64,000 nucleotides of DNA. It comes from a bacterium (GTDB taxonomy: Bacteria > Desulfobacterota > Binatia > HRBIN30 > CADEER01). Position 1 is the first letter of the stretch, and the number at the start of each line of letters is the position of its first letter. Shown piece by piece: positions 1-64,000 of the stretch. Below the pieces are notes generated by a model that saw only the letters and a program-made list of their open reading frames with translations, had not been told where the DNA came from and ran no database searches. The DNA lies in assembly GCA_019637795.1 (NCBI GenBank), contig JAHBUY010000001.1, positions 765,001 through 829,000 on the forward strand, in the 5' to 3' direction. The translations under genes and the position numbers were made by a program.

Positions 1-803
1 CCGGGGGCGGGACGCCGCACGCGCAACAGGGTCAGGGTCAGCCCGTCGTCGGTCTCGACGTAGTGGGTGGTCACCAGGTCCCCGGGATCGCTGGCCCCGC
101 GCGGGGTCCCGATCGCGATCGGGCTCTGGCGCGTCGCCGCGAGATGGCGGCGCCGGCGCCAGGCGGCGATCTGCGGCGTGACGTACACCCGCCACAGGGC
201 GCCGGCGAAGAAGGCGTTGTAGCGCGCCGCGGCGGCGAGGCGGCGCCGGCGGCTCGGCTGGCCCGGCGCCAGGGCGCGCCGCAGCATGCTGCGCAGGAGG
301 GCCGCGAAGGCCCCGACCGACACCAGCAGGATGCCGGCATGGCGCGCGTCGCCGTGGCGCAGATCGACGTGCAGACGGGTGGTGTCGCGCCAGATGTCGA
401 ACCCGGGATCGTCCTTGACGAATTTGATCCCGACCAGGGAGAGCGGGCCCTCGGCGCCGGTGCCCGACAGCTCGTAGCGCATGACCCGCGCGCTGGCGTC
501 GCCGGCGTCGGCCGCGAGCAGGCTCACCCGACCCTCCACCGCCACCGCGCCGCCGAGCAGGGGCCCCTCGATCCGGCCGCGCAACGCCGCCCAGTGCTCG
601 GGGTCGTCGAGAAAGGCCGCGACGTCCTCGATCGACACCTCGAGATCGATCGCCAGGGAGACCCCGTCGGCGCGGCCGAGGCGGAAGCCGCGCTCGTAGT
701 CGGTGGCGTCCGGCGCCGCCGCGCGATCGGTCGCGCACGGATGGACGAAGCCCTCCATGCGCTCGTGGAAGCGAACGGGGGCCGGCGGCCGGCTGTCGGT
801 CAT
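1..803 (-). CDS. GMC-oxidase-associated protein, probable alpha/beta hydrolase (partial, runs off the left edge)
   Basis: About 267 N-terminal residues are visible, starting MTDSRPPAPVRFHERMEGFV. The ATG shares ATGA with the stop of the upstream GMC oxidoreductase gene, so the two are probably translationally coupled. The visible part has a DYERGFRLGRADG stretch near residue 37 and then a beta-rich segment. From memory this module occurs in bacterial cholesterol-oxidase-like proteins, ahead of an alpha/beta hydrolase. The last visible residues (THYVETDDGLTLTLLRV) look like the first strand of such a hydrolase, but no GxSxG is in the window. Function is inferred from its neighbour: it may act on the same sterol or lipid-like substrate. 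No signal peptide is seen. Confidence 0.6.
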   Translation of the reverse strand, partial: MTDSRPPAPVRFHERMEGFVHPCATDRAAAPDATDYERGFRLGRADGVSLAIDLEVSIEDVAAFLDDPEHWAALRGRIEGPLLGGAVAVEGRVSLLAADAGDASARVMRYELSGTGAEGPLSLVGIKFVKDDPGFDIWRDTTRLHVDLRHGDARHAGILLVSVGAFAALLRSMLRRALAPGQPSRRRRLAAAARYNAFFAGALWRVYVTPQIAAWRRRRHLAATRQSPIAIGTPRGASDPGDLVTTHYVETDDGLTLTLLRVRRPAP

Positions 804-2476
804 GGGCGTGGCGGCGCCTCGGGGCCGACCCGGATCAGCTCGTCGGCACAGCGGTCGGCGAAGGCGGCGATGGTGAGCGACGGGTTGACGCCGACCGGAC
901 CGCGCATCGCCGCGCCGTCGACGACGTGCAGACCGGGAACGCCGAAGACCGCGCCGAACTGATCGACGACCCCTTCGGCGCGGCTGCGGCCCATCGGACA
1001 GCCGCCGAGCGGGTGCACGGTGATGATGCGCCGCAGGCGACCGAGCGGATTGCGTTCGTAGTCGGCGCGCATGCGCGCGGTGGCGTCGGCCATCACCGCG
1101 TCGATGGCGCGGTAGAAGCGGCGCGTCGGACGGTAACGCCAGGTCGACTGCAACTGGCCGCGGCGCAGATAGAGCCGCCCGTTCGGCATCTCGCGCCCCA
1201 TGCCGAGCAGGGGCAGCGCGCTGGGCCCGAACAGCGACGAGAGCTCGGCGCTCAGGTTGCTGTCGGTGTCGAATCCCACCTGCCCGGCGAGGAAGCGGCA
1301 GGCCAGCCGGACCAGTCGTCGCCAGCGTGACGGCAGCGCCGCCACCTGCAGGATCCAGTTCATCCCCTCCGGGATGCCGCCATCCTCCAGGCAGTAGCGC
1401 TGGCCGTCGCGCTCGCCGAGCAGGGCGGCGGTGATCACCGGACCGAAGGTGGCGCCGAGCGGTCCGCTGCCGTCCGGCGACTCGCGCTCGCGGGCGAACG
1501 CCAGCCAGTCGCCGTTGCCGCAGAAGCGGGTCCCGAGCTGCGTCGCGTCGATGCCCGGGAAGGCGCGCCGGTTGCGCAACAGCAGGAAGGTCGTGCCGAG
1601 GCTGCCGGCGGCGAGCAGCAGGCGCCGGGTGGTGATCCGCTCCAGCGGCAGCCCGGCGGTGTAGGTCGGCTGCCCCTCGGCGGCCTCGTGGTGGCGCACG
1701 AAGCGGACCTCGAAGCCGCCGCCGCCCGGGAGCGGCCGGAAGTCGCGCACCTCGCACCGAACGCGAATGTCGGCGCCGGCGTGGGCGGCGGCGGAGAGAT
1801 AGGTGTGGTCGAGGGTGTTCTTGCTGCCCTGGTTGCAGCCGAGGTCGCACTCGCCGCACAGCGTGCAGGTGCGGCGCGGGGCGTTGTGGAGATTGGGAAA
1901 CGGCGCCGCCAGCGGCTCGCCGCACCGCGGCGGCTGGCCCGGGTTGGCGAACGTCACCGCCAGCGGCGGCAACTGGGCGAGCGGCCGCTCGGGCAGCGCC
2001 GCCGCCGCGGCGAGCAGCGCGTGGGTCTTGTGGCTGCGGTCGTAGCCGGGCTCGTGCAGCGGGTAGCGCTGGGCGCCGAGCGCGTGCTCGACGCGATCGT
2101 AGTGCGGCTCGAGATCGGCGCGGCGCAGCGGCCAGGGCGCATGGCCGTTCTCGGCATCGCGCCGCTCGAACCACTCGGCCGGCATGCGCAGCAGGACATT
2201 GGCGTAGATCAGGGAGCCGCCGCCCAGCCCGCTCGACACCAGCGCCTCCAGGCCGCGGAACGACCAGAGGTCGAACAATCCGTGCAGGCCCTCGCTCGGA
2301 TCCCACAGGTTGCGCCGCATCGCGTCGGGGGTGCGCGCGAAGGCGCCGGGCGGGTACGCCTTGCCGCGTTCGAGCACGCACACGCGCCAGTTGGCGGCGG
2401 CGAGCCGGAAGGCGCTCACCGCGCCGCCGAAGCCGGAGCCGACGATGACGGCGTCGAAGTCGCAGGGGGCGCTCAT
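800..2476 (-). CDS. FAD-dependent GMC oxidoreductase, cholesterol-oxidase-like
   Basis: 558 residues. An N-terminal dinucleotide fold gives VIVGSGFGGAVSAFRLA (Gly13-x-Gly15-x-x-Gly18), which binds FAD ADP. LGGGSLIYANVL lies near residue 90. The C-terminus has HPLGGCPMG followed by GLHVVDGAAMRGPVGVNPSL, the GMC C-terminal signature with its catalytic-base His region. A Cys cluster, CTLCGECDLGCNQG near residue 205, is typical of the cholesterol-oxidase branch. The enzyme probably oxidises an alcohol on a sterol-like or bulky substrate using O2 or another acceptor; the substrate is not readable from sequence. It starts inside the stop of the kinase gene (ATGA) and ends inside the start of the next gene, so the three form one operon. 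No Tat or Sec signal is seen, so it is likely cytoplasmic. Confidence 0.85.
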   Translation of the reverse strand: MSAPCDFDAVIVGSGFGGAVSAFRLAAANWRVCVLERGKAYPPGAFARTPDAMRRNLWDPSEGLHGLFDLWSFRGLEALVSSGLGGGSLIYANVLLRMPAEWFERRDAENGHAPWPLRRADLEPHYDRVEHALGAQRYPLHEPGYDRSHKTHALLAAAAALPERPLAQLPPLAVTFANPGQPPRCGEPLAAPFPNLHNAPRRTCTLCGECDLGCNQGSKNTLDHTYLSAAAHAGADIRVRCEVRDFRPLPGGGGFEVRFVRHHEAAEGQPTYTAGLPLERITTRRLLLAAGSLGTTFLLLRNRRAFPGIDATQLGTRFCGNGDWLAFARERESPDGSGPLGATFGPVITAALLGERDGQRYCLEDGGIPEGMNWILQVAALPSRWRRLVRLACRFLAGQVGFDTDSNLSAELSSLFGPSALPLLGMGREMPNGRLYLRRGQLQSTWRYRPTRRFYRAIDAVMADATARMRADYERNPLGRLRRIITVHPLGGCPMGRSRAEGVVDQFGAVFGVPGLHVVDGAAMRGPVGVNPSLTIAAFADRCADELIRVGPEAPPRP

Positions 2477-5400
2477 GCCGGGTCGAGCGAATCGCTGTCG
2501 AGGCGGGCAGCGAGCGCGGTCATGCCGAGCGCCGCCGCGGTGGCGCGCGCCTCGGCCGCGAGGGCGGCGGCGCGGGCGCCGGCGCCGGCGCGACCCCGAC
2601 GGCGCAGGAGGGCGGCGTAGTCCGCCTGCACGTGCGCCAGCGCCGGCGGCGAGTCGACCCGCGCGTTGAGCTGCAGCGCGGCCTCGAACCAGCGGGCCGC
2701 ATCGTCGTCGTCGCCCATGGTCGCCGCCAGCAGACCGAGGTTGCGGGCGGCGGCGCCGAGCGGCGCGGTGCCGGCGGCGACGACGAAGTGGTGGGCGCTC
2801 GGCAGGTGCAGGGCGTAGAGCCGGCGCGCCGCCGCCGCGTCGCCGACCCGGGCGCAGAGGCGACTGAGGTAGGTGAGCTGGACGTTGAACGTCAGATCGC
2901 GCGGCAGGGCGCGGAAGTCGTTCGCCGCCAGGGCCGCGAGCTCGCGCGCCGCCTCGTCGAGCCGGCCGGTCTCGGCGTACAGATACGCCAGCGCGACCGG
3001 CCATCCGGCATTGTGCGGGTACTGGGCGCGCATCATCTCGAGCACCGGCTCGATCTCCGCCAGCCGGCCCTGTTCCTGGCGCAGCGAGTACATCTGGGCC
3101 CCGAACACCTGCCTGGCGCCGTCGATCTGGGCGCGCTCGCCGAGCCCCGGCGTCTCGAACGCCATCTGCTCCACCTCGGCGAAGCGGCCCCGCAGCAGCG
3201 CCAGCATGGTGCGCCGCAGATGGGTGACGTATTCGAACACCGGCTGTCGCAGGTCCGCCGCCTCCCGCGCATGGGTGTCGAGCTCGCGTTCGAAGGCCTC
3301 GACGTCGCCGAGCTCCATGAGGTCGACCATCCGCCAGCCGCGGCCGCTGAGCGCCAGCCCGCGCTCGTCCGATGCCTCGGCGAGCTCGATCAGCTCGCTG
3401 GAGAGGGCGAGCCGTTCGGCGGCGTTGTCGGGTCCCCACAGCGCCCAGCGGGCGTGGCGCAGCACGTGCGCCAGCGACACCAGGTCGGCGGTGCGGCGGG
3501 CGAGCGCGATCGCGTCGCGCGCCAGGGCTTGGCGGCGGCCTGGATCGCCGGGCGCGAAGGTGATCGCTTCGGCGAGGCGCGCCATGACCCGCGCGCGCAG
3601 CGGGTCGGGGCGATCGCCGAGCGCCGCGACGCTGGCTTCGAGCAGCGCCACCAGGGGCTCGTCGACGAACCCGATCTGCATGCCCGAGTGCTTGCCGCCG
3701 GCGGCCAGCGCGGCGCGCGCCAGCAGCGGCGCCGCGCCGAGGCGGCGGGCGGTTTCCGCGATCTCGCGCGCCATGCGCTCCGCGGTCGCCGACTCGCCGG
3801 CGTTCCACAGCGCATCGGCCTGGGCGAGCTGGATCTCGCCGCGCTGCACCTCGTCGACCGGTGGCCGGGCGGCGAGCGCGGCGAGGGCGCGGCCGTACAG
3901 GTCGGCGCTCTCCTGGTAGGCGAGCCGGCGACCCGCCGCCGCGGCCGCGCGCAGGGCGAAGGGCAGGGCGCGCGCCGGATCGCCGGCGGCCTCGTAATGG
4001 TGCGCCAGGTCGGCGGCCCGCGCGTCGGCATCGCCGGCGGCCTCGACCTCGATGGCGCGCGCGACGGCGGCGTGCAACTGGCGGCGGCGGGCGCGCGTCA
4101 GGCCGGTGTAGAGCGTCTCGCGGAACAGGGCGTGGGTGAACCGATAGCGCGCCGCGGCGTCGGGGACTTCGGCGAGCAGCGCGAGCGCCACCGCTTCGTC
4201 GAGCACGCCCACCAGCGCGTCGGCGTCCAATCGGGTCACGGCGCCGAGCAGATCGGCGTCGAGCTCGCGGCCGATGACCGCCGCGGCCTGGAGCGCCTGG
4301 CTGGCGCGCGCGTCGAGCCGCGAGAGCCGCTGGCGGATCACCTCGCGGACGCCGAGCGGCACGGTCAGCTCGGGATCGGCCAGGGCGGCCGCCCACGGTC
4401 GATCGACGCACTGGCCCTGGAGATGGCGCACCGTCTCGGTGATGAAGAACGGGTTGCCCTCGGTCCGCTGATGGATGGCCGCGACCGCCGCCGGCGGCAC
4501 CGCGCTGCCGGTCATCGAGACGATCAGCTTGCGCGAATCGTCGGGCGCCAGACCGTCGAGCGCCAGCCGCTCGAGGCGCTGCTGGCGATGGAGGTCGGCG
4601 AGCGCGGCGGCCAGGGGATGCGCGTCGCCGACCTCGGTCTCGCGGTAGGAGAGCAACACCACCAGCGATGCGGCGTCGGCATGGGCGACGACGTGCAACA
4701 GCAGGCGCAGGGTCGAGCGATCCGCCCAGTGCAGGTCCTCCAGCACGACCAGCAAGGGCCCCGGCTGCGCGGCGGCGGCGAGCAACCGGGAGACGGCGTT
4801 GAACATCTGGTAGCGCGTCGTCTCGGTGTCGGTGTCGCTCGGACCCACGACCTCGGGCAACCGTTCCGCCAGCTCGGGCAGCAGGCGTCCCAGCTCGACG
4901 GCGTCGCTGGCGAGCTGGGCGCGCAGGGTGTCGGGCGCGGTGTCGCGCACGTAGCGGCCCAACGCCTCGACGAACGGTTGGTACGGGATCAGCGGCTCGG
5001 CGCTGGCGCCGCCCAGCAGCACGCTGCCGCCGTCGTCGTAGACGACGCGCGCGAACTCGCGCGCCAGGCGCGTCTTGCCGATGCCGGCCTCGCCGCTGAT
5101 CGCGATCACGCGCGGCCCGGCGACCCGCTGCGCCATCGCCCGGTCGAGCGCCGCCATCGCGACGTGCCGGCCGACGAACGCCGTCGTCTCCTCGACGGCG
5201 AACCAGGCCGGCAGCGCCAGCCGCGGCGCGCCGGCCGCGCGGCTGGCCCTCGACGCCCAACGCGCGAGGGCGGCGCGCACCGCCGTCGCGGCGGGGCGGG
5301 CCGACGGGTCGATGGCGAGCAGCGACGACACCAGCTCGCTCAACGCCGGCGGCACGTCCGGCCGCCGCTCCAGCACGGGTGGCGGGGTCTGACGCAGCTT

Positions 5401-6228
5401 GCGGCCGAGCAGGTCGTTCAGCGTCTCCGCCTCGAACGGCGGGGCGCCGACCAGCAGCTCGTACAGCAGGCTGCCGAGCCCGTAGAGATCGCAGCGCGCG
5501 TCCAGCACCCCGCCGCTGATCTGTTCGGGAGCCAGGTAGGCCGGGGTGCCGATCAGCTCACCGTCGGACCGCGGCATCAGCTCGGCGACGCGCGCCAGGC
5601 CGAAGTCGCCGAGGAAGACGTCGCCCTTGCCGTCGAGCAGCACGTTCGACGGCTTGACGTCGAGGTGGACGACGCCGCGCTGGTGCGCCGCCACCAGCGC
5701 CTCGCACAACTGCAGGCCGATCTGCACCACCCGCTCGACCGCGAGCGGCGCCGGGCCGCTGCGCGCCAGCTCCGAGGCGAGGTCGCCCCCGGCCATGAAC
5801 TCGTTGATGATGAACGCCGCCGTCGGCGTGTCGATGACGTCGTAGACGGTGACCACGTGGCGGGTGCCGCCCACCCGGGCCATGATCCGGGCCTCGCGCA
5901 GGAGATCGTGGGTCAGCTCACCGAGCGCCGCAGTGTCGAACGCGGCCACCGCGACGTCGCGGTCGAGCACGGCGTCGCGGGCGAGGTAGACGCTCTTCTG
6001 GGCGCCGCGTCCGAGCAGGAGCAACGGCTGGAAGCGCGCCGGCAGGCTCTCGAGCAACGGCGGCGGCGAGGCGAGGAGACCGCCGGACGGCGTCGGGTCG
6101 CCCACGTGCGTCCGACAGCAGCGGCACGGCCCGCCCCCCTGACTGTTCGTGAACCCGCACGACGTGCAGGCGCGAAAGTCGATCGGCAGGCGCGCCGCCA
6201 GCGGCGCGCTGGCGGCGGTCTCTACCAT
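2473..6228 (-). CDS. Ser/Thr protein kinase fused to AAA ATPase and helical repeats (PknK/MalT-like), beta3 Lys missing
   Basis: 1251 residues. An N-terminal ribbon CTSCG..CRCC (21-38) is followed by a kinase domain (about 68-320) with Gly loop GRGAQKSVY, HLDVKPSN (Asp190, Lys192, Asn195), DFG 208-210 and an APE-like APEQ. Where kinases have VAVK, this one reads DVAVAAF, so Ala95 takes the place of the ATP-anchoring Lys. A STAND/AAA module follows: Walker A GEAGIGKT (379-386) and Walker B LLVVLEDLHWAD near 500. The remaining ~600 residues are Ala/Leu-rich helices, probably TPR-like. Such proteins usually couple signal sensing to transcription or to a partner enzyme, but no DNA-binding or cyclase domain is seen. 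It heads a three-gene operon (ATGA overlap with the GMC gene). An AGGG-N4-CCCT palindrome lies about 100 bp upstream. Confidence 0.85.
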   Translation of the reverse strand: MVETAASAPLAARLPIDFRACTSCGFTNSQGGGPCRCCRTHVGDPTPSGGLLASPPPLLESLPARFQPLLLLGRGAQKSVYLARDAVLDRDVAVAAFDTAALGELTHDLLREARIMARVGGTRHVVTVYDVIDTPTAAFIINEFMAGGDLASELARSGPAPLAVERVVQIGLQLCEALVAAHQRGVVHLDVKPSNVLLDGKGDVFLGDFGLARVAELMPRSDGELIGTPAYLAPEQISGGVLDARCDLYGLGSLLYELLVGAPPFEAETLNDLLGRKLRQTPPPVLERRPDVPPALSELVSSLLAIDPSARPAATAVRAALARWASRASRAAGAPRLALPAWFAVEETTAFVGRHVAMAALDRAMAQRVAGPRVIAISGEAGIGKTRLAREFARVVYDDGGSVLLGGASAEPLIPYQPFVEALGRYVRDTAPDTLRAQLASDAVELGRLLPELAERLPEVVGPSDTDTETTRYQMFNAVSRLLAAAAQPGPLLVVLEDLHWADRSTLRLLLHVVAHADAASLVVLLSYRETEVGDAHPLAAALADLHRQQRLERLALDGLAPDDSRKLIVSMTGSAVPPAAVAAIHQRTEGNPFFITETVRHLQGQCVDRPWAAALADPELTVPLGVREVIRQRLSRLDARASQALQAAAVIGRELDADLLGAVTRLDADALVGVLDEAVALALLAEVPDAAARYRFTHALFRETLYTGLTRARRRQLHAAVARAIEVEAAGDADARAADLAHHYEAAGDPARALPFALRAAAAAGRRLAYQESADLYGRALAALAARPPVDEVQRGEIQLAQADALWNAGESATAERMAREIAETARRLGAAPLLARAALAAGGKHSGMQIGFVDEPLVALLEASVAALGDRPDPLRARVMARLAEAITFAPGDPGRRQALARDAIALARRTADLVSLAHVLRHARWALWGPDNAAERLALSSELIELAEASDERGLALSGRGWRMVDLMELGDVEAFERELDTHAREAADLRQPVFEYVTHLRRTMLALLRGRFAEVEQMAFETPGLGERAQIDGARQVFGAQMYSLRQEQGRLAEIEPVLEMMRAQYPHNAGWPVALAYLYAETGRLDEAARELAALAANDFRALPRDLTFNVQLTYLSRLCARVGDAAAARRLYALHLPSAHHFVVAAGTAPLGAAARNLGLLAATMGDDDDAARWFEAALQLNARVDSPPALAHVQADYAALLRRRGRAGAGARAAALAAEARATAAALGMTALAARLDSDSLDPA

Positions 6229-6324
6229 CGCCCCGCGTCCGGATCGTCGTCCTGCCTACGTGTCATCGCGATCGCTCACTCGAACGCCCAGGAACCCTTA
6301 TGACCGATGCGGCGGCGGTTCCCT

Positions 6325-6342
6325 ATCAGGGATTTCCCTGAT
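6325..6342. promoter_or_regulatory. Perfect 18-bp palindrome upstream of the kinase operon, possible operator
   Basis: ATCAGGGA-TT-TCCCTGAT: 8-bp arms around 2 bp, about 97 bp upstream of the kinase start. The core AGGG-N4-CCCT also occurs upstream of the NHL-repeat gene at 30870-30883, at a similar distance and orientation. An overlapping half-site CCCTATCAGGG extends it to the left. The 6229-6439 gap holds no other gene-like feature. Confidence 0.45.
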
Positions 6343-6439
6343 CGTCAGCCGGGCGAGGCGCCGCGCGCGCGCGCCACCGGCCGGCATCGCGATAACGGCC
6401 TCGAGGTGGCAGGACGCCGGCCGGCCGCGGCGGCGCGTG

Positions 6440-7180
6440 TCAGTCGGCGGCGGGCGCGATCTGGTGGCAGGGCGCCGCGGGGGCGCCGCGCAGGTGGGCG
6501 ATGGCGCCGCTGGCCGCGAAGGTCCAGAGGGCGAAGGCGATGAGCATCGCGCCGGCGACGCGGCGCGGCGCGGCGGCGCGGGCGAGGCCGCCGACGCGGC
6601 CGGCGAGCAGGCCGGTGGCGACCATCGCCGGCAGCGTGCCGAGGCCGAACCCTGTCATCAGGAGCGCGCCCTGTCGCCAATCGCCGCTGGTCGCCGCCAG
6701 CGCCAGGGCGCTGTAGACGAGCCCGCAGGGCAGCCAGCCCCACAGCATGCCGAGCGCCAGCGCGCCAGGCAGCGAGCGCCCGGGGCGCAGGCGCGCCGCC
6801 AGCGGCGCGATGTGGCGCCAGACGCGCGCTCCCTGGCGCTCGAGGCGCGCCAGGCCCGACGACCAGCCGGCGAGGTAGAGGCCGAGCGCCAGCAGCAGCA
6901 ACGCCGCCGCCGCGCGCAGCGCGATGACGCCGCTGTCGCCGAACAGCCGCGCCAGGGCGACGCCGAATCCGCCCGCGAGCGCGCCGGCGGTCGCGTAGCT
7001 GACGACGCGCCCGAGATTGTAGGCCACCTGGCGTGCCGCCGCCGGCGCGGCGCGGCGCGCGCCCGGCGCCAGCGCCAGCGCGCCGGCGATGCCGCCGCAC
7101 ATGGCGACGCAGTGGGCGCTGCCGAGCAGGCCCAGAGCGCCGCCGCCGAGCAGGCTGAGCGACCCGACGTCCGGGATCAT
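6440..7180 (-). CDS. Sulfite exporter TauE/SafE-type membrane protein of the cbb3 cluster
   Basis: 246 residues with about six hydrophobic segments. The first holds GLLGSAHCVAMCGGIAGAL and a later one GMLWGWLPCGLVYSAL. These paired Cys motifs (HCxxMCGG and PCG) mark the cytochrome-biogenesis/SafE-like family often placed next to ccoS, where it is thought to help copper or thiol handling during oxidase assembly. Its ATG shares ATGA with the ccoS stop, making it the last gene of the cco operon. The C-terminus ends CHQIAPAAD. The role in copper delivery is inferred from position. Confidence 0.85.
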   Translation of the reverse strand: MIPDVGSLSLLGGGALGLLGSAHCVAMCGGIAGALALAPGARRAAPAAARQVAYNLGRVVSYATAGALAGGFGVALARLFGDSGVIALRAAAALLLLALGLYLAGWSSGLARLERQGARVWRHIAPLAARLRPGRSLPGALALGMLWGWLPCGLVYSALALAATSGDWRQGALLMTGFGLGTLPAMVATGLLAGRVGGLARAAAPRRVAGAMLIAFALWTFAASGAIAHLRGAPAAPCHQIAPAAD

Positions 7181-7344
7181 GGCGGCGGTCCGGGTCGCCC
7201 CGCGTCGTCGTGGTCGAAGAGGATGCGCGTCGCGGGCGAGTCGAGATCGTCGAACTGCCCGTGCCGCACCGCCCAGAAGAAGGCGGCGATCGCCACCACG
7301 AGCAGCATCAGGGCGAGCGGAATGAGGACGAAGATGATGTTCAT
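7177..7344 (-). CDS. ccoS: cbb3 oxidase assembly protein CcoS
   Basis: 55 residues: one N-terminal membrane helix (MNIIFVLIPLALMLLVVAIA) followed by FFWAVRHGQFDDLDSPATRI, the CcoS signature (WAxxxGQFDDLxxPA). CcoS is needed to insert redox cofactors into cbb3 oxidase. The ATG lies within the ccoI stop and its stop lies within the next start, so it is fully embedded in the operon. Confidence 0.95.
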   Translation of the reverse strand: MNIIFVLIPLALMLLVVAIAAFFWAVRHGQFDDLDSPATRILFDHDDAGRPGPPP

Positions 7345-9824
7345 GCCGGCTGCTCCAGCGGGCGCGCGACGGCGGGCGCCAGCGGCGCCGGCGCGGGAGC
7401 GGCGCGGCGGGCGCCGAGGCGCAGGGCGTTCAGCACCACCACCAGCGAGCTCGCCGACATGCCGAGCGCCGCCCACAGCGGCGTCACCCAGCCGAGCGCC
7501 GCCAGCGGCAGCGCGACGGCGTTGTACGCCACCGCCCAGGCGAGGTTCTGGTGCAGCACCCGGCGGGCGCGCCGCGCCAGCGCCAGCGCCGCCGGCAGGA
7601 CGCGCAGATCCTCGCGCAGCAGCACCGCGTCGGCGCGACTCATCGCCAGGTCGGTGCCGCCGCCCATCGCCACCGACACCTGCGCCGCGCCGAGCACCGG
7701 CGCGTCGTTGACGCCGTCGCCGACCATCACCACGACGGCGCCGGCCGCCTGCAGGGCGCGGACGTGCCGCAGCTTGTCCTCCGGCGACGCGCCGCGCACG
7801 GCGACGGCGATGCCGAGCCGCTCGGCGAGGCGGCTCACCGCCGGCGACGGATCGCCGCTCAACATCTGCACCGCCACGCCCTGGGCCCGTAGGGCGCGCA
7901 CCGCGGCGGCCGCCTCGCGCCGCGGCGCGTCCTCGAGCGCGAACCACGCCACGGCGCCGCGGGCGTCGCCGAGCAGGATCCACATCGCCTCGTCGTCCGG
8001 CGGCGGCGCGCCCGCCCCGGCGGCGAGCTCCAGCACCCACTCCGGGTTGCCGATGCGATAGCGCGTCCCGTCCACCGCGCCTTCGACGCCGAGACCGGCG
8101 ACGGCGACCGCATCGGCGACGGCGCCGTCCGCGTCGACGGCGGCGAAGGCGCGGGCGATCGGATGCCCCGAGCGGCTCTCCAGCGCGCCCGCCACGCGCC
8201 GCGCCGCGGCGGCGTCGCGGCCGGGCAGCGGCACCGTGCGCAGCAGGCGGAAGCGGCCCTCGGTGAGCGTGCCGGTCTTGTCGAACACCACGTGGGTCGC
8301 GGCGTGCAGCCCTTCGAGCACGTGCGGGCGGGTGATCAGCAGGCCGCGGCCGAGCAGGCCGCCGGTGGCGGCGGTGAGCGCCGCCGGCGTCGCCAATGAC
8401 AGCGCGCACGGACAGCTCACCACCAGCACCGCCAGGGTGACCCACAGGGCCTGCTCGCGGTCGACCCGCCACCACGCCGCGACCACCGCCAGCGCCAGCA
8501 GCAGCACGCCGGGGACGAAGACCCGGGCGACGCGATCGGCGAGCCGGGCGACCGCCGGCTTCTCGGCGCCGGCGCGATCGACCAGGCGCTGGATGCCGGC
8601 GAGGACGCCGTCGGCGCCGGTGCGCTCGACCGTCACCTCGAGCGGGCTCTCGCCGTTCTGCGTGCCGCCGATGACCCGGTCGCCGGGCCGGCGGGCGCGC
8701 GGCCACTGCTCGCCGGTGAGCATCGCCTCGTCGACCCAGCCCTGGCCGCTGACGACGACGCCGTCCGCCGGCACCGTTTCGCCCGGGTTCACCAGCACGC
8801 GATCGCCGGGCCGCAGCTCGGCGGCGGCGACGATCTCGCTGCGCCCGTCCGCCAGCCGCGTCGCGTGCGCCGGCGGCCGCCGCAACGCCCCTTCGATCGC
8901 CGCCTGGGCGCGATGGCGGGCGCGCATCTCGAGGAAGCGCGCCAGCGACAGCAGGAACACGAACATGCAGACCGAGTCGAAGTACACCTCGCCGCGCCGC
9001 AGCGCCGTGGCGACCAGGCTGGCGACGAAGGCGATGGCGATCGCCAGCGCCACCGGCACGTCCATGCCGACGCGGCGGTTGCGCAGGTCGCGCCAGGCGC
9101 CGGCGAAGAAGGGCCGCGCCGCGTAGGCGACGATCGGCGCCGTGACCAGCGCGCTGACCAGGCGCAGGTAGTCGCGATAGGCGGGCGCGATGTCCTGCCA
9201 GGCGCCGGCATAGAGCCCGACCGCGAACATCATCACCTGCATGGCGCCGAGGCCGGCGAGCGCCAGGCGGCGCAGGGCGGCGCGGTACTCCTCGCGGCGC
9301 GCCGCCTCCTGGCGGTCGGGCCGGTACGGCTGGGCGCCGTAGCCGAGGCGATCGATGGCGGCGAGCAGCGTGCTCAGGCGCGTCTCGTCCTCGCGCCAGC
9401 ACAGCTCGGCCCGCTCGCTGGCGAGGTTGACGTGCATCGCCAGCACCCCCGGCTGGCGCTCGAGATGGCGCTCGATCAGCCAGGCGCAGGCGGCGCAGCG
9501 CAGGCCACTGAGCGCCAGCGTGACGCGACGCCCGCCGGCGCCGTCCTCGCGCACCACGCCCCGCTGCAGCGCCGGCTGGTCGTAGCGCAGCAGCTCGCGG
9601 ACGGCGTCCGCGGAATGCTCGGCGAGCGAGCCGCCCGGCGCCTGGCGATAGCGGTAGTAGTCGGCCAGCCCGGAGGCGACGATCAGCTCGGCGACGGCGG
9701 CGCAGCCGGGACAACACATGGCGCGCGCGGCGCCGTCGACGACGGCGTGGCAGTCGACCCCGGCGGGAATCGGCAGGCCGCAGTGGAAGCACCCGCCGGC
9801 GACGGGGGCCGCGTCGCCGGTCAT
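7341..9824 (-). CDS. ccoI: Copper-translocating P1B-type ATPase CcoI
   Basis: 827 residues. The N-terminus has CFHCG and CCPGC pairs, followed by a heavy-metal-associated domain with LRCAACAW near residue 108. The P-type core has the intramembrane SCPCALSLATPAAL, phosphorylation site DKTGTLTEGRF and hinge GDGVNDAPVLG. These features define the CcoI/FixI branch, which exports Cu(I) to the periplasm for the CuB site of the oxidase. The chosen ATG overlaps the ccoH stop; the open frame continues further upstream in the opposite sense of the context and is not needed. It lies between ccoH and ccoS, the usual order. Confidence 0.96.
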   Translation of the reverse strand: MTGDAAPVAGGCFHCGLPIPAGVDCHAVVDGAARAMCCPGCAAVAELIVASGLADYYRYRQAPGGSLAEHSADAVRELLRYDQPALQRGVVREDGAGGRRVTLALSGLRCAACAWLIERHLERQPGVLAMHVNLASERAELCWREDETRLSTLLAAIDRLGYGAQPYRPDRQEAARREEYRAALRRLALAGLGAMQVMMFAVGLYAGAWQDIAPAYRDYLRLVSALVTAPIVAYAARPFFAGAWRDLRNRRVGMDVPVALAIAIAFVASLVATALRRGEVYFDSVCMFVFLLSLARFLEMRARHRAQAAIEGALRRPPAHATRLADGRSEIVAAAELRPGDRVLVNPGETVPADGVVVSGQGWVDEAMLTGEQWPRARRPGDRVIGGTQNGESPLEVTVERTGADGVLAGIQRLVDRAGAEKPAVARLADRVARVFVPGVLLLALAVVAAWWRVDREQALWVTLAVLVVSCPCALSLATPAALTAATGGLLGRGLLITRPHVLEGLHAATHVVFDKTGTLTEGRFRLLRTVPLPGRDAAAARRVAGALESRSGHPIARAFAAVDADGAVADAVAVAGLGVEGAVDGTRYRIGNPEWVLELAAGAGAPPPDDEAMWILLGDARGAVAWFALEDAPRREAAAAVRALRAQGVAVQMLSGDPSPAVSRLAERLGIAVAVRGASPEDKLRHVRALQAAGAVVVMVGDGVNDAPVLGAAQVSVAMGGGTDLAMSRADAVLLREDLRVLPAALALARRARRVLHQNLAWAVAYNAVALPLAALGWVTPLWAALGMSASSLVVVLNALRLGARRAAPAPAPLAPAVARPLEQPA

Positions 9825-10372
9825 GGCAACGGCGGCGGGGCGGGCGGACCGCCCGCGCTCCCGGCGCCCATCCGCGGCGGCGTCGGGGCGTCGAAATCGA
9901 TGCGGGCGGCGAGGCGCCAGCCGCCGCCGGCGGGGGAGAGGACGGCGTTCCACGCCCCGTGCAGGGCCGTCGCCAGCGGCGCCCGGAAGGCGCCGTCGGC
10001 GAAGCGCAGGGTCAGGGTGCGATCGCGCGCCGCGTCGGTGGGGTGGGCGAGCAGCAGGGTGAGCTGGCTGCCGGGGTCGATGGCGTCGCCGCGCAGGTCG
10101 AGCGTCAGCTCCTGGCGCGCGGCGTCGTCGCGCAGCGTGGCGCCGAGGTGGCGCGCCGCGGCGGCGCGCTCGAGGGCGAAGTCGCGGTTGATGGCGAGCC
10201 CGGCGCGATAGTAGTCGTCGCGCACCAGCGAATCGGCGTGCCGCACCGCGACCACCAGCATGGCGATGCTGGCGACGACGCTGAGGCCCGGGACGGCGAT
10301 CAGGAACCAGGGCCAGAACTGCCGGTACCACGGCGTTGGCGCCGGCGGACGGATGGCGATCACGTGTCCCAT
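9821..10372 (-). CDS. ccoH: FixH/CcoH family protein
   Basis: 183 residues. The N-terminus PTPWYRQFWPWFLIAVPGLSV leads into one membrane helix, then VRHADSLVRDDYYRAGLAIN, the FixH signature (W..NPWFW..., DDYYKxGxxIN). The rest is a predicted periplasmic beta domain ending in a Pro-rich tail. FixH/CcoH is an assembly factor that contacts CcoN and CcoP. The gene lies 8 bp downstream of ccoG and overlaps the ccoI start. Confidence 0.93.
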   Translation of the reverse strand: MGHVIAIRPPAPTPWYRQFWPWFLIAVPGLSVVASIAMLVVAVRHADSLVRDDYYRAGLAINRDFALERAAAARHLGATLRDDAARQELTLDLRGDAIDPGSQLTLLLAHPTDAARDRTLTLRFADGAFRAPLATALHGAWNAVLSPAGGGWRLAARIDFDAPTPPRMGAGSAGGPPAPPPLP

Positions 10373-10380
10373 GCAGGCTC

Positions 10381-11850
<1,470 letters not shown>

Positions 11851-11876
11851 GGCGGTGGATCCTCTCGCGCCCGCCC

Positions 11877-12767
11877 TCACCGCGCGTGGGACAGGCTGTA
11901 GACGTAGGCGGCGACCACGTGCACCTTCTGGGCGCCGAGGAGGTCGGCGTGCGCCGGCATCACGCTGTTGCGCCCCTTCCAGAGCCCCTCGGCGATCGTC
12001 GCCGAGTCGTTGCCGAAGAGCCAGACGTCGTCGGTGAGGTTGGGGGCGCCGAGGGCCTGGTTCCCCTTCCCCTCCGGACCGTGGCAGGCGATGCAGATGG
12101 TGTCGTACTTCGCCTTGCCGGCGGCGGCCTGGGCGGGATCGACCTTCATGCCGCTGAGGCTCTGCACGTAGGCGACCACCAGCGGCACGCCCTCCTCGCC
12201 GCCGATCGCGGGAGCGAACGGCGGCATGACGCCGTTGCGGCCGTTCATGATGGTGGTCTCGATGGTGTCGGGATCGCCGCCCCACAGCCAGTCGTTGTCG
12301 GTCAGGTTGGGGAAGCCGACGCCGCCGCGCGCGTCGGCGCCATGGCACTGGGCGCAGTTGTTGGCGAACAGCCGCTGCCCCATCTGCAGCGCCTTCGGAT
12401 CCTCGATCAGCTCGGGGATCGGCTTCGCCGCGTAGGCGGCGTAGAGCGGCCCATACTGCGCGTCGGCCTGCGCCATCTCGGTGCGGAGCTGGCCGGACGA
12501 GGTCCAGCCGAGCAGGCCGGGGAAGTTGCCGAGCCCGGGATAGAGCACCAGGTAGACGAGCGAGAAGAGGATGGTGCCGACGAAGATCCACAGCCACCAG
12601 CGCGGCAGCGGCGTGTCGAGCTCCTGGATGCCGTCGTAGTCGTGGCCGAGGGTCTCCTGCGCCGCGCCGGCGACGCGCTTGCTCCGCGCCCACAGCAGCA
12701 GGCCGAAGCAGGCGAAGATGTTCGAGAGGGCGAGGACGATCACCCACACGCTGAATCCGGTGCTCAT
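11877..12767 (-). CDS. ccoP: cbb3 oxidase diheme cytochrome c subunit CcoP
   Basis: 296 residues. The chosen ATG (MSTGFSVWVIVL) overlaps the ccoQ stop, giving two N-terminal membrane helices with LDTPLPRWWLWIFVGTILFS between, the CcoP signature. Two haem c sites follow, CAQCHGADARGG and CIACHGPEGKG, each with a downstream Met region (MPPFAP, MPAHADL). CcoP accepts electrons from soluble cytochromes c and passes them to CcoO. It sits between ccoQ and ccoG. Confidence 0.96.
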   Translation of the reverse strand: MSTGFSVWVIVLALSNIFACFGLLLWARSKRVAGAAQETLGHDYDGIQELDTPLPRWWLWIFVGTILFSLVYLVLYPGLGNFPGLLGWTSSGQLRTEMAQADAQYGPLYAAYAAKPIPELIEDPKALQMGQRLFANNCAQCHGADARGGVGFPNLTDNDWLWGGDPDTIETTIMNGRNGVMPPFAPAIGGEEGVPLVVAYVQSLSGMKVDPAQAAAGKAKYDTICIACHGPEGKGNQALGAPNLTDDVWLFGNDSATIAEGLWKGRNSVMPAHADLLGAQKVHVVAAYVYSLSHAR

Positions 12768-12946
12768 GAACGCCTCCGCTCGGGCGACGACGGGTCGGAC
12801 GGCTTGTCGTCGTCCCCGAGGAACGGCAGCTCGGCCGATTCCTGCCAGCGCCGCTTCTGACCCGGGCTGAAGGCCCAGATGCACAGGCCGATGAACGCGA
12901 CGAACAACACCACCGTCGCGATCGTACCCACCACGCTGCTGGCCAT
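12764..12946 (-). CDS. ccoQ: cbb3 oxidase small subunit CcoQ
   Basis: 60 residues: one membrane helix (VVGTIATVVLFVAFIGLCIWAFSP), then a charged tail with KRRWQESAELPFL, as in CcoQ. The ATG at 12946 is preferred over a GTG at 12952. It has GGGGAGG 8 nt upstream, whereas that motif would be only 2 nt from the GTG. CcoQ stabilises the complex. It lies between ccoO and ccoP, overlapping the latter by 4 nt. Confidence 0.92.
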   Translation of the reverse strand: MASSVVGTIATVVLFVAFIGLCIWAFSPGQKRRWQESAELPFLGDDDKPSDPSSPERRRS

Positions 12947-12948
12947 CG

Positions 12949-13569
12949 TCACGGCCTCCCCTTCAGCGCCAGGCCGAGCTGCTGCAGGTAGGCGATGAGC
13001 GCCTCCATCTCGGTATGGCCGTCGACGGCGGCCCTGGCGCCGTCGATCTGTTCATCGGTGTAGGGCACGCCGACGACGCGCAGGGCGCGCATCTTGTCGG
13101 CGGTGCGATCGGCGTCGACGGTGTTGGTCGCCAGCCACGGGAAGGCGGGCATGTTGGACTCCGGCACCAGATCGCGCGGGTTGAGGAGGTGGATGCGGTG
13201 CCACTCGTCGCTGTACCGGCCGCCGACGCGCGCCAGGTCCGGCCCGGTGCGCTTGGAGCCGAAGAGGAACGGGTGGTCGTAGACGGACTCGCCGGCGACC
13301 GAGTAGTGGCCGTAGCGCTCGACCTCGGCGCGCAGCGGCCGGATCATCTGCGTGTGGCAGACGTGACAGCCGTCGCGGATGTAGATGTCGCGCCCCTCGA
13401 GCGCCAGCGGCTCCAGCGGCCGCACCCCCTCGATCGGCTCGTTGACCTGCGTTCCCGCCAGCAACGGGACGATCTCGGCCAGCCCCGCGAAGCTGACGAC
13501 GATGAAGATCAGGATCCCCATGATCCCGATGTTGCGTTCGACCAGTGGCTGTTCGACAGCGGCCATCAT
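12949..13569 (-). CDS. ccoO: cbb3 oxidase monoheme cytochrome c subunit CcoO
   Basis: 206 residues. One N-terminal membrane anchor precedes [13 protein letters not shown] (haem c site), [10 protein letters not shown] and [25 protein letters not shown] supplies the likely axial Met. All are hallmark CcoO motifs. Two consecutive ATGs (13569, 13566) are available; GGGGAG lies 4 or 7 nt upstream of them. It is 19 bp downstream of ccoN. Confidence 0.96.
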
Positions 13570-13588
13570 GCGTCTCCCCGCGCCGCCC

Positions 13589-15043
13589 TCAGGCGGCGCT
13601 CACCGCCGGCTCGACGCGCGGCGCGGGCGTCGTCTCGACCACGGCCGTGCCGGCGCGGATGGTGCGGATCATGTTGTAGGACATGACCAGCATGCCGATC
13701 AGGAAGATCGTGCCGCCGGCGAGGCGCCCGACGTAGTAGGGATAGGTCGCCTTGATCGACTCGATGAAGGTGTAGGTCAGCGTCCCGTCGTCGTTCACCG
13801 CGCGCCACATCAGCCCCTGCATCAGGCCGGCGATCCACATCGAGGCGATGTAGAGGACGATGCCGATGGTGGAGAGCCAGAAGTGGGTGTTGATCAGCGG
13901 CACGCTGTACATCTGCTTGCGGCCGTACAGGCGCGGCATCAGCGAGTAGAGGCAGCCCATGGTGATCAGGGCCACCCAGCCGAGGCTGCCGGAGTGGACG
14001 TGACCGATGGTCCAGTCGGTGTCGTGGCTGAGGGCGTTGACGGTCTTGATCGACATCATCGGCCCTTCGAACGTCGACATGCCGTAGAAGGACAGGGCGA
14101 CGATCATGAAGCGCAGGATGGGGTCGGTGCGCAGCTTCTCCCAGGCGCCGGAGAGCGTCATGATGCCGTTGATCATGCCGCCCCACGACGGCGCCCAGAG
14201 GATGATCGAGAACACCATGCCCAGCGTCTGCGCCCAGTCGGGCAGCGCGCTGTAGTGCAGGTGGTGCGGCCCGGCCCACATGTAGATGCCGATCAGGGCC
14301 CAGAAGTGCACCACCGACAGGCGGTACGAGTAGATCGGCCGCTCCGCCTGCTTGGGCACGAAGTAGTACATCATCGCCAGGAAGCCGGCGGTGAGGAAGA
14401 AGCCGACCGCGTTGTGGCCGTACCACCACTGCACCATCGCGTCGGTGGCGCCGGAGAAGACCGAGTACGACTTCAGCGGCGCGACCGGGATCTCCAGGCT
14501 GTTGACGATGTGCAGCAGCGCGATGGTGATGATGAAGGCGCCGTAGAACCAGTTGGCGACGTAGATGTGCTGGACGCGCCGCTTGGCGATGGTGCCGAAG
14601 AACACCACCGCGAAGCACACCCAGACGACGGCGATCAGGATGTCGATCGGCCACTCGAGCTCGGCGTACTCCTTCGCCGTCGTGTACCCGAGCGGCAGGG
14701 TGATCGCCGCCGCGACGATGACCGCCTGCCAGCCCCAGAACGTGAACTCCGCCAGCCGCGGCAGGAACAGGGTGGCGGCGCAGGTGCGCTGCACGACGTA
14801 GTAGGCGGTGGCGAACAGCGCCGAACCGCCGAACGCGAAGATGACCGCGTTGGTGTGCAGCGGCCGGAGACGCGAATAGGTCAACCACGGAATGCCGGGA
14901 TTGAGCTCCGGCCAGGTGAGCTGGGCGGCCAGGATCACTCCGACCAGCATCCCGACCACTCCCCAGACCAGGGCCATGATCGCGAACTGGCGCACCACCC
15001 GGTAGTCGTACGGCACCGGCACCACTCGCGCCTCACTCATCAT
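13589..15043 (-). CDS. ccoN: cbb3 oxidase catalytic subunit CcoN
   Basis: 484 residues and about 12 membrane helices. Haem and CuB ligands are visible: [44 protein letters not shown] and [16 protein letters not shown]. It reduces O2 at a high-spin haem b3/CuB centre and pumps protons, and is usually expressed at low oxygen. It is first in an operon with ccoOQPGHIS. Two ATGs lie behind GGGAGG (spacings 3 and 6), so the real start could be 15040. No TTGAT-N4-ATCAA Fnr box is seen upstream; a sigma-54-like element lies at 15115-15130. Confidence 0.97.
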
Positions 15044-15114
15044 TTGCCTCCCGTTTCCCGGCGGCCGCCATCTCGGGTCGGCCGCCACTATCAGCAGGGA
15101 CTCGCGTGGGAGGG

Positions 15115-15130
15115 AGCAGACAACGTGCCC
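15115..15130 (-). promoter_or_regulatory. Possible sigma-54 (-24/-12) promoter of the cco operon
   Basis: On the minus strand this reads GGGCAC-GTTGT-CTGCT against consensus TGGCAC-N5-TTGCW: one mismatch in each box, with correct GG-to-GC spacing. Start of transcription would fall about 60 nt before ccoN. In DNA this GC-rich, a chance match is quite possible. The rest of 15044-15342 holds CTGGGA/TCCCAG inverted repeats (15181-15216) and nothing gene-like. Confidence 0.3.
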
Positions 15131-15342
15131 AGCTAATGGAGGACCGCTCTGACTGAACAGCGGCGCGCGCTGTCGCGGCTCTGGGAAGCCCGCCGCGAAC
15201 ATTCCCAGGACTGGGAGCGAGCCCCTCCGAGTGTTCCGCTCCTGGCCCGATCTCGGGCGCCGGTGGGAGACCAAACGAGGATCGACGGAGAAACGGCGGC
15301 CGGTTGACCGAACACAGGCCGATTCGGTATCGCAGCGCACCG

Positions 15343-17667
15343 ATGTCGACGCGGCGCTGTGGGCAAGGCGCGCTGGTGTCTCTCGTGTTCCTGCTGGCCG
15401 CGGGTGCGCACGCGGGGGTCGCGGGCAATCTGCAATCGATGCCACCGCTTGCGGGTGGACGGGCGGCCGGGGCGGGCGAGCAAGCGGATGCGTGCGAGGT
15501 GCTGAACGCGGCGGAGTGTCTGCTCCCGTACCCGTCGTCGCATTTCCTCGAGCCCGCCGACACGCCGACCGGGTACCGGCTCGCCCTGCCCGCCGCCGGC
15601 ATGCCGCTGCAGAATGGCGTCCCCCTGTCGCCGGAGCCGTACCGGGATGTCGACGGTTTCAGCCCGACCGTGCAGATAGTCATGCACTTTCCCGGTGGGG
15701 TCGATCCGGCGAGGTCGAACGCCGCGCGGCTGCTCGAGGCGACTCGCACCCTCGATCAGCGCTCGCTCGAGGTCGACAGCCCGACGGTGCTGCTGGACGC
15801 CGACACCGGCGAACGAATCCTCCACTTCATCGAGCCCGACGCGCGCGCCGCCGATCCGGCCCGCCAGGTGCTCTTCCTGCGCCCGGCGCGCAGCCTGACG
15901 CCTGGCCACCACTACATCGTCGCGGCGCGCCGGCTGCGCCATGCCGACGGCAGCGCGGTCACGGCGGAAGCGCCGTTCGCGGCGCTGCGCGATGGCCAGC
16001 CGACCGACGCGCCGGCGATCGAATCGCGCCGCCCCGCCTTCGAGACCCTGTTCGCGCGCTTGGCCGATGCGGGCGTGGCGCGCGACGACCTCGTCCTCGC
16101 CTTCGATTTCGTCGTGCAGAGCGATCGGAGCCTCGCCCACTCGATGCTGGCCATGCGCGACCAGTCCTTCGCCTGGCTGGCGGACGCGCTGGCGCGGGGC
16201 GAGCAGACCTTCACCGTCGATCAGATCACCGAGAACGACTGCGCGCGGCCGTCGAGCTTCGTCTGGCGGCAGATCCAGGGCACCTATCAGGTGCCGCTCT
16301 TCCTCACCCACGATCCAGCCGCCGAACCCGACGCGGTCGGCTATCTCACCCGCGACGCCGCTGGCGAGCCCGTGGCCAGCGGCTTCACGCACCCGACCTA
16401 TACCATCGCGATCCCGTGCGCCGCGCTGACGGCGCTGGTGGGCGATTGCGACGGCGACCGGCGCGTCACCGTGCCGGAGCTGGTGACGGGCGTCGGCCTC
16501 GCCCTCGGCACCGCGGCGGCGGAGTGTCCCGCCTTCGACGTCGACGCCAGCGGCTCGGTCACCGTCGATGAGGTGCTGCGCGGCGTCCACGACAGCCTGT
16601 ACGGCGGCGGCCGGCCACTCGCTCCGGCGGTGCTCGGCCACGGCCTCTTCATGACCGGCGGCGAGATCGTCCCCCTGGTCACCGCCGCGGTCGGTCCCCT
16701 CACCGCCCTACACGGCCTCGAGCCGATCGAGCTGATCGCCGGCGCCACGGATTGGAGCGGCTTGTCGCAACGCGACCTCCCCTTCCTCGCCACGGTCATG
16801 ACGCAGCTCGACTCGATCGCCGCGCTGCCCGACCGGCTGCGCCAGGGCCAGCTCAACGCCCTGGTGCTCGGCCGCATGCTGAAGGACGCGGCGTTCAACC
16901 GCGACCCGAGGTTCCAGACGCCGTCGGGTGTCGGCGTGCTCGCCGGACCGGACGCCGACATGTACTACTACGGCATCAGCCTCGGCGGCATCATGGGGCT
17001 GATGCACGCGGCGCTGTCGCCCGACGTCGCCGCCGCCGCGATCGACGAGGGATCGATCAATTTCTCGCTGCTCCTGCAGCGCTCCACCGACGCATCGCTC
17101 TTCGACGCCGCCTTCGCGTACTCGGGCATCACCGACCCGATGCAGCAGGCGCTCACCATCGGCCTGATGCACGAGCTCTGGGTGCGCGGCGAGTCGGCCG
17201 GGTACGCGACCCACATCACCCGCGACCTGCTGCCGGGCACGGCGCCGAAGCGCATCCTGATGACGGCCGCCTGGCTGGACCAGCAGGTGACCAACCACGG
17301 CACCGAGATCACGGTGCGCACCCTGGGCCTCCCGAACCTCGTGCCCGGTTCGCTGGTGTCCGACCTGCCGCAGATCGAGGACCGCCCCGGTCCGCTCGAG
17401 TCCGCCTACGTGATGTACGATACGGGCTCCTTCCAGCTCTCCATGCCGGGACCGTTCATTCCGCCGCTCGCCAATCTCATCCCGGCGTCGAACCGCTGCG
17501 ATCCGCACGGCGAGCGCCGCCCGTCGATCCCTGCCTCGCTCGCCCAGGTGGGCGCCTTCCTCAGGCCGCACGGCGCGGTGGAGAACTTCTGCGACGGGAC
17601 GTGTGATGCCGGCACGGCCTTCGAGTTTCCCCTCGGGCTGGCGCAACGCTGCGATCCGTTCCGCTGA
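15343..17667 (+). CDS. Secreted alpha/beta-hydrolase-like protein with inserted EF-hand (dockerin-like) module
   Basis: 774 residues from ATG 15343, chosen because it gives a signal peptide ([21 protein letters not shown]). A TTG start at 15304 would add 13 residues before it. The chain has a Cys-rich N-terminus, then strands up to VPLFLTHDP (320). A double Ca-binding-type module (367-424) reads [14 protein letters not shown] and [15 protein letters not shown] hydrolase core follows: [11 protein letters not shown] (431) and [12 protein letters not shown] with nucleophile Ser546. Substrate is unknown. The EF-hand pair sits inside the enzyme, not at an end as in true dockerins. It is convergent with the next gene across a hairpin. 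Confidence 0.8.
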
Positions 17668-17690
17668 CCGCTCCCTTCCCCCGCACGCCC

Positions 17691-17717
17691 CCCGGCGCGA
17701 CGACGCAAGGCGCCGGG
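17691..17717. terminator. Hairpin between convergent genes
   Basis: CCCGGCGC and GCGCCGGG pair across an 11-nt loop, 24 bp past the hydrolase stop and 2 bp from the histidine-phosphatase stop. There is no clear T-run, so a bidirectional terminator is likely but not certain. Confidence 0.5.
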
Positions 17718-17718
17718 T

Positions 17719-19524
17719 TCAGGGAAGCGCGGCCCACTGATCCCAGGTCACCGCGTCGATGAAGACAGGCGCGCCGTCTCCGTTCGGCTTGTAGATGACG
17801 GCACCCGCCATCGACAGCGAGCTGAGCGGCGGGCAGGTGTTGCCGGCGTGGCCGATGAGCGCCGTGTTGGTGCCCGGGGGTGGCGGTTCCATCAGCAGCG
17901 TGAAGGTGTCGGCGCAGCGATTGGCCTCGTCGTGGACGAAGTACGTGAGCGCCTCCCGGGTCTCGATCGGCGGCCCGAAGTCCATGAGCTCGGCGGTCTG
18001 GCGGGCGCGGCAGAATTCGCTCGACAGGACGCGGCCGACCGGGATGCCGCGCTCGGCGAAGGCGGCGCCGATCGCCGTCGCCTCGCCGCGGCCGGTGTCG
18101 GAGAGCTGTCGTGCGGTCGCGGTCACGGCGACCATCGTGCAGGTGGCGTCGCAGCTCTTCCACCAATCGGGGAACAGGGTGGTGGCGGCGGGGCCGTAGT
18201 CGGTGCGATCCTGGCACGTGAAGGCGCTGGCGTGGCGCCAGAAGATGACGTAGCCGCCGGCGCGCAGGACCTCGACGATGGTCGGACTGAGCATCGCGGT
18301 GGCCGGCTCGCCGAGGCAGTCGCCGAGCGGCGTGCACGGAAACACCGCATAGTGGTAGACGCGCGCATGCCCCTCCGTGGTCGGCAGCAGATCGGCCAGC
18401 GGATGGGTGGCGATCGCGGCACTACCGAAGAAGACGGGGGTCGCGTCCGGATCCTCCGGTCCGCCCACCGGCGCATTGAGGCGGCGCAGCACCAGGGCCT
18501 GCGTGTAGGCGCCGGCGGGATCGGGATTGGTCCATGCCATGCGCACCGTATCGCCGTCGATGACCGCGCTGAGATCGCTGACGGCGATCGAGGGCGTTGG
18601 CGTCGCGGTGGCTGACGGTGTCGCAGTCTCGCTCGCCGTCGGCGTCGCGGTGTCGGTGGGCGCGAGCGTCGCCGTCGGCACCGCGCTGTCGGTCGGCGTC
18701 GCGCTCGGCGCCGGCGTCGCGCTGTCGGCCGCCGTCGCGGTGGCGCTCGCCGTCGCTGTCGCCGCGTCGGTGGGCGCGAGCGTCGCCGTCGGCACCGCGC
18801 TGTCGGTCGGCGTCGCGCTCGGTGTCGGCGTCGCGCTGTCGGCCGCCGTCGCGGTGGCGCTCGCCGTCGCTGTCGCCGTGTCGGTGGGCGCGACCGTCGC
18901 CGTCGGCACCGCGCTGTCGGTCGGCGTCGTGCTCGGCGCCGGCGTCGCGCTGTCGGCCGCCGTCGCGGTGGCGCTCGCCGTCGGCATCGCCGTGTCGGTT
19001 GGCGCGACCGTCGCCGTCGGCGTCGCGCTGTGAGTCGGCACTGCGCTGTGAGTCGGCGTCGCGCTGTCGGCCGCCGTCGCGGTGGCGCTCGCCGTCGGTG
19101 TCGCCGTATCGGTCGGTTCGACCGTCGCCGTCGGCACTGCGCTGTCGGTCGGCGTCGCGCTCGGCGACGGCGTCGCGCTGTCGAGCGCCGTCGCCGCGAC
19201 GGTAGCGGTGAGCGTCGGAGGCGCCGTCGCCGCCATCGTCGCGGACGGCGGTATGGTCGCGGAGCAGCCGCCGATCGCCGCGGCGACGGCGGCCAGCAGC
19301 TCGTCGACGGTCACCTGGCCGTCGCCGTTGCGATCGAACGCTGAACAACTCTCCGGCGCCTGCTGGCCGAGGGCGATGTTCACGCCGCGCACCAGCTCAT
19401 CGACGGTCACCCGCTGATCGCCGTCGCAGTCGCCGGCGCAGGTGGCGAGCCCGGCGAGGGCCGGCGTCGACGCGGCGAGCACGACGACGAAGGCGTGGAC
19501 GACGGACTGCCGCAGAAACCCCAT
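17719..19524 (-). CDS. Secreted histidine phosphatase-like protein with EF-hand module and Thr/Pro-rich tandem repeats
   Basis: 601 residues from MGFLRQSVVHAF. A signal peptide cleaving near TPALAG is followed by a dockerin-like EF-hand pair (about 30-85): GDCDGDQRVTVDELVRG and FDRNGDGQVTVDELLAA. A Ser/Thr/Ala/Pro linker (about 88-330) contains five exact-length 38-residue repeats. Then come a fibronectin-III-like domain (VSDLSAVIDGDTVRMAWTNP) and a histidine phosphatase fold with FWRHAS (RHG variant), SSEFCRARQTAE and GHAGN. The phosphatase motifs suggest a phosphohistidine mechanism, but extracellular branch members vary in substrate. Convergent with the upstream hydrolase gene. Confidence 0.78.
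   Translation of the reverse strand: MGFLRQSVVHAFVVVLAASTPALAGLATCAGDCDGDQRVTVDELVRGVNIALGQQAPESCSAFDRNGDGQVTVDELLAAVAAAIGGCSATIPPSATMAATAPPTLTATVAATALDSATPSPSATPTDSAVPTATVEPTDTATPTASATATAADSATPTHSAVPTHSATPTATVAPTDTAMPTASATATAADSATPAPSTTPTDSAVPTATVAPTDTATATASATATAADSATPTPSATPTDSAVPTATLAPTDAATATASATATAADSATPAPSATPTDSAVPTATLAPTDTATPTASETATPSATATPTPSIAVSDLSAVIDGDTVRMAWTNPDPAGAYTQALVLRRLNAPVGGPEDPDATPVFFGSAAIATHPLADLLPTTEGHARVYHYAVFPCTPLGDCLGEPATAMLSPTIVEVLRAGGYVIFWRHASAFTCQDRTDYGPAATTLFPDWWKSCDATCTMVAVTATARQLSDTGRGEATAIGAAFAERGIPVGRVLSSEFCRARQTAELMDFGPPIETREALTYFVHDEANRCADTFTLLMEPPPPGTNTALIGHAGNTCPPLSSLSMAGAVIYKPNGDGAPVFIDAVTWDQWAALP
18613..19182 (-). repeat. Five tandem 114-bp repeats in the histidine-phosphatase linker
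   Basis: The marker GCCGTCGG recurs at 18671, 18785, 18899, 19013 and 19127, exactly 114 bp apart, encoding 38-residue units of the type DSATP.PSATPTDSAVPTAT. Sequence identity between units is high at the DNA level, which suggests recent unequal exchange. Confidence 0.9.
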
Positions 19525-19627
19525 GATCGGACGACCCCCCAACTCGCGTGCGCCGCGTGCGTGTATCAGACCGCCGCCGGCGCGGAAATGGAAGCCCGCG
19601 GGCGTGGCCACGCGGCCGCCGCCGCGT

Positions 19628-20563
19628 CTATGCCAACTCGGCGGCGATCTCGCGGGCGACGAAGTCGATCTGCGCCAGATCCGTCGGGTCGGGCAGCACC
19701 AGGATGAAGAGCGTGACGCCGCGGCGCACGTAGTCGCGCAGGCGGGGCACGACGATGTCGGGGGTCCCCTGCACGAGCTGGTCGTCGTAGGCGAAGGTGC
19801 CGCCGCGCCGGCGCGCCGCTTCGAGCTGATCGCGCACCTCCTTCTCGCGCCGCGCCGTCACCAGCGGCACCATCAGCGACTGGTCGAGGCTGGCCGGATC
19901 GCGGCCGATGGCGGCGCAGTGGGCGTGCAGCACGGCGCGCTTGTGCTCGTAGGCCGGGAGCGGGATCGGGAAGTAGTTCCAGATGTCCGCGTGGCGCGCC
20001 ACGGCGCGCAGCAGCAGCTTCTCGCCGCCGCCGCCGATGGTGATCGGTGGGTGCGGGCGCTGCAGCGGACGCGGCCGGCACTTCGCCGCCGCGATCCGGT
20101 GGTGCGCGCCGGCGACGGTCGTCGGTTCGCCGCTCCACAGGCCGCGGATGATGGTCAGCCCCTCCTCCATGCGGGCGATGCGCACCGCGGCCGGCGGGAA
20201 CTCGTAGCCGTAGGCGCGAGTCTCCGACTCGTGCCAGCCGGCGCCGTAGCCGAGCTCGAGGCGGCCGCCCGACAGCACGTCGAGCGACGCCGCCATCTTC
20301 GCGGTCAGCGCCGGGTTGCGGTAGCCGTCGCAGAGCACCAGCGAGCCGAGGCGGATGCGCTCCGTCCACCCGGCCAGCAGGCCGAGCAGCGTGAAGGCCT
20401 CCAGCACCTCGGGCTGCTCCGGCGAGGGGTAGTCGTCGAGATGGTCGTAGACCCAGAGGGAGTGCAGGCCGACGCGCTCGGCGGCGTGGGCGATGGCGCG
20501 CAGGGTCGCCGGCGCGGCGTCGCCCTGCGGCACGAACAACCCGAAGCGGACGGGAGGGGTCAT
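19628..20563 (-). CDS. LLM-class (luciferase-like) flavin- or F420-dependent oxidoreductase
   Basis: 311 residues. The N-terminus MTPPVRFGLFVPQGD is followed by AERVGLHSLWVYDHL, IRLGSLVLCDGYRNPALTAKMAASLDVLSGGRLELGYGAGW and PPITIGGGGEKLLLRAVARHADIW. All are signatures of the bacterial luciferase-like monooxygenase fold with F420 or FMN. The substrate is not readable. It is divergent from the Mrp gene, with only 65 bp between the starts. No signal peptide is seen, so it is cytoplasmic. Confidence 0.9.
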   Translation of the reverse strand: MTPPVRFGLFVPQGDAAPATLRAIAHAAERVGLHSLWVYDHLDDYPSPEQPEVLEAFTLLGLLAGWTERIRLGSLVLCDGYRNPALTAKMAASLDVLSGGRLELGYGAGWHESETRAYGYEFPPAAVRIARMEEGLTIIRGLWSGEPTTVAGAHHRIAAAKCRPRPLQRPHPPITIGGGGEKLLLRAVARHADIWNYFPIPLPAYEHKRAVLHAHCAAIGRDPASLDQSLMVPLVTARREKEVRDQLEAARRRGGTFAYDDQLVQGTPDIVVPRLRDYVRRGVTLFILVLPDPTDLAQIDFVAREIAAELA

Positions 20564-20628
20564 GCGCAGGTCCTACACCGCGTCCACCCCTCTCGCCACG
20601 CCCCCGGACACTCGATAGGGTCCGGGTG

Positions 20629-21696
20629 ATGCCGACGCCGCAGGAGATCCTCGAGGACCTGAAGCAGGTCAAATACCCCGGGTACTCGCGCGACATCGTC
20701 TCGTTCGGCATCGTGCGCGACATCGAGATCGGCAGCGCCGGCGTCACCGTCACCCTCGCCATCGGCAACGCCAAGGCCGACGCGGTGGACGAGATCTCGC
20801 GCGCGGTGCGCGACCGGGTGCGGGCGATGACGGGCAGCGGCGCCATCGAGATCGTCATCCAGGAGCCGGAGAAGCCGAAGCCGGCGGCGCCGGCGCGCGC
20901 CCCGGGGATTCCCGGCGTGGCGCAGGTCATCGCGGTGGCCAGCGGCAAGGGTGGCGTCGGCAAGTCGACGGTGGCGGTCAATCTCGCGCTCGCCCTCCGG
21001 ACGCTGGGCAAGCGGGTGGGCCTGCTCGACGCCGACGTGTACGGCCCGAGCGTGCCGCTGATGCTCGGCCTCGACGAGCGGCCGCGCAGCAGCGAGCGCG
21101 AGCGCATCGTGCCGCTCGAACGGCACGGGCTGAAGGCGATCTCGCTCGGCTCGTTCATCCAGCCGGGACAGCCGGTGATCTGGCGTGGGCCGATGATCAC
21201 CAAGCTGCTGACGCAGTTTCTCTACGAGGTCGAATGGGGCGAGCTCGACGTGCTGGTGCTCGACCTGCCGCCCGGCACCGGCGACGCCCAGTTGACGATC
21301 ACGCAGCAGGCGCCGCTGGCGGGCGGGGTGATCGTCACCACGCCGCAGGACGTCGCCCTGCTCGACGTCCAACGCGGCATCGCCATGTTCGCCCAGGTGA
21401 ACGCGCCGGTGCTCGGGGTGGTGGAGAACATGAGCTACCATGTGTGTGGCGGCTGCGGCGCGCGGGCCGAGATCTTCGGTCACGGCGGCGGCCGGCGCAT
21501 GGCCGAGACGCTGCACATCCCCTTCCTCGGCGAGATCCCGCTGGTGCGGCTCATTCGCGAGGGCATGGACCGCGGCGCCCCGGTGGTCGTCGACGCCCCG
21601 TCGAGCCCGGAGGCCGAGGCGTTCGTCACCATCGCCCGCGGCGTCCTCGAGCAGCTCGCGGCGCGCGGCGCGACCCGACTGCCGACGGTGCACTGA
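20629..21696 (+). CDS. apbC: Mrp/ApbC (Nbp35-type) Fe-S cluster carrier ATPase
   Basis: 355 residues from ATG 20629 (a GTG immediately precedes it). An N-terminal DUF59/MIP18-like domain (about 1-85) leads to the deviant Walker A SGKGGVGKSTVAVNLA near 105, DADVYGPSVP, and DVLVLDLPPGTGDAQL. The carrier motif is YHVCGGCGARAEIFG (CxxC). These proteins hold and deliver [4Fe-4S] clusters, which would suit the many Fe-S proteins nearby (CcoG, AOR). The start is divergent from the LLM gene. Confidence 0.93.
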   Translation: MPTPQEILEDLKQVKYPGYSRDIVSFGIVRDIEIGSAGVTVTLAIGNAKADAVDEISRAVRDRVRAMTGSGAIEIVIQEPEKPKPAAPARAPGIPGVAQVIAVASGKGGVGKSTVAVNLALALRTLGKRVGLLDADVYGPSVPLMLGLDERPRSSERERIVPLERHGLKAISLGSFIQPGQPVIWRGPMITKLLTQFLYEVEWGELDVLVLDLPPGTGDAQLTITQQAPLAGGVIVTTPQDVALLDVQRGIAMFAQVNAPVLGVVENMSYHVCGGCGARAEIFGHGGGRRMAETLHIPFLGEIPLVRLIREGMDRGAPVVVDAPSSPEAEAFVTIARGVLEQLAARGATRLPTVH

Positions 21697-21729
21697 AGCC
21701 GGCGCCGCGGCCACCGCCCGACCGGCGTC

Positions 21730-23673
21730 TCAGCGGACGCGGATCAGCATCTGCCGCGGCGCGCCGAGGTTGCCCTGCACGTCGCGCACCCGGGCGGTGA
21801 CCAGCGTGTCGCCGCGGGGGAAGGTCAGCGCCTGGCCGACGAAGCCGCAGAACTGGATCGTCGCGTCGCTGCTGGCGCAGCCGAAGATGCCATCATCGCC
21901 GAGGACGCAGGCGGTGCTGTCGCCGCACTGACGGCCCACCTTGTTGCCGCCGCCGTCGATGAAGCGGCAGCCGAGGTCGTTGAGCCGGTCGGTGTTCGCC
22001 GCCGTGTCGGCGAAGCTCGGCGGGTTGATCGCCGGCACGCCGCCGAGGTTCGGCGGCGCGTCGTCGCAGACGAAGGTGCTGCCATTGCCGAGCGGCCGCG
22101 TCACCTGGATCTGCAGGTCGGGCGAGCCGCCGTCGAGGTAGGTGGAGCCGCCGACGCGGGCGCGCGACGGGCCGGGCTTGGCCTCGATGACCAGCGAGAA
22201 GGCGAAGCCGAACGCCGGCTGGTAGACCGTCACGCCGTTCTCCACCCCGGCCGGCTGCATGCGGATGTCGTCGGCGCGGGTGAGGCCGAAGAAGGTGATC
22301 TCCGGTCCGCGGGCGTTGCTGGTCGGGGTCGGCGTCGGCGAGATCGTGCGGGTGCGGGTGACGGTCGCCGTCGCCGGCGGCGGCGGCGTGATGGTGGCGC
22401 TCCGCGTCGGAGTGCCGGTGCGGGTCGGGGTGCCGTTCGGCGTCGTGGTGCGGGTCCGCGTCGGCGTCGGCGCGGTCGCGGTGCGGGTCGGCGTCGCCGC
22501 GCCGCTGGCGGTGCGGGTGGCGGTCGCGCCGCCGCTGGCGGTGCGGGTGGCGGTGGCAGTGGCGGTGGCCGACGGACCGGTGCGGGTGCGGGTCGGCGTC
22601 GCGGCGGTGGTCGGCGTGCTGGTGGCGCCGGCGGTGGTGGTGCGGGTGCGGGTGGCGGTGAGCGCTGGCGTCGGCGTCACCGAACGGGTGGCGGTGAACG
22701 AGGGCACCGGGGTCGCGGTGGTGGTGCGGGTTGGCGTCGCGCTGCGGGTGCGGGTGCGGGTGAGGGTCGCCGTCGGCGTGCTGCTGGCGGTGCGGGTGAC
22801 GCTGGCGGTGGCGGTGGGCGACGGGGTGTCGGTCGCGGTCGGCGTGGCGGTGGGCGGCACCGGCGTGAAGGTTGGCGGGAAGGGTCCGCTCTCCACCCGC
22901 AGCATCACCTTCTGCACCGGCCCGACGAGGCGGGACTGGTCGCGGAGCTGGACGGCGAGCAGCGTGTCGCCGCTCGGGAAGGCCATGCCCGAGGTGACGG
23001 CGAGGCAGAACTGGGCGCGGGTGGCGCTCGTCACGAAGCCGAGCTGGCCGAAGGCGTTCTGGGTGCAGGCCGCATTGGGGCGGGTCGCGACATCGAAGCG
23101 ACACGACAGATCGTTGATGCTGTCGGCGAGCGGCTGGGTGAGCGGCGAGAAGTCGAGCGAGGGATTGGCGGGGACGCCGAACTCGTCGCAGATCTCGCGG
23201 CTGCCGTTGCCGAGTTGGCGGTCGGCGATGACCTGCAGATCGGGCCGGTGTCTGGGATCACCGGCGACCGCGTCGACGACGCTGAGGCCGATCGGCGCGC
23301 CGCTCGGCGGCGTGCCGCCCTCGACGACGACGAGGAATCCGAAGCCGGCGTTGCGGAAGTAGACCGGCGTGCCGTCGGGCAGCGTGCCCAGCAAGGGGGC
23401 GGGACGGCCGTCCGGGCTGGCGATGCCGATGAACGTCACCGCCGGACCGCGCGCGAAGGCGATCAGGTCGGCGGCGTTGGGCACCCCGTCGCGATTGACG
23501 TCGGCGGACTGGCAGGTGCTGCGCGTCGGGGCGAACAGCAGGCGGACCAGGCTGGCGCGGTCGCGTTCGTCGACCACACCGTCGCAGTTCGCATCGCGAA
23601 ATGGCTGCGCCGCGGCGGGCGCCGCCAGGGCGAGCAGGAGGAGCGAGAGCGACCGGAGCAGGCGCGACATCAT
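21730..23673 (-). CDS. Secreted protein: EF-hand module plus two copies of an unrecognised domain around a TRT-rich linker
   Basis: 647 residues. A signal peptide (LLRSLSLLLLALAAPAAAQ) precedes a dockerin-like pair (28-76: DANCDGVVDERDR, DVNRDGVPNAAD). Domain copy A spans about 78-261, a Thr/Arg/Pro linker 262-455 and copy B 458-647. The copies share PDLQI.V.R.LGNGS..CD, INDL.CRF (or RLNDLGCRF), a QFC motif, and FP.GDTL...RD...G. with a final LRV. A third copy forms the lipoprotein encoded at 24215-25090. I do not recognise the domain; conserved Cys suggest disulfides. It ends convergent with apbC. Confidence 0.85.
   Translation of the reverse strand: MMSRLLRSLSLLLLALAAPAAAQPFRDANCDGVVDERDRASLVRLLFAPTRSTCQSADVNRDGVPNAADLIAFARGPAVTFIGIASPDGRPAPLLGTLPDGTPVYFRNAGFGFLVVVEGGTPPSGAPIGLSVVDAVAGDPRHRPDLQVIADRQLGNGSREICDEFGVPANPSLDFSPLTQPLADSINDLSCRFDVATRPNAACTQNAFGQLGFVTSATRAQFCLAVTSGMAFPSGDTLLAVQLRDQSRLVGPVQKVMLRVESGPFPPTFTPVPPTATPTATDTPSPTATASVTRTASSTPTATLTRTRTRSATPTRTTTATPVPSFTATRSVTPTPALTATRTRTTTAGATSTPTTAATPTRTRTGPSATATATATRTASGGATATRTASGAATPTRTATAPTPTRTRTTTPNGTPTRTGTPTRSATITPPPPATATVTRTRTISPTPTPTSNARGPEITFFGLTRADDIRMQPAGVENGVTVYQPAFGFAFSLVIEAKPGPSRARVGGSTYLDGGSPDLQIQVTRPLGNGSTFVCDDAPPNLGGVPAINPPSFADTAANTDRLNDLGCRFIDGGGNKVGRQCGDSTACVLGDDGIFGCASSDATIQFCGFVGQALTFPRGDTLVTARVRDVQGNLGAPRQMLIRVR
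22309..22890 (-). repeat. Degenerate TPTRT-type low-complexity linker
   Basis: Codes for about 194 residues made nearly only of Thr, Pro, Arg, Ala and Ser (TRTRTRSATPTRTTTATPVP). It lacks the exact period of the 18.6-19.2 kb repeat. It is probably an extended, possibly glycosylated spacer between domain copies A and B. Confidence 0.8.
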
Positions 23674-23756
23674 GGCTTGGCGTCCGCTCGCCAAGATGCG
23701 CCGCCTCGACGCTTTATGGAACCGGCGCCGCGCGGCCGGCGCCGCGCGGCGCGATG

Positions 23757-24218
23757 TCACTCCGAGAGGTCGGAATCGACCGTGATGTCGATCTCGTCCG
23801 AACCGGTGCCGCCGTCCGGCGCGGTGACCGTCACGGTCGCGACGTAGTCGCCCGCCTTGGCATAGGTGTGGACCGGCTTCGGATCGTTGCCGCCCTTGGT
23901 GCCGTCACCGAAATCCCAACTGTAGGTCACCGGCTGACCGGTGCAGTCGATCTCGGTGATGAAGTTGACGGTGAGCGGCGGGGCGCCGAAATCCGGCTCG
24001 GCATCGACGATGACGAAGCAGTCGACCTCCGAGTCGGCGCCGCCGGGCGCGGCGGCCTTCGGCTCCTCGCCCGGCTCGGCGGCCGCCGGGGCCGGCGCCG
24101 CGGCGGTGGCCGCGGGCTGGGCCGGGGCGGAGGGCGCCTTGTTGTCATTGCACCCGCCGCAGCCGCTGACGGCCGTGGCGAATGCGACGAGGACGAGTGA
24201 GCGCGGAAGTCTGATCAT
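23757..24218 (-). CDS. PKD-domain lipoprotein
   Basis: 153 residues. The lipobox is AVSGC (Cys at about residue 20), followed by an Ala/Pro-rich spacer. A PKD domain (about 65-153) has GAPPLTVNF, VTYSWDFGDGT and HTYAKAGDYVATVTV. PKD domains are surface binding modules; no catalytic domain is attached. Its ATG shares ATGA with the stop of the upstream lipoprotein gene, so the two are co-translated and probably partners. Confidence 0.9.
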   Translation of the reverse strand: MIRLPRSLVLVAFATAVSGCGGCNDNKAPSAPAQPAATAAAPAPAAAEPGEEPKAAAPGGADSEVDCFVIVDAEPDFGAPPLTVNFITEIDCTGQPVTYSWDFGDGTKGGNDPKPVHTYAKAGDYVATVTVTAPDGGTGSDEIDITVDSDLSE

Positions 24219-25090
24219 GGACGTCGCCTCGCTGGGGTTGCGGTGGGCACCGGGGTCGCCGCCTTCTTGGCCGGCGACGGGAGCGGCTGGTAGCGGAGGA
24301 CGAAGCGGCTCACCGGCCCGGGGTTGCCGTCGGTATCGCGCAGGCGGACGCTCACCAGCGTGTCGCCTTGGGGAAACTGCCAGGAGCGCGCCACCACCAT
24401 GCAGAACTGCACCTTCGAATCCTTCCGCAGGAACTCGAAGTCGCCGTACTGGTTCACGGTGCAGGAGGCGTTCGACTCGATGAAGGTCTCGAAGCGGCAG
24501 GAGAGGTCGTTGATCGCGGCGCTCACCTTCGGCGTCTCCGCGAAGCTCGGCGGGTCGATGCCGGGCACGCCGCCGATGTTCGGCCGGCGCGCATCGCACA
24601 CGGCGAGGCTGCCGTCGCCGAGCGCCCGCGTCACCTCGATCTCCAGGTCCGGTCGCTGGCTCGGATCGTCGGGGCTGTAGCGGTAGATGCTGCGCCCGTT
24701 CTCGACCTTGTTGATGCCCGGCCTGCCCTCGATGACGATCATGAAGCCGGAGCCGACGGGATGGCGATAGATCGGCGTGCCGTCGGCCGTCTTGCCGTCG
24801 GCCTCGACGCCGCGCCCGTCGGCGCGGGCGATGCCGGCGTAGGTGACCACCGGCCCGATGTCCTTGCCCGATCTCTTCGCCGCGGCGGCGGCCTTCTCGT
24901 CGGCGACCGGGCGCACCGCCAGGGTGGGCGGCGCGCCCTCGCTGCCGGCGAGCGGCGTCGGCGTGTACATGCCGACGACGCGCTGCGCCGGCGCCTCGGC
25001 CGCGGGTGGCGGCGTGTTCGACGACTCCTGGGTGCTGCACGCAAGCGCGCCCAGCAAGACCGCCCCCACCGCCGCAGCAGCCCTACGCAT
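24215..25090 (-). CDS. Lipoprotein with a single copy of the unrecognised 'INDLSCRF' domain
   Basis: 291 residues from ATG 25090, which has GGAGG 5 nt upstream; a TTG at 25111 is less likely. A signal peptide ends at GALAC, a slightly weak lipobox. After a spacer, residues 80-268 match the two domains of the 21730-23673 gene: PDLEIEVTRALGDGS, NIGGVPGIDPPSFAETP, INDLSCRF, VQFCMVVA, FPQGDTLVSVRLRD. The tail is Lys/Pro-rich. Function unknown; membership in a surface assembly with the PKD lipoprotein is inferred from the 4-nt overlap. Confidence 0.85.
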   Translation of the reverse strand: MRRAAAAVGAVLLGALACSTQESSNTPPPAAEAPAQRVVGMYTPTPLAGSEGAPPTLAVRPVADEKAAAAAKRSGKDIGPVVTYAGIARADGRGVEADGKTADGTPIYRHPVGSGFMIVIEGRPGINKVENGRSIYRYSPDDPSQRPDLEIEVTRALGDGSLAVCDARRPNIGGVPGIDPPSFAETPKVSAAINDLSCRFETFIESNASCTVNQYGDFEFLRKDSKVQFCMVVARSWQFPQGDTLVSVRLRDTDGNPGPVSRFVLRYQPLPSPAKKAATPVPTATPARRRP

Positions 25091-25244
25091 CGCTACCTCC
25101 GCTTTTTTCAACGCTGATCCGTGGCGAACAATCTTGGGTTTGTATCGGCGGGTCTGGGGGGAGTCAAGTTTTCGCCCAGCGCGCGGCGCGCCTGTCCGCC
25201 GTCAGAGTTGCCGCCGCCGTCGCGCTCCTGTATCCGCTTGGGTG

Positions 25245-25733
25245 ATGGGTCCTTTCCGCGCTGCTGCCGTCGGCGCGCTGGCCGTGCTCGCGTTGGCCGG
25301 CTGCGCGTCCCACAAGGCCTCGAGGGATCTCGCCGGCGAGCCCTCGGCGCTCCCCGCGGCGCTGGGCGAGAACATCCCGCTCGACGTGCGCGAGTTCGAC
25401 GTGGTCAGCGGCGAGGGCGGCTTCCGCGGCGTCTTCCTCAAGCTGTCGCGCCTGCCGACCGGCGTCACCCACAGCAGCGAGGCGGCGCCGCCGCGCATCG
25501 TGCTCAACATCGCCGGCCCGACCGGCAGCGCCACCGCGCCCGAGAGCTATCCGAGCGGCGACGACCTGATCACCCAGGTGCAGCTCGCCCGCCAGACGGG
25601 GATGCTGCAGGTCGTGCTCGACATCGCCGGCGACGACGTGCCCGAGTACGAAGTGTTCCCGATGGCCGACTGGGTGATGGTACGCGTCAAGCCCGCGGGC
25701 GCGCGCCGCCCCTGGGCGCACCGCGCCAGTTGA
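25245..25733 (+). CDS. AMIN-like lipoprotein
   Basis: 162 residues. The signal peptide MGPFRAAAVGALAVLALAGC ends in a canonical lipobox. The rest reads as two short beta units (IVLNIAGPTG and MLQVVLDIAGDDVPEYEVFP..WVMVRV), resembling AMIN domains that localise envelope proteins such as amidases and PilQ. The domain call is by pattern only. A GTG directly before the ATG is an alternative start. The next gene follows after about 80 bp. Confidence 0.65.
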   Translation: MGPFRAAAVGALAVLALAGCASHKASRDLAGEPSALPAALGENIPLDVREFDVVSGEGGFRGVFLKLSRLPTGVTHSSEAAPPRIVLNIAGPTGSATAPESYPSGDDLITQVQLARQTGMLQVVLDIAGDDVPEYEVFPMADWVMVRVKPAGARRPWAHRAS

Positions 25734-25815
25734 CGCGCGGCGCGAGCGGAACCATGACCTCCGGACACCGGGACCGCGCGTTGAAAGTCTCCCCCGCCTC
25801 CCGCACGTGAACCCC

Positions 25816-26493
25816 ATGCGTCGCCACATCCCCCCTCCGCTGGCCGCTGCCCTCGCCGTCGTCGTCCTGCTGCTCGCCGCGCCGGCGCCGGCGCAGATCT
25901 CCGCCGATCAGGTGAAGCAGCGGTACGACAAGCAGACCAAGGGCGCCGGCGTCGAGGAGTGGGCGCGCAAGATGAACAGCGACGACCCGCTCGAACGCCT
26001 GGAGGGCGTGCGCTCGCTCGCCGATTCGACCGACCCCGCGGCGGTCCCCTACCTCGTGCAGGCGCTCGGCGATTCCGACATGCGGGTGAAGGCGAAAGCG
26101 ATCGACGCCTGCGGCACCGCCCGCGCCGCCGACGCGACGCCGGTGCTGGTGCAGATGCTCTTCCTGCGCGGCACCAGCCCGGAGGTCCAGCAGCGCATCC
26201 TCGCCGCCCTCGGCAAGATCGGCGACCAGCGCGCCGCCGTGTCCATCGTCGAGTTCCTCGGCCGCGACACCGACCACGCCACCCGCGGCACCGCCATCTT
26301 CGCGCTCGGCGACATCGCCGACCCGAGCACGCTCGAGTTCCTCGACAAGCTCGCCGGCGAGGAGGCACACCCGACCCTCAAGCGCCTGGCGCGCGAGGCG
26401 GCCGCCAAGGTCCGCTATCAACAGACCGTCAAGAACACGGAAGCCAAGCAGCCGCTCGACAGCTTCCTGCGCCAGGACCAGCCGCCGCCGTAA
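25816..26493 (+). CDS. Periplasmic HEAT-repeat protein
   Basis: 225 residues from ATG 25816; a GTG nine bases earlier is possible. A signal peptide (LAAALAVVVLLLAAPAPAQ) is followed by about five HEAT-like helical pairs: DPLERLEGVRSLADSTDPAAVPYLVQAL, then DATPVLVQML, VQQRILAALGKIGDQRAAVSIVEFL and GTAIFALGDIADPSTLEFLDKL. Such repeats bind proteins; no enzyme motif is seen. tRNA-Leu begins 24 bp after its stop. Confidence 0.85.
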   Translation: MRRHIPPPLAAALAVVVLLLAAPAPAQISADQVKQRYDKQTKGAGVEEWARKMNSDDPLERLEGVRSLADSTDPAAVPYLVQALGDSDMRVKAKAIDACGTARAADATPVLVQMLFLRGTSPEVQQRILAALGKIGDQRAAVSIVEFLGRDTDHATRGTAIFALGDIADPSTLEFLDKLAGEEAHPTLKRLAREAAAKVRYQQTVKNTEAKQPLDSFLRQDQPPP

Positions 26494-26517
26494 CCCGACC
26501 GCACCGCCCACCCGCAC

Positions 26518-26601
26518 GGCCTCGTGGTGGAATTGGCAGACACGGCAGACTCAAAATCTGCTGTCCGCAAGGGCGTGGGAGTTCGAGTCTCCCCGAGGCC
26601 A
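26518..26601 (+). tRNA. tRNA-Leu(CAA)
   Basis: Acceptor arms GGCCTCG (26518-26524) and CGAGGCC (26594-26600) pair fully, with discriminator A at 26601. The anticodon stem GCAGA/TCTGC encloses CTCAAAA, giving anticodon CAA at 26552-26554 (reads UUG). A long class II variable arm follows, and the T-arm is GGGAG-TTCGAGT-CTCCC. CCA is not encoded. The next ~240 bp to the msr gene hold nothing gene-like. Confidence 0.95.
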
Positions 26602-26843
26602 TTCAGATGATGAGGCCGTTGGCGTCGTAGTGCGGGCCGGGCGCGCCGGCGCCGGGTCGAGACGCCGGACACTCGGCGGACAAAATCCGCAGGCCGTGCG
26701 GCCGTTCGCGTTGCACGGTGCCGCGCGCCCTCTCTCCCGCTCAGAACCTCGATCACGGTAGAGGTAGGCGCCGGTCGCCGCAGGCACCACCTTGCCGCCT
26801 CCCGCGGACGCGGGTAGCTTCCGATCGTCCGCGTGGAGGTCGC

Positions 26844-27935
26844 TTGCCGCGCCGTTGGTCGTCCGTTGGCGTCGTCGCCGTCGCACTCGCTCTGGCAGCC
26901 CTCGCGCGCGCGCAGGCGCCGGACGGCACGTCCACTCCGGCAACGGGAAAGGAGCCCCAGGTGAGCTTCAAGAAGCCGAACGCCGAGGAGCTGAAGCAGA
27001 CGCTCACCCCCGAGCAGTACCGGGTGACGCAGGAGTGCGGCACCGAGCCGCCGTTCCACAACGCCTACTGGGACAACCACGAGCCCGGCATCTACGTCGA
27101 CGTGGTCACCGGCGAGCCGCTGTTCTCCTCGCGCGACAAGTTCGATTCCGGCTCCGGTTGGCCCAGCTTCACCAAGCCGCTCGAGCCCAACGTCGTCGAG
27201 ACCAGCGACCGCTCGCACGGCATGGTGCGCGTCGAGGTGCGCAGCAAGCACGGCGACTCGCACCTCGGGCACGTGTTCGACGACGGCCCGCGGGATGCCG
27301 GCGGCCGGCGCTACTGCATCAACTCGGCGTCGTTGCGCTTCATCCCGGCGTCGAAGCTGGCCGAGGAGGGCTACGGCCAGTACGCGGCGCAGTTCGCCGC
27401 CGCGCCGGGCGCGGCGACGACGCCGGCGGCGAGCGAGCAAAGCGCGCACCGGGAGGTGGCGATCCTCGCCGGCGGCTGCTTCTGGGGCATGGAGGACATC
27501 CTGCGCAAGATCCCCGGCGTGCTGGAGACGGAGGTCGGCTACACCGGCGGCTGGCTCGAGCACCCGACGTACGAGGACACCCACGACTCGAAGTCCGGCC
27601 ACGCCGAAGCGGTGAAGGTCACGTTCGACCCCGCGGTGCTGTCGTACGAGACGCTGCTCGAGCAGTGGTTCTTCCGCATGCACGACCCGACGACGCTCAA
27701 CCGCCAGGGCAACGACGTCGGCACCCAGTACCGCTCGGCCATCTTCTACACCTCGGAGGCGCAACGGCAGACGGCCGAGGCGGTCAAGCAGCGCGTCGAC
27801 GCCTCGGGCAAGTGGAAGAACCCGGTCGTCACCGAGATCGTCGCCGCGTCGGCGTGGTGGCCCGCCGAGGGCTACCACCAGGACTACCTGCAGAAGCACC
27901 CCAACGGGTACACCTGCCACTACCTGCGGCCCTGA
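26844..27935 (+). CDS. msrAB: Secreted methionine sulfoxide reductase MsrB-MsrA fusion
   Basis: 363 residues from a TTG at 26844, chosen because GGAGG lies 4 nt upstream and the product begins with a signal peptide ([23 protein letters not shown]). The MsrB domain (about 45-175) has [28 protein letters not shown] and HLGHVF. Its catalytic Cys158 is in [11 protein letters not shown]; it lacks the CxxC pairs of Zn-type MsrB. The MsrA domain (about 205-363) has GGCFWGMED (Cys212), [14 protein letters not shown] and [15 protein letters not shown]. It repairs R and S sulfoxides of Met in envelope proteins. The B-then-A order is the reverse of many fusions. No thioredoxin-like domain is attached, so reductant is external. 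Confidence 0.93.
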
Positions 27936-28276
27936 CCGCATCGCCTCCCGCTCGCGGAGGCGTGCCGACGATCATCCAGACGCCGCGCGTCCAGACGCCG
28001 CGCGTCCGGGCGCGCCCGCGCGCCTCCCCGCTGGACCGTTGAAGGTCGAGCGGGCGCGACGAACCCCCGGCGGGCGGAAGGCTTCCGCGCCTACCGTACC
28101 GGCGGCGCGGCGATCGTCGCCATGGCCGGGGACCGCGACGCCACCGTCCCACTGACCAACGCCAATCCGCGCCGTCCGGCACCCGAACGCCCGCGGACGA
28201 GACGGCGCGAGGGCGGCGGAACCGCCACGCACCCCGCTCCTGCGCCAGGCGCGCAGGAGCGGGGTCGCATCTGCCG
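27936..28276. other. 341-bp convergent intergenic region
   Basis: No gene is seen. It holds a perfect 15-bp tandem duplication (unit CCAGACGCCGCGCGT at 27976-27990 and 27991-28005) and the 15-bp-stem hairpin at 28231-28265. Confidence 0.7.
28231..28265 (-). terminator. Strong hairpin after the NHL/Cys-repeat gene
   Basis: A perfect 15-bp stem (ACCCCGCTCCTGCGC with its complement) encloses a 5-nt loop. It starts 12 bp past the stop codon on the minus strand. There is no T-run, as in other hairpins here. It could also stop msr transcription from the other side. Confidence 0.7.
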
Positions 28277-30781
28277 TCAGCGCTTCGCCTTGAATTGCGC
28301 CGCCTCGTTCTTCTTCTCGTCGGCGGCGGTGAACGTGCTCTCCAGACACAGCGACGAGCCGTTCTTCTTCATCTGGACCGTTACCGGATACGCCAGCGGC
28401 AGCGCCGGGTCGGGCAGCGCCGCTCCCTTGCCCTTGGCCAGCGCCTTCGACTTGCCCGCGACCCCGCCCTTCAACAGCACCAACGACAGCCCGTCGGGGC
28501 TGCTGCCCTTGAACTTGTACCCCTTGGCTCCGACCGCGCTCCACCCCGCGCCGGGCGGGATCGCCGCATCGGCGACCAGCGCGCTCGTCGTGCCGGCATA
28601 GACGCAGAGCGCGTACCCGGCGCTGCCGGTTGGATCGGCGAGATCCATCTGCGCCAGCGCCGCGCCCTTGATCCACTTCCACAGCAGCTTGTCCTTGCCG
28701 TCGTCGCTCGCGTTCTTGATCAGCACGATCGCCTTCTGCGCCGTGAGGCAGCCGCTGGCGGGCGCCTCGTCGTTGACGCAACCGGCCAGTGGATCGCAGG
28801 AGTCGGCGGTGCAGCCGTCGCCGTCGTCGCAATCGAGCGGATCGGCGCCGACGCAACTGCCGCCCTGGCAGGTATCGGTCTGCGTGCAGGTGTCGTCGTC
28901 GTCGCAGCCGGTGCCGTCGACCTGTTTCAGGTCGCCCGGACACGCGGCGCTGCTCCCCGTGCAGCTTTCGGCGACGTCGCACTGATCGATGGCGGCCCGG
29001 CACGGCGTCCCCATCGCCACGAAACCGTCCGCCGGGCAGGCGGCATCCGACCCGGAGCAGAATTCGGCGAGGTCGCACGCCTCGCCAGGGCTCGCGGCAC
29101 GGCATTCGACGGTCGCCGGCTGGAACGCGTCCGCGGGGCAGGCCGCGCTCGCGCCATCGCAGCTCTCCGCGACGTCGCACACGCCGGCCGCGGCGCGGCA
29201 CTCGCCGCCGGATGCGAACTGATCCGCCGGGCAGTTCGGGCCACTACCGTCACAGCTCTCGGCGAGGTCGCAGACGTCGGCAACCGGCCGGCAGACGCCG
29301 CTGCTGGCGAACCCGTCGCCGGGGCAGGTGTCGCTGACCCCGTCGCACGACTCGGCGACGTCGCACACGCCGGCCGCGCCGCGGCACACCGCGCTGCTCT
29401 TGCCGTCCGCCGGGCAGGTCGCCGACGACCCGGTGCAGGTCTCCGCCACATCGCAGGCGCCGACCGCGGCGCGGCAGACGACCGCGCTCGACTCGTACTG
29501 GCAGCTCGCCGAGCAGCAGTCGCCGTTCAGCGTGTTGCCGTCGTCGCACTGCTCGCCCGCGTTCACCACGCCATTGCCGCACTGGCCCCGGAAGAGCATC
29601 ACCCGGTTCATGTTGCGACCGCTGACCAGCAGCCCGCCGCTGGCCGTGAAGGCGAGGTTGTAGACGTACTGCATCGACTGCGCGGAGACGCCGCCGTTGA
29701 ACGGCACGTTGCTCGTGAAGTTCGGTTGCCCGAGCACCGTCGTCGCCGCGGCACCATTCGTCACGGGAATCGCCGGAAAGAGGAGGACGCGGTGATTGAG
29801 ATACTCTCCGATAGCCAACTCGCCGCTGGCGCTCACCGCGACACCGATGGGAATGCTGAGTTGCGTCGCGCTCGTGCCGCTCGCGCTCGAGCCGAATCCG
29901 GGTTGACCGATCACCACCGCGGCCGACGCGCCGTTGGTCGACGGGATGCTGTTGAACACGACGACGCGATTGTTGGACTCCTCCGCCACCAGCAGTCGTC
30001 CGTCCGGAGCCAGGGCGGTGTGCCAGGGGCGGGACAATTGGTTTGCTGCCGCGCCAGCCGCATTTCCCGTCATCGTCGACTGGCCGATCACGACATCGGC
30101 CGCGGTGCCGTTGACGGTCGGAATCGCGTTGTAGACCAGCACCCGATTGTTGAAGAGATCCGCGACCACCAGCTTGCCGTCCGGGGTGGTCATCACGCCC
30201 GAGGGATAGCTCAGCTTGGTGGCCGACGTTCCGCCGGCGCTCGACACGAAGTCGGTCTGGCCGATGACGACATCCGCCGCGGCGCCGTTCGTGGTCGGAA
30301 TGGTGTTCCAGATCAGGACGCGATTGTTTCCGCTATCGGCAACGATGAGCTTGCCGCTCGAGGAGAAGGTCACGCCGTCGGTGCTGCTCGTCAGTTGGGC
30401 GGTCGCGCCAAACGCCGTGCTGGTGAAGTTCGGCTTGCCGACGACCACATCGGCGGGCTGGCCGTCGGCGGCGGGAATGCTGTTCCAGATCAGCACTCGC
30501 CCTGAGCTCTGCGCCGCGACGGCGACATGGCCGAACGGGCTGATGGCGACGTCGGTCGCGCCCGGGGCGGTGATTTGCGAAGCGACCGTATTCTGCGCCG
30601 TGAAGTTGGCCTGGCCGATGACGACGTCGGCGTTCTGAAAGGTCGTGAACGCGCCGGCCGTGCCGGCAGCCAGCATCGCGGTCGCGCAGGCTGCGAGCGT
30701 CGGCACGACGCGGCGTCTCGACAGCCGCTCTCGGGTTGCGATTCGAGGCGAAAAGGTCCCCGGCGGCGACACCTGGCGCAT
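28277..30781 (-). CDS. Secreted NHL-propeller / Cys-repeat protein with the shared C-terminal 'WKW' domain
   Basis: 834 residues from ATG 30781, which has a GGGGGGAG Shine-Dalgarno. A long signal peptide (to about 44) is followed by a beta-propeller of about six NHL-like blades (50-399), each with NNRVLIWN and ADVVIGQ.F phrases. Next comes a Myxococcales-type module CGNGVVNAGEQCDDGN (401-428). Six disintegrin-like units occupy 436-619 (CR.A.G.CD.AESCDG.S..CPAD), then CDDGDGCTADSCD. A ~157-residue terminal domain (678-834) has KLLWKWIKGA and ALAKGKGAALPDP. The same terminal domain ends the protein at 33012-34103. Probably a surface or secreted binding protein; function unknown. Confidence 0.85.
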   Translation of the reverse strand: MRQVSPPGTFSPRIATRERLSRRRVVPTLAACATAMLAAGTAGAFTTFQNADVVIGQANFTAQNTVASQITAPGATDVAISPFGHVAVAAQSSGRVLIWNSIPAADGQPADVVVGKPNFTSTAFGATAQLTSSTDGVTFSSSGKLIVADSGNNRVLIWNTIPTTNGAAADVVIGQTDFVSSAGGTSATKLSYPSGVMTTPDGKLVVADLFNNRVLVYNAIPTVNGTAADVVIGQSTMTGNAAGAAANQLSRPWHTALAPDGRLLVAEESNNRVVVFNSIPSTNGASAAVVIGQPGFGSSASGTSATQLSIPIGVAVSASGELAIGEYLNHRVLLFPAIPVTNGAAATTVLGQPNFTSNVPFNGGVSAQSMQYVYNLAFTASGGLLVSGRNMNRVMLFRGQCGNGVVNAGEQCDDGNTLNGDCCSASCQYESSAVVCRAAVGACDVAETCTGSSATCPADGKSSAVCRGAAGVCDVAESCDGVSDTCPGDGFASSGVCRPVADVCDLAESCDGSGPNCPADQFASGGECRAAAGVCDVAESCDGASAACPADAFQPATVECRAASPGEACDLAEFCSGSDAACPADGFVAMGTPCRAAIDQCDVAESCTGSSAACPGDLKQVDGTGCDDDDTCTQTDTCQGGSCVGADPLDCDDGDGCTADSCDPLAGCVNDEAPASGCLTAQKAIVLIKNASDDGKDKLLWKWIKGAALAQMDLADPTGSAGYALCVYAGTTSALVADAAIPPGAGWSAVGAKGYKFKGSSPDGLSLVLLKGGVAGKSKALAKGKGAALPDPALPLAYPVTVQMKKNGSSLCLESTFTAADEKKNEAAQFKAKR
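28925..29476 (-). repeat. Six disintegrin-like Cys repeats (about 30 residues each)
   Basis: Residues 436-619 of the NHL protein. Each unit has six Cys spaced like CR.A...CD.AE.C.G....CP.D. The even Cys number supports disulfide-bonded modules. Confidence 0.85.
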
Positions 30782-31191
30782 GCTCCCCCCTTCAGGCTTC
30801 TCCGGGCCGACCCCACCGCCGGCCCGTGCTCTCACTGCCTGGCTGCCAGGGGCAGCGCCTGAATACAATTAGGGAAAACCCTATGCGCCTTCTACAGGCT
30901 CAATAGCCTCGATTGATATAGACAGTCCGCCGTCCTCACCGCGGTCGCTTGCACGGGGCGGCGACGCGCCCGCGCGCCGGTCAACGCCCCCACCCGCAGC
31001 GTGGGCCCGGAGGACTCCTTTCCGTCCGCGATCGCGCCCGCGGTGAGCGAGAAGCTGGCCTTCGTGCACCACCCCACCCGGCGGCGGAACGAGGCGGGAG
31101 GGGCGGCGCCTGCGGGCCGGGGCGGCGTGTCACAGCGGCGCCGCGGCGCGGGAGCCGCGAATTCCAGGGTCCGCTGGCGCGGCGTTCGCGA
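30782..31191. other. Intergenic region upstream of the NHL gene
   Basis: No convincing gene. The NHL-side leader has the AGGG-N4-CCCT palindrome at 30870-30883. The rest up to the small membrane protein stop at 31192 shows nothing recognised. Confidence 0.6.
30870..30883. promoter_or_regulatory. TAGGG-AAAA-CCCTA palindrome, possible operator of the NHL gene
   Basis: Five-bp arms around four A's, 89 bp upstream of the NHL start. On the minus strand it reads AGGG-TTTT-CCCTAAT, matching AGGG-AAAT-CCCTGAT upstream of the kinase operon (6325-6342). Confidence 0.45.
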
Positions 31192-31317
31192 TCACCCCGG
31201 GCCGAAGATGTTGTTGCCGAGCACCACCCACAACAGCAGGAGCAGTCCGACGGGAACGCCCATGAGGTAGAGGACGAAGTAGCCGACTCGTCCGTTCTGG
31301 TTCGTGAGCTGACGCAT
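31192..31317 (-). CDS. Small single-helix membrane protein
   Basis: 41 residues, MRQLTNQNGRVGYFVLYLMG at the start and one hydrophobic helix after it, ending NNIFGPG. The ATG has GGAGG 9 nt upstream. I know no function. It may be co-transcribed with wecB, whose stop is 113 bp upstream. Confidence 0.65.
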   Translation of the reverse strand: MRQLTNQNGRVGYFVLYLMGVPVGLLLLLWVVLGNNIFGPG

Positions 31318-31430
31318 GATCGATTCCCTCCTGGGCGTGGAGGGAGCAACGTCCGCGCCACGGCGCCACTGAACCGTGCGCCCGCCGAGGGCGACAGCGG
31401 CGGGTAAGAAGTGCCCGCGCCGTGTCGACG

Positions 31431-32564
31431 CTACAGGTGCTCCGCGAGCACGCGCGCGATGCGTTCGCCGGCGCGTCCGTCCCAGAGCGGCGGGGGCGGG
31501 CGCTCGCCGACGCCGGCGCGGCGCAGCGCCGCGTGCGCCCCGGCGAGGATCCGCTGCCGATCGCGGCCGACCAGCACGCTGGTGCCGGTGGTCAGGGTCA
31601 CCGGCCGCTCGCTGTGGTCGCGCAGCACCAGGCAGGGCGTGCCCAGGACCGTCGTCTCGTCCTGCACGCCGCCCGAGTCGGTGAGCACCAGGCGGGCGCG
31701 CGCCAGCAGGTGGACGAAGTCGAGATAGCCGAGCGGCTCGCTGACGAGCACCCGCGACCGCGGCGGCGCGCCGGGCTCGCACACGAAGCCGGACAGTCCC
31801 CACTCGCGGATGCGGGCGCGGGTACGCGGATGGACGGGAAGGATCACCGGCAGCTCGCCCGCCAGCTCGGCGGCGGCGCCGAGGATCGCCGCCAGCGGCG
31901 CCGGCGCATCGACGTTGCCGGCGCGGTGCACGGTGAGGATCGCGAGATCCCGGTCGCCGGCCAGGCCGAGCCGCTCGAGCACGCGCGACGACCCGGCCTG
32001 CGGCAGCGCCCACAGGAGCGAGTCGATCATGACGTTGCCGACGAGATGGATGTCCGTCGCCTCCCGCCCCTCGCGCCGCAGGTTGTCGACCGCCGCGGCC
32101 TCGGTGACGAACAACAGCTCGGCGAGCGCGTCGGTCACGACGCGGTTCACCTCCTCCGGGACGCGACGGTCGAAACAACGCAGCCCGGCTTCGACGTGCG
32201 CCAGCCGGACCCCGGTCTTGGCCGCCGTGAGCGCCGCCGCGACGGTGGAGTTCACGTCGCCGAACACCAGCACGAGATCCGGCCGCTCGGCGAGCAGCAC
32301 CGGCTCGAGGCCGCGGATCACCGCCGCCGTCGTCGCCGCGTGGCTCCCCGATCCGACCCCCAGGCGATAGTCGGGCGGCGGCAGATGCAGGTCGGCGTAG
32401 AATCGCCCGGACAGCGCCTCGTCGTAATGTTGGCCGGTGTCGACCAGCACCGGCGTCAGCCGGCCGGTTCCAGCGGCGGCCTGCGCGGCAAAGGCGCGGA
32501 GGACCGCCGCGACCTTGACCAGATTGGGCCGCGTTCCGACGACGCACAGAACCTTTCTGGCCAT
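31431..32564 (-). CDS. wecB: UDP-N-acetylglucosamine 2-epimerase (non-hydrolysing), WecB-like
   Basis: 377 residues. VVGTRPNLVKVAAVLRA at the N-terminus is followed by DTGQHYD, LVFGDVNSTVAAALTAAK, HVEAGLRCFDRRVPEEVNR, LTVHRAGNVD and LTDSGGVQDETTVLGTPCLVLRD. Together these define the GT-B-fold epimerase that makes UDP-ManNAc for surface polysaccharide. HRAGN differs slightly from the common HRPEN/HRREN. No other polysaccharide gene is adjacent. Confidence 0.93.
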   Translation of the reverse strand: MARKVLCVVGTRPNLVKVAAVLRAFAAQAAAGTGRLTPVLVDTGQHYDEALSGRFYADLHLPPPDYRLGVGSGSHAATTAAVIRGLEPVLLAERPDLVLVFGDVNSTVAAALTAAKTGVRLAHVEAGLRCFDRRVPEEVNRVVTDALAELLFVTEAAAVDNLRREGREATDIHLVGNVMIDSLLWALPQAGSSRVLERLGLAGDRDLAILTVHRAGNVDAPAPLAAILGAAAELAGELPVILPVHPRTRARIREWGLSGFVCEPGAPPRSRVLVSEPLGYLDFVHLLARARLVLTDSGGVQDETTVLGTPCLVLRDHSERPVTLTTGTSVLVGRDRQRILAGAHAALRRAGVGERPPPPLWDGRAGERIARVLAEHL

Positions 32565-33011
32565 CAGCCTCGCCCCCGGTCAGGCAAGCGGGAAGCGCAG
32601 CGCCGGCAGCGACCGCGCGGCGGCACGCGCATCGCGCTCCGCCAGCTCCCTCCGACCGCGACCGCGCCGCCCCGTCGTCGGTCCCTCAGCACCCTGGACC
32701 TCCCACCGTGGACGCCACCTCTGCCCCTTTCGCGCCTCCGCGGCAACCCGCATCCCGCCCAGGCCCGGCGTCAGTCCCGGGCCGGCTACGGGAACTCCCC
32801 AATTGCCGCCCGCCGTCGCGCCTGTCAGAGCAGTCGGGTCGGTGGCGCTGCTGCCTCGGGAATAACGATGGCGGGGGGCCGGCGGAAAGATTTTCGTGAC
32901 AAATGACTGGTCACAGTGCTTGAATACGGCCCGCATAGCGGGGGAGAGCGTCGATCAGACGCGAAGGGCGAGCCGGCGCAGGCAACCCTTCACACAACGA
33001 ACGGAGGCATC
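32565..33011. other. 447-bp upstream region of a secreted-protein gene
   Basis: No gene is supported; frames here are proline/arginine-rich without a Shine-Dalgarno. The part nearest the next gene is less GC-rich and includes GTGAC-N9-GTCAC (32896-32914), a weak inverted repeat that could be an operator. Confidence 0.55.
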
Positions 33012-34103
33012 ATGCGTCACCATGCGCGCGCTACAGGGGATCGGAGCGCTGCGGCGCGGTTCGCCGTCGCCGCCGCCGTCGTCGGTTTCGCCCTGGTTTC
33101 GGCGACGGCGGGATACGGACAACTGAGCCAGGGGCCGCTGAGCCCGGCGACCGCGGTCGACGACGCGTCGTTCGGCGGCGCCGGCTGGTTCCCGGCAGCG
33201 AACGCGATCAGCAGCGACAACCAGTGGGCCTCGGTCACGCCCGCCGGCTCGCCGACCCATTACCTGAAGGTCACCACCTTCGGATTCTCGATTCCCGCCC
33301 CGGCGCAGATCCAGGGCATCAAGGTGTTCGTCGAGCGCCACTCGGCCGTCGGCACGGTGTTCGACGCCCGCGCCCGCATCGTCAAAGGCGGCGTCATCGG
33401 CAGCGCCGATCGCGCCCTGCCCGGCAACTGGCCGATGGGGAGCGACGTGACCGTCAGCTACGGCGGTCCGGCGGATCTCTGGGGCACGACGTGGACGCCG
33501 GCCGACATCAACAGCAACGGCTTCGGGTTCGCCCTCTCGGTCGATGACAACGTCGACAGCGCCGCCGTCGACCACATCTCCATCACCGTCTACTACACGC
33601 TCTGCGCCGCCACCCCGGCGGTCGGCTGCCGGACGGCGCAGAAGTCGGGCCTGGTGCTCAAGAACAACCCCACCCCCGCCAAGAACAAACTGGTGTGGAA
33701 GTGGGCGAAGGGCCAGAGCACCACCCAGGCGGACTTCGGCGACCCGAAGGATGGCACCGCCAACTACGCGCTGTGCATCTACGACAACGGGGCGCTCGCC
33801 GGCTCGACCCTGGTCGCGCCCGGCACCGGCTGGAGCGTGCTCAGCACCAAGGGCTGGAAGTTCCTCGACAAGGCCGGCAGCCAGACCGGCGTCCAGAAGA
33901 TCATTCTCAAGGGCAGCACCGACAACAAGGCCAAGGCGCTGGTGAAGGGCAAGGGCGCCGGCCTGCCCGTGATCGCGCCGCCGCTGACCGGACCGGTCAC
34001 CGCGCAACTGGTCAACAGCCAGTCCGGCCTCTGCTGGCAGAGCGTGTTCAACTCGCCCTTCACCAAGAACGGGGCCGGCTCGTTCAAGGCCAAGGCTCCC
34101 TGA
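33012..34103 (+). CDS. Secreted protein with jelly-roll-like domain and the shared C-terminal 'WKW' domain
   Basis: 363 residues; GGAGG lies 4 nt before the ATG. A signal peptide (ARFAVAAAVVGFALVSATAGYG) is followed by a beta-sandwich-like domain (about 37-200: ADIWG-like strands, IPAPAQIQGIKVFVERHS, SITVYYTL). Residues 206-363 match the C-terminus of the NHL protein: KLVWKWAKG, ADFGDP, YALCIYDN, KGWKF, LVKGKGAGLP, PVTAQL, LCWQSVF, SFKAKAP. It is monocistronic, ending at a strong hairpin. Function unknown. Confidence 0.82.
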   Translation: MRHHARATGDRSAAARFAVAAAVVGFALVSATAGYGQLSQGPLSPATAVDDASFGGAGWFPAANAISSDNQWASVTPAGSPTHYLKVTTFGFSIPAPAQIQGIKVFVERHSAVGTVFDARARIVKGGVIGSADRALPGNWPMGSDVTVSYGGPADLWGTTWTPADINSNGFGFALSVDDNVDSAAVDHISITVYYTLCAATPAVGCRTAQKSGLVLKNNPTPAKNKLVWKWAKGQSTTQADFGDPKDGTANYALCIYDNGALAGSTLVAPGTGWSVLSTKGWKFLDKAGSQTGVQKIILKGSTDNKAKALVKGKGAGLPVIAPPLTGPVTAQLVNSQSGLCWQSVFNSPFTKNGAGSFKAKAP

Positions 34104-34117
34104 GTCGGCCGCCATCG

Positions 34118-34151
34118 CGCGCCGTCGGCTCCGCCGGGAGCCGACGGCGCG
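34118..34151 (+). terminator. Strong hairpin after the secreted-protein gene
   Basis: A 14-bp stem (CGCGCCGTCGGCTC with its complement) encloses a 6-nt loop, 15 bp past the stop. No T-run. It mirrors the hairpin after the NHL gene, which ends in the same domain. Confidence 0.7.
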
Positions 34152-34310
34152 TCACCGGCGCGCGGCCCGCCAGCGCGCGCTACCGCCGCGTTCCAGCACC
34201 GCGGCGTGTGCAAGCCGCAGCGCGGCCATTGGCTGCGCGCGCTGACTGCGTCGCAGTCATGCGAAGATCGCATTGACGGCGCGCCCGCGGCGGGACTATC
34301 GCCGCGGCCG

Positions 34311-36878
34311 ATGACGCTCTCGCTGCGCATGCCCCGCCGCTTCCTGCGCGGCGGCTACGGGCGGCTGCTGCTGACGATCCTGGCGCTGGCCTGCGGCGTG
34401 GCGCTGGTGTGCGCGCTCGATCTCGTGAACCGCGCCGTGCTGCGCGGCTTCGTCGAGATCATCGACGGCATGGCCGGCCGGGCGACGTTGCAGGTCGCGG
34501 TGGAGGACGCCGGCGCCTTCCCCGAGGCGCTCGCCGACGAGGTGGCCGCGGTCGACGGCGTCGCGCAGGTCCTGGCGGTCGTCTCGGCCACCGCCTTCAC
34601 CGTCACCGATCCGCCCGAAGCGCTGACCGTGCAGGCGTTCGACGTCACCGATCCGGCCGCCGTCCGCGTCTATCAACCCGGCGACGCCCCGGGCGCGATC
34701 GTCGACGATCCGCTCGGCTTCCTCAACCAGCGCGACTCGATCATCGTCACCCGCGACTTCGCGCGCCGGCACGGGCTCGCGATCGAGGACCGGCTGCCGC
34801 TCGACACCGCGCGCGGCCGGCGGACCTTCACGGTGCGCGGCCTGGTCGACCCGCAGGGCATCGGTCGCGCCTTCGGCGGCACCCTGGTGCTCATGGACGT
34901 ACAGGCGGCCGAGGCGGTGTTCACCAGCCCCGGGCTCGTCAATCGTCTCGACATCGTCACCGATGCGGCCGCCGACACCGCGGCCGTGGCGCGCCGCGTC
35001 CAGGCCATGCTGCCCGACGGCCTGCGGGTCGAGGCGGTGGCGCAGCGCAAGGCCGACCTGCGCGCCGTCCTGCGCTCGATGCAGGTGCTGCTACGGGGCG
35101 TCAGCCTGGTGGCCCTCGGCGCCGCCTTCATCATCGCCTTCTCCCGCTTGTCGATGTGCTTCGCCGAACGCACCTGGCAGCTCGGCGTGCTGCGCGCCGT
35201 CGGCATGCGCCGGCGCGCCGTCTGCTGGGAGCTGCTGAAGGAGAGCCAACTCCTCGGGCTCGCCGGCGTGGCCCTCGGCCTGCCCGCCGGGGTGGCGATG
35301 GGGCGGGCGCTGCTGCCGCTGGTGGCGACGACGATGGCGCTGAACTTCCGCACCGTCGCGCCGCCGAGCGAGCTCGCGGTGCGGCCGGCGGCGCTGGCGA
35401 TCGCCGCCGCGCTCGGCCTCGGCGCGGCGTTGGCGGCGGCGCTGCCGCCGGCCTGGCGGGCGGCGAGCGTCGACGTCGCCGAGACGCTGCGCGGGCGCGG
35501 CGCCGATCTCGCTCCGGCGCGCCGCGAGTCGCTGGCGGGCATCGCCGCCCTGGCGCTGATCGCCCTCGCGGCGGTGATCGCGCAAGGCGTCCTGGCGGCG
35601 CCGGCGGCGGGCCTGGTGGCCTCGGCGGCGCTGGTGCTGCTGACCGGGGCGCTGGCGCGGCCGCTCGTTCGCCGCTTCGACCGCCTGGCGGCGCGCGCCT
35701 CCCTGCCCGGCATGGGCGCCGTTGGCCGCCTGGCGCTGCGCCTGCTGCGCCACGACCTGCGGCGCGCCGCGCTGGCGGTGGCGATGGTCGGCATCGGCGT
35801 CGGCACCGTGGTGTGGCTGGCGCTGGTCGCCTATTCCTTCGAGCGCACGGCGGTGCGCGTCTTCGAACAGGCGATGCGCGCCGACTACGTCGTCAGCTCC
35901 TCGCACACCGGCGCCGGGGCGTTGGAGATGCCGGTCGACGAGGGCCTGGCCGCGACCCTGGCGGGCGTCGACGGCGTCGCGGCGGTGATCGGCGTGCGCC
36001 TCGCCAACTGGCAACACCAGGGCGAGCCGATCGTGCTCGACGCCTTCGACCCCGCGTACTTCCGCAACCCCGCCTACGGACGCTGGCCGCTGCACGGCGC
36101 GCGACTCGACGACGCCTGGGAAGCGGTCGCCGCCGGGCGCGCCGTGGTGGTCTCGAGCAACTTCGCGCAGAACATGCGCGTCGGCGTCGGCGATACGGTG
36201 ACGCTGACGACGCCGCGCGGCCCGCTGCCGCTCCTGGTCGCCGGCATCACCACCGACTTCGCCTCGCCGCGCGGCACCATCGAGATGAGCCGCGCGCTCT
36301 ACCGCGAGCACTGGAACGACGGCCGCGTCACCCGCTTCTTCGTCCAGGGCGGCGAGCCGGCGGATCCGGCGTTGCGCGGCCGCCTGCAGCAGCGGCTGGC
36401 GGCGCTCGGCGGCGCCTGGCGGGTGATCTCGTCCGGCGAGCTCGTCGCCTACTGGGAGCAGCAGATCCGCCGCGCCTTCGCCTCGCTCTACGCGCTGGCG
36501 GTGGTGATCCTCGGCGTGGTGCTGTTCGGCATCACCGACAACCTCGGCGCCAGCGTCGTCGAGCGCACACGCCAGCTCGGCACGCTGCGCGCCGCCGGCG
36601 TGCGCCAGGGGCAGCTCCGCCGCCTGGTGGTGAACGAGGCGCTCGTCATCGTCGGCCTCGGCCTGCTGCTCGCCGCCGCCGAGGGCGCCGGCATGGCCCT
36701 GCTCTGGGTGCGCACCACGGTGCCGCTGCTGCTCGGCTGGATCGTCGATCTGCACGTCCCGGTCGCCTTCCTCGCGATCGTCGCCCTCTCCACCGCGGCG
36801 AGCGGCGCTCTGGCCGCCCTGCTGCCCGCGCGGCGGGCGGCGCGGCTCGAGCCCGCCGCCGCCCTACGATGGGAGTAA
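34311..36878 (+). CDS. ABC transporter permease, two FtsX domains (LolC/E- or MacB-like)
   Basis: 855 residues, about eight to ten membrane helices. The N-terminus LLLTILALACGVALVCALDLVN anchors a large periplasmic region. FtsX halves lie around 265-400 (FSRLSMCFAERTWQLGVLRAVGMRR) and 730-855 (ITDNLGASVVERTRQLGTLRAAGVRQGQLRRLVV), ending ARLEPAAALRW as such permeases do. These proteins export lipids or lipoproteins with an ATPase, but none is adjacent in this window. The next gene (PKS-like) starts 5 bp after the stop. Confidence 0.9.
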   Translation: MTLSLRMPRRFLRGGYGRLLLTILALACGVALVCALDLVNRAVLRGFVEIIDGMAGRATLQVAVEDAGAFPEALADEVAAVDGVAQVLAVVSATAFTVTDPPEALTVQAFDVTDPAAVRVYQPGDAPGAIVDDPLGFLNQRDSIIVTRDFARRHGLAIEDRLPLDTARGRRTFTVRGLVDPQGIGRAFGGTLVLMDVQAAEAVFTSPGLVNRLDIVTDAAADTAAVARRVQAMLPDGLRVEAVAQRKADLRAVLRSMQVLLRGVSLVALGAAFIIAFSRLSMCFAERTWQLGVLRAVGMRRRAVCWELLKESQLLGLAGVALGLPAGVAMGRALLPLVATTMALNFRTVAPPSELAVRPAALAIAAALGLGAALAAALPPAWRAASVDVAETLRGRGADLAPARRESLAGIAALALIALAAVIAQGVLAAPAAGLVASAALVLLTGALARPLVRRFDRLAARASLPGMGAVGRLALRLLRHDLRRAALAVAMVGIGVGTVVWLALVAYSFERTAVRVFEQAMRADYVVSSSHTGAGALEMPVDEGLAATLAGVDGVAAVIGVRLANWQHQGEPIVLDAFDPAYFRNPAYGRWPLHGARLDDAWEAVAAGRAVVVSSNFAQNMRVGVGDTVTLTTPRGPLPLLVAGITTDFASPRGTIEMSRALYREHWNDGRVTRFFVQGGEPADPALRGRLQQRLAALGGAWRVISSGELVAYWEQQIRRAFASLYALAVVILGVVLFGITDNLGASVVERTRQLGTLRAAGVRQGQLRRLVVNEALVIVGLGLLLAAAEGAGMALLWVRTTVPLLLGWIVDLHVPVAFLAIVALSTAASGALAALLPARRAARLEPAAALRWE

Positions 36879-36883
36879 TCGCC

Positions 36884-37948
36884 ATGACCACTCTGCGCAG
36901 TCTCAGCACCGAGCATCCGCACGGCTCCGCCGACGCCGCCGCGACCGCGGCCTTCCTCGCCCGCATCGACGGCGCCGCCGGCGGCGATCGCTGGCGCGAC
37001 GCCGTCGCGCGCGCCGGCGTGCATCGGCGCAGCGTCGCGCTGCCGCTCGACCGGCTCGCGCGCCTCGGCGGCGTCGGCGAGCGCACCCGCGCCTATGCCC
37101 GCCTCGCCCCGGCGCTCGCCGAACGCGTGGCGCGCGCCGCCCTGGCGCGCGCCGGCGTCGCCGCCGCCGACGTCGCGGCGCTGCTCGTCGCCTCGTCGAC
37201 CGGCCACCTGGTACCGACGCTCGACCACCATCTCGCGCAGCGCCTCGGCCTGCCGCCGACGGCGCGCCGCCTGGCGCTGCTCGACCTCGGCTGCGTCGGC
37301 GCCGTGCGCGCCGTCGCCACCGCCGCCGACCTGTTGCGCGACGGTGGCTGCGCGCTGGTCGTCGCCGTCGAGCTCAGCTCGCTCTGGCTACCCGCCGCCG
37401 AGCCGACGCCCGCCGACCTGCACGCCGCGATGGTCTTCGGCGACGGCGCCGGCGCCGCCGTGCTCGCCGCCGGCGACCGCCCCGGCCCGCGACTCCTCGC
37501 CACCCGCTCCGTGCTCTGGCCGGACAGCCTCGACGCCCGCGGCGCGGTGCAGACCGGCGCCGGCCTGCGCCACGTCGTCTCCCCGCGCCTGCCCCGCGCC
37601 GTCGTCGCCCACCTGCGGCGCACGGTGGGCGACTTCCTCGCGGCGCAGCACCTCGGACCCGGCGACCTCGCCTTCGTCGCCGTCAATCCGAGCGAGCTCG
37701 ACCTCGCCGTCGCCATCATCTCCCATCTCGATGTCGACGCGGCCGCGATCGAGCTGCCGCGCGCCGTCTGGGAGCAGCACGGCAACACCCTGTCGGTCGG
37801 CCCGCTGCACCTGTTGCGCGCCCTCGCCGAACGCCAGACGCCGCGCGACGGCGATCTCGGCCTGCTCCTCGCGGTCGGCCCCGGCCTCACGTGCGACCTG
37901 ACGCTCCTGCGCTGGGGATCGCTGCCGGTCGACCATCGCGTCCACTGA
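36884..37948 (+). CDS. Type III polyketide synthase/chalcone synthase-like protein, catalytic His replaced
   Basis: 354 residues from ATG 36884 (GGGAG 8 nt upstream; an in-frame ATG at 36869 would overlap the permease). It has the thiolase fold with nucleophile Cys137 in LLDLGCVGAVRAV, FGDGAGAAVLAAGDRPGP, and Asn301 in HGNTLSVG. Where chalcone synthases read HPGG it reads NPSE (Asn268). The spacing to Asn301 (33) equals that between His303 and Asn336 in plant chalcone synthase. Loss of the His should cripple decarboxylation, so it may be a starter transferase or non-catalytic. It is in an apparent operon with the ABC permease. Confidence 0.8.
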   Translation: MTTLRSLSTEHPHGSADAAATAAFLARIDGAAGGDRWRDAVARAGVHRRSVALPLDRLARLGGVGERTRAYARLAPALAERVARAALARAGVAAADVAALLVASSTGHLVPTLDHHLAQRLGLPPTARRLALLDLGCVGAVRAVATAADLLRDGGCALVVAVELSSLWLPAAEPTPADLHAAMVFGDGAGAAVLAAGDRPGPRLLATRSVLWPDSLDARGAVQTGAGLRHVVSPRLPRAVVAHLRRTVGDFLAAQHLGPGDLAFVAVNPSELDLAVAIISHLDVDAAAIELPRAVWEQHGNTLSVGPLHLLRALAERQTPRDGDLGLLLAVGPGLTCDLTLLRWGSLPVDHRVH

Positions 37949-38081
37949 GAAGGCCGGCCCGTCGATCCCTCGCCCGCGCCGGATCGCGGCGGCGCCCCAC
38001 CGCATCCCGGGAGCTTGCGATCGACCCGCCCGCGTGTCCGTTCGCGGGTCTGAAAAAAGAACCACGCACTCCGCGCTCCCG

Positions 38082-38099
38082 CTTCCCGACAGTGGGAAG
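38082..38099. promoter_or_regulatory. Inverted repeat, possible enhancer-binding site
   Basis: CTTCCC-GACAGT-GGGAAG lies about 50-70 bp upstream of the sigma-54-like promoter at 38150, a position typical of bacterial enhancer-binding protein sites. Arms are only 6 bp. Confidence 0.3.
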
Positions 38100-38149
38100 G
38101 ACCGATTGCGCCTACGGGGGAACCGGGGCCCTCGGATGTCTCGCCTCGC

Positions 38150-38165
38150 CGGCACCTGGCTTGCT
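38150..38165 (+). promoter_or_regulatory. Sigma-54-like (-24/-12) promoter of the cytochrome c gene
   Basis: CGGCAC-CTGGC-TTGCT against TGGCAC-N5-TTGCW: one mismatch (C for T at the first base) and correct GG/GC spacing. Expected transcription start about 38176, 44 nt before the ATG. No RpoN or activator gene is in the window. Confidence 0.55.
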
Positions 38166-38219
38166 AATCCTGGTGCTCCATTGCCGGCGTGCGTCGGCAC
38201 AACCAAACGGGGAGTCGAC

Positions 38220-38606
38220 ATGAAGATGAGGTGGATTCGCAGCGGTCTGTTGATGGCTGGCTATGCGGCCCTGGTGCTGGCGGCGCCGGCGCGCGGCGCC
38301 GATCAGATCTCACCCGCGGCGGAGAAAGAGGCTCAGGACATCTTCAAGAACCGGTGCACGATGTGCCACGGCGCCAGCGGCAAAGGCGATGGCCCGGCCG
38401 GCGTGGCGCTGAATCCGCGGCCGCGCAACTGGACCGACGCCGCCTGGCAGAAGGCGACGCCGGACGAGGAGATCGAGAAGGCGATCGTCGGCGGCGGCCA
38501 GGCGGTCGGCAAGAGCGTCCTGATGCCCGCCAACCCCGATCTCACCAACAAGCCCGAGGTCGTGAAAGCGCTGCTGCAGATCGTACGCAGCTTCTCGGGC
38601 AAGTAA
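38220..38606 (+). CDS. Small periplasmic cytochrome c
   Basis: 128 residues. A GGGGAG site lies 5 nt before the ATG. A signal peptide (MRWIRSGLLMAGYAALVLAAPARG) precedes one haem site CTMCHGASGKGDGPAG, with a plausible Met ligand in VLMPANPDL. It is a class I-like c cytochrome with the common GKGDGPAG and NPRPRNW phrases, likely an electron carrier; transfer to the cbb3 oxidase is a guess. Expression appears sigma-54 linked. Confidence 0.9.
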   Translation: MKMRWIRSGLLMAGYAALVLAAPARGADQISPAAEKEAQDIFKNRCTMCHGASGKGDGPAGVALNPRPRNWTDAAWQKATPDEEIEKAIVGGGQAVGKSVLMPANPDLTNKPEVVKALLQIVRSFSGK

Positions 38607-38620
38607 GGATCCGCAGGCGC

Positions 38621-38655
38621 GCCCGCCGGTCCCGGCTTCCGCCGGGCCGGCGGGC
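38621..38655 (+). terminator. Hairpin after the cytochrome c gene
   Basis: GCCCGCCGG and CCGGCGGGC, extended inside by CCCGGC-TTCC-GCCGGG with one bulged T, 15 bp past the stop. Confidence 0.65.
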
Positions 38656-38674
38656 GGCCGTCGAGGCAGCCCCC

Positions 38675-38821
38675 ATGCAGGCAGAGATGCACGATAGGCC
38701 CCTCACCCCCGCGGCGCTGGTCGACACCCGAGAGCGGCTGCGCCTGATCGGCTCCGGCGCCCTCCTCGGTCTGGCGCTCGCCCTGCTGGTCGGCGCCCTC
38801 GGCGGCCTGGGACTGCTCTGA
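38675..38821 (+). CDS. Possible small membrane protein
   Basis: 48 residues, charged N-terminus (MQAEMHDRPLTPAALVDTRE) then one hydrophobic helix of about 24 residues. GAGG is 8 nt before the ATG; ATG 38687 is an alternative. Coding status is uncertain; it lies between a terminator and the L,D-transpeptidase. Confidence 0.4.
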   Translation: MQAEMHDRPLTPAALVDTRERLRLIGSGALLGLALALLVGALGGLGLL

Positions 38822-38929
38822 GCCGCCTGGGCTTGGCCGCGCCCTGCGGCCGATCCCCAACCCGACTTTCGCCCGCCGCGGGATTCTGCTGAAACCATCG
38901 CGGTCGGTCCGCGCCGACCGTGGCGAGCG

Positions 38930-40708
38930 ATGTGGCAGACAACTGGTGATCGGAGGCGGGCGACGACGTGGGGGCGCCGGCTCGCGCTCCTGGCGCTGAT
39001 CGCCCCCCTCGCCACCTCGGCGGCGCAGCCGACGCCGGCCGCCAGCGACACCCCACCCGGCGTCGCCAGCGCGCCACGCGAGCCGACCGCGACGCCCACG
39101 CCGGGATCGCCGACCGCCGCCCCCAGCAGCACGCCGACCGTGTCGCCCAGCGCGACCGCGACGCCGACGCTGCCGCGCCCGAACGACCCCGCCGCGCTGG
39201 TCATCTACGGCGTCATCGTCGGCGGCGCGCACCCGTGGATGCGCGCCCATGTCTTCCCCGGCTACGAGGCGCCCCTGCGCCGCCTCTACGAACCGCGCGA
39301 GCTGACGCCGCTCTGGGTCGAGGGGGGCAGGCCGACCGCGCAGGCGACGGCGATGCTCGCCGCCTTCGACAGCGCCGACTCGCGCGGGCTGTCGGCGCAG
39401 GACTACGACGTGCAGATGCTCCGCGACGCGGCGCGGCGCCTCGCCGGCGCCGAGCCGCCGAGCGCCGAGGAGATCGCCTACTTCGACACCGCGCTGTCGA
39501 TCGCCACCCTGCGCTACGTCTCGGACACGCACCTCGGGCGCATCGATCCGCGCCGCGTCGACTTCCCGTACGACGCGCCGCGCCGCGGCTTCGATCCCGC
39601 CGGCGTGGCGCGCGAGATCGCCGGCGGCGCCGAGCCGCTCGCCCGCCTCGCCGCCCTCGATCCGCCCTTTCCGCAGTTCGCCGGGCTGCGCGACGCCCTC
39701 GGCCGCTACCGCGCCCTGGCGGCGCGCGGCGATCTCGCCGTGCCGCGCCTGCCGAAACTGCGCCCCGGCGACTCCGATCCCGGTGTACCCGCCCTGCGCG
39801 CCCACCTCGCGGCGCTCGGCGATCTGCCCGCCGACGCCCCGGCACCCGCGCCCGCGCACGCGCACGTCTACGACGGCGCGCTGGCGCAGGCGGTGAAGCA
39901 CTATCAGGCGCGCAACGGACTCGCCGCCGACGGCGTCATCGGCGCCGCCACGCTGCAAGCGTTGCAGGTGCCGATCGCGCGCCGCGTCGAGCAGATCCAG
40001 TTGGCGATGGAGCGGATGCGCTGGCTGCCGCCCGCATGGCCGCGGCGCTTCATCGTCGTCAACATCCCGGAATTCCGCCTGCGCGCCTACACCACCGGCG
40101 ACGGCACGCCGCCGCTGGAGATGAACGTCGTCGTCGGCGAGGCCGCGCTGGCGAGCAAGCACGAAACGCCGGTCCTCATGGCGGACATGAGGTACCTCGT
40201 GTTCCGCCCCTACTGGATGGTGCCGCCCAGCATCGTCCGCAAAGAGCTGGCGCCGAAGATCGCCGCCGACCCCTCGTACCTCGCGCGCAACCACATGGAG
40301 GTGCACAACGGTCGCATCCGGCAACAACCGGGCACTCACAACTCGCTCGGGCTGGTGAAGTTCATCTTCCCCAACCCGCACCACGTCTATCTGCACGACA
40401 CGCCGTCGAAGGGCCTGTTCGCGCGCGCCCGGCGCGACTTCAGCCACGGCTGCATCCGCGTCGCCGACCCGCCGGCCCTCGCCGAATACGCGCTCGCCGA
40501 GACGCCCGGCTGGGACCCGACACGGATCGCGAAGGCGATGACCAGCGGTCCCGACGACCGCCACGTGCCCCTCGCGGCGCCGGTCCCCGTCTACCTGCTC
40601 TATGCCACCGCGGTCGCCGACGCGGCCGGCCAGGTCCACTTTTTTGATGACATCTACGGCCACGATGCTAGCCTGCAGCGGGAGTTGGCGAAGGGATACC
40701 CGTACTGA
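38930..40708 (+). CDS. L,D-transpeptidase, YcbB (LdtD) type
   Basis: 592 residues. After a signal peptide (RRLALLALIAPLATSAAQ) comes a Pro/Thr/Ser spacer (to about 85). A long scaffold domain (YEPRELTPLWVEGGRPT) and a peptidoglycan-binding segment (LKHYQARNGLAADGVIG-like, near 320) follow. The YkuD domain has HNSLGLVKFIFPN and catalytic SHGCIRV (Cys508). It makes 3-3 cross-links in peptidoglycan, in the periplasm. Its stop overlaps the next start by one base (TGATG); the next gene is also an L,D-transpeptidase-type protein. Confidence 0.93.
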   Translation: MWQTTGDRRRATTWGRRLALLALIAPLATSAAQPTPAASDTPPGVASAPREPTATPTPGSPTAAPSSTPTVSPSATATPTLPRPNDPAALVIYGVIVGGAHPWMRAHVFPGYEAPLRRLYEPRELTPLWVEGGRPTAQATAMLAAFDSADSRGLSAQDYDVQMLRDAARRLAGAEPPSAEEIAYFDTALSIATLRYVSDTHLGRIDPRRVDFPYDAPRRGFDPAGVAREIAGGAEPLARLAALDPPFPQFAGLRDALGRYRALAARGDLAVPRLPKLRPGDSDPGVPALRAHLAALGDLPADAPAPAPAHAHVYDGALAQAVKHYQARNGLAADGVIGAATLQALQVPIARRVEQIQLAMERMRWLPPAWPRRFIVVNIPEFRLRAYTTGDGTPPLEMNVVVGEAALASKHETPVLMADMRYLVFRPYWMVPPSIVRKELAPKIAADPSYLARNHMEVHNGRIRQQPGTHNSLGLVKFIFPNPHHVYLHDTPSKGLFARARRDFSHGCIRVADPPALAEYALAETPGWDPTRIAKAMTSGPDDRHVPLAAPVPVYLLYATAVADAAGQVHFFDDIYGHDASLQRELAKGYPY

Positions 40709-41427
40709 TGCGGTGGGGCGCGGGGGTTGGGCGGAGGTCGATCCGCCGCTGGATGTGGGGCGTGATCGTGACCGCCGCCCTGCTGCCGGCCTGCAGCGCC
40801 GCGCCGCGCTACACCACCCGCGCCACCGTCCGCCCGCGCGCCACCGCCACCGCGCAGTGGCCGCGCCGCGAAGTGCTCGACCTGGCGCTGCGCGCCTATT
40901 CCTGTGGCCGCGCCCGGGGTGAGCTGACGCAACCGCTGCTGACGGTCATCGACTTCTCGCTGCCGTCGACCAGCAAGCGGCTCTGGGTCATCGACCTCGA
41001 TCGCCGCCGCGTGCTGTTCAACGAATTCGTCGCCCACGGCGCCAACAGCGGCGACACCTACGCCACCGCGTTCTCGAATCGCGTCGGCTCCCGGCAGTCG
41101 AGCCTCGGCCTGTTCCGCGCCGACGAACCCTACTACGGCCGCCACGGCCTCTCGCTGCGCCTCTCCGGCCTCGAGCCCGGCTTCAACGACAAGGCGCGGG
41201 AGCGCGCCATCGTCATGCACGGCGCGCCCTACGTCAGCGCCGCGACGGTCTCGACCTTCGGCAGCCTCGGCCGCAGTTGGGGGTGTCCGGCGCTGCCGCA
41301 GGAGGTCAACGCGCGCGTCATCGACCGCATCCAGGGCGGCAGCGCCGTGTTCGCCTACTACCCGGACCGCGCCTGGCTGCAGAGCTCGCGCTTCCTCAAC
41401 TGCGACACGACCGTCGCGTCACGCTGA
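40708..41427 (+). CDS. L,D-transpeptidase catalytic domain protein (YkuD_2 type), probable lipoprotein
   Basis: 239 residues. The N-terminus WGVIVTAALLPACSAAP gives a possible lipobox. The core has LWVIDLDRRRVLFNEFVAHGANSGD, VIVMHGAPYVS-like sequence, and RSWGCPALP (likely nucleophile Cys193; the family usually has RSxGCPAV). It starts at the last base of the YcbB gene. Its last 9 bp overlap the convergent metallophosphoesterase gene. Confidence 0.88.
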   Translation: MRWGAGVGRRSIRRWMWGVIVTAALLPACSAAPRYTTRATVRPRATATAQWPRREVLDLALRAYSCGRARGELTQPLLTVIDFSLPSTSKRLWVIDLDRRRVLFNEFVAHGANSGDTYATAFSNRVGSRQSSLGLFRADEPYYGRHGLSLRLSGLEPGFNDKARERAIVMHGAPYVSAATVSTFGSLGRSWGCPALPQEVNARVIDRIQGGSAVFAYYPDRAWLQSSRFLNCDTTVASR

Positions 41428-42792
41428 GGCGGCGCCGCCGGCGCGGTCGCGCGACGCGGGCGCGCGCAGCGTCAGCACGGCGATCTCCGGCGGGATGCCG
41501 ACGCGCATCGGGTAGCCGTAGAAGCCGACGCAGCGGGTGACGAAGAGACGCATCTCGCCGCGGCGGAAGACGCCCTGGTCGGGAAAGCCGGCGAGCCCGA
41601 CGACCGTGATGGCGCGCTGCGGGCCGAGCTGGACGCCGATGTGGCCGCCGTGGGTGTGGCCGGAGAGCACCAGATCGGCGCAACCCGCCGGCAGCAGCGC
41701 GAACTCCGTGGGATCGTGCAGCAGCAACAGCCGCGGCGCGCCGCTGCGGCGCGGCCAGCGGCCGATGCGGCGCGCCGCCGACGCGGCGCGCGCGCCGCGA
41801 TCGAAGCCGAAATCCAGGCCGGCGATCTCGACCGCGTGGCCGGCGATCCGGAGGGTCGTCAGCGCGTCGCGCAGGACGGTGACCCCGGCCGCGCCGAGGC
41901 GGGCGGCCAGCCGCTCGGGATCGTCGAAGTCGTGGTTGCCCAGACAGGCGAACTGCCCGTGGCGCGGCCGCAGGGTCGCCAGCGCCTCGTACAGCGGCGC
42001 GTCGAAGTCGCCGCTGCGATGGGTGAGAAAGTCCCCGGTGTGGACGACGAGATCGGGACGCGCCGCGGCGGTGAGGGCCGCCACCCGCTGCAAGCGGGCG
42101 CGGTCCATCGCGCCGCCGACGTGGATGTCGGAGAGATGCGCGATGCGCAGCCCGTCGAGCGCCGGCGGCCAGCGCGGCAGCTCGATCTCGTGCTCCTCGA
42201 CGCGGAAGTCGTAGGACAACGGCACGCCCGACAACGAGACGGCGAACGGCGCCGCCGCTCCGAGCACGCCCATCTGCCGCAGCAGCTCGCGCCGGCCGAG
42301 CCGCGGCGCCTCGGCGTCGGGCGTCGGCGCGCCGCGGCGCATGGCGGCCGCCACCCGACGCAGCGCGCCCAGGGGCAGACGCAGCAGACCGCGCGCGCCG
42401 TAGGCGAGCGCCGCCAGGGCGTGGGTGCTGAACCAGACCGGGCCGATCCATTCCACCCCGGGCGCCTGCAGCCACGCCACGCCGGCGGCGGCGCGCGCCG
42501 TCAGGAGCTGCGCCACCATCACCGCGTCGGCCGCGACCGCCAGCGACGCCGCGACCGCGATCAGCGCCGGGCGCCGGCGCAGCGGCGCGGCGAGGCGCGC
42601 GAAGAGCCGCAACCGCGCATACGCCACCGGCGCGAACGCGGTCGGCACCAGCAGCGCGAGCAGCCAGGCGCGGCGGCTGCCGGTCAGCCCGAGGTACGAC
42701 GCGGCCAGCGCGAGACACAGCGCCAGCGCGATCAGCCACCGGCGCTGCCAGCGCAGCGCGCGGAGGAGGTCCGTCGTACCCATGGGTTCCAT
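41419..42792 (-). CDS. Membrane metallophosphoesterase, YkuE-like
   Basis: 457 residues. The N-terminal ~150 residues hold about four membrane helices. The calcineurin-like domain has LSDIHVGGAMD, HTGDFLTHRSGDFD, CLGNHDFDDPE, LLLLHDPTEF and LSGHTHGGHIGVQ: all metal-ligand motifs (Asp-His, Asp, Asn-His, His, His-His) are present. Such proteins cleave phosphoesters, often lipid-linked. ATG 42783 is an alternative start. It is convergent with the transpeptidase gene (9-bp overlap). Confidence 0.9.
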   Translation of the reverse strand: MEPMGTTDLLRALRWQRRWLIALALCLALAASYLGLTGSRRAWLLALLVPTAFAPVAYARLRLFARLAAPLRRRPALIAVAASLAVAADAVMVAQLLTARAAAGVAWLQAPGVEWIGPVWFSTHALAALAYGARGLLRLPLGALRRVAAAMRRGAPTPDAEAPRLGRRELLRQMGVLGAAAPFAVSLSGVPLSYDFRVEEHEIELPRWPPALDGLRIAHLSDIHVGGAMDRARLQRVAALTAAARPDLVVHTGDFLTHRSGDFDAPLYEALATLRPRHGQFACLGNHDFDDPERLAARLGAAGVTVLRDALTTLRIAGHAVEIAGLDFGFDRGARAASAARRIGRWPRRSGAPRLLLLHDPTEFALLPAGCADLVLSGHTHGGHIGVQLGPQRAITVVGLAGFPDQGVFRRGEMRLFVTRCVGFYGYPMRVGIPPEIAVLTLRAPASRDRAGGAASA

Positions 42793-42834
42793 CTTACACG
42801 GCGGGACGGCGCAGCCGAGGGGGGAGCGGCCGCC

Positions 42835-44247
42835 TCAGCCGAGCGCCGGCAGGCGGAGGCAGAAGGTGGCGCCCTCCCCCGGAGCGCTGGCGACCGTCAG
42901 CTCGCCGCCGTGGAGCTCGGCGACGGCCTTGGCGATCGCCAACCCCAGGCCAGCGCCGCCGGAATGGCGTTGGCGGGCCGGATCGACCCGGTAGAAGCGG
43001 TCGAAGACGTGCGCCTGCTGCTCGGCGTCGAGGCCGGGGCCCCGGTCGCGGACGCTGACCGTGGCGTGTCCGTCGGCGCGCCGCACCGCGACCGACACCG
43101 CGCTGCCGCGCGGCGCGTAGCGCAGCGCGTTGTCGAGCAGGTTGTCGACCAGGCTGCGCAGGCGATCGGCGTCGCCGGAGACCACCGCGTCGCGCGCCGT
43201 GTCGAGCGCCAGCTCGACGCCCGCCTCGGCGGCCCGTGGCGCGGCGGCGCGCAGCGCCGCCCGCGCCACGGCCGCCAGGTCACAGGGCGCGGCGCTCAAC
43301 GGCAATTGTCCGGCGTCGGCGCGCGACAACGCGAGCAGCTCCTCGACCAGACGGCAGAGGCGCTCGATCTCGGTGCGGCAGTCCTCCAGCGTGCGCTGGT
43401 AGTCCACCGCCGCGCGCGGGCGGCGCAGCGCCACCTCCACGGTGCCGCGCAGGTTGGTGAGCGGCGTGCGCAGCTCGTGCGACGCGTCGGCGATCAGACG
43501 CCGCTCGGTCTCCAGCGCCGCCTGCAGCCGGGCCAGGGTCGCGTTCAGCACCCCGGTCAGGGTCCGCAGCTCGGCATCGGGGGAGGTGTCGGGGATGCGC
43601 GCCCCCGGCGTCGCCTCGCCGATCTCCCGCGCCGCGGCGGCGATCGCTTCGAGCGGCCGGGTGAGGCGCGCCGCCAGTCGGCTCGCGCCCCATGCGGCGC
43701 CGATGCCGCCGAGGACGAGCGCCGTCCCCAGCACCGCGAGCAGAAAGGCGAGCGCCTCCTGCATCGGCCGCGTCGGCACGGCGATGACCGCGACCAGCGG
43801 GTGGCCAGCGGTGGCGCGCAGCGGGTAGTAGACGGCGCGCAGGCGCTCGTCGCCGCGCCAGACGAATCCGAAGGAGGCCTTGCCGCGCAGGGCCTGCGAC
43901 TCGCGCCGCGCCTCCGTCTGCAGCGGCGGTCCGTCGGCGATGTTGCTGGTCCGGGCGAGGATCTGGTGGCTGGTGTCGGCGATCAGGGCGTACTTCTCAT
44001 AGCCGTCGCTGTCGGGCAGCGAGATCGGCACCCAGCCCTCGTCGTGGACGTGGACCTGGCCGTCCGGCCGGTCGATCGCCGACGCCACCTCGGTGCGCGC
44101 CAGGGCGAGCAGCGTCTCGTCGAGCGTGACGTGGAGGACGTAGCGGCCGCCGAGGTAGATGGCGACGCTGGCGGCGGTGAGAACGACCAGAGCGAAGCCG
44201 CTCATCCACAGCGCGACGCGCCGCCGCAGCGTCGCTCCGCCCGTCAT
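42835..44247 (-). CDS. Sensor histidine kinase
   Basis: 470 residues. Two membrane helices (about 12-38 and 165-187) flank a periplasmic sensor. A HAMP region follows, then IADASHELRTPLTNLRG (H-box), VDNLLDNALRYAP (N-box), VRDRGPGLD (G1), FDRFYRVD (F-box) and GGAGLGLAIAKAV (G2). The ATG overlaps the response regulator stop (TGATG). The signal is unknown. Confidence 0.95.
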   Translation of the reverse strand: MTGGATLRRRVALWMSGFALVVLTAASVAIYLGGRYVLHVTLDETLLALARTEVASAIDRPDGQVHVHDEGWVPISLPDSDGYEKYALIADTSHQILARTSNIADGPPLQTEARRESQALRGKASFGFVWRGDERLRAVYYPLRATAGHPLVAVIAVPTRPMQEALAFLLAVLGTALVLGGIGAAWGASRLAARLTRPLEAIAAAAREIGEATPGARIPDTSPDAELRTLTGVLNATLARLQAALETERRLIADASHELRTPLTNLRGTVEVALRRPRAAVDYQRTLEDCRTEIERLCRLVEELLALSRADAGQLPLSAAPCDLAAVARAALRAAAPRAAEAGVELALDTARDAVVSGDADRLRSLVDNLLDNALRYAPRGSAVSVAVRRADGHATVSVRDRGPGLDAEQQAHVFDRFYRVDPARQRHSGGAGLGLAIAKAVAELHGGELTVASAPGEGATFCLRLPALG

Positions 44248-44927
44248 CACTCCTGCCGCGGCACGTCGCCAGCTTCGAGCAGATAGCCGCCGCCGCGGAC
44301 GGTGGTGATCAGATCCGGCGAGCGGCCGAGCTTGTTGCGCAGGTAGCGGACGTAGACGTCGACGACGTTCGACTCCGGCTCGGACTGGCTCTCCCAGACG
44401 TGCTCCCAGAGATCGGCGCGCGAGACGACGCGCCCGGCATGCCGGGCCAGGTACTCGAGCAGACGGAACTCGCGCGCCGTCAGCGGGATCTCCGTGCCGC
44501 CGCGTCGCGCCTGGCGGCGCGCCGCGTCGATCACCAGATCGCCGACCCGGACGGTCGCGCGCGGCGCGGCGCCGCGCCGCAGCAGCGCCTGGACGCGCGC
44601 CACCAGCTCGGCGAATGCGAACGGCTTGGCCAGGTAGTCGTCGCCGCCGATGGTCAGGCCGCGCACCCGATCGCGCACCTCGTCGCGCGCGGTCAGGAAC
44701 AGGATCGGCATGGTCTGCCCGCGCTCGCGCCAGCGCTTGCAGAGCGTGAACCCGTCGCAGCCCGGCAACATCACGTCGAGCAGCACGAGATCGTAGTCGG
44801 TGGCGGTGATCGCCGCCTCGGCGGCGGCGGCATCGCGCGCCACGTCGACGGCATAGCCCTCTTCCTGCAGGCCGCGCTGCAGGAACGACACGGTGGCGGC
44901 CTCGTCTTCGACGACCAGCAATTTCAT
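44247..44927 (-). CDS. OmpR-family response regulator
   Basis: 226 residues. The receiver domain has VVEDEA, phospho-acceptor Asp in LVLLDVMLPGCDG, LTARDEV and KPFAFAELVARV. The winged-helix domain has LTAREFRLLEYLARH, RADLWEHVW and VDVYVRYLRNKLG, ending TVRGGGYLLEAGD. It is co-translated with the histidine kinase. Its upstream region (44928-45030) is shared with a divergent membrane protein gene and contains CTCATC repeats that it could bind. Confidence 0.96.
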   Translation of the reverse strand: MKLLVVEDEAATVSFLQRGLQEEGYAVDVARDAAAAEAAITATDYDLVLLDVMLPGCDGFTLCKRWRERGQTMPILFLTARDEVRDRVRGLTIGGDDYLAKPFAFAELVARVQALLRRGAAPRATVRVGDLVIDAARRQARRGGTEIPLTAREFRLLEYLARHAGRVVSRADLWEHVWESQSEPESNVVDVYVRYLRNKLGRSPDLITTVRGGGYLLEAGDVPRQE

Positions 44928-44955
44928 GCGGAATCGTTAGCAGAACGACGTCGGG

Positions 44956-44989
44956 TGAGAATGGCTCATCGACTCAGATTCCTCTCATC
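44956..44989. promoter_or_regulatory. TGAG/CTCA inverted and CTCATC direct repeats, possible response-regulator site
   Basis: TGAG-N5-CTCA at 44956-44968, then CTCAGA (44973) and CTCATC (44965 and 44984), in the 103-bp gap between the divergent genes. An autoregulatory OmpR-type site is plausible but unproven. Confidence 0.35.
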
Positions 44990-45030
44990 GCCGTACGCTA
45001 TCATCCGGCACTGGAAAAGGAGGTTTCCGC

Positions 45031-45504
45031 ATGAACCCTGCCCATTGGCATCTCGCGCTCAACCACCTGCCGGTGGTGGCCGCCCTGATCGCCGCCATCC
45101 TGATCGCGGTGGCGTACTGGCGACGCGCCGACGGCGTGCTCCGCGTCGGCGCCGCGGTGGCCATCGGCGCCGCGCTGGCGACGGCGCCGGTCTACCTCAC
45201 CGGCGAGCCGGCGGAGGAACAGGTCGAGGACCTGCGGGGCGTCTCCGAGCGGGCCGTCGATAGGCACGAGGACGCCGCCGGGGTCGCCGCCGTGGCCGTC
45301 GCGGCGCTTGGAATTGCCGCCGCGGCCTGCCTGGCGCGCTACCGGGGCGGCGCCGTGCCGCGCCCGGCGGCGGCGATCCTGCTGGCGATGGCGCTGATCG
45401 CCACCGCCCTGTTCGGCCGTGCCGCCAACCTCGGCGGCCAGATCCGGCACCCGGAGATCCAGGGCGCCGGCAGCGCGGTCGCCGCGCCCGGCGATCGCGA
45501 CTGA
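45031..45504 (+). CDS. Small membrane protein, DUF2231-like
   Basis: 157 residues, four hydrophobic helices, strong AGGAGG upstream. It has HWHLALNHLPVVAALIAA, TGEPAEE, ERAVDRHEDAAG and GQIRHPEI. Conserved His in the membrane are reminiscent of haem-linked DUF2231 proteins. It is divergent from the two-component system and may be its target. Function unknown. Confidence 0.75.
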   Translation: MNPAHWHLALNHLPVVAALIAAILIAVAYWRRADGVLRVGAAVAIGAALATAPVYLTGEPAEEQVEDLRGVSERAVDRHEDAAGVAAVAVAALGIAAAACLARYRGGAVPRPAAAILLAMALIATALFGRAANLGGQIRHPEIQGAGSAVAAPGDRD

Positions 45505-45516
45505 GCGCCCCCTCCC

Positions 45517-47037
45517 TCAGGCGGCCGCCACCTGGCGGCCGCCGCTCGAATCCGGGGCCGCCTGGGCACCGGCGCGGCGGCGGACGGCGCGGTAGGCGGC
45601 GCGGTCGAAGTGGCGGGTGCGCAGCCAGTAGACGAAGGTCGACCACGGCCAGTTGTTGGTGATGTGGCCCTCGGCGTCCTTGTACCAACTGTCGCCGGCC
45701 GCCGCCCAGGCGGAATCCCGCAGCGCCGCCTGCACCTCGGCGTTGTAGGCGTCCATCATCACCGGCTGCAGATCGAGGTACGCGAGGTCGTCGCGCTCCA
45801 GCGTCTCGAGCGCGCCCATGATGTACGCGATCTGGCACTCGAGCATGAAGATGATCGAATTGTGGCCGAGATTGGTGTTGGGACCGTACAGCATGAAGAA
45901 GTTCGGGTAGCCGGCGACGGTGATGCCGTAGTAGGCGCGCGCTCCGTGCGCCCAGTCCTCCGCCAGCACCCGACCGCCGAGCCCCTCGATGCGCAACGAG
46001 GCGAGGAACGGGTTGGTCTTGAAGCCGGTGGCGAGGATCACGACGTCGAGCGGGTGATGACGGCCGTCGGCGGTGATGACGCCGTCTTCGACGACGCGCT
46101 CGATCGCCGCGGTCACCACCGCGACATCGTCGCGGTTGAGCGTCGGGTAGAAGTCGTCAGCGATGAGAATGCGCTTGCCGCCCACCGGGTAATCGGGCGT
46201 CAGCACGCGACGCAGCGCCGGGTCGGCCACCGTCTCGTCGATGTGTTTGCGGCACTGGTCGGTCATCGCCCGACTGGCCCAGCCGCGGCGGCGCATCACC
46301 GGGTAGAGGAAGAGCTCGCCGCGCACCCACAGCCAGAAGCGGTACAGCGCGGTGACGAACGGCAGGTGCGCGAACACCCAGTGCTCCCACGGACGGTAGG
46401 CGCGATCGCCGCGCCGGATCATCCAGTTGGCGCTGCGCTGGAAGATGGTGAGCTGCCGCGCCTGGGGCGCGATCTGCGGAATGAGCTGGATGGCGCTGGC
46501 GGCGTTGCCGATGACGCCGATGCGCCGGCCGGCGAGGTCGACCGCGTGGTTCCAGCGCGCCGAGTGGAAGCACGGACCGCGGAAGCTCTCCAGCCCGGGG
46601 ATCGCCGGCAGGTGCGGGACGTGGAGCTGGCCGACGCCGCTCACCAGCACCTCGGCCACCAGCTCCTCGCCGTCGGCGGTGCGTACCGTCCACGTCCCCG
46701 CCGCCTCGTCGAAGCGGGCGCCGGTGACGCGGACGCCGAAGCGGATGTGGCGCAGCAGGTCGTTGCGCCGCGCGCAGTCCTCCATGTACTGCCGGATCTC
46801 CGGCTGCGGCGACCACTTCCGCGTCCAGTCGGTCTTCTGCTCGAACGAGAAGCTGTAGAGGATCGACGGCACGTCGCAGGCGGCGCCGGGATACGCGTTG
46901 TCGCGCCAGGTGCCGCCGAGCGCGTCCGACTGCTCGAGGATCGTGAAGCGGTCGATGCCCGCCCGCTTCAGCCGGATCGCCAGCCCGAGCCCGCCGAAGC
47001 CGCTGCCGATGATGAGGATTCGTCGTTGCATGCGCAT
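45517..47037 (-). CDS. Flavin monooxygenase, Baeyer-Villiger-like
   Basis: 506 residues. RRILIIGSGFGGLGLAIRLKR (FAD site), GGTWRDNAYPGAACD, and a second GxGxxG-type site GRRIGVIGNAASAIQL for NADPH are seen. The fingerprint FRGPCFHSARWN resembles FxGxxxHxxxW(P/D), with Asn at the last place. It inserts oxygen into ketones or related substrates using NADPH and O2; substrate unknown. ATG 47031 is an alternative start. A hairpin at its 3' end may stop transcription from the neighbouring gene. Confidence 0.9.
   Translation of the reverse strand: MRMQRRILIIGSGFGGLGLAIRLKRAGIDRFTILEQSDALGGTWRDNAYPGAACDVPSILYSFSFEQKTDWTRKWSPQPEIRQYMEDCARRNDLLRHIRFGVRVTGARFDEAAGTWTVRTADGEELVAEVLVSGVGQLHVPHLPAIPGLESFRGPCFHSARWNHAVDLAGRRIGVIGNAASAIQLIPQIAPQARQLTIFQRSANWMIRRGDRAYRPWEHWVFAHLPFVTALYRFWLWVRGELFLYPVMRRRGWASRAMTDQCRKHIDETVADPALRRVLTPDYPVGGKRILIADDFYPTLNRDDVAVVTAAIERVVEDGVITADGRHHPLDVVILATGFKTNPFLASLRIEGLGGRVLAEDWAHGARAYYGITVAGYPNFFMLYGPNTNLGHNSIIFMLECQIAYIMGALETLERDDLAYLDLQPVMMDAYNAEVQAALRDSAWAAAGDSWYKDAEGHITNNWPWSTFVYWLRTRHFDRAAYRAVRRRAGAQAAPDSSGGRQVAAA
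45521..45542. terminator. GC-rich hairpin between convergent genes
   Basis: GCGGCCGCC and GGCGGCCGC pair across ACCT. It overlaps the last codons of the monooxygenase gene and lies 17 bp past the DUF2231-like stop. Confidence 0.4.
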
Positions 47038-47112
47038 CGCTCCCGACCGCGGACTCGTCGCATTCGCGTCCGCTCGCGACCAGTCTCGCTCCGGGCGGCG
47101 GAGCACGGGCCG

Positions 47113-47379
47113 CTAGCCGCCCGCCGCCGCTTTCAGAAACGTCACCGTGTCGCCATCCACCAACGGCGTGCTCATGCCCCGCTGATGGTTGGACAGCACG
47201 CCGTTGACGGCGACCGCGGCGACGCGGGTCAGCTTCGCGAACGCCTCGCCCTGCTCGCCGAACCGCTCGCGCGTCAGGCGGACGACGTCGGCGACGGTGC
47301 GGGCGTCGGCGACCTCGAAGCGGCGGACGCCGCCCAGCGCCTTCGCCATGTCGTAGGTGAGCTCGACCGTGATGGCCAT
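47113..47379 (-). CDS. MoaD/ThiS-like ubiquitin-fold sulfur carrier
   Basis: 88 residues, beta-grasp pattern: ITVELTYDMAKALGG, TVADVVRLTRERF, VAVNGVLSN, PLVDGDTVTFLKAAAGG. It ends in Gly-Gly, as needed for thiocarboxylate formation. It follows the aldehyde ferredoxin oxidoreductase gene (TGATG overlap), where such a carrier is common and may serve its tungsto/molybdopterin cofactor. Confidence 0.9.
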   Translation of the reverse strand: MAITVELTYDMAKALGGVRRFEVADARTVADVVRLTRERFGEQGEAFAKLTRVAAVAVNGVLSNHQRGMSTPLVDGDTVTFLKAAAGG

Positions 47380-49262
47380 CAGATCCGCACCTGCAGGCGC
47401 TCGAGCGTGCGCCGCGTCGGCACGCCCTGCGCGTCCCAGCCGCGCAGCGTGTAGTAGCGCGGCAGCAGTTGCGGCAGGGGATGGCCGCTGGTCATGCCCT
47501 TGAACGTCGGCTCGTGCAGCATGCGCGGCGGCAGCGTGTCGTCCGCCGCCGTCAGCCCCTCGCGCAGGTTGTACATGCGCTCGAGGTTGAAGATGCGGCC
47601 GCCGATCTCCTGCAGGTGGCCACCGGAGACGGTCGTGCCGGTGATGTAGGTCAGCCACTTCTCGAACCACATCATCGGCTTGCCCTTGAGCTGCATGGCG
47701 GTGCGCATGAGCGGACCGCTGTTCTCGAACAGCGTCGTCACCAGCTTGTAGGTGAACGAATTGGGATCGAGGTTGTGCACCTGCTTGGGGATCATCCCGT
47801 AGGTGGTGAAGATGCACAGCACCATCGAGTTGATGGCGCAGGCGAGGTTCTGCTGCAGGATCGGGATGTCGGCCTTCAGCTTCAGGTTCATCGGGTTGAT
47901 GGTCAGCGGGCCGACCGACTCGAGATACATGCTGGCGCCCTGCACGTGGCAGCCGCCGCGGTTGGTGGTGGCGTACTCGACGCCCTGCGCGTAGGAGCCG
48001 CGCGGATCATAGGCGGAGAGCTCGAGCCCCTTCACGTGCATGGCGAACTCGTGGCCGCCGTAGCGCTCGGCCAGGCGCTTCACCCCGTCGGCGAGGTGGT
48101 CGCCGAGCGCGCGGCGGTGGCCGATGTCCCTGATCATGTCGCTGACGCCGCTGACGTCGCCGAAGCGCAGGCCGGCGTTCAGCATGCCGCGCTCCTGCAG
48201 CTCCATGGCGAAGCTCAGGACGGCGCCGAGGCTGATGGTGTCCATGCCGAGGTCGTCGGCGAGGTAGTTCCACTCCGCGATGCGCTTGAGATCGAGCACC
48301 TCGAGGTTGGTGCCGAGCAGCGCCACCGTCTCGTATTCCGGCCCCTTGACGCGGCCGACGCCCTCGAGCTCGACGTCGCGCCCGCAGGTCACCGGGCAGT
48401 GGATGCAGCTCGACTTGACGCCGGTGAGCTCGTGGTCCTCCATCCACTCGCCCGAGATCTGCATGGCCTCGGGATGGTGGCCGTACTTGAAGTTGTGGGT
48501 GGGGATGATGTTGCGGGCGTTGGTGGTGTTGACGATGCCGGCGGTGCCGTAGCGCTTGAGCTTCTCGCCCAGCACCGGGTGGTCGCGGAACATCTCGCGT
48601 ACCCATTTGGTGTAGGCCTTGAACGCGTCCTCGTCGTCCATCTCCAGCTTGCGCGGGCCGTTGACCGAGATCGCCTTCAGCCGCTTCGATCCCATCACGG
48701 CGCCGACGCCGGTGCGGCCGGCGATGCGCTCGTTGGAGACGATGCCGGCGTAGAGCACCTGGTGCTCGCCGGCCGGCCCGATGACGGCGTGGTACTTCTT
48801 CTTGTCGAGCGCCGCCTGGGTGGCGTAGGTGCCCTTGCCCCACAGCTCGCCGGCGGGGAGGAAGCGGACGCGGTCGTCGGCGCCGTCGATCTCGATCCGC
48901 AGCGGCGCGCTCGCCTGGTTGCGCACGATCACCACGTCGATGCCGGCGCGCTTCAGACCGTACGCGAACGAGCCGCCGCAGGCGGCGTTGCCGATGCCGC
49001 CGGTGAGCGGGCTCTTGCACACCACCGCGAAGCGGTTCGACTGCGGCGCCACCGAGCCGTTGAGCGGTCCGGTGGCGAAGATGAGCGGATTGTCGGGGCC
49101 CAGCGGGTCGATCCCGGGCCGCGTCATGTCGTAGAGCAGCCGCGTCCCGTACCCCTTGCCGCCGATGTACAGCCGCGCCGTGTCCTCGTCGAGCGGCTGG
49201 TAGGTCGCCGTCTGTGTCGCCAGGTCCACGTCCAGGACGCGCCCCGCGTAGCCTTTGATCAT
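47379..49262 (-). CDS. aor: Aldehyde:ferredoxin oxidoreductase (tungsten/molybdenum enzyme)
   Basis: 627 residues. The N-terminus MIKGYAGRVLDVDLATQ is typical, followed by YIGGKGYGTRLLYD, PLNGSVAPQSNRFAVVCKSPLTGGIGNAACGGSFAYGLKRAGID (pterin-binding region; family signature) and the [4Fe-4S] ligands CIHCPVTC. A fourth Cys is likely in MVLCIF near 500. It oxidises aldehydes to acids with ferredoxin. It is cytoplasmic, followed by a MoaD-like gene. Other branches of the family act on benzoyl-CoA or sugar aldehydes, so substrate is open. Confidence 0.93.
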   Translation of the reverse strand: MIKGYAGRVLDVDLATQTATYQPLDEDTARLYIGGKGYGTRLLYDMTRPGIDPLGPDNPLIFATGPLNGSVAPQSNRFAVVCKSPLTGGIGNAACGGSFAYGLKRAGIDVVIVRNQASAPLRIEIDGADDRVRFLPAGELWGKGTYATQAALDKKKYHAVIGPAGEHQVLYAGIVSNERIAGRTGVGAVMGSKRLKAISVNGPRKLEMDDEDAFKAYTKWVREMFRDHPVLGEKLKRYGTAGIVNTTNARNIIPTHNFKYGHHPEAMQISGEWMEDHELTGVKSSCIHCPVTCGRDVELEGVGRVKGPEYETVALLGTNLEVLDLKRIAEWNYLADDLGMDTISLGAVLSFAMELQERGMLNAGLRFGDVSGVSDMIRDIGHRRALGDHLADGVKRLAERYGGHEFAMHVKGLELSAYDPRGSYAQGVEYATTNRGGCHVQGASMYLESVGPLTINPMNLKLKADIPILQQNLACAINSMVLCIFTTYGMIPKQVHNLDPNSFTYKLVTTLFENSGPLMRTAMQLKGKPMMWFEKWLTYITGTTVSGGHLQEIGGRIFNLERMYNLREGLTAADDTLPPRMLHEPTFKGMTSGHPLPQLLPRYYTLRGWDAQGVPTRRTLERLQVRI

Positions 49263-49419
49263 GCGGTTGGTTCTAAACCGCGCCGGTGGGGGCGGCAATG
49301 CGGGACACCGATGAACACCGATGGGCGCGAAGGATCGCCGGCCGTCGTTCCTTCGCTGCCATCGGCGGCCGTCGGTGGCCCTCGGCGTCCATCTGCTGAT
49401 TCTCGCCCGGGACACCGGG

Positions 49420-49439
49420 GCTTCCCGCTGGCGGGAAGC
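49420..49439. promoter_or_regulatory. Perfect 9-bp-arm palindrome between aor and the Crp/Fnr gene
   Basis: GCTTCCCGC-TG-GCGGGAAGC lies 158 bp upstream of the aor start and 83 bp upstream of the Crp/Fnr start. It could be an operator or a small hairpin. Confidence 0.45.
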
Positions 49440-49471
49440 TTTCGCGAGCCGGGTGTGGATCAGCGGCTTCG

Positions 49472-49485
49472 CTGACCTTGGTCAG
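49472..49485. promoter_or_regulatory. Crp/Fnr-type operator CTGACC-TT-GGTCAG, probable autoregulation
   Basis: A perfect 14-bp palindrome with the TGA-N6-TCA spacing of Crp/Fnr boxes, 37 bp upstream of the Crp/Fnr-like gene. It is the only such perfect site I saw in the window. Confidence 0.6.
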
Positions 49486-49521
49486 GCGATTGCTGTGCAG
49501 GGGTCAGGAGGGGTCCCCGAT

Positions 49522-50235
49522 ATGCGTCGAATCGCCTGTGAAACCTGTACCGCCCGGTCCGGCAGCCTGGTGTGCGATGTCCCGGCCGACGTCCTCGGCG
49601 ACCTGCGGGCCGCCTGCACGGCGACGCTGTACCGGCCGCGCCAGGTCATCTTCGGCGAGGGGACGCCGGCCGCGGCCCTGTTCCTGGTCTGCCATGGGGC
49701 GGTGAAGCTGTACCACTCGGACCGCTTCGGCCGCGACCACATTCTCGAGGTCGCCGGGCCCGGCGCGCTGGTGGGCGAGCTCTCGCTCGACGACGGCGAC
49801 GTCATGTCGGTCTCGGCCGAGGCCCTGACCGAGGCGCAGGTGTCCTCGTTCTCCCGCGAGCGCCTGACCGCCTTCATCCAGCGCCATCCGGAGACCGGAG
49901 TGCGCTTCCTCGCGGCGCTCAGCCGCGAGCTGTCGCTGGCGCGGCGCAAGGCGCGCGACCTGGCGCTGAAGGGCGCCGAGAGCCGCCTCGCCGGACTGCT
50001 GCTGCAACTGGCGCGCGCCGCCGGCGACATCGGCCCCGGCCAGTCGCTCGGCCTGCGCTACTCGCGGCGCGAGCTGGCGGAGATGATCGGCGTCTCGACC
50101 GAGACCGCCATCCGCCTGCTCGCGGCGCTGAAGCGCAAGGGCGCGATCCGCAGCAACGGACGCGACGTGGTGTTGGCCGACATCGACCGCCTGACCCGCA
50201 TCGCGCAGCACGACGAGATGCGGGATGTCGCCTGA
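49522..50235 (+). CDS. Crp/Fnr-family regulator with N-terminal cysteines
   Basis: 237 residues from ATG 49522, with GGAGGGG upstream. Cys6-x2-Cys9-x8-Cys18 lie at the N-terminus, where Fnr binds its cluster. Then a cyclic-nucleotide-binding-like beta-barrel (LYRPRQVIFGEGTPAAALFLVCHGAVKLY, GALVGELSL) and a helix-turn-helix (YSRRELAEMIGVSTETAIRLLAALKRKGAI). The ARxS-type cAMP signature is absent, so a redox, metal or NO signal is more likely. It overlaps nnrS by 11 bp, and a perfect operator lies just upstream. Confidence 0.92.
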   Translation: MRRIACETCTARSGSLVCDVPADVLGDLRAACTATLYRPRQVIFGEGTPAAALFLVCHGAVKLYHSDRFGRDHILEVAGPGALVGELSLDDGDVMSVSAEALTEAQVSSFSRERLTAFIQRHPETGVRFLAALSRELSLARRKARDLALKGAESRLAGLLLQLARAAGDIGPGQSLGLRYSRRELAEMIGVSTETAIRLLAALKRKGAIRSNGRDVVLADIDRLTRIAQHDEMRDVA

Positions 50236-51499
50236 CCGCCCGGCGGCGGCCGGCGCGCGGCGCTTCCTGGTCACCAGCCTGCTGTTCGCGCTCACCTTCG
50301 GCACCGCCCTCGGCGCCCTGACGCTGGCGGCGTTGACCGCCCCGGTCGGTCCACTGGTCCGGCTGCCGATCTACGCCGCCCGCGTCGCCCACGCGCACGC
50401 CCAGGTGTTCGGCTTCGCGGCGCTGTTCATCATGGGCGTCGCCTACCACGCGCTGCCGCGCATGGTGGCGGCGCCGCTGGCGCGGCCGCGGCTGGTCGAC
50501 GCCTCGTACTGGCTGCAGAGCGGTGGCGTGCTGGCGATCGCGCTCGCCGCCTTCGTCGATGCGCCGCTCGGCCCGGCGATCCACGTCGCCGGCGCCGCCG
50601 CTCTCCTGCTCGCCGCGATCGCCTTCTCCATCGTGGTGGCGCGGACGTTGGGATCGGGCACGCCGACCCGCGAGCGCATCGAACCCTGGCTGCGCGCCGG
50701 CTGCGTCTGGCTGATCGTCGCCTCGCTGCTCGCCCTCGCCGTCGCCTGCGGCCATCCCGCCCTGCTGCCGGCGCTCTGGGACGCCGCCCTCTACGGCTTC
50801 GCCGCCTCGTGGATCTTCGGCTTCGGCCTGCGCATGCTGCCCGGCTTCCTGCAGCTCCGCGCCGCCGCCGGCGGCCGCCGCGCCGTGGCGCTCGCCTACC
50901 AGGCGGCGGTGCTGGCCTGGGTGGGGGTCGTCGCGCTGGCGCCGATCACGGCGCTGCCGCTGGCGCGCGCGCTCGCCGGCGTGCTGCTCTCGCTCGTCGT
51001 GCTCGTCTACGTCGGCCGGCTCGACATCGCCAGCGCCGCGACCCGATCGAGCGCCCTCGCCGGCCGCTTCTTCGAGGCCGCCTACGGCTGGCTCCTGGTG
51101 TGGGTGGTGTGCGTGCCGGCGGCGAGCGCGCTGGCGGCGGCGGTCGACAGCGAGGTGCCGCCGGCGGTCGCCGACTTCGGTCGCCACGCCTTCACCGTCG
51201 GCTTCCTCACCCAGATGATCGTCGGCGTGGCGCTGCGCATCCTGCCGGCGCTGAGCGGCGCCGCGCTGTGGAGCGGCGCCTGGCGCGACGCGACATTCTG
51301 GCTGCTCAACGCGGCGGTGGCGCTGCGCGCTCTGCAGGTGGTGGTGGCGCTCGGCGGCCCGCCGGCGCTGTGGCCGGCCACCGCGGTGAGCGGCATGCTC
51401 GGGGTCGCGGCGCTGGTCGCGTTCACGGTCAACCTGGCAATGACCCTGCGCGGCGCGGGCGCGCCTCCCGTTGCCGCGCTTCATCAGCTCCGACCCTGA
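50225..51499 (+). CDS. nnrS: NnrS family membrane protein
   Basis: 424 residues, about 12 helices. It has YAARVAHAHAQVFGFAALFIMGVAYHALPRM, FGLRMLPGFLQL and GFLTQMIVGVALRILPALSG, in keeping with NnrS, a haem and copper protein tied to NO tolerance. His residues in the first segment are the likely haem ligands. Translational coupling to the Crp/Fnr gene supports a joint role in NO or nitrosative stress. It ends just before a second operator-like site. Confidence 0.8.
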   Translation: MSPDRPAAAGARRFLVTSLLFALTFGTALGALTLAALTAPVGPLVRLPIYAARVAHAHAQVFGFAALFIMGVAYHALPRMVAAPLARPRLVDASYWLQSGGVLAIALAAFVDAPLGPAIHVAGAAALLLAAIAFSIVVARTLGSGTPTRERIEPWLRAGCVWLIVASLLALAVACGHPALLPALWDAALYGFAASWIFGFGLRMLPGFLQLRAAAGGRRAVALAYQAAVLAWVGVVALAPITALPLARALAGVLLSLVVLVYVGRLDIASAATRSSALAGRFFEAAYGWLLVWVVCVPAASALAAAVDSEVPPAVADFGRHAFTVGFLTQMIVGVALRILPALSGAALWSGAWRDATFWLLNAAVALRALQVVVALGGPPALWPATAVSGMLGVAALVAFTVNLAMTLRGAGAPPVAALHQLRP

Positions 51500-51509
51500 C
51501 CAACGTCAT
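51496..51509. promoter_or_regulatory. Second Crp/Fnr-like half-palindrome, upstream of the diiron operon
   Basis: CTGACC-AA-CGTCAT keeps TGA-N6-TCA; its first TGA is the nnrS stop. The left half equals that of the 49472 site; the right half differs at two positions. It lies 62 bp before the first diiron gene. Confidence 0.4.
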
Positions 51510-51571
51510 GTGCGGCATCACGGCTCGCCGCTACTGAATTCGCATTCACTTATCGCCCAAGGAGGGTCGTG

Positions 51572-52453
51572 ATGTCTGATTTCCTGTCCGCGTACTCGAT
51601 CCAGAACTGGCTGGAGTCCTGCCCGCAGGGCTACCTGGAGAACACCGAGTACGGCCACCAACCGGGCGAGAAGGAGCCCGAGCTGCTGATCACCAACCCG
51701 CTGCTGCACGAGGAGACGCTGCGCGCCACGGTGCAGCTCGTGGTCGGCGAGCGCTGCGCGTTGTCGGCGTCGTCGGGCCTGATCAACGCCGCGCCGGACG
51801 AGGCGTCGAAGCGCTTCCTGGCGACGCAGACGCTCGACGAGGCGCGCCACGTCGAGATCTTCACCCAGCGGCTCTACGACCTCGGCGTGAAGAAGGAGGA
51901 TCTCGAGTCGACGATCCGCCACTTCGCCAATCCCAACCTGGTCAAGTTCGCCGAGGTGCTGCTCGACAAGGTGGACCGCAAGGACTTCATCGCCGGCGTC
52001 GTCGGTCAGAACATCGTCCTCGAGGGCATGGCGTTCAGCGTCTTCGAGATGCTGCACGCGCTCAACCAGGACATGAACCCGAAGTTCGCGCACACCCTGA
52101 GCGGCACCATCGCCGACGAGCGGCGGCACGTCGGCTTCGGCGAGAACCGCATCGGCTCGCTGATCAAGGCCCACCCGGAGAAGAAGGCCGAGGTCGAGCG
52201 CATGCAGAAGGAGATGTCCTACTGGATGCTCGCCACCTTCGCCGACGCCTTCCGCAACAACACGGCGGCGGCGGAATTCAAGCGCATCGAGCAGGAGGCG
52301 GGGCTCGAGCACCACGCGCGCTTCCAGGGCGTCGACCTCGCGGGCATGGAGCCGGAGGCGATGGAGGTGGTGCTCGCCGACACGGTGCTGAAGGAGTTCA
52401 AGGTCCGCCTCGGCCGCATCGGCATCGACTACCAGACGCCCGTCCGGCCGTGA
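51572..52453 (+). CDS. Diiron ferritin-like protein, paralog 1 of a two-gene pair
   Basis: 293 residues from ATG 51572 (GGAGG 6 nt upstream; a GTG directly before is possible). It has a four-helix diiron pattern with six ligands: Glu60 (VVGERCAL), Glu90 and His93 (DEARH), Glu151 (NIVLEGMAF), Glu183 and His186 (DERRHVGFG). The pattern resembles R2-like or AurF-like oxygenases. The second Fe pair is preceded by the same spacing in the next gene. Substrate unknown. It begins an operon with a paralog and a four-Cys protein, directly after nnrS. Confidence 0.85.
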   Translation: MSDFLSAYSIQNWLESCPQGYLENTEYGHQPGEKEPELLITNPLLHEETLRATVQLVVGERCALSASSGLINAAPDEASKRFLATQTLDEARHVEIFTQRLYDLGVKKEDLESTIRHFANPNLVKFAEVLLDKVDRKDFIAGVVGQNIVLEGMAFSVFEMLHALNQDMNPKFAHTLSGTIADERRHVGFGENRIGSLIKAHPEKKAEVERMQKEMSYWMLATFADAFRNNTAAAEFKRIEQEAGLEHHARFQGVDLAGMEPEAMEVVLADTVLKEFKVRLGRIGIDYQTPVRP

Positions 52454-53247
52454 GCGGCGCGGTCCGCGAGCGCTCGGCGGTGATGGACATCCACGACCTC
52501 GAACCGGAGGAGTTCCTCGAGGAGGTGCACTCCTTCGAGTTCTGGTTCCAGGCCGTGGAGGGCTACCTGTCCGGCCTCACCTGGGGCCATCGGCCGGACA
52601 CCGCCGAGGCGCCGCTCGGCGAGCTCGAGCGCGACCGCCTGATCACCGTGCTGTGCAACTACTGCATCGGCGAGACGGCCGCGCTCGAGGGCGCCAGCGG
52701 CCTGATCGCCTTCGCGCCCAACCGGCTGGCGAAGGTGTTCCTCTCCACCCAGGTGGCCGACGAGGGCCGCCATCTCGAGGTGCTGCTGCGCCGGCTGCGC
52801 GACCTCGGCGTCGCCGAGCCCGAGGTGGAGATGGAGAAGCGCGCCAGCCGCGGCATCCTGCTCTTCCGCCAGCGCCTGCTCGAGCTGGTCGCCAGCCGCG
52901 ACTGGGAGGCGGCGATCTTCGCCCAGAACGTCATCCTCGAGGCGCTCGAGTTCGCCGTCTTCCACAGCCACGCGCAGACCGCCGACCCGATCACCCGCGA
53001 GGTCCTGCAGGGCATCATCAAGGACGAGCGCCGCCACATCGGCTTCGGCGAGAACGAGCTCGGGCGCCGCCTGGCGGTCGCGCCGCACATCCGCGCCCGC
53101 CTCGGACGGGTGAAGAGCGAGCTCGACCACCTCGTGCTCGACGCGCTCGAGGAGACCATGCTCGCCATCGCCACGCCGCAGGACGAGCGCGGCCGGGTCG
53201 GCCGCGCCTACCTGGAATCGGTCGAACGCCTGGGGTTCGCGCGATGA
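52450..53247 (+). CDS. Diiron ferritin-like protein, paralog 2
   Basis: 265 residues from GTG 52450, overlapping the previous stop (GTGA); an ATG at 52483 is possible. It is homologous to paralog 1: ETAALEGASGLIAFAPNRLAK, DEGRHLEVLLRRLRDLGV, and KDERRHIGFGENELG. Ligands Glu75, Glu105, His108, Glu164, Glu193 and His196 are all kept, so both partners could carry iron. A heterodimer is plausible. The N-terminus is acidic. Confidence 0.85.
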   Translation: MSGAVRERSAVMDIHDLEPEEFLEEVHSFEFWFQAVEGYLSGLTWGHRPDTAEAPLGELERDRLITVLCNYCIGETAALEGASGLIAFAPNRLAKVFLSTQVADEGRHLEVLLRRLRDLGVAEPEVEMEKRASRGILLFRQRLLELVASRDWEAAIFAQNVILEALEFAVFHSHAQTADPITREVLQGIIKDERRHIGFGENELGRRLAVAPHIRARLGRVKSELDHLVLDALEETMLAIATPQDERGRVGRAYLESVERLGFAR

Positions 53248-53546
53248 GCGATCCGCTGCAGCAGTCGGAGGAGGCGCTCGAGGCCGAGCGGCCGCGCCAG
53301 CGCTACCTCCTCGAGGACACCGGCTTCGACGAGGTGCCGAAGAAGTACCGCAAGTTCTACCGCAAGTGGAAAGGCGCCGGCGACGAGCTGGCGCCGAACG
53401 AGGTCATCTGCCCGGTGTGCAAGGTGGTGATCCGCTCCAGCCGCGAGCTGCGCCCCGGCGACCGCGTCTACTGCATGCCCTGCATGTCGCGCCTGGTCGT
53501 CGTCCGCACCGAGCAGGGCACCCTCGAGGCGCACGTCGCCTACTGA
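53244..53546 (+). CDS. Four-cysteine (zinc-ribbon or rubredoxin-like) small protein
   Basis: 100 residues; the ATG overlaps the previous stop (ATGA). CPVC (56-59) and CMPC (77-80) could bind Zn or Fe. The N-terminus is charged (MSDPLQQSEEALEAERPRQR), and KKYRKFYRKWKG is basic. It lacks the CxxCG-CPxCG of classic rubredoxin. It is the third gene of the diiron operon, so an electron donor or assembly partner is possible. Confidence 0.75.
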   Translation: MSDPLQQSEEALEAERPRQRYLLEDTGFDEVPKKYRKFYRKWKGAGDELAPNEVICPVCKVVIRSSRELRPGDRVYCMPCMSRLVVVRTEQGTLEAHVAY

Positions 53547-53644
53547 GCCCGCGTCCCACATCGGGCTGCGCGATGGCGGGAATCCCCGCCCGGGGCCCGG
53601 CGCGGGGTTGTCCGCCGGCGGCGAACGCACTATGCGCGGCGCCG

Positions 53645-54535
53645 ATGCTCGGACACGAATCGTTCGCTGACCTGGCGGGCGTGCCGCTGCGCCCCGGGAT
53701 GACCACGGTCGACGGGGTCGATCTGCATTTCGTCGAGGCCGGACCGCCGGATGGCGCGCCGGTCGTCCTGCTGCACGGCTTTCCCGAGCACTGGATCGGC
53801 TGGCGCCGGCAGATCCCGGCCCTCGCCGCCGCCGGCTTGCGCGTCGTCGCCCCCGATCAGCGCGGCTATCACCGCTCCGGCAAGCCCGCCGGCGTCGGCG
53901 CCTACGATCTCGACCGCCTCGCCGGCGACGTCCTCGCCCTCGCCGACCACCTCCGACTCGATCCGCTGCAGGTCGTCGGACACGACTGGGGCGCCTCCGT
54001 CGCCTGGTGGATCGCCACGACGCACCCGCAGCGCCTGCGCCGCATGGCCGTGCTCAACGCCCCACACCCCCTGCTCTGGCGCCGCGCCATGCGGCACAAC
54101 CCGCGGCAGCGGCGGAAGAGCTGGTACGTGTACGCGCTGGCCCTGCCCGGCCTGCCCGAGCGGGTGCTGCGCGCCGGCGACTTCCGGGCGCTGGCGCGCA
54201 GCCTGGTCGATTCGAGCCGTCCGGGCACGTTCGGCGACGCCGATCTCGCCGCCTATCGCCGGGCGTGGGCGCAGCCCGGGGCGCTGACGGCGATGATCAA
54301 CTGGTACCGCGCCCTGCTGCGCAAGCGCCTGCCCGCCACGCTGCCGCTCATCGACGTCGAGACGCTGATGATCTGGGGCCTCGACGACCGATTCGGCGAC
54401 CGCGCCGTCGCCGAGGAGAGCATCGCGCTCTGTCGCCACGGCCGCGCCGAATACCTCGCCGGCGCCTCGCACTGGGTCCAGCACGAGGAACCGGCGCGGG
54501 TGAACGAGCTGCTGCTCGCCTTCCTGGGCGCCTGA
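53645..54535 (+). CDS. Alpha/beta hydrolase, epoxide-hydrolase/dehalogenase-like
   Basis: 296 residues. VVLLHGFPEHWIGWRRQIPALAAAGLRVVAPDQRGYHRSGKP is typical of epoxide hydrolases. The elbow is VVGHDWGASVAW, with Asp as nucleophile. MIWGLDDRFGD and ASHWVQHEEP give the acid and the catalytic His. It is likely cytoplasmic. ATG 53645 follows a gap of 98 bp after the four-Cys protein; whether it belongs with that operon is unclear. A strong hairpin follows. Confidence 0.88.
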   Translation: MLGHESFADLAGVPLRPGMTTVDGVDLHFVEAGPPDGAPVVLLHGFPEHWIGWRRQIPALAAAGLRVVAPDQRGYHRSGKPAGVGAYDLDRLAGDVLALADHLRLDPLQVVGHDWGASVAWWIATTHPQRLRRMAVLNAPHPLLWRRAMRHNPRQRRKSWYVYALALPGLPERVLRAGDFRALARSLVDSSRPGTFGDADLAAYRRAWAQPGALTAMINWYRALLRKRLPATLPLIDVETLMIWGLDDRFGDRAVAEESIALCRHGRAEYLAGASHWVQHEEPARVNELLLAFLGA

Positions 54536-54582
54536 CCGCGGCCGCGCGCTGGCGACACGCCGGCGAGGTTGGGCGTTTCCCC

Positions 54583-54603
54583 GGGCACGGCGGAGCCGTG
54601 CCC
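54583..54603. terminator. Perfect 9-bp hairpin between convergent genes
   Basis: GGGCACGGC and GCCGTGCCC around GGA, 47 bp past the hydrolase stop and 48 bp from the stop of the small minus-strand ORF. Confidence 0.65.
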
Positions 54604-54651
54604 TCGTGGCGGGCGATCCGGTCAGCGGCGGCGAGCCGCCGCGCGCAACGG

Positions 54652-54912
54652 CTACTCGGACGGGCGCCGCGCGGGCGCGTCCGCCAGGGTGGCGGCACCC
54701 GGGACCCAGAGGCTCTGGGACGCTATCGCCATGGGCAGCCGTACCTCGGTCACCGCCCACCTCATCGAGATGGACCAGGTACCGGCGGTCATCGTCGTGG
54801 GGCTCGTGGCGGCGGAGGCGGCGAGGCGATCGATCTCGCCCAGGGCCGCCAGCACCGCGTCGCCGAGCCTGTGGTCCGGGTGCGGGTGGCTTCCGTTCTG
54901 CGGTTCCATCAT
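54652..54912 (-). CDS. Small hypothetical protein
   Basis: 86 residues, MMEPQNGSHPHPDHRLGDAV at the start. GAGGAG lies 3 and 6 nt before the paired ATGs. No domain is recognised; the middle is Ala/Ser/Thr-rich. Supported only by the Shine-Dalgarno and its position after the glycosyltransferase gene. Confidence 0.4.
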   Translation of the reverse strand: MMEPQNGSHPHPDHRLGDAVLAALGEIDRLAASAATSPTTMTAGTWSISMRWAVTEVRLPMAIASQSLWVPGAATLADAPARRPSE

Positions 54913-54990
54913 CTTCTCCTCGGCCGCGGGTGCGGCGGGTTGCACGGAACGCGAGCCGGCCGGCCCGCGCGCTGGTTCATGGTGCTCGTC

Positions 54991-57078
54991 TCAGCACGGT
55001 GCGGATACCGGAAGCGGCGGCGGCGGACAATGGTCGGCGAGACCGACCGCCCGCAGGCGGTCTGACCAGACCGCCGCCTGCTCCGGCGACATCGACGGCG
55101 CGAGGCGGATCGCCAGCGCCAGGGCGTGGACGCGGTAGCGCGGATCGTCCACCACGGCGTCGAGCAGCGGGTGGGCGATCGCCGGCGGCAGCCGCACCAG
55201 TTGGGCGAAGATCGCCGACAGCCGCGACTCGGGCACCGCATCGAGCAGCGGGCGCAACGCGCGGCCAGCGCGCAGGCAGCTCTCGGCGAGGATGTGCCAG
55301 ACCGGCTCGTCCACCGTGGCGCCGCGCGCCACCCGCGACCCGGCATCGGCGGCCGCGGCCCACTCGCCGAGGACGAAGTGACAACGGGCGCGGCAGAGGT
55401 CGACGAGGTGCCGCGGCAGCGCGGTGCCGTCCTCGTCGCGCGGCTCCTCGAGCCCGCCCAGCTCCTCCAGCGCGTCCCGCCAGCGGCCGAGATCGGCGTA
55501 GGCGCGGCCGCGCAGATAGCGCGCCAGGTCGGTCGCCGCCGACGCCCGCTCGAGATCGTCCAACCAGGGCAGCGCCTCCGCGGCGCGGCCGGCGTCGAGA
55601 TGGAGCTGCGCCGCCGAGCGGCACAGAATTCGCCGCAGGCTCGGCGCGTCGCACGCCAGCGCGCGCGCCTGGACGAAGAGGCCGAGCGCCTCCTCGCGGC
55701 GCCCGGCCATCATGTACGAGCGCCCCAGGTTCACCAGCGCCGCCACCGGGTCGCCGCCGCCGGCCGTCTCCAGGGTCGCCAGGCGGATGTTGCGCTCGGC
55801 CTTCCGCTTCGCCTGCATGCGCTCCGGCGTGTAGCCGCCATGGATCAACCACGCATGGGGCATGAGCGCGACCGGGCGAGCCCGCGCGCCGGCGCGTGGC
55901 ACGACCTGCTCGTGCAGCCGCCCCTGCCAGCGGAAGTCGGCGCGGCGGAACAACCGGCAACTGCGGTGCCAGACGTCGCTCTTGCCGTCGCCGTCCAGGT
56001 TCTGGATGGCGATCAGGAACGCATCCGCGGCGGCCATGGCGAGCGCCGCGCGCAGCGCGCCGGCATCGCCGGCGACGCATTCGTCGGCGTCGACCTGCAG
56101 CACCCAGTCGCCGCCGCAGTGCGCGAGGGCGCGGTTGCGGGCGCCGCCGAAGTCGTCATCCCAGTAGCCCTCGACGACCCGCGCGCCGGCGGCGCGCGCC
56201 AGCCCCGGCGTGCCGTCGGTCGAGCCGGTATCGTAGACCACGATCTCGTCGGCGAGCCCCTCGAGGGAGGCGAGGCAGACCGGCAGCAGCTCGCGCTCGT
56301 CGCGGACGATCAGGCAGGCCGACAGCAGCGGCCGCTGCGGATCGCGCTCCGCCGCGCCGCCGTGTTTGGCGGCGAGGCGCTGCAGGTTGTCCTGCTGGAT
56401 GGCGAACCAGTCGAGATCGTTGCCGACGAAGGTCGCGTGTCCGTGGTGATGGACGAAGGTGTCGCGGCAGATCCGCAGCCCCCCGCCGGCGGCCGTCAGG
56501 CGCAGGCAGAGGTCGTCGTCCTCGGCGCCGCCGATCGCGAAGCCCTCGTCCCAGCCGCCGACCGCCCGCAGCGCGCTCGCCCGCACCGCCAGGCAGAAGC
56601 CGACCAGGCGCGGCGTCTCCTGCGTCTGCCCGAGGTGCTGGCGGCGCCAGCGGGCGGCGAAGGCGCGGAAGGCGGTCAGCGACCCCGCGTCGTACGCGGC
56701 GCGCTCGACCCCCTGCGGACCGGAGGCGCAATTGCTCATCGGCCCGGTGGCGACGACCGCCGGATCGGCCAACGGCGCCAGCAGTCCCTCGAGCCAGTCG
56801 TCGGGCACCAGGGTGTCGTTGTTCAGGAAGACCACCACCGATCCGCTGGCGACCGCCGCCCCCTGGTTGCACGCGGCGGCGAAACCGCGGTTGGCCTCGT
56901 TGGTGAGAACACGCAGCCACGGCATCCGCGCCAGCTCGGCCGCGGTCGCGTCGCGCGAGCCGTTGTCGACCACGATCACCTCGTCGCGCGGCCGCCGCGC
57001 TGACGCCAGCGCCGCCAGGCAGGCCCGGGTCAGCGGCCACTGGTTCCAGACCGGGATGACGATGCTGACGTGATCCAT
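54991..57078 (-). CDS. Double glycosyltransferase family 2 protein with TPR tail
   Basis: 695 residues. GT-A domain 1 (about 1-250) has VSIVIPVWNQWPLTRACLAAL, VVDNGSRD and FLNNDTLVPDDW. GT-A domain 2 (about 275-490) has SACLIVRDERELLPVCLASL, YDTGSTDGTPGLARA and VLQVDADEC. The last ~200 residues are TPR-like (NLGRSYMMAGRREEALGLF, YLRGRAYADLGRWRDALEEL). It probably builds a surface glycan or modifies proteins. Two catalytic domains in one chain suggest processive or two-step transfer. Cytoplasmic; no membrane helix. Confidence 0.9.
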   Translation of the reverse strand: MDHVSIVIPVWNQWPLTRACLAALASARRPRDEVIVVDNGSRDATAAELARMPWLRVLTNEANRGFAAACNQGAAVASGSVVVFLNNDTLVPDDWLEGLLAPLADPAVVATGPMSNCASGPQGVERAAYDAGSLTAFRAFAARWRRQHLGQTQETPRLVGFCLAVRASALRAVGGWDEGFAIGGAEDDDLCLRLTAAGGGLRICRDTFVHHHGHATFVGNDLDWFAIQQDNLQRLAAKHGGAAERDPQRPLLSACLIVRDERELLPVCLASLEGLADEIVVYDTGSTDGTPGLARAAGARVVEGYWDDDFGGARNRALAHCGGDWVLQVDADECVAGDAGALRAALAMAAADAFLIAIQNLDGDGKSDVWHRSCRLFRRADFRWQGRLHEQVVPRAGARARPVALMPHAWLIHGGYTPERMQAKRKAERNIRLATLETAGGGDPVAALVNLGRSYMMAGRREEALGLFVQARALACDAPSLRRILCRSAAQLHLDAGRAAEALPWLDDLERASAATDLARYLRGRAYADLGRWRDALEELGGLEEPRDEDGTALPRHLVDLCRARCHFVLGEWAAAADAGSRVARGATVDEPVWHILAESCLRAGRALRPLLDAVPESRLSAIFAQLVRLPPAIAHPLLDAVVDDPRYRVHALALAIRLAPSMSPEQAAVWSDRLRAVGLADHCPPPPLPVSAPC

Positions 57079-57140
57079 GGCGCGGCGCCTGCGGCTGCGC
57101 GCTGTATCAGAAATCGAAGCGAATCGCGCCTGGCGGCGGT

Positions 57141-58541
57141 TCAGGCGGAGGCGGCGCGGCGGACGGGCCGGCCGGCGCGGGCGGCGCGCTCGAGCGCGGT
57201 CAGCTCGCGCTCGAGCAGGGCGGCGATGCGCTCCGGGTCGGGAATCTCGGCCGGGTCGCTGTCGATGCCGAAGCCGACGCGCCCGGCGTAGGACATGAGG
57301 GCGATCGACAGCGGCGTGCCGCGCATCACCGGCGCGAAGGGATGGACCGCCTGGATGCGCGCCCCGGCGAGGTAGCGCGGCGTCGGCGGCCCCGGCACGT
57401 TCGAGCAGAGCAGGTGCAGCTTGCCGGCGACCATCTGCCCGGCGGCGCGGAACAGCACCGGCGGCACGTACGCCGCCGCCTGCATCATCGCCTTGAACGC
57501 CGAGGCGTGGCCGTCCGACTTGGCGCGCCGGGTTTGCGCCTGGATGTGCGCCAGCCGGGCGGCGGCGCCGCGCTCGCGGATCGGCAGCCCGACGGTGAAG
57601 CCGCCGACGCGGTTGCCGAGCGCGGCGCGATCCTGCTGATCGCGCAGACTCATCGGCACCATGCACTGCAGCTCGCGCGGCCCGCGGCGGCCGAGGTCCT
57701 CGTAGGCGCCGAGGGCGCCGGCGACGGCGGCGAGCACGACGTCGTTGAGGGTGGCGCCGAGGCGGTGGCGGAGGCGCTGCAATCGCCCCAGGTCGACCTC
57801 GAGCATCGCCAGCCGCCGCCCGACCCCGGAGCCGCCGGCGTGCCACGCCGCGCTCTCGCTCGCCCGTCCCACCTCCCCCAGCATCCCGGCCAGGCCGCGC
57901 GCCAGGCGGCGCAGTTGCGCCGGATCGGCGAGCCCGGAGAGCAGATCCGCGGCGGCGCGCAGCGTGTCGGCGAGCGAGGCGGGCGGGCGCGGCGGCGTGC
58001 CGAGGCGCGCCCGGCCGCCGCGCGGCACCCGGATGGCCTCGCCGCGGTGGGCTTGCGTGAGGCCGTCGAACAGCGCCACCGAGCCGGCGCCGTCGAGCAG
58101 CGAGTGGTGCATCTTCAGGAAGAGGGCGGCGCGGCCGCCCTCGAGGCCCTCGATCACGTGCGCCTCCCAGAGCGGGCGCATGGGGTCGAGCGGCGCCGAG
58201 AAGATCTCGCCGGCCAGCGCCAGCAGCGCCGGCGCGTCGCCATCGTCGGTGAGCGACACCACCCGCAGGTGGTAGTCGAGATCGAACCCGGCATCGCCGA
58301 CCCACGACGGCAGCCCGATGCCGAACGGCGGATCGACGATCCGCTGCTGCAGCCGCGGCGCCAGCGCTACCAGACGCTGCAGGGCGCGCCGCAGCCGCGG
58401 ATGGTCCGGACAGCGATCCAGCATGAACAGGCCGGCGACCAGCGGCCGCAGCTCCGGCGTCGCCTGTTCGGCATGCCAGAAGAACGCATCCGACGGCGCC
58501 ATCACCGTCGTCGGCGGAGTCGATCCGTTGCGTGATCCCAT
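57141..58541 (-). CDS. Wax ester synthase/diacylglycerol acyltransferase (WS/DGAT) family
   Basis: 466 residues from ATG 58541; ATG 58610 or 58502 are alternatives (no clear Shine-Dalgarno anywhere). MAPSDAFFWHAE is the usual start region, and MHHSLLDGAGSVALFDGL carries the catalytic HHxxxDG. Later NDVVLAAVAGAL, PMSLRDQ-like and SNVPGPPTPRYLAGARI are family phrases. It esterifies acyl-CoA to alcohols or diacylglycerol for neutral lipid storage. Confidence 0.9.
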   Translation of the reverse strand: MGSRNGSTPPTTVMAPSDAFFWHAEQATPELRPLVAGLFMLDRCPDHPRLRRALQRLVALAPRLQQRIVDPPFGIGLPSWVGDAGFDLDYHLRVVSLTDDGDAPALLALAGEIFSAPLDPMRPLWEAHVIEGLEGGRAALFLKMHHSLLDGAGSVALFDGLTQAHRGEAIRVPRGGRARLGTPPRPPASLADTLRAAADLLSGLADPAQLRRLARGLAGMLGEVGRASESAAWHAGGSGVGRRLAMLEVDLGRLQRLRHRLGATLNDVVLAAVAGALGAYEDLGRRGPRELQCMVPMSLRDQQDRAALGNRVGGFTVGLPIRERGAAARLAHIQAQTRRAKSDGHASAFKAMMQAAAYVPPVLFRAAGQMVAGKLHLLCSNVPGPPTPRYLAGARIQAVHPFAPVMRGTPLSIALMSYAGRVGFGIDSDPAEIPDPERIAALLERELTALERAARAGRPVRRAASA

Positions 58542-58632
58542 GTGGTGCGGATAGCGGCCCGGGGCGGCGCCGGCAATGCGCGCGACAGCGCGATCGCTGA
58601 TCTTGGTCATTGCCGGCGCGCCGCCGCCCCGA

Positions 58633-59046
58633 TCAGACGCGCTGGGCGAGCAGGTCGCGGATCTCCGCCAGCAGCTTCTCCTGCGCCGGCGGTTCGGCGG
58701 GCGCCGGCGGCGGGGCTTCCCGCTTGAGCCGGTTCACCTGCTTCACCAGCAGGAAGATGGCGAAGGCGACGATGACGAAGTCGATGATGCTGTTGACGAA
58801 GGTGCCGTAGTTGAGGGTCACGGCGCCCGCCGCCCGGGCCTGCGCCAGGGTGGCGTAGTCGCCGCCGCTCAGGCTGATGAACCAGTTGGTGAAGTCCACC
58901 TTGCCCATCAGCATGCTCAACGGCGGCATCATGATGTCGGCGACGAACGAGCTGACGATCTTGCCGAACGCGGCGCCGATGATGATGCCGATCGCCATGT
59001 CGAGCACGTTGCCCTTCATCGCGAAGTCCCGGAATTCCTTCAGCAT
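58633..59046 (-). CDS. mscL: Large-conductance mechanosensitive channel
   Basis: 137 residues. [20 protein letters not shown] is the MscL N-terminus, then [23 protein letters not shown] (TM1) and [20 protein letters not shown] (TM2). The C-terminal helix [12 protein letters not shown] follows. It releases solutes on osmotic downshock. Downstream is WS/DGAT, upstream the DUF748 gene. Confidence 0.97.
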
Positions 59047-59113
59047 GGCTCTCCTCCTCGAATGCGGCGGGTGCGCGCCGCGGTCAGCGCGGCGCGCCGG
59101 CGCCGCGATCGTG

Positions 59114-62100
59114 TCATCGCTCGTCCGGCTCCTCGGCCTCGGCGGTCGCCGCGGTCCGCAGGTTGATCCCGACGATCGGCTTCGTCGCCTCCTCCGGCGG
59201 CGCGCCGCGGCTGATGCGCGAGGGGTCGATCCCCTTCTCGCGCAACACGCTCTCCACCGCCGCCAGCCGCGCCTCGGCCAGCGCCTGCAGCGCGTCCGGG
59301 GGCGGCGGCGGAATCTCCTGCAGCCAGGCGGCGAGCGTCGCGGCGTCCTCCGCCGACAGCTCCGGCTTCTGATCCGCCACCCGCGCCTCGAGATAGGCGC
59401 GGATGCGCTGCCGCGGACCGCGCTCGGTGACGAAGGCGAGCGAGCGGGCGAAGACGCCCTCGTCCGCCCACGAGGCGAGCAGCGCCTGCTCGTGCAGCCA
59501 GCGGGCGTCCTCCGGGGTGGCGGCGCAGGTCAACTGCACGCCCATCGCCGGACGGCTGGCGAGGAAGGCCGCCAGGCGCGCCGCGCTCTCCGCGCCCGGC
59601 CCGGTCGGCTCGGCGCGGCCGAGGCGGAAGGCGATCGGCTGCGGCGCGATCGGCGCCCCGGCGCCGCCGGCGACCGCGCCGAGCATCTTGAGCGGCGAGG
59701 TGATGGCGCCGGCCAGCGCCTGCTTCAGGGCGCTGCGCACCACTGCCATGAGGTCGATCTGCGTGTTGCCCTGGCGATCCACCTGCATCGGCACGCTGAG
59801 GTCGATGTTGCCCTGCACGTCGCGCAGCAGCGCCAGCGCCAGGCTGAGCGGAATGCCGAAGTTCTGCTCGAACAGCGAGTCGCCCTCGCTGCCGCTGAGA
59901 TCGAACTGGTGCAGGCGGATGTCGTTCTGCACCGTGTAGTTGCCGCCCTTGGCGTCGGCCTTGACGTCGATGGTCAGCGCGCCGTCGGCGATGCCGTACG
60001 GCGAGTAGGTGGTGGCGTAGGCGTTGAGCGGCGCCAGCGGCAGGTCGTCGACCTTCAGCTCGAGGGTGCTGGCGTCGGGGCCGAGGTCGCCGCGGACCGT
60101 GATCCGACCCTGCTGCAGCGCGGTGATGTCCACCTTCAGCGCTTTCGCCTGCGGTCCCGGCAGCGCGATGTCGCGCGCCTCGATCTCGATCGGGGCGAAG
60201 CGCAGCGTCGCCGGCGGTTGCACGGCGCGATCGGTGAAGTCGATGCCGCCGCGCAGGACGCGCAGCGCCGCGACCTGCACCGCCAGCGGCTGGGCGCTCG
60301 GCGATGCGGCGGGCGCCGCCGGCGTCGGCGCGGCGGTCGGCGAGGCCGCCGCGCCCGCCGGCGGTCCGCCGCCCATCGCCGGCAGGACGATGCCCTCCTT
60401 GGTCCGCGTCACCCGGATCGCCGGCGCCTCGACGCGGATCTCGCCGAAGGCGGCGCGGAGCGGCGGCACGGCGGCGCCGGGCGGAATGCCGCCGGGCACG
60501 CCGGGCAGCGACAGCGATTGCAGCGGCACGCTGATCGACCTGGCGCTGATCGCCAGCTCCTTGCCGTCGCCGCGCGCCAGCCGCGGCGCGGTCAGCGACA
60601 GGGTCGCCTTCGCCTGCAGCGGCTCGGCGCTCGGCGCCAGCGGCGCGCCGGCGACGAAACCGGGCAGCCGCACGTCGGCGAGCTGGAGCCCGATCGCCTG
60701 CGCGCCGGCATTGAGCTCGCGGCCCTGCTCGCTGGTCAGCTTCGGGTCGACGAGGTCGAGCTGCAGCGCCAGCGCCGCCGGCGGGTGGACCGCGACGCCC
60801 GCCGCCTCGCCGCAAACCGCGTCCGCGGCGGCGGCCGTCGCCAGGATCGGCAGGCTCGCGTCGCTGATCCGCAACCCGACGTGCGCGGCCTCGAAGCCCA
60901 TGGCCTCGCCCTGGGCGACGCGCGGGCGCTCGAGGTCGAGCCCCAGCTCGCCGGCGACCCGCACCACGGCGTCCCCCGGGCCGAGCCTGGCGAGGGCGGC
61001 AGGGACGGTGAGCGACGGCACGGCGAGCGCGATCGACTGCGCGGCGACGTCGAGCGGCGCCGCGCCGCCGCGCGCCACGTGCGGATCGCGCAGGGTCAGC
61101 GCGGCGGCGAGCTCGATCGCCGCCCCGGGCGCGGCCGGCCGTCCCGGCGGGATGACCCCGGGCACGGCGACGTGGTCGAGGCGCAGCTCGAGATCGGGCA
61201 GATCGAGGGCGAGGTCGGGGACCTGCGGCGGCGCCAGGCGCAGGTTGGCGAGCCCGAGCGTGCCGCTGAGCGCGACGCGGTCCGCCGCCGCCTCGCCGCC
61301 GGCGGCGGACGGCAGGCCGGCGGCGATCGCCAGGTCGGCGCGCAGCTCGCCGGAGGGCATCGCCGACGACGGCAGGATGCGCCGCACCACCGGCAGCACC
61401 GGCAGCGGCAGGGCGGCGATCCGCAGCGTGCCGCCGAACGCCGGCAGCGGCGCCAGGCGCAGGTCGCCGGCGAGATCGATGGTGCCGGAGGCGATGGCGA
61501 CGGCGAGCGCGAGATGGCCGATCGCGTCGGCGTCGCCAGTCAGCGATGCGGCGTCGAGCCCGACACCGATGTCGATCGGCTCCAGGTCGCCGACCACCCG
61601 CAGCCGGGAATCGGTGATCGTGACGTTCGCCACCTGCCAGCCCCACGGGCTGGCCGCCGGCGTCGGCGCCGCCGGCGAGGCGGCCGCGGCCGGCGCCGAC
61701 TCGCTGGGCGGCGATTCCGTCGCCCCGGGCGCGCCCTCGTCCGGCGTCGGCGACGGGGTCGCCGAGGCCGCGCCCTCGGTGTCGGCCGCGCCAGTGGTGG
61801 TCGGCTCCGGCGCCGCCGGCGCCGGCGTGTCGGTCGACGGCGCCAGCGCGGGGCTCGCAACCGCGCCGCCCTCGCCGGCCGCCGGCGTCTCCGCCGCCGT
61901 CTCTGCCGCCGTCGGCTCCGCCGGCGTGTCGGTGGGCGGCGCGGCGCCCCTGGGCGCCAGCGCGGGGAGCAGATCGCCGCCCTCGACGCGCACCGCGACG
62001 GTGGCGCCGTCGAGCGCCACGGACCGCACCGCGGCGCGCTGGGCGAGCAAGTCGATGCGCTCGAGCGTGAGCTCGAGACTGCGCCAGCCGACGGCCACGT

Positions 62101-63061
62101 CGCTGAGGCTGGGCACGGCGACCGACACGTCGCGCAGCGCGACGGTGCCGTGCAGCGCGTTGGTCTGCTCCGGCACCAGCTCGTAGGTGAGACCGAGGTC
62201 GAGTGCCCCCTGCAGATCGCTCCATCCGACCGTCGGCACGTACAGGCGCGCCCGGCGCAGCGGCAGGCTCTGCGCCGTCACGTCGGTAACGACGCTGACC
62301 CGGCTGTCGTCGAGGGTGACGTGCGCCGTGACGTCGATCGTGCCCTCGTCGACGCCGAGCTTGACGGCGATGGTCCCCGGCTTGCCGTAGACCGCCGGCG
62401 TCAGGGCGATCTGGTCCACCGAGACGCGGGCGATGCCGAGCTCGACCGGCTCGCTGCCCTGGAGGGCCAGGTCGCGGAAACGGACGCGGCCGTCGGTGAG
62501 CTCGAACTTGTCGAGCCCGAACGCCCACGGCGTGCCCTCGGCGGCGACGGCGGCCGGCGTGGCGCCGGCGGTCGGCGGCGCGCCCGCCTCGACCGCGACC
62601 GGCTGCTGCGGCACCAGGGCCAGCAGGTTGAGGTCGCCGCTCGCCAGGCGGTCGAGCGCGACGCGCGGCGTGTCGAGGGTGATCGAGCGGAGCTGGATCG
62701 TCTTGCGCAGCAGCGGCAGGTAGCGGAGCTCGACCGCCAGGCGCTTGAAGCCGACGATCGGGCTGTAGGCGTCGAACGCCGGCGGCGGCGGCGCGTGCTC
62801 GTCCTCCTCCTCGGCGGCGGGGGGCGGCGGCTCGGGCGCGCCCTTCTCGCGCACCGCGACGTCCTCGAGCGCGATGCCGCCGCGCCACAGGCGCAGGTCG
62901 ACGTCCCCGACGTCGACGCGCGCGTTCAGCGCCTGCGACGCCTGGCTGACGATGACGCGGCGCAGCACCTCGGGCAGCGCGGCGCGGATGACCAGCAGCA
63001 CCGCGGCGGCGGCCAGCCACCAGCGCCAGCGGTGGAGTCGCGCCCGCCAGGTGTCCGTCAC
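59114..63061 (-). CDS. DUF748/AsmA-like giant envelope protein
   Basis: 1315 residues from GTG 63061, supported by AGGAG 3 nt upstream. One N-terminal helix ([16 protein letters not shown]) anchors a long beta-rich periplasmic chain with repeated short strands. A Pro/Ala/Thr linker lies near 380-480. The C-terminal part ([42 protein letters not shown]) is the DUF748 signature. AsmA-like proteins are thought to move lipids across the periplasm; that role is inferred. The C-terminus ends [11 protein letters not shown]. Confidence 0.88.
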
Positions 63062-63080
63062 CGTCTCCTACCGCCGCCCC

Positions 63081-64000
63081 TCACCAGCCGAGCGAGAGAC
63101 CGAACGCCAGGTAGAGGCTGTTGCGCTGGGCGTCGGCGGCGGGGTTGTTGTTGTACTCGTCGAGCAGCGAGAACTTCGCGCTCAGCGGCGTGATCAGGGG
63201 CGCCGTCAGCTCGAGCGCGTTGCGCAGCAGGTAGTCGGTGGTGAAGTTGTCGATCGCCGGCAGGTAGTCGAGCCGGTAGCCGAGGGAGATGTCGTAGGGA
63301 AAGTAGTAGGCGGCGGCGGCGCCGAAGGCGACGGCGAAGTAGTCGTTGTGGTCGCGGGTCTCGCCCGTCGTCTTGTTGACCACCGGTCCGGTGCCGCTGA
63401 AGTAGCCCTCGTACACCCAGGCGCCGCCGGCCTCGACGGCGAGGAAGTTGCGCTTCGGGGCCTCCAGCTTCTCCTGCCAGACGGTGTAGCCGACGCCGAG
63501 CCGGGGCACGCCGCGGATGCTCAACTTCTGGATGGCGTCGTACGTCACGTCGCCGGCGGCGAACCCGTAGAAGGCATCCGTGAAGTCGTACTCCTCGCGC
63601 AGGGCGCCGAAGGCGCGGTCCTCGATGGTGGTGGTGTTCTCGCCCTGCTTCTTCTGCGTCGAGTAGCGGTAGTCGCCGCCGATCGAGAAGCGGGTGGGCG
63701 CGTTGACGCGGGTGGTGTGGAGCCCGAGCAGGAAGCCGAACGTGTCGGTCGTCGCCTGCTGCAGGTTGAGGCCGAAGTCGGCGCTGCCGTCCCAGTAGCG
63801 CCAGGCGCTGCGCAGCTCGTCCTGCCAGGTCAACCCGTCGGGGCCGATCGGCAGCGCCGAGTGGATGTCGGCGGTCGGGATGGCGGTGGCGGTGGCGGCG
63901 GCGCCGCCGACCAGCAGTTTGTCGTCGCTGATCCCCTGCAGCGGCGCGTCGGCCTCCAGGCCGTCGCCGTAGAGCACCTGGAAGGGGCCGTCGGTCTTCA
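63081..64000 (-). CDS. DUF481-family outer-membrane beta-barrel protein (partial, runs off the right edge)
   Basis: About 306 C-terminal residues visible; no start in window. GFNLQQATTDTFGFLLGL-type and REEYDFTDAFYGFAAGDVTYD strands, SLGYRLDYLPAIDNFTTDYL, and a final SLYLAFGLSLGW (aromatic end) are typical of DUF481 (YdiY-like) barrels. Function unknown. It lies 19 bp upstream of the DUF748 gene, and the two may form an envelope unit. Confidence 0.85.
   Translation of the reverse strand, partial: KTDGPFQVLYGDGLEADAPLQGISDDKLLVGGAAATATAIPTADIHSALPIGPDGLTWQDELRSAWRYWDGSADFGLNLQQATTDTFGFLLGLHTTRVNAPTRFSIGGDYRYSTQKKQGENTTTIEDRAFGALREEYDFTDAFYGFAAGDVTYDAIQKLSIRGVPRLGVGYTVWQEKLEAPKRNFLAVEAGGAWVYEGYFSGTGPVVNKTTGETRDHNDYFAVAFGAAAAYYFPYDISLGYRLDYLPAIDNFTTDYLLRNALELTAPLITPLSAKFSLLDEYNNNPAADAQRNSLYLAFGLSLGW

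What the first reader, a model, noticed from the sequence alone, without database searches (positions are those of the whole stretch)
51572..53546. Two paralogous diiron proteins plus a four-Cys protein in a tight operon
Both paralogs keep all six carboxylate/His ligands (Glu, Glu-x2-His, Glu, Glu-x2-His), and all three genes overlap by a few bases. A paired diiron enzyme with its own Cys4 partner, sitting after NnrS, matches no named system I know. It could be an alpha/beta heterodimeric oxygenase with a rubredoxin-like donor, or an NO or O2 scavenger.
Basis: partly seen in the sequence, partly recalled or inferred. Interest (0 to 1): 0.7.

Follow-up and report, generated by a model that had tools for sequence, protein, structure and literature searches.

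The report
Low-oxygen diiron trio with Cys4 partner
Two sister proteins that keep the iron-holding residues of diiron enzymes travel with a small four-cysteine protein in several distantly related groups of bacteria, and DNA signals in front of the genes suggest the trio likely serves cells when oxygen runs low or nitric oxide appears.

The parts
51572..52453 (+). Gene A, 293 aa: ferritin-like diiron-type protein; ligands E60, E90xxH93, E151, E183xxH186
52483..53247 (+). Gene B, 254 aa from ATG (or 265 aa from GTG 52450): paralogue of A with the same six ligands and an extra Glu three residues after the helix-3 ligand (64 of 64 B)
   Evidence: PF11266 30.4 bits; A and B are separate clades
53244..53546 (+). 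Gene C, 100 aa: four-Cys protein, conserved about 50-aa N-terminal part, LysW-like zinc-ribbon model, C-terminal Tyr
53409..53420 (+). CPVC motif (C56-C59 of C)
   Evidence: both Cys in 74 of 74 homologues
53472..53483 (+). CMPC motif (C77-C80 of C)
   Evidence: C77 in 74 of 74 and C80 in 73 of 74
53541..53543 (+). C-terminal Tyr100 of C
   Evidence: last residue Tyr in 64 of 74 loci (Tyr at that column in 68 of 74) and in 119 of the 120 listed protein hits; control: 15 of 733 other ORFs at these loci end in Tyr
51497..51508 (.). FNR-like palindrome TGAC-CAAC-GTCA, 64 bases before A, overlapping the NnrS stop codon; suggestive only
   Evidence: a like site TGACCTACGTCA lies 200 bases before A in L108
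50225..51499 (+). NnrS-like membrane protein: linked neighbour, not a module member
   Evidence: PF05940 33.1 bits
49522..50235 (+). CRP/FNR regulator with four Cys (CxxC-x8-C and LVC); 55-56% identical to regulators adjacent to A in L108 and L119

Best explanation
The locus encodes two paralogous proteins that keep all six diiron ligand residues plus a small four-cysteine protein, and the trio likely works as a diiron oxidoreductase made when oxygen is low or nitric oxide is present, where it would remove NO (or residual O2). Shown: the ligands, the co-conservation, FNR-type boxes upstream of A in alpha/gamma copies, and statistical linkage to CRP/FNR and NnrS genes in the window's class. Inferred: A and B bind iron; their reduced sites bind and reduce NO or O2 with electrons from an unidentified cellular donor; C, modelled as a LysW-like zinc ribbon, docks on both paralogues and steadies them or gates electron or substrate access, with its C-terminal tyrosine serving mainly B. 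A and B likely have different jobs, since fixed differences lie near the ligands in sequence (A L56 is Tyr in B, G145 mostly Ala, A154 is Glu), and either one can be lost while C stays.
For: FNR-type box (TTGAY-N4-RTCAA): exact within 300 bases of A in 8 of 13 alpha/gamma loci against 1.8% expected (P 1e-11), 11 of 13 with at most one mismatch; at least 9 of 10 within 350 bases in 13 of 13, against 1 of 48 other loci. Two loci fetched later: L158 has two exact boxes, L159 one with a single mismatch. Window's class: NnrS within 5 kb in 5 of 28 C-bearing genomes (expected 0.07; 3 genera), HTH_Crp_2 in at least 6 of 28 (expected 0.19; 4 genera); the window's NnrS gave no hit to those of L107, L120 and L121, so the linkage involves two separate kinds. 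Neighbours confirmed by Pfam: RIC/ScdA after C in L070, hemerythrin in L119 and L046, NnrS with a weak hemerythrin stretch in L120, ribonucleotide reductase (class II-type by its TSCPD domain) divergent in L066; like reductase genes by sequence in L068 and L158. NnrS belongs to NO-responsive regulons (PMC1274295, passages).
Against: The nearest solved relatives (VlmB, ADO, R2lox) use O2 to oxidise substrates (in part recalled); I recall no NO reductase of this fold. No box in the three Acidimicrobiia copies fetched later and none of 9 or 10 in 47 of 48 non-alpha/gamma loci, the window's own among them (8 of 10); 23 of 28 class genomes show no NnrS near the module, some on short contigs. No reductase gene is linked. 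The alpha/gamma grouping was made after and the 350-base limit; records L027, L029 and L035, titled Proteobacteria or Enhydrobacter, lack the box. Related loci are not independent (L058, L061 and L159 share one 14-mer). FNR control does not say what is consumed.
Confidence: 0.42

Rival explanations
1. A and B are O2-dependent oxidases or oxygenases acting on an unknown organic or nitrogenous metabolite, as VlmB and ADO do; FNR-type control only means the reaction is wanted at low oxygen. C is a structural or substrate-presenting subunit.
Against: No substrate-pathway gene recurs widely: after A, B and C the most frequent neighbour clusters hold 11, 9, 8 and 6 of 74 loci and look mostly like spurious or antisense ORFs of my gene caller; a P450-like cluster has 6. 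FNR-type boxes and NO-related neighbours point to stress defence.
Confidence: 0.36
2. C is a rubredoxin-like Fe(Cys)4 electron donor to the diiron sites.
For: Two CxxC motifs kept in nearly all of 74 homologues; no other donor in the module.
Confidence: 0.12
3. C is a substrate or cofactor-bearing subunit: its C-terminal tyrosine is oxidised by the diiron partner, mainly B.
For: Last residue Tyr in 64 of 74 loci and in 119 of the 120 listed protein hits, against 15 of 733 other ORFs at these loci. With B at the locus 65 of 66 have Tyr at that column (the other Phe); with A but no B only 2 of 5 (p 7e-4).
Against: The 5 B-less loci are about 4 lineages, so the test is weak; a C-terminal Tyr may simply pack against B. 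A-only systems persist without it.
Confidence: 0.1

Closest known systems
VlmB azoxy synthase (8wvr, 6d9f) and other ferritin-like diiron oxidases/oxygenases
   Same: Same fold over nearly all of A; the six ligands align
   Different: 22% identity; the two VlmB-like genes looked at in Streptomyces sit beside flavin reductase genes; C had no match in the plasmid collection that holds them; in the tree A and B group apart from them
Aldehyde deformylating oxygenase (PF11266)
   Same: Diiron fold; B over the Pfam cut-off
   Different: A below it; both far below the NCBIfam equivalog cut-off
R2-like ligand-binding oxidase
   Different: Scores far below family cut-offs (30 against 194 bits)
LysW / amino-group carrier proteins
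   Same: Zinc-ribbon fold over residues 51-100 of C
   Different: C has a conserved N-terminal part and ends in Tyr, not in LysW's carrier Glu tail (tail recalled)
Rubrerythrin/rubredoxin and flavodiiron NO reductase systems
   Same: Idea of diiron protein plus Cys4 partner (recalled)
   Different: No match of C to rubredoxin was listed

Membership tests
Ferritin-like diiron oxidase/oxygenase superfamily | Six ligands Glu, Glu-x2-His, Glu, Glu-x2-His | tested here: met
   Each ligand kept in 61 of 61 A (E151 in 60 of 61) and 64 of 64 B
Ferritin-like diiron oxidase/oxygenase superfamily | Fold of the four-helix diiron bundle | tested here: met
Ferritin-like diiron oxidase/oxygenase superfamily | Bound diiron cofactor | not testable with these tools
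   Needs purified protein
AurF/CmlI/Dob3-type N-oxygenases | Seventh His, 4 residues before the last-motif Glu (H225/E229 in Dob3, PMC12154687, passages) | tested here: not met
   Position 179 is Thr (60) or Ala (1) in 61 A, Ile or Val in 64 B
VlmB azoxy synthases | Gene cluster with a flavin reductase for hydroxylamine formation | tested here: not met
   Present beside VlmB-like genes in L164 and L165; none among the window neighbours scanned with Pfam
Aldehyde deformylating oxygenase | NCBIfam TIGR04059 equivalog cut-off 222.65 bits | tested here: not met
   16.4 bits (A) and 29.3 bits (B)
R2-like ligand-binding oxidase | NCBIfam family cut-offs (194 bits or more) | tested here: not met
   Best 30.2 bits
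LysW amino-group carrier | Zinc-ribbon globular domain | tested here: inconclusive
LysW amino-group carrier | C-terminal Glu that carries the substrate (recalled) | tested here: not met
   C ends in Tyr in 64 of 74 and in Glu in none
Rubredoxin | Rubredoxin fold and sequence family | tested here: inconclusive
   No Pfam hit at E 0.1 or better; not among listed fold matches
FNR-type regulon (alpha/gamma copies) | TTGAY-N4-RTCAA box upstream of the first gene | tested here: met
   13 of 13 with at least 9 of 10 positions, plus 2 of 2 later loci
FNR-type regulon (alpha/gamma copies) | Transcription that changes with O2 or NO | not testable with these tools
   Needs expression data

The most novel reading that the evidence does not exclude
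A new class of two-paralogue diiron system in which a LysW-fold carrier-like protein offers its conserved C-terminal tyrosine to the diiron site of B, where it is oxidised or serves as a radical relay, giving FNR-controlled cells a NO- or O2-consuming enzyme unlike flavodiiron proteins, globins or RIC.
Probability: 0.1. Interest if true: 0.9.

Novelty: new variant of a known kind. Interest (0 to 1): 0.62.

Why it matters
A widely spread, highly conserved three-gene module (mean identity 69% for A, 59% for B, 67% for C across 61, 64 and 74 loci) appears to have no assigned function; where sources name its proteins at all they write hypothetical protein, ferritin-like domain-containing protein, rubrerythrin, 1,2-phenylacetyl-CoA epoxidase catalytic subunit or long-chain fatty aldehyde decarbonylase. 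The promoter boxes give a direct handle on when it is used, in bacteria known here mostly from metagenome-assembled genomes. If the NO/O2 role holds, it would be a new diiron route for coping with nitrosative or low-oxygen stress.

Tried and rejected
NnrS as a module member: rejected, beside the module in only 5 of 28 C-bearing class genomes. Obligatory A/B heterodimer: rejected by A+C genomes. L060 looked B-only, but A (70%) lies elsewhere in its genome; L020 and L024 also have B+C without A beside them, with A-level matches to B elsewhere in their genomes that were not checked against A. So only G468 supports B+C alone. C without A or B: G469 (85% complete; 5.4 kb before C hold neither, L064) and G479 (88%; only residues 41-100 of C matched), so C alone is possible too. 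A recurring pathway neighbour: none found. FNR-type boxes in three later Acidimicrobiia: none. TGAC-N4-GTCA in the window and L108: suggestive, chosen after looking, absent in L119. A, B and C distances correlate only moderately (0.57, 0.45, 0.38). Rubredoxin was absent from the listed fold matches of C, which does not exclude it. Paper searches listed no paper that describes the trio; the library lacks most subscription journals. C had no match in plasmids.

Data caveats: many rows of alignments A3 and A5 taken from loci were cut one codon or more before their end, so the C-terminal Tyr was seen only. An earlier Tyr control (62 of 902 ORFs) counted C itself and was replaced by 15 of 733. Gene calls around loci came from my own GC-position script and include antisense artefacts; only the neighbours named were checked with Pfam, the rest are judged from sequence. 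The Crp list was cut, so 6 is a lower bound. Match counts and genome sizes and the genome sets were typed by hand. In one search copies under 45% (A) or 42% (B) identity or under 85% coverage were dropped. Binatia as the window's class is inferred from the names of close homologues.

Full report
Observation. A and B share about 35% identity on average across loci and both keep Glu, Glu-x2-His, Glu, Glu-x2-His. Among the copies read nearly whole each ligand is conserved in 61 of 61 A (E151 in 60 of 61) and 64 of 64 B. A further Glu (A E95) is invariant in both. Positions near the ligands in sequence differ in a fixed way: L56 (60 of 61 A) is Tyr in 64 of 64 B, and A154 (60 of 61 A) is Glu in 64 of 64 B.

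Co-conservation. A scan of one genome for each of 84,980 species with C gave 63 loci, with record titles naming Deltaproteobacteria/Binatia, Acidimicrobiales and Microthrixaceae, Myxococcota, Gammaproteobacteria, Hyphomonadaceae and Caulobacterales. Together with class genomes and the window this made 74 non-redundant loci. A strict A-B-C order on one strand holds in 57 of 74; A is found at the locus in 66 of 74 and B in 66 of 74. Of the 17 others, six are cut by a contig end near the module (L042, L045, L057, L059, L062, L069); L115, L127, L128, L050 and L053 have A but no B; L126, L020, L024 and L060 have B without A beside it; L027 has a B that reads only in part; L064 has neither. In 148 genomes of the window's class C (E 1e-3) is in 28, A (E 1e-50) in 25, B (E 1e-50) in 23, all three in 22; A or B without C in none. 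In a sample of 395 genomes of the phylum, 3 had a strong C match and 7 weak matches that mostly cover the zinc-ribbon part. It is rare in three other orders sampled: A in 7 of 299, 1 of 283 and 5 of 238 genomes (orders of the L066, L054 and L040 records). This is a patchy, seemingly portable module.

Paralogues. A quick tree of 52 rows puts A (25 rows, support 95) and B (24 rows, support 97) each on one side of a branch, with A-only and B-only copies nested inside (three rows had long branches). So the duplication likely preceded the spread, and A+C or B+C systems arose by loss. G466, G467 and G474 lack B: a search with B finds only A and more distant proteins there. G468 lacks A.

C-terminal tyrosine. 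The last residue of C is Tyr in 64 of 74 loci, and in 119 of the 120 listed protein hits; of 733 other ORFs at these loci 15 end in Tyr. With B at the locus 65 of 66 have Tyr at that column, the other Phe; with A but no B 2 of 5 (Fisher p 7e-4). The five are about four lineages, so this is a lead, not proof, that the tail serves B.

Regulation. In the 13 alpha/gamma loci with A's start on the contig, an exact TTGAY-N4-RTCAA lies within 300 bases of A in 8 (background 1.8% per 300 bases; P 1e-11) and at most one mismatch away in 11. L063 and L067 have exact boxes just beyond, at about -301. At 350 bases 13 of 13 score at least 9 of 10, against 1 of 48 others. I chose the alpha/gamma grouping after the first look; L061, L063 and L067 are titled only Proteobacteria. 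L061's genome falls in the order of L066's, L063's A groups with alpha rows, and L067 was put with them for its likeness to L063. L027, L029 and L035, titled Proteobacteria or Enhydrobacter, lack the box. Of five loci fetched later, the two from L066's order have it (two exact boxes; one with a single mismatch) and the three from Acidimicrobiia do not. In the window's class the link is made by genes: a four-Cys FNR lies two genes upstream of A in the window and divergent from A in L108 and L119 (51-56% identical to each other); a different CRP and a different NnrS flank L120 and L121, with matches of both families beside A in G526; NnrS precedes A in L107. NnrS within 5 kb: 5 of 28 genomes, 0.07 expected; HTH_Crp_2: at least 6 of 28, 0.19 expected. 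G524-G526 are one genus, so these are 3 and 4 genera. NnrS genomes are also commoner among C-bearing ones (22 of 28, against 30 of 120; p 2e-7, not corrected for kinship). Further neighbours of this flavour: RIC/ScdA (L070), hemerythrin (L119, L046), ribonucleotide reductase of class II type (L066), YwiC (L118, L130, one genus), protoglobin kinases (L024, L026). Other copies, Acidimicrobiia above all, have unrelated neighbours. NnrS and dnrN are named core members of NO-responsive regulons in PMC1274295 (passages; that dnrN is RIC is recalled).

Mechanism. Shown: ligands, partner, linkage, boxes. Inferred: iron binding, low-O2/NO induction, and what is consumed. I prefer NO (or O2) removal because the module stands alone, is patchy, and keeps company with NO and low-oxygen genes. 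The oxygenase rival is nearly as likely because the characterised relatives named by the fold search oxidise substrates with O2 or are ribonucleotide-reductase subunits (in part recalled), and an alpha/beta hydrolase follows C in the window with related genes on the other strand in L110, L112 and L114. In VlmB the known job is oxidation of a hydrazine to an azoxy group (PMC11705231, passages). The seventh His of AurF-type N-oxygenases is absent.

Papers. Seen as passages: PMC11705231, PMC12154687, PMC1274295. All others only as search listings. No listed title or abstract start described this trio.

Noticed in passing
window 47113-49265 (-): Aldehyde ferredoxin oxidoreductase (PF01314/PF02730) followed by a small MoaD/ThiS-like protein (the latter judged from sequence), divergent from the FNR gene.
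   Followed up: partly
window 45592-47031 (-): FMO/Baeyer-Villiger-type flavin monooxygenase (PF00743).
   Followed up: partly
L120:11051-12757 (+): NnrS with a C-terminal hemerythrin-like stretch (24.7 bits, just under the cut-off), divergent from A.
   Followed up: partly
L066:3765-6218 (-); also L068 and L158: Class II-type ribonucleotide reductase divergent from A across a promoter region with two exact FNR-type boxes (Pfam-checked in L066 only).
   Followed up: partly
L119:10738-11163 (+): Hemerythrin gene overlapping the end of C.
   Followed up: yes
L029:5352-6227 (+): Most divergent A copy (53%), the only one with Asp for ligand E151.
   Followed up: no
L064:5454-5693 (+): A lone C gene without A or B in the 5.4 kb before it, and without the terminal Tyr.
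   Followed up: partly
window 58633-59046 (-): Large-conductance mechanosensitive channel MscL, judged from sequence.
   Followed up: no
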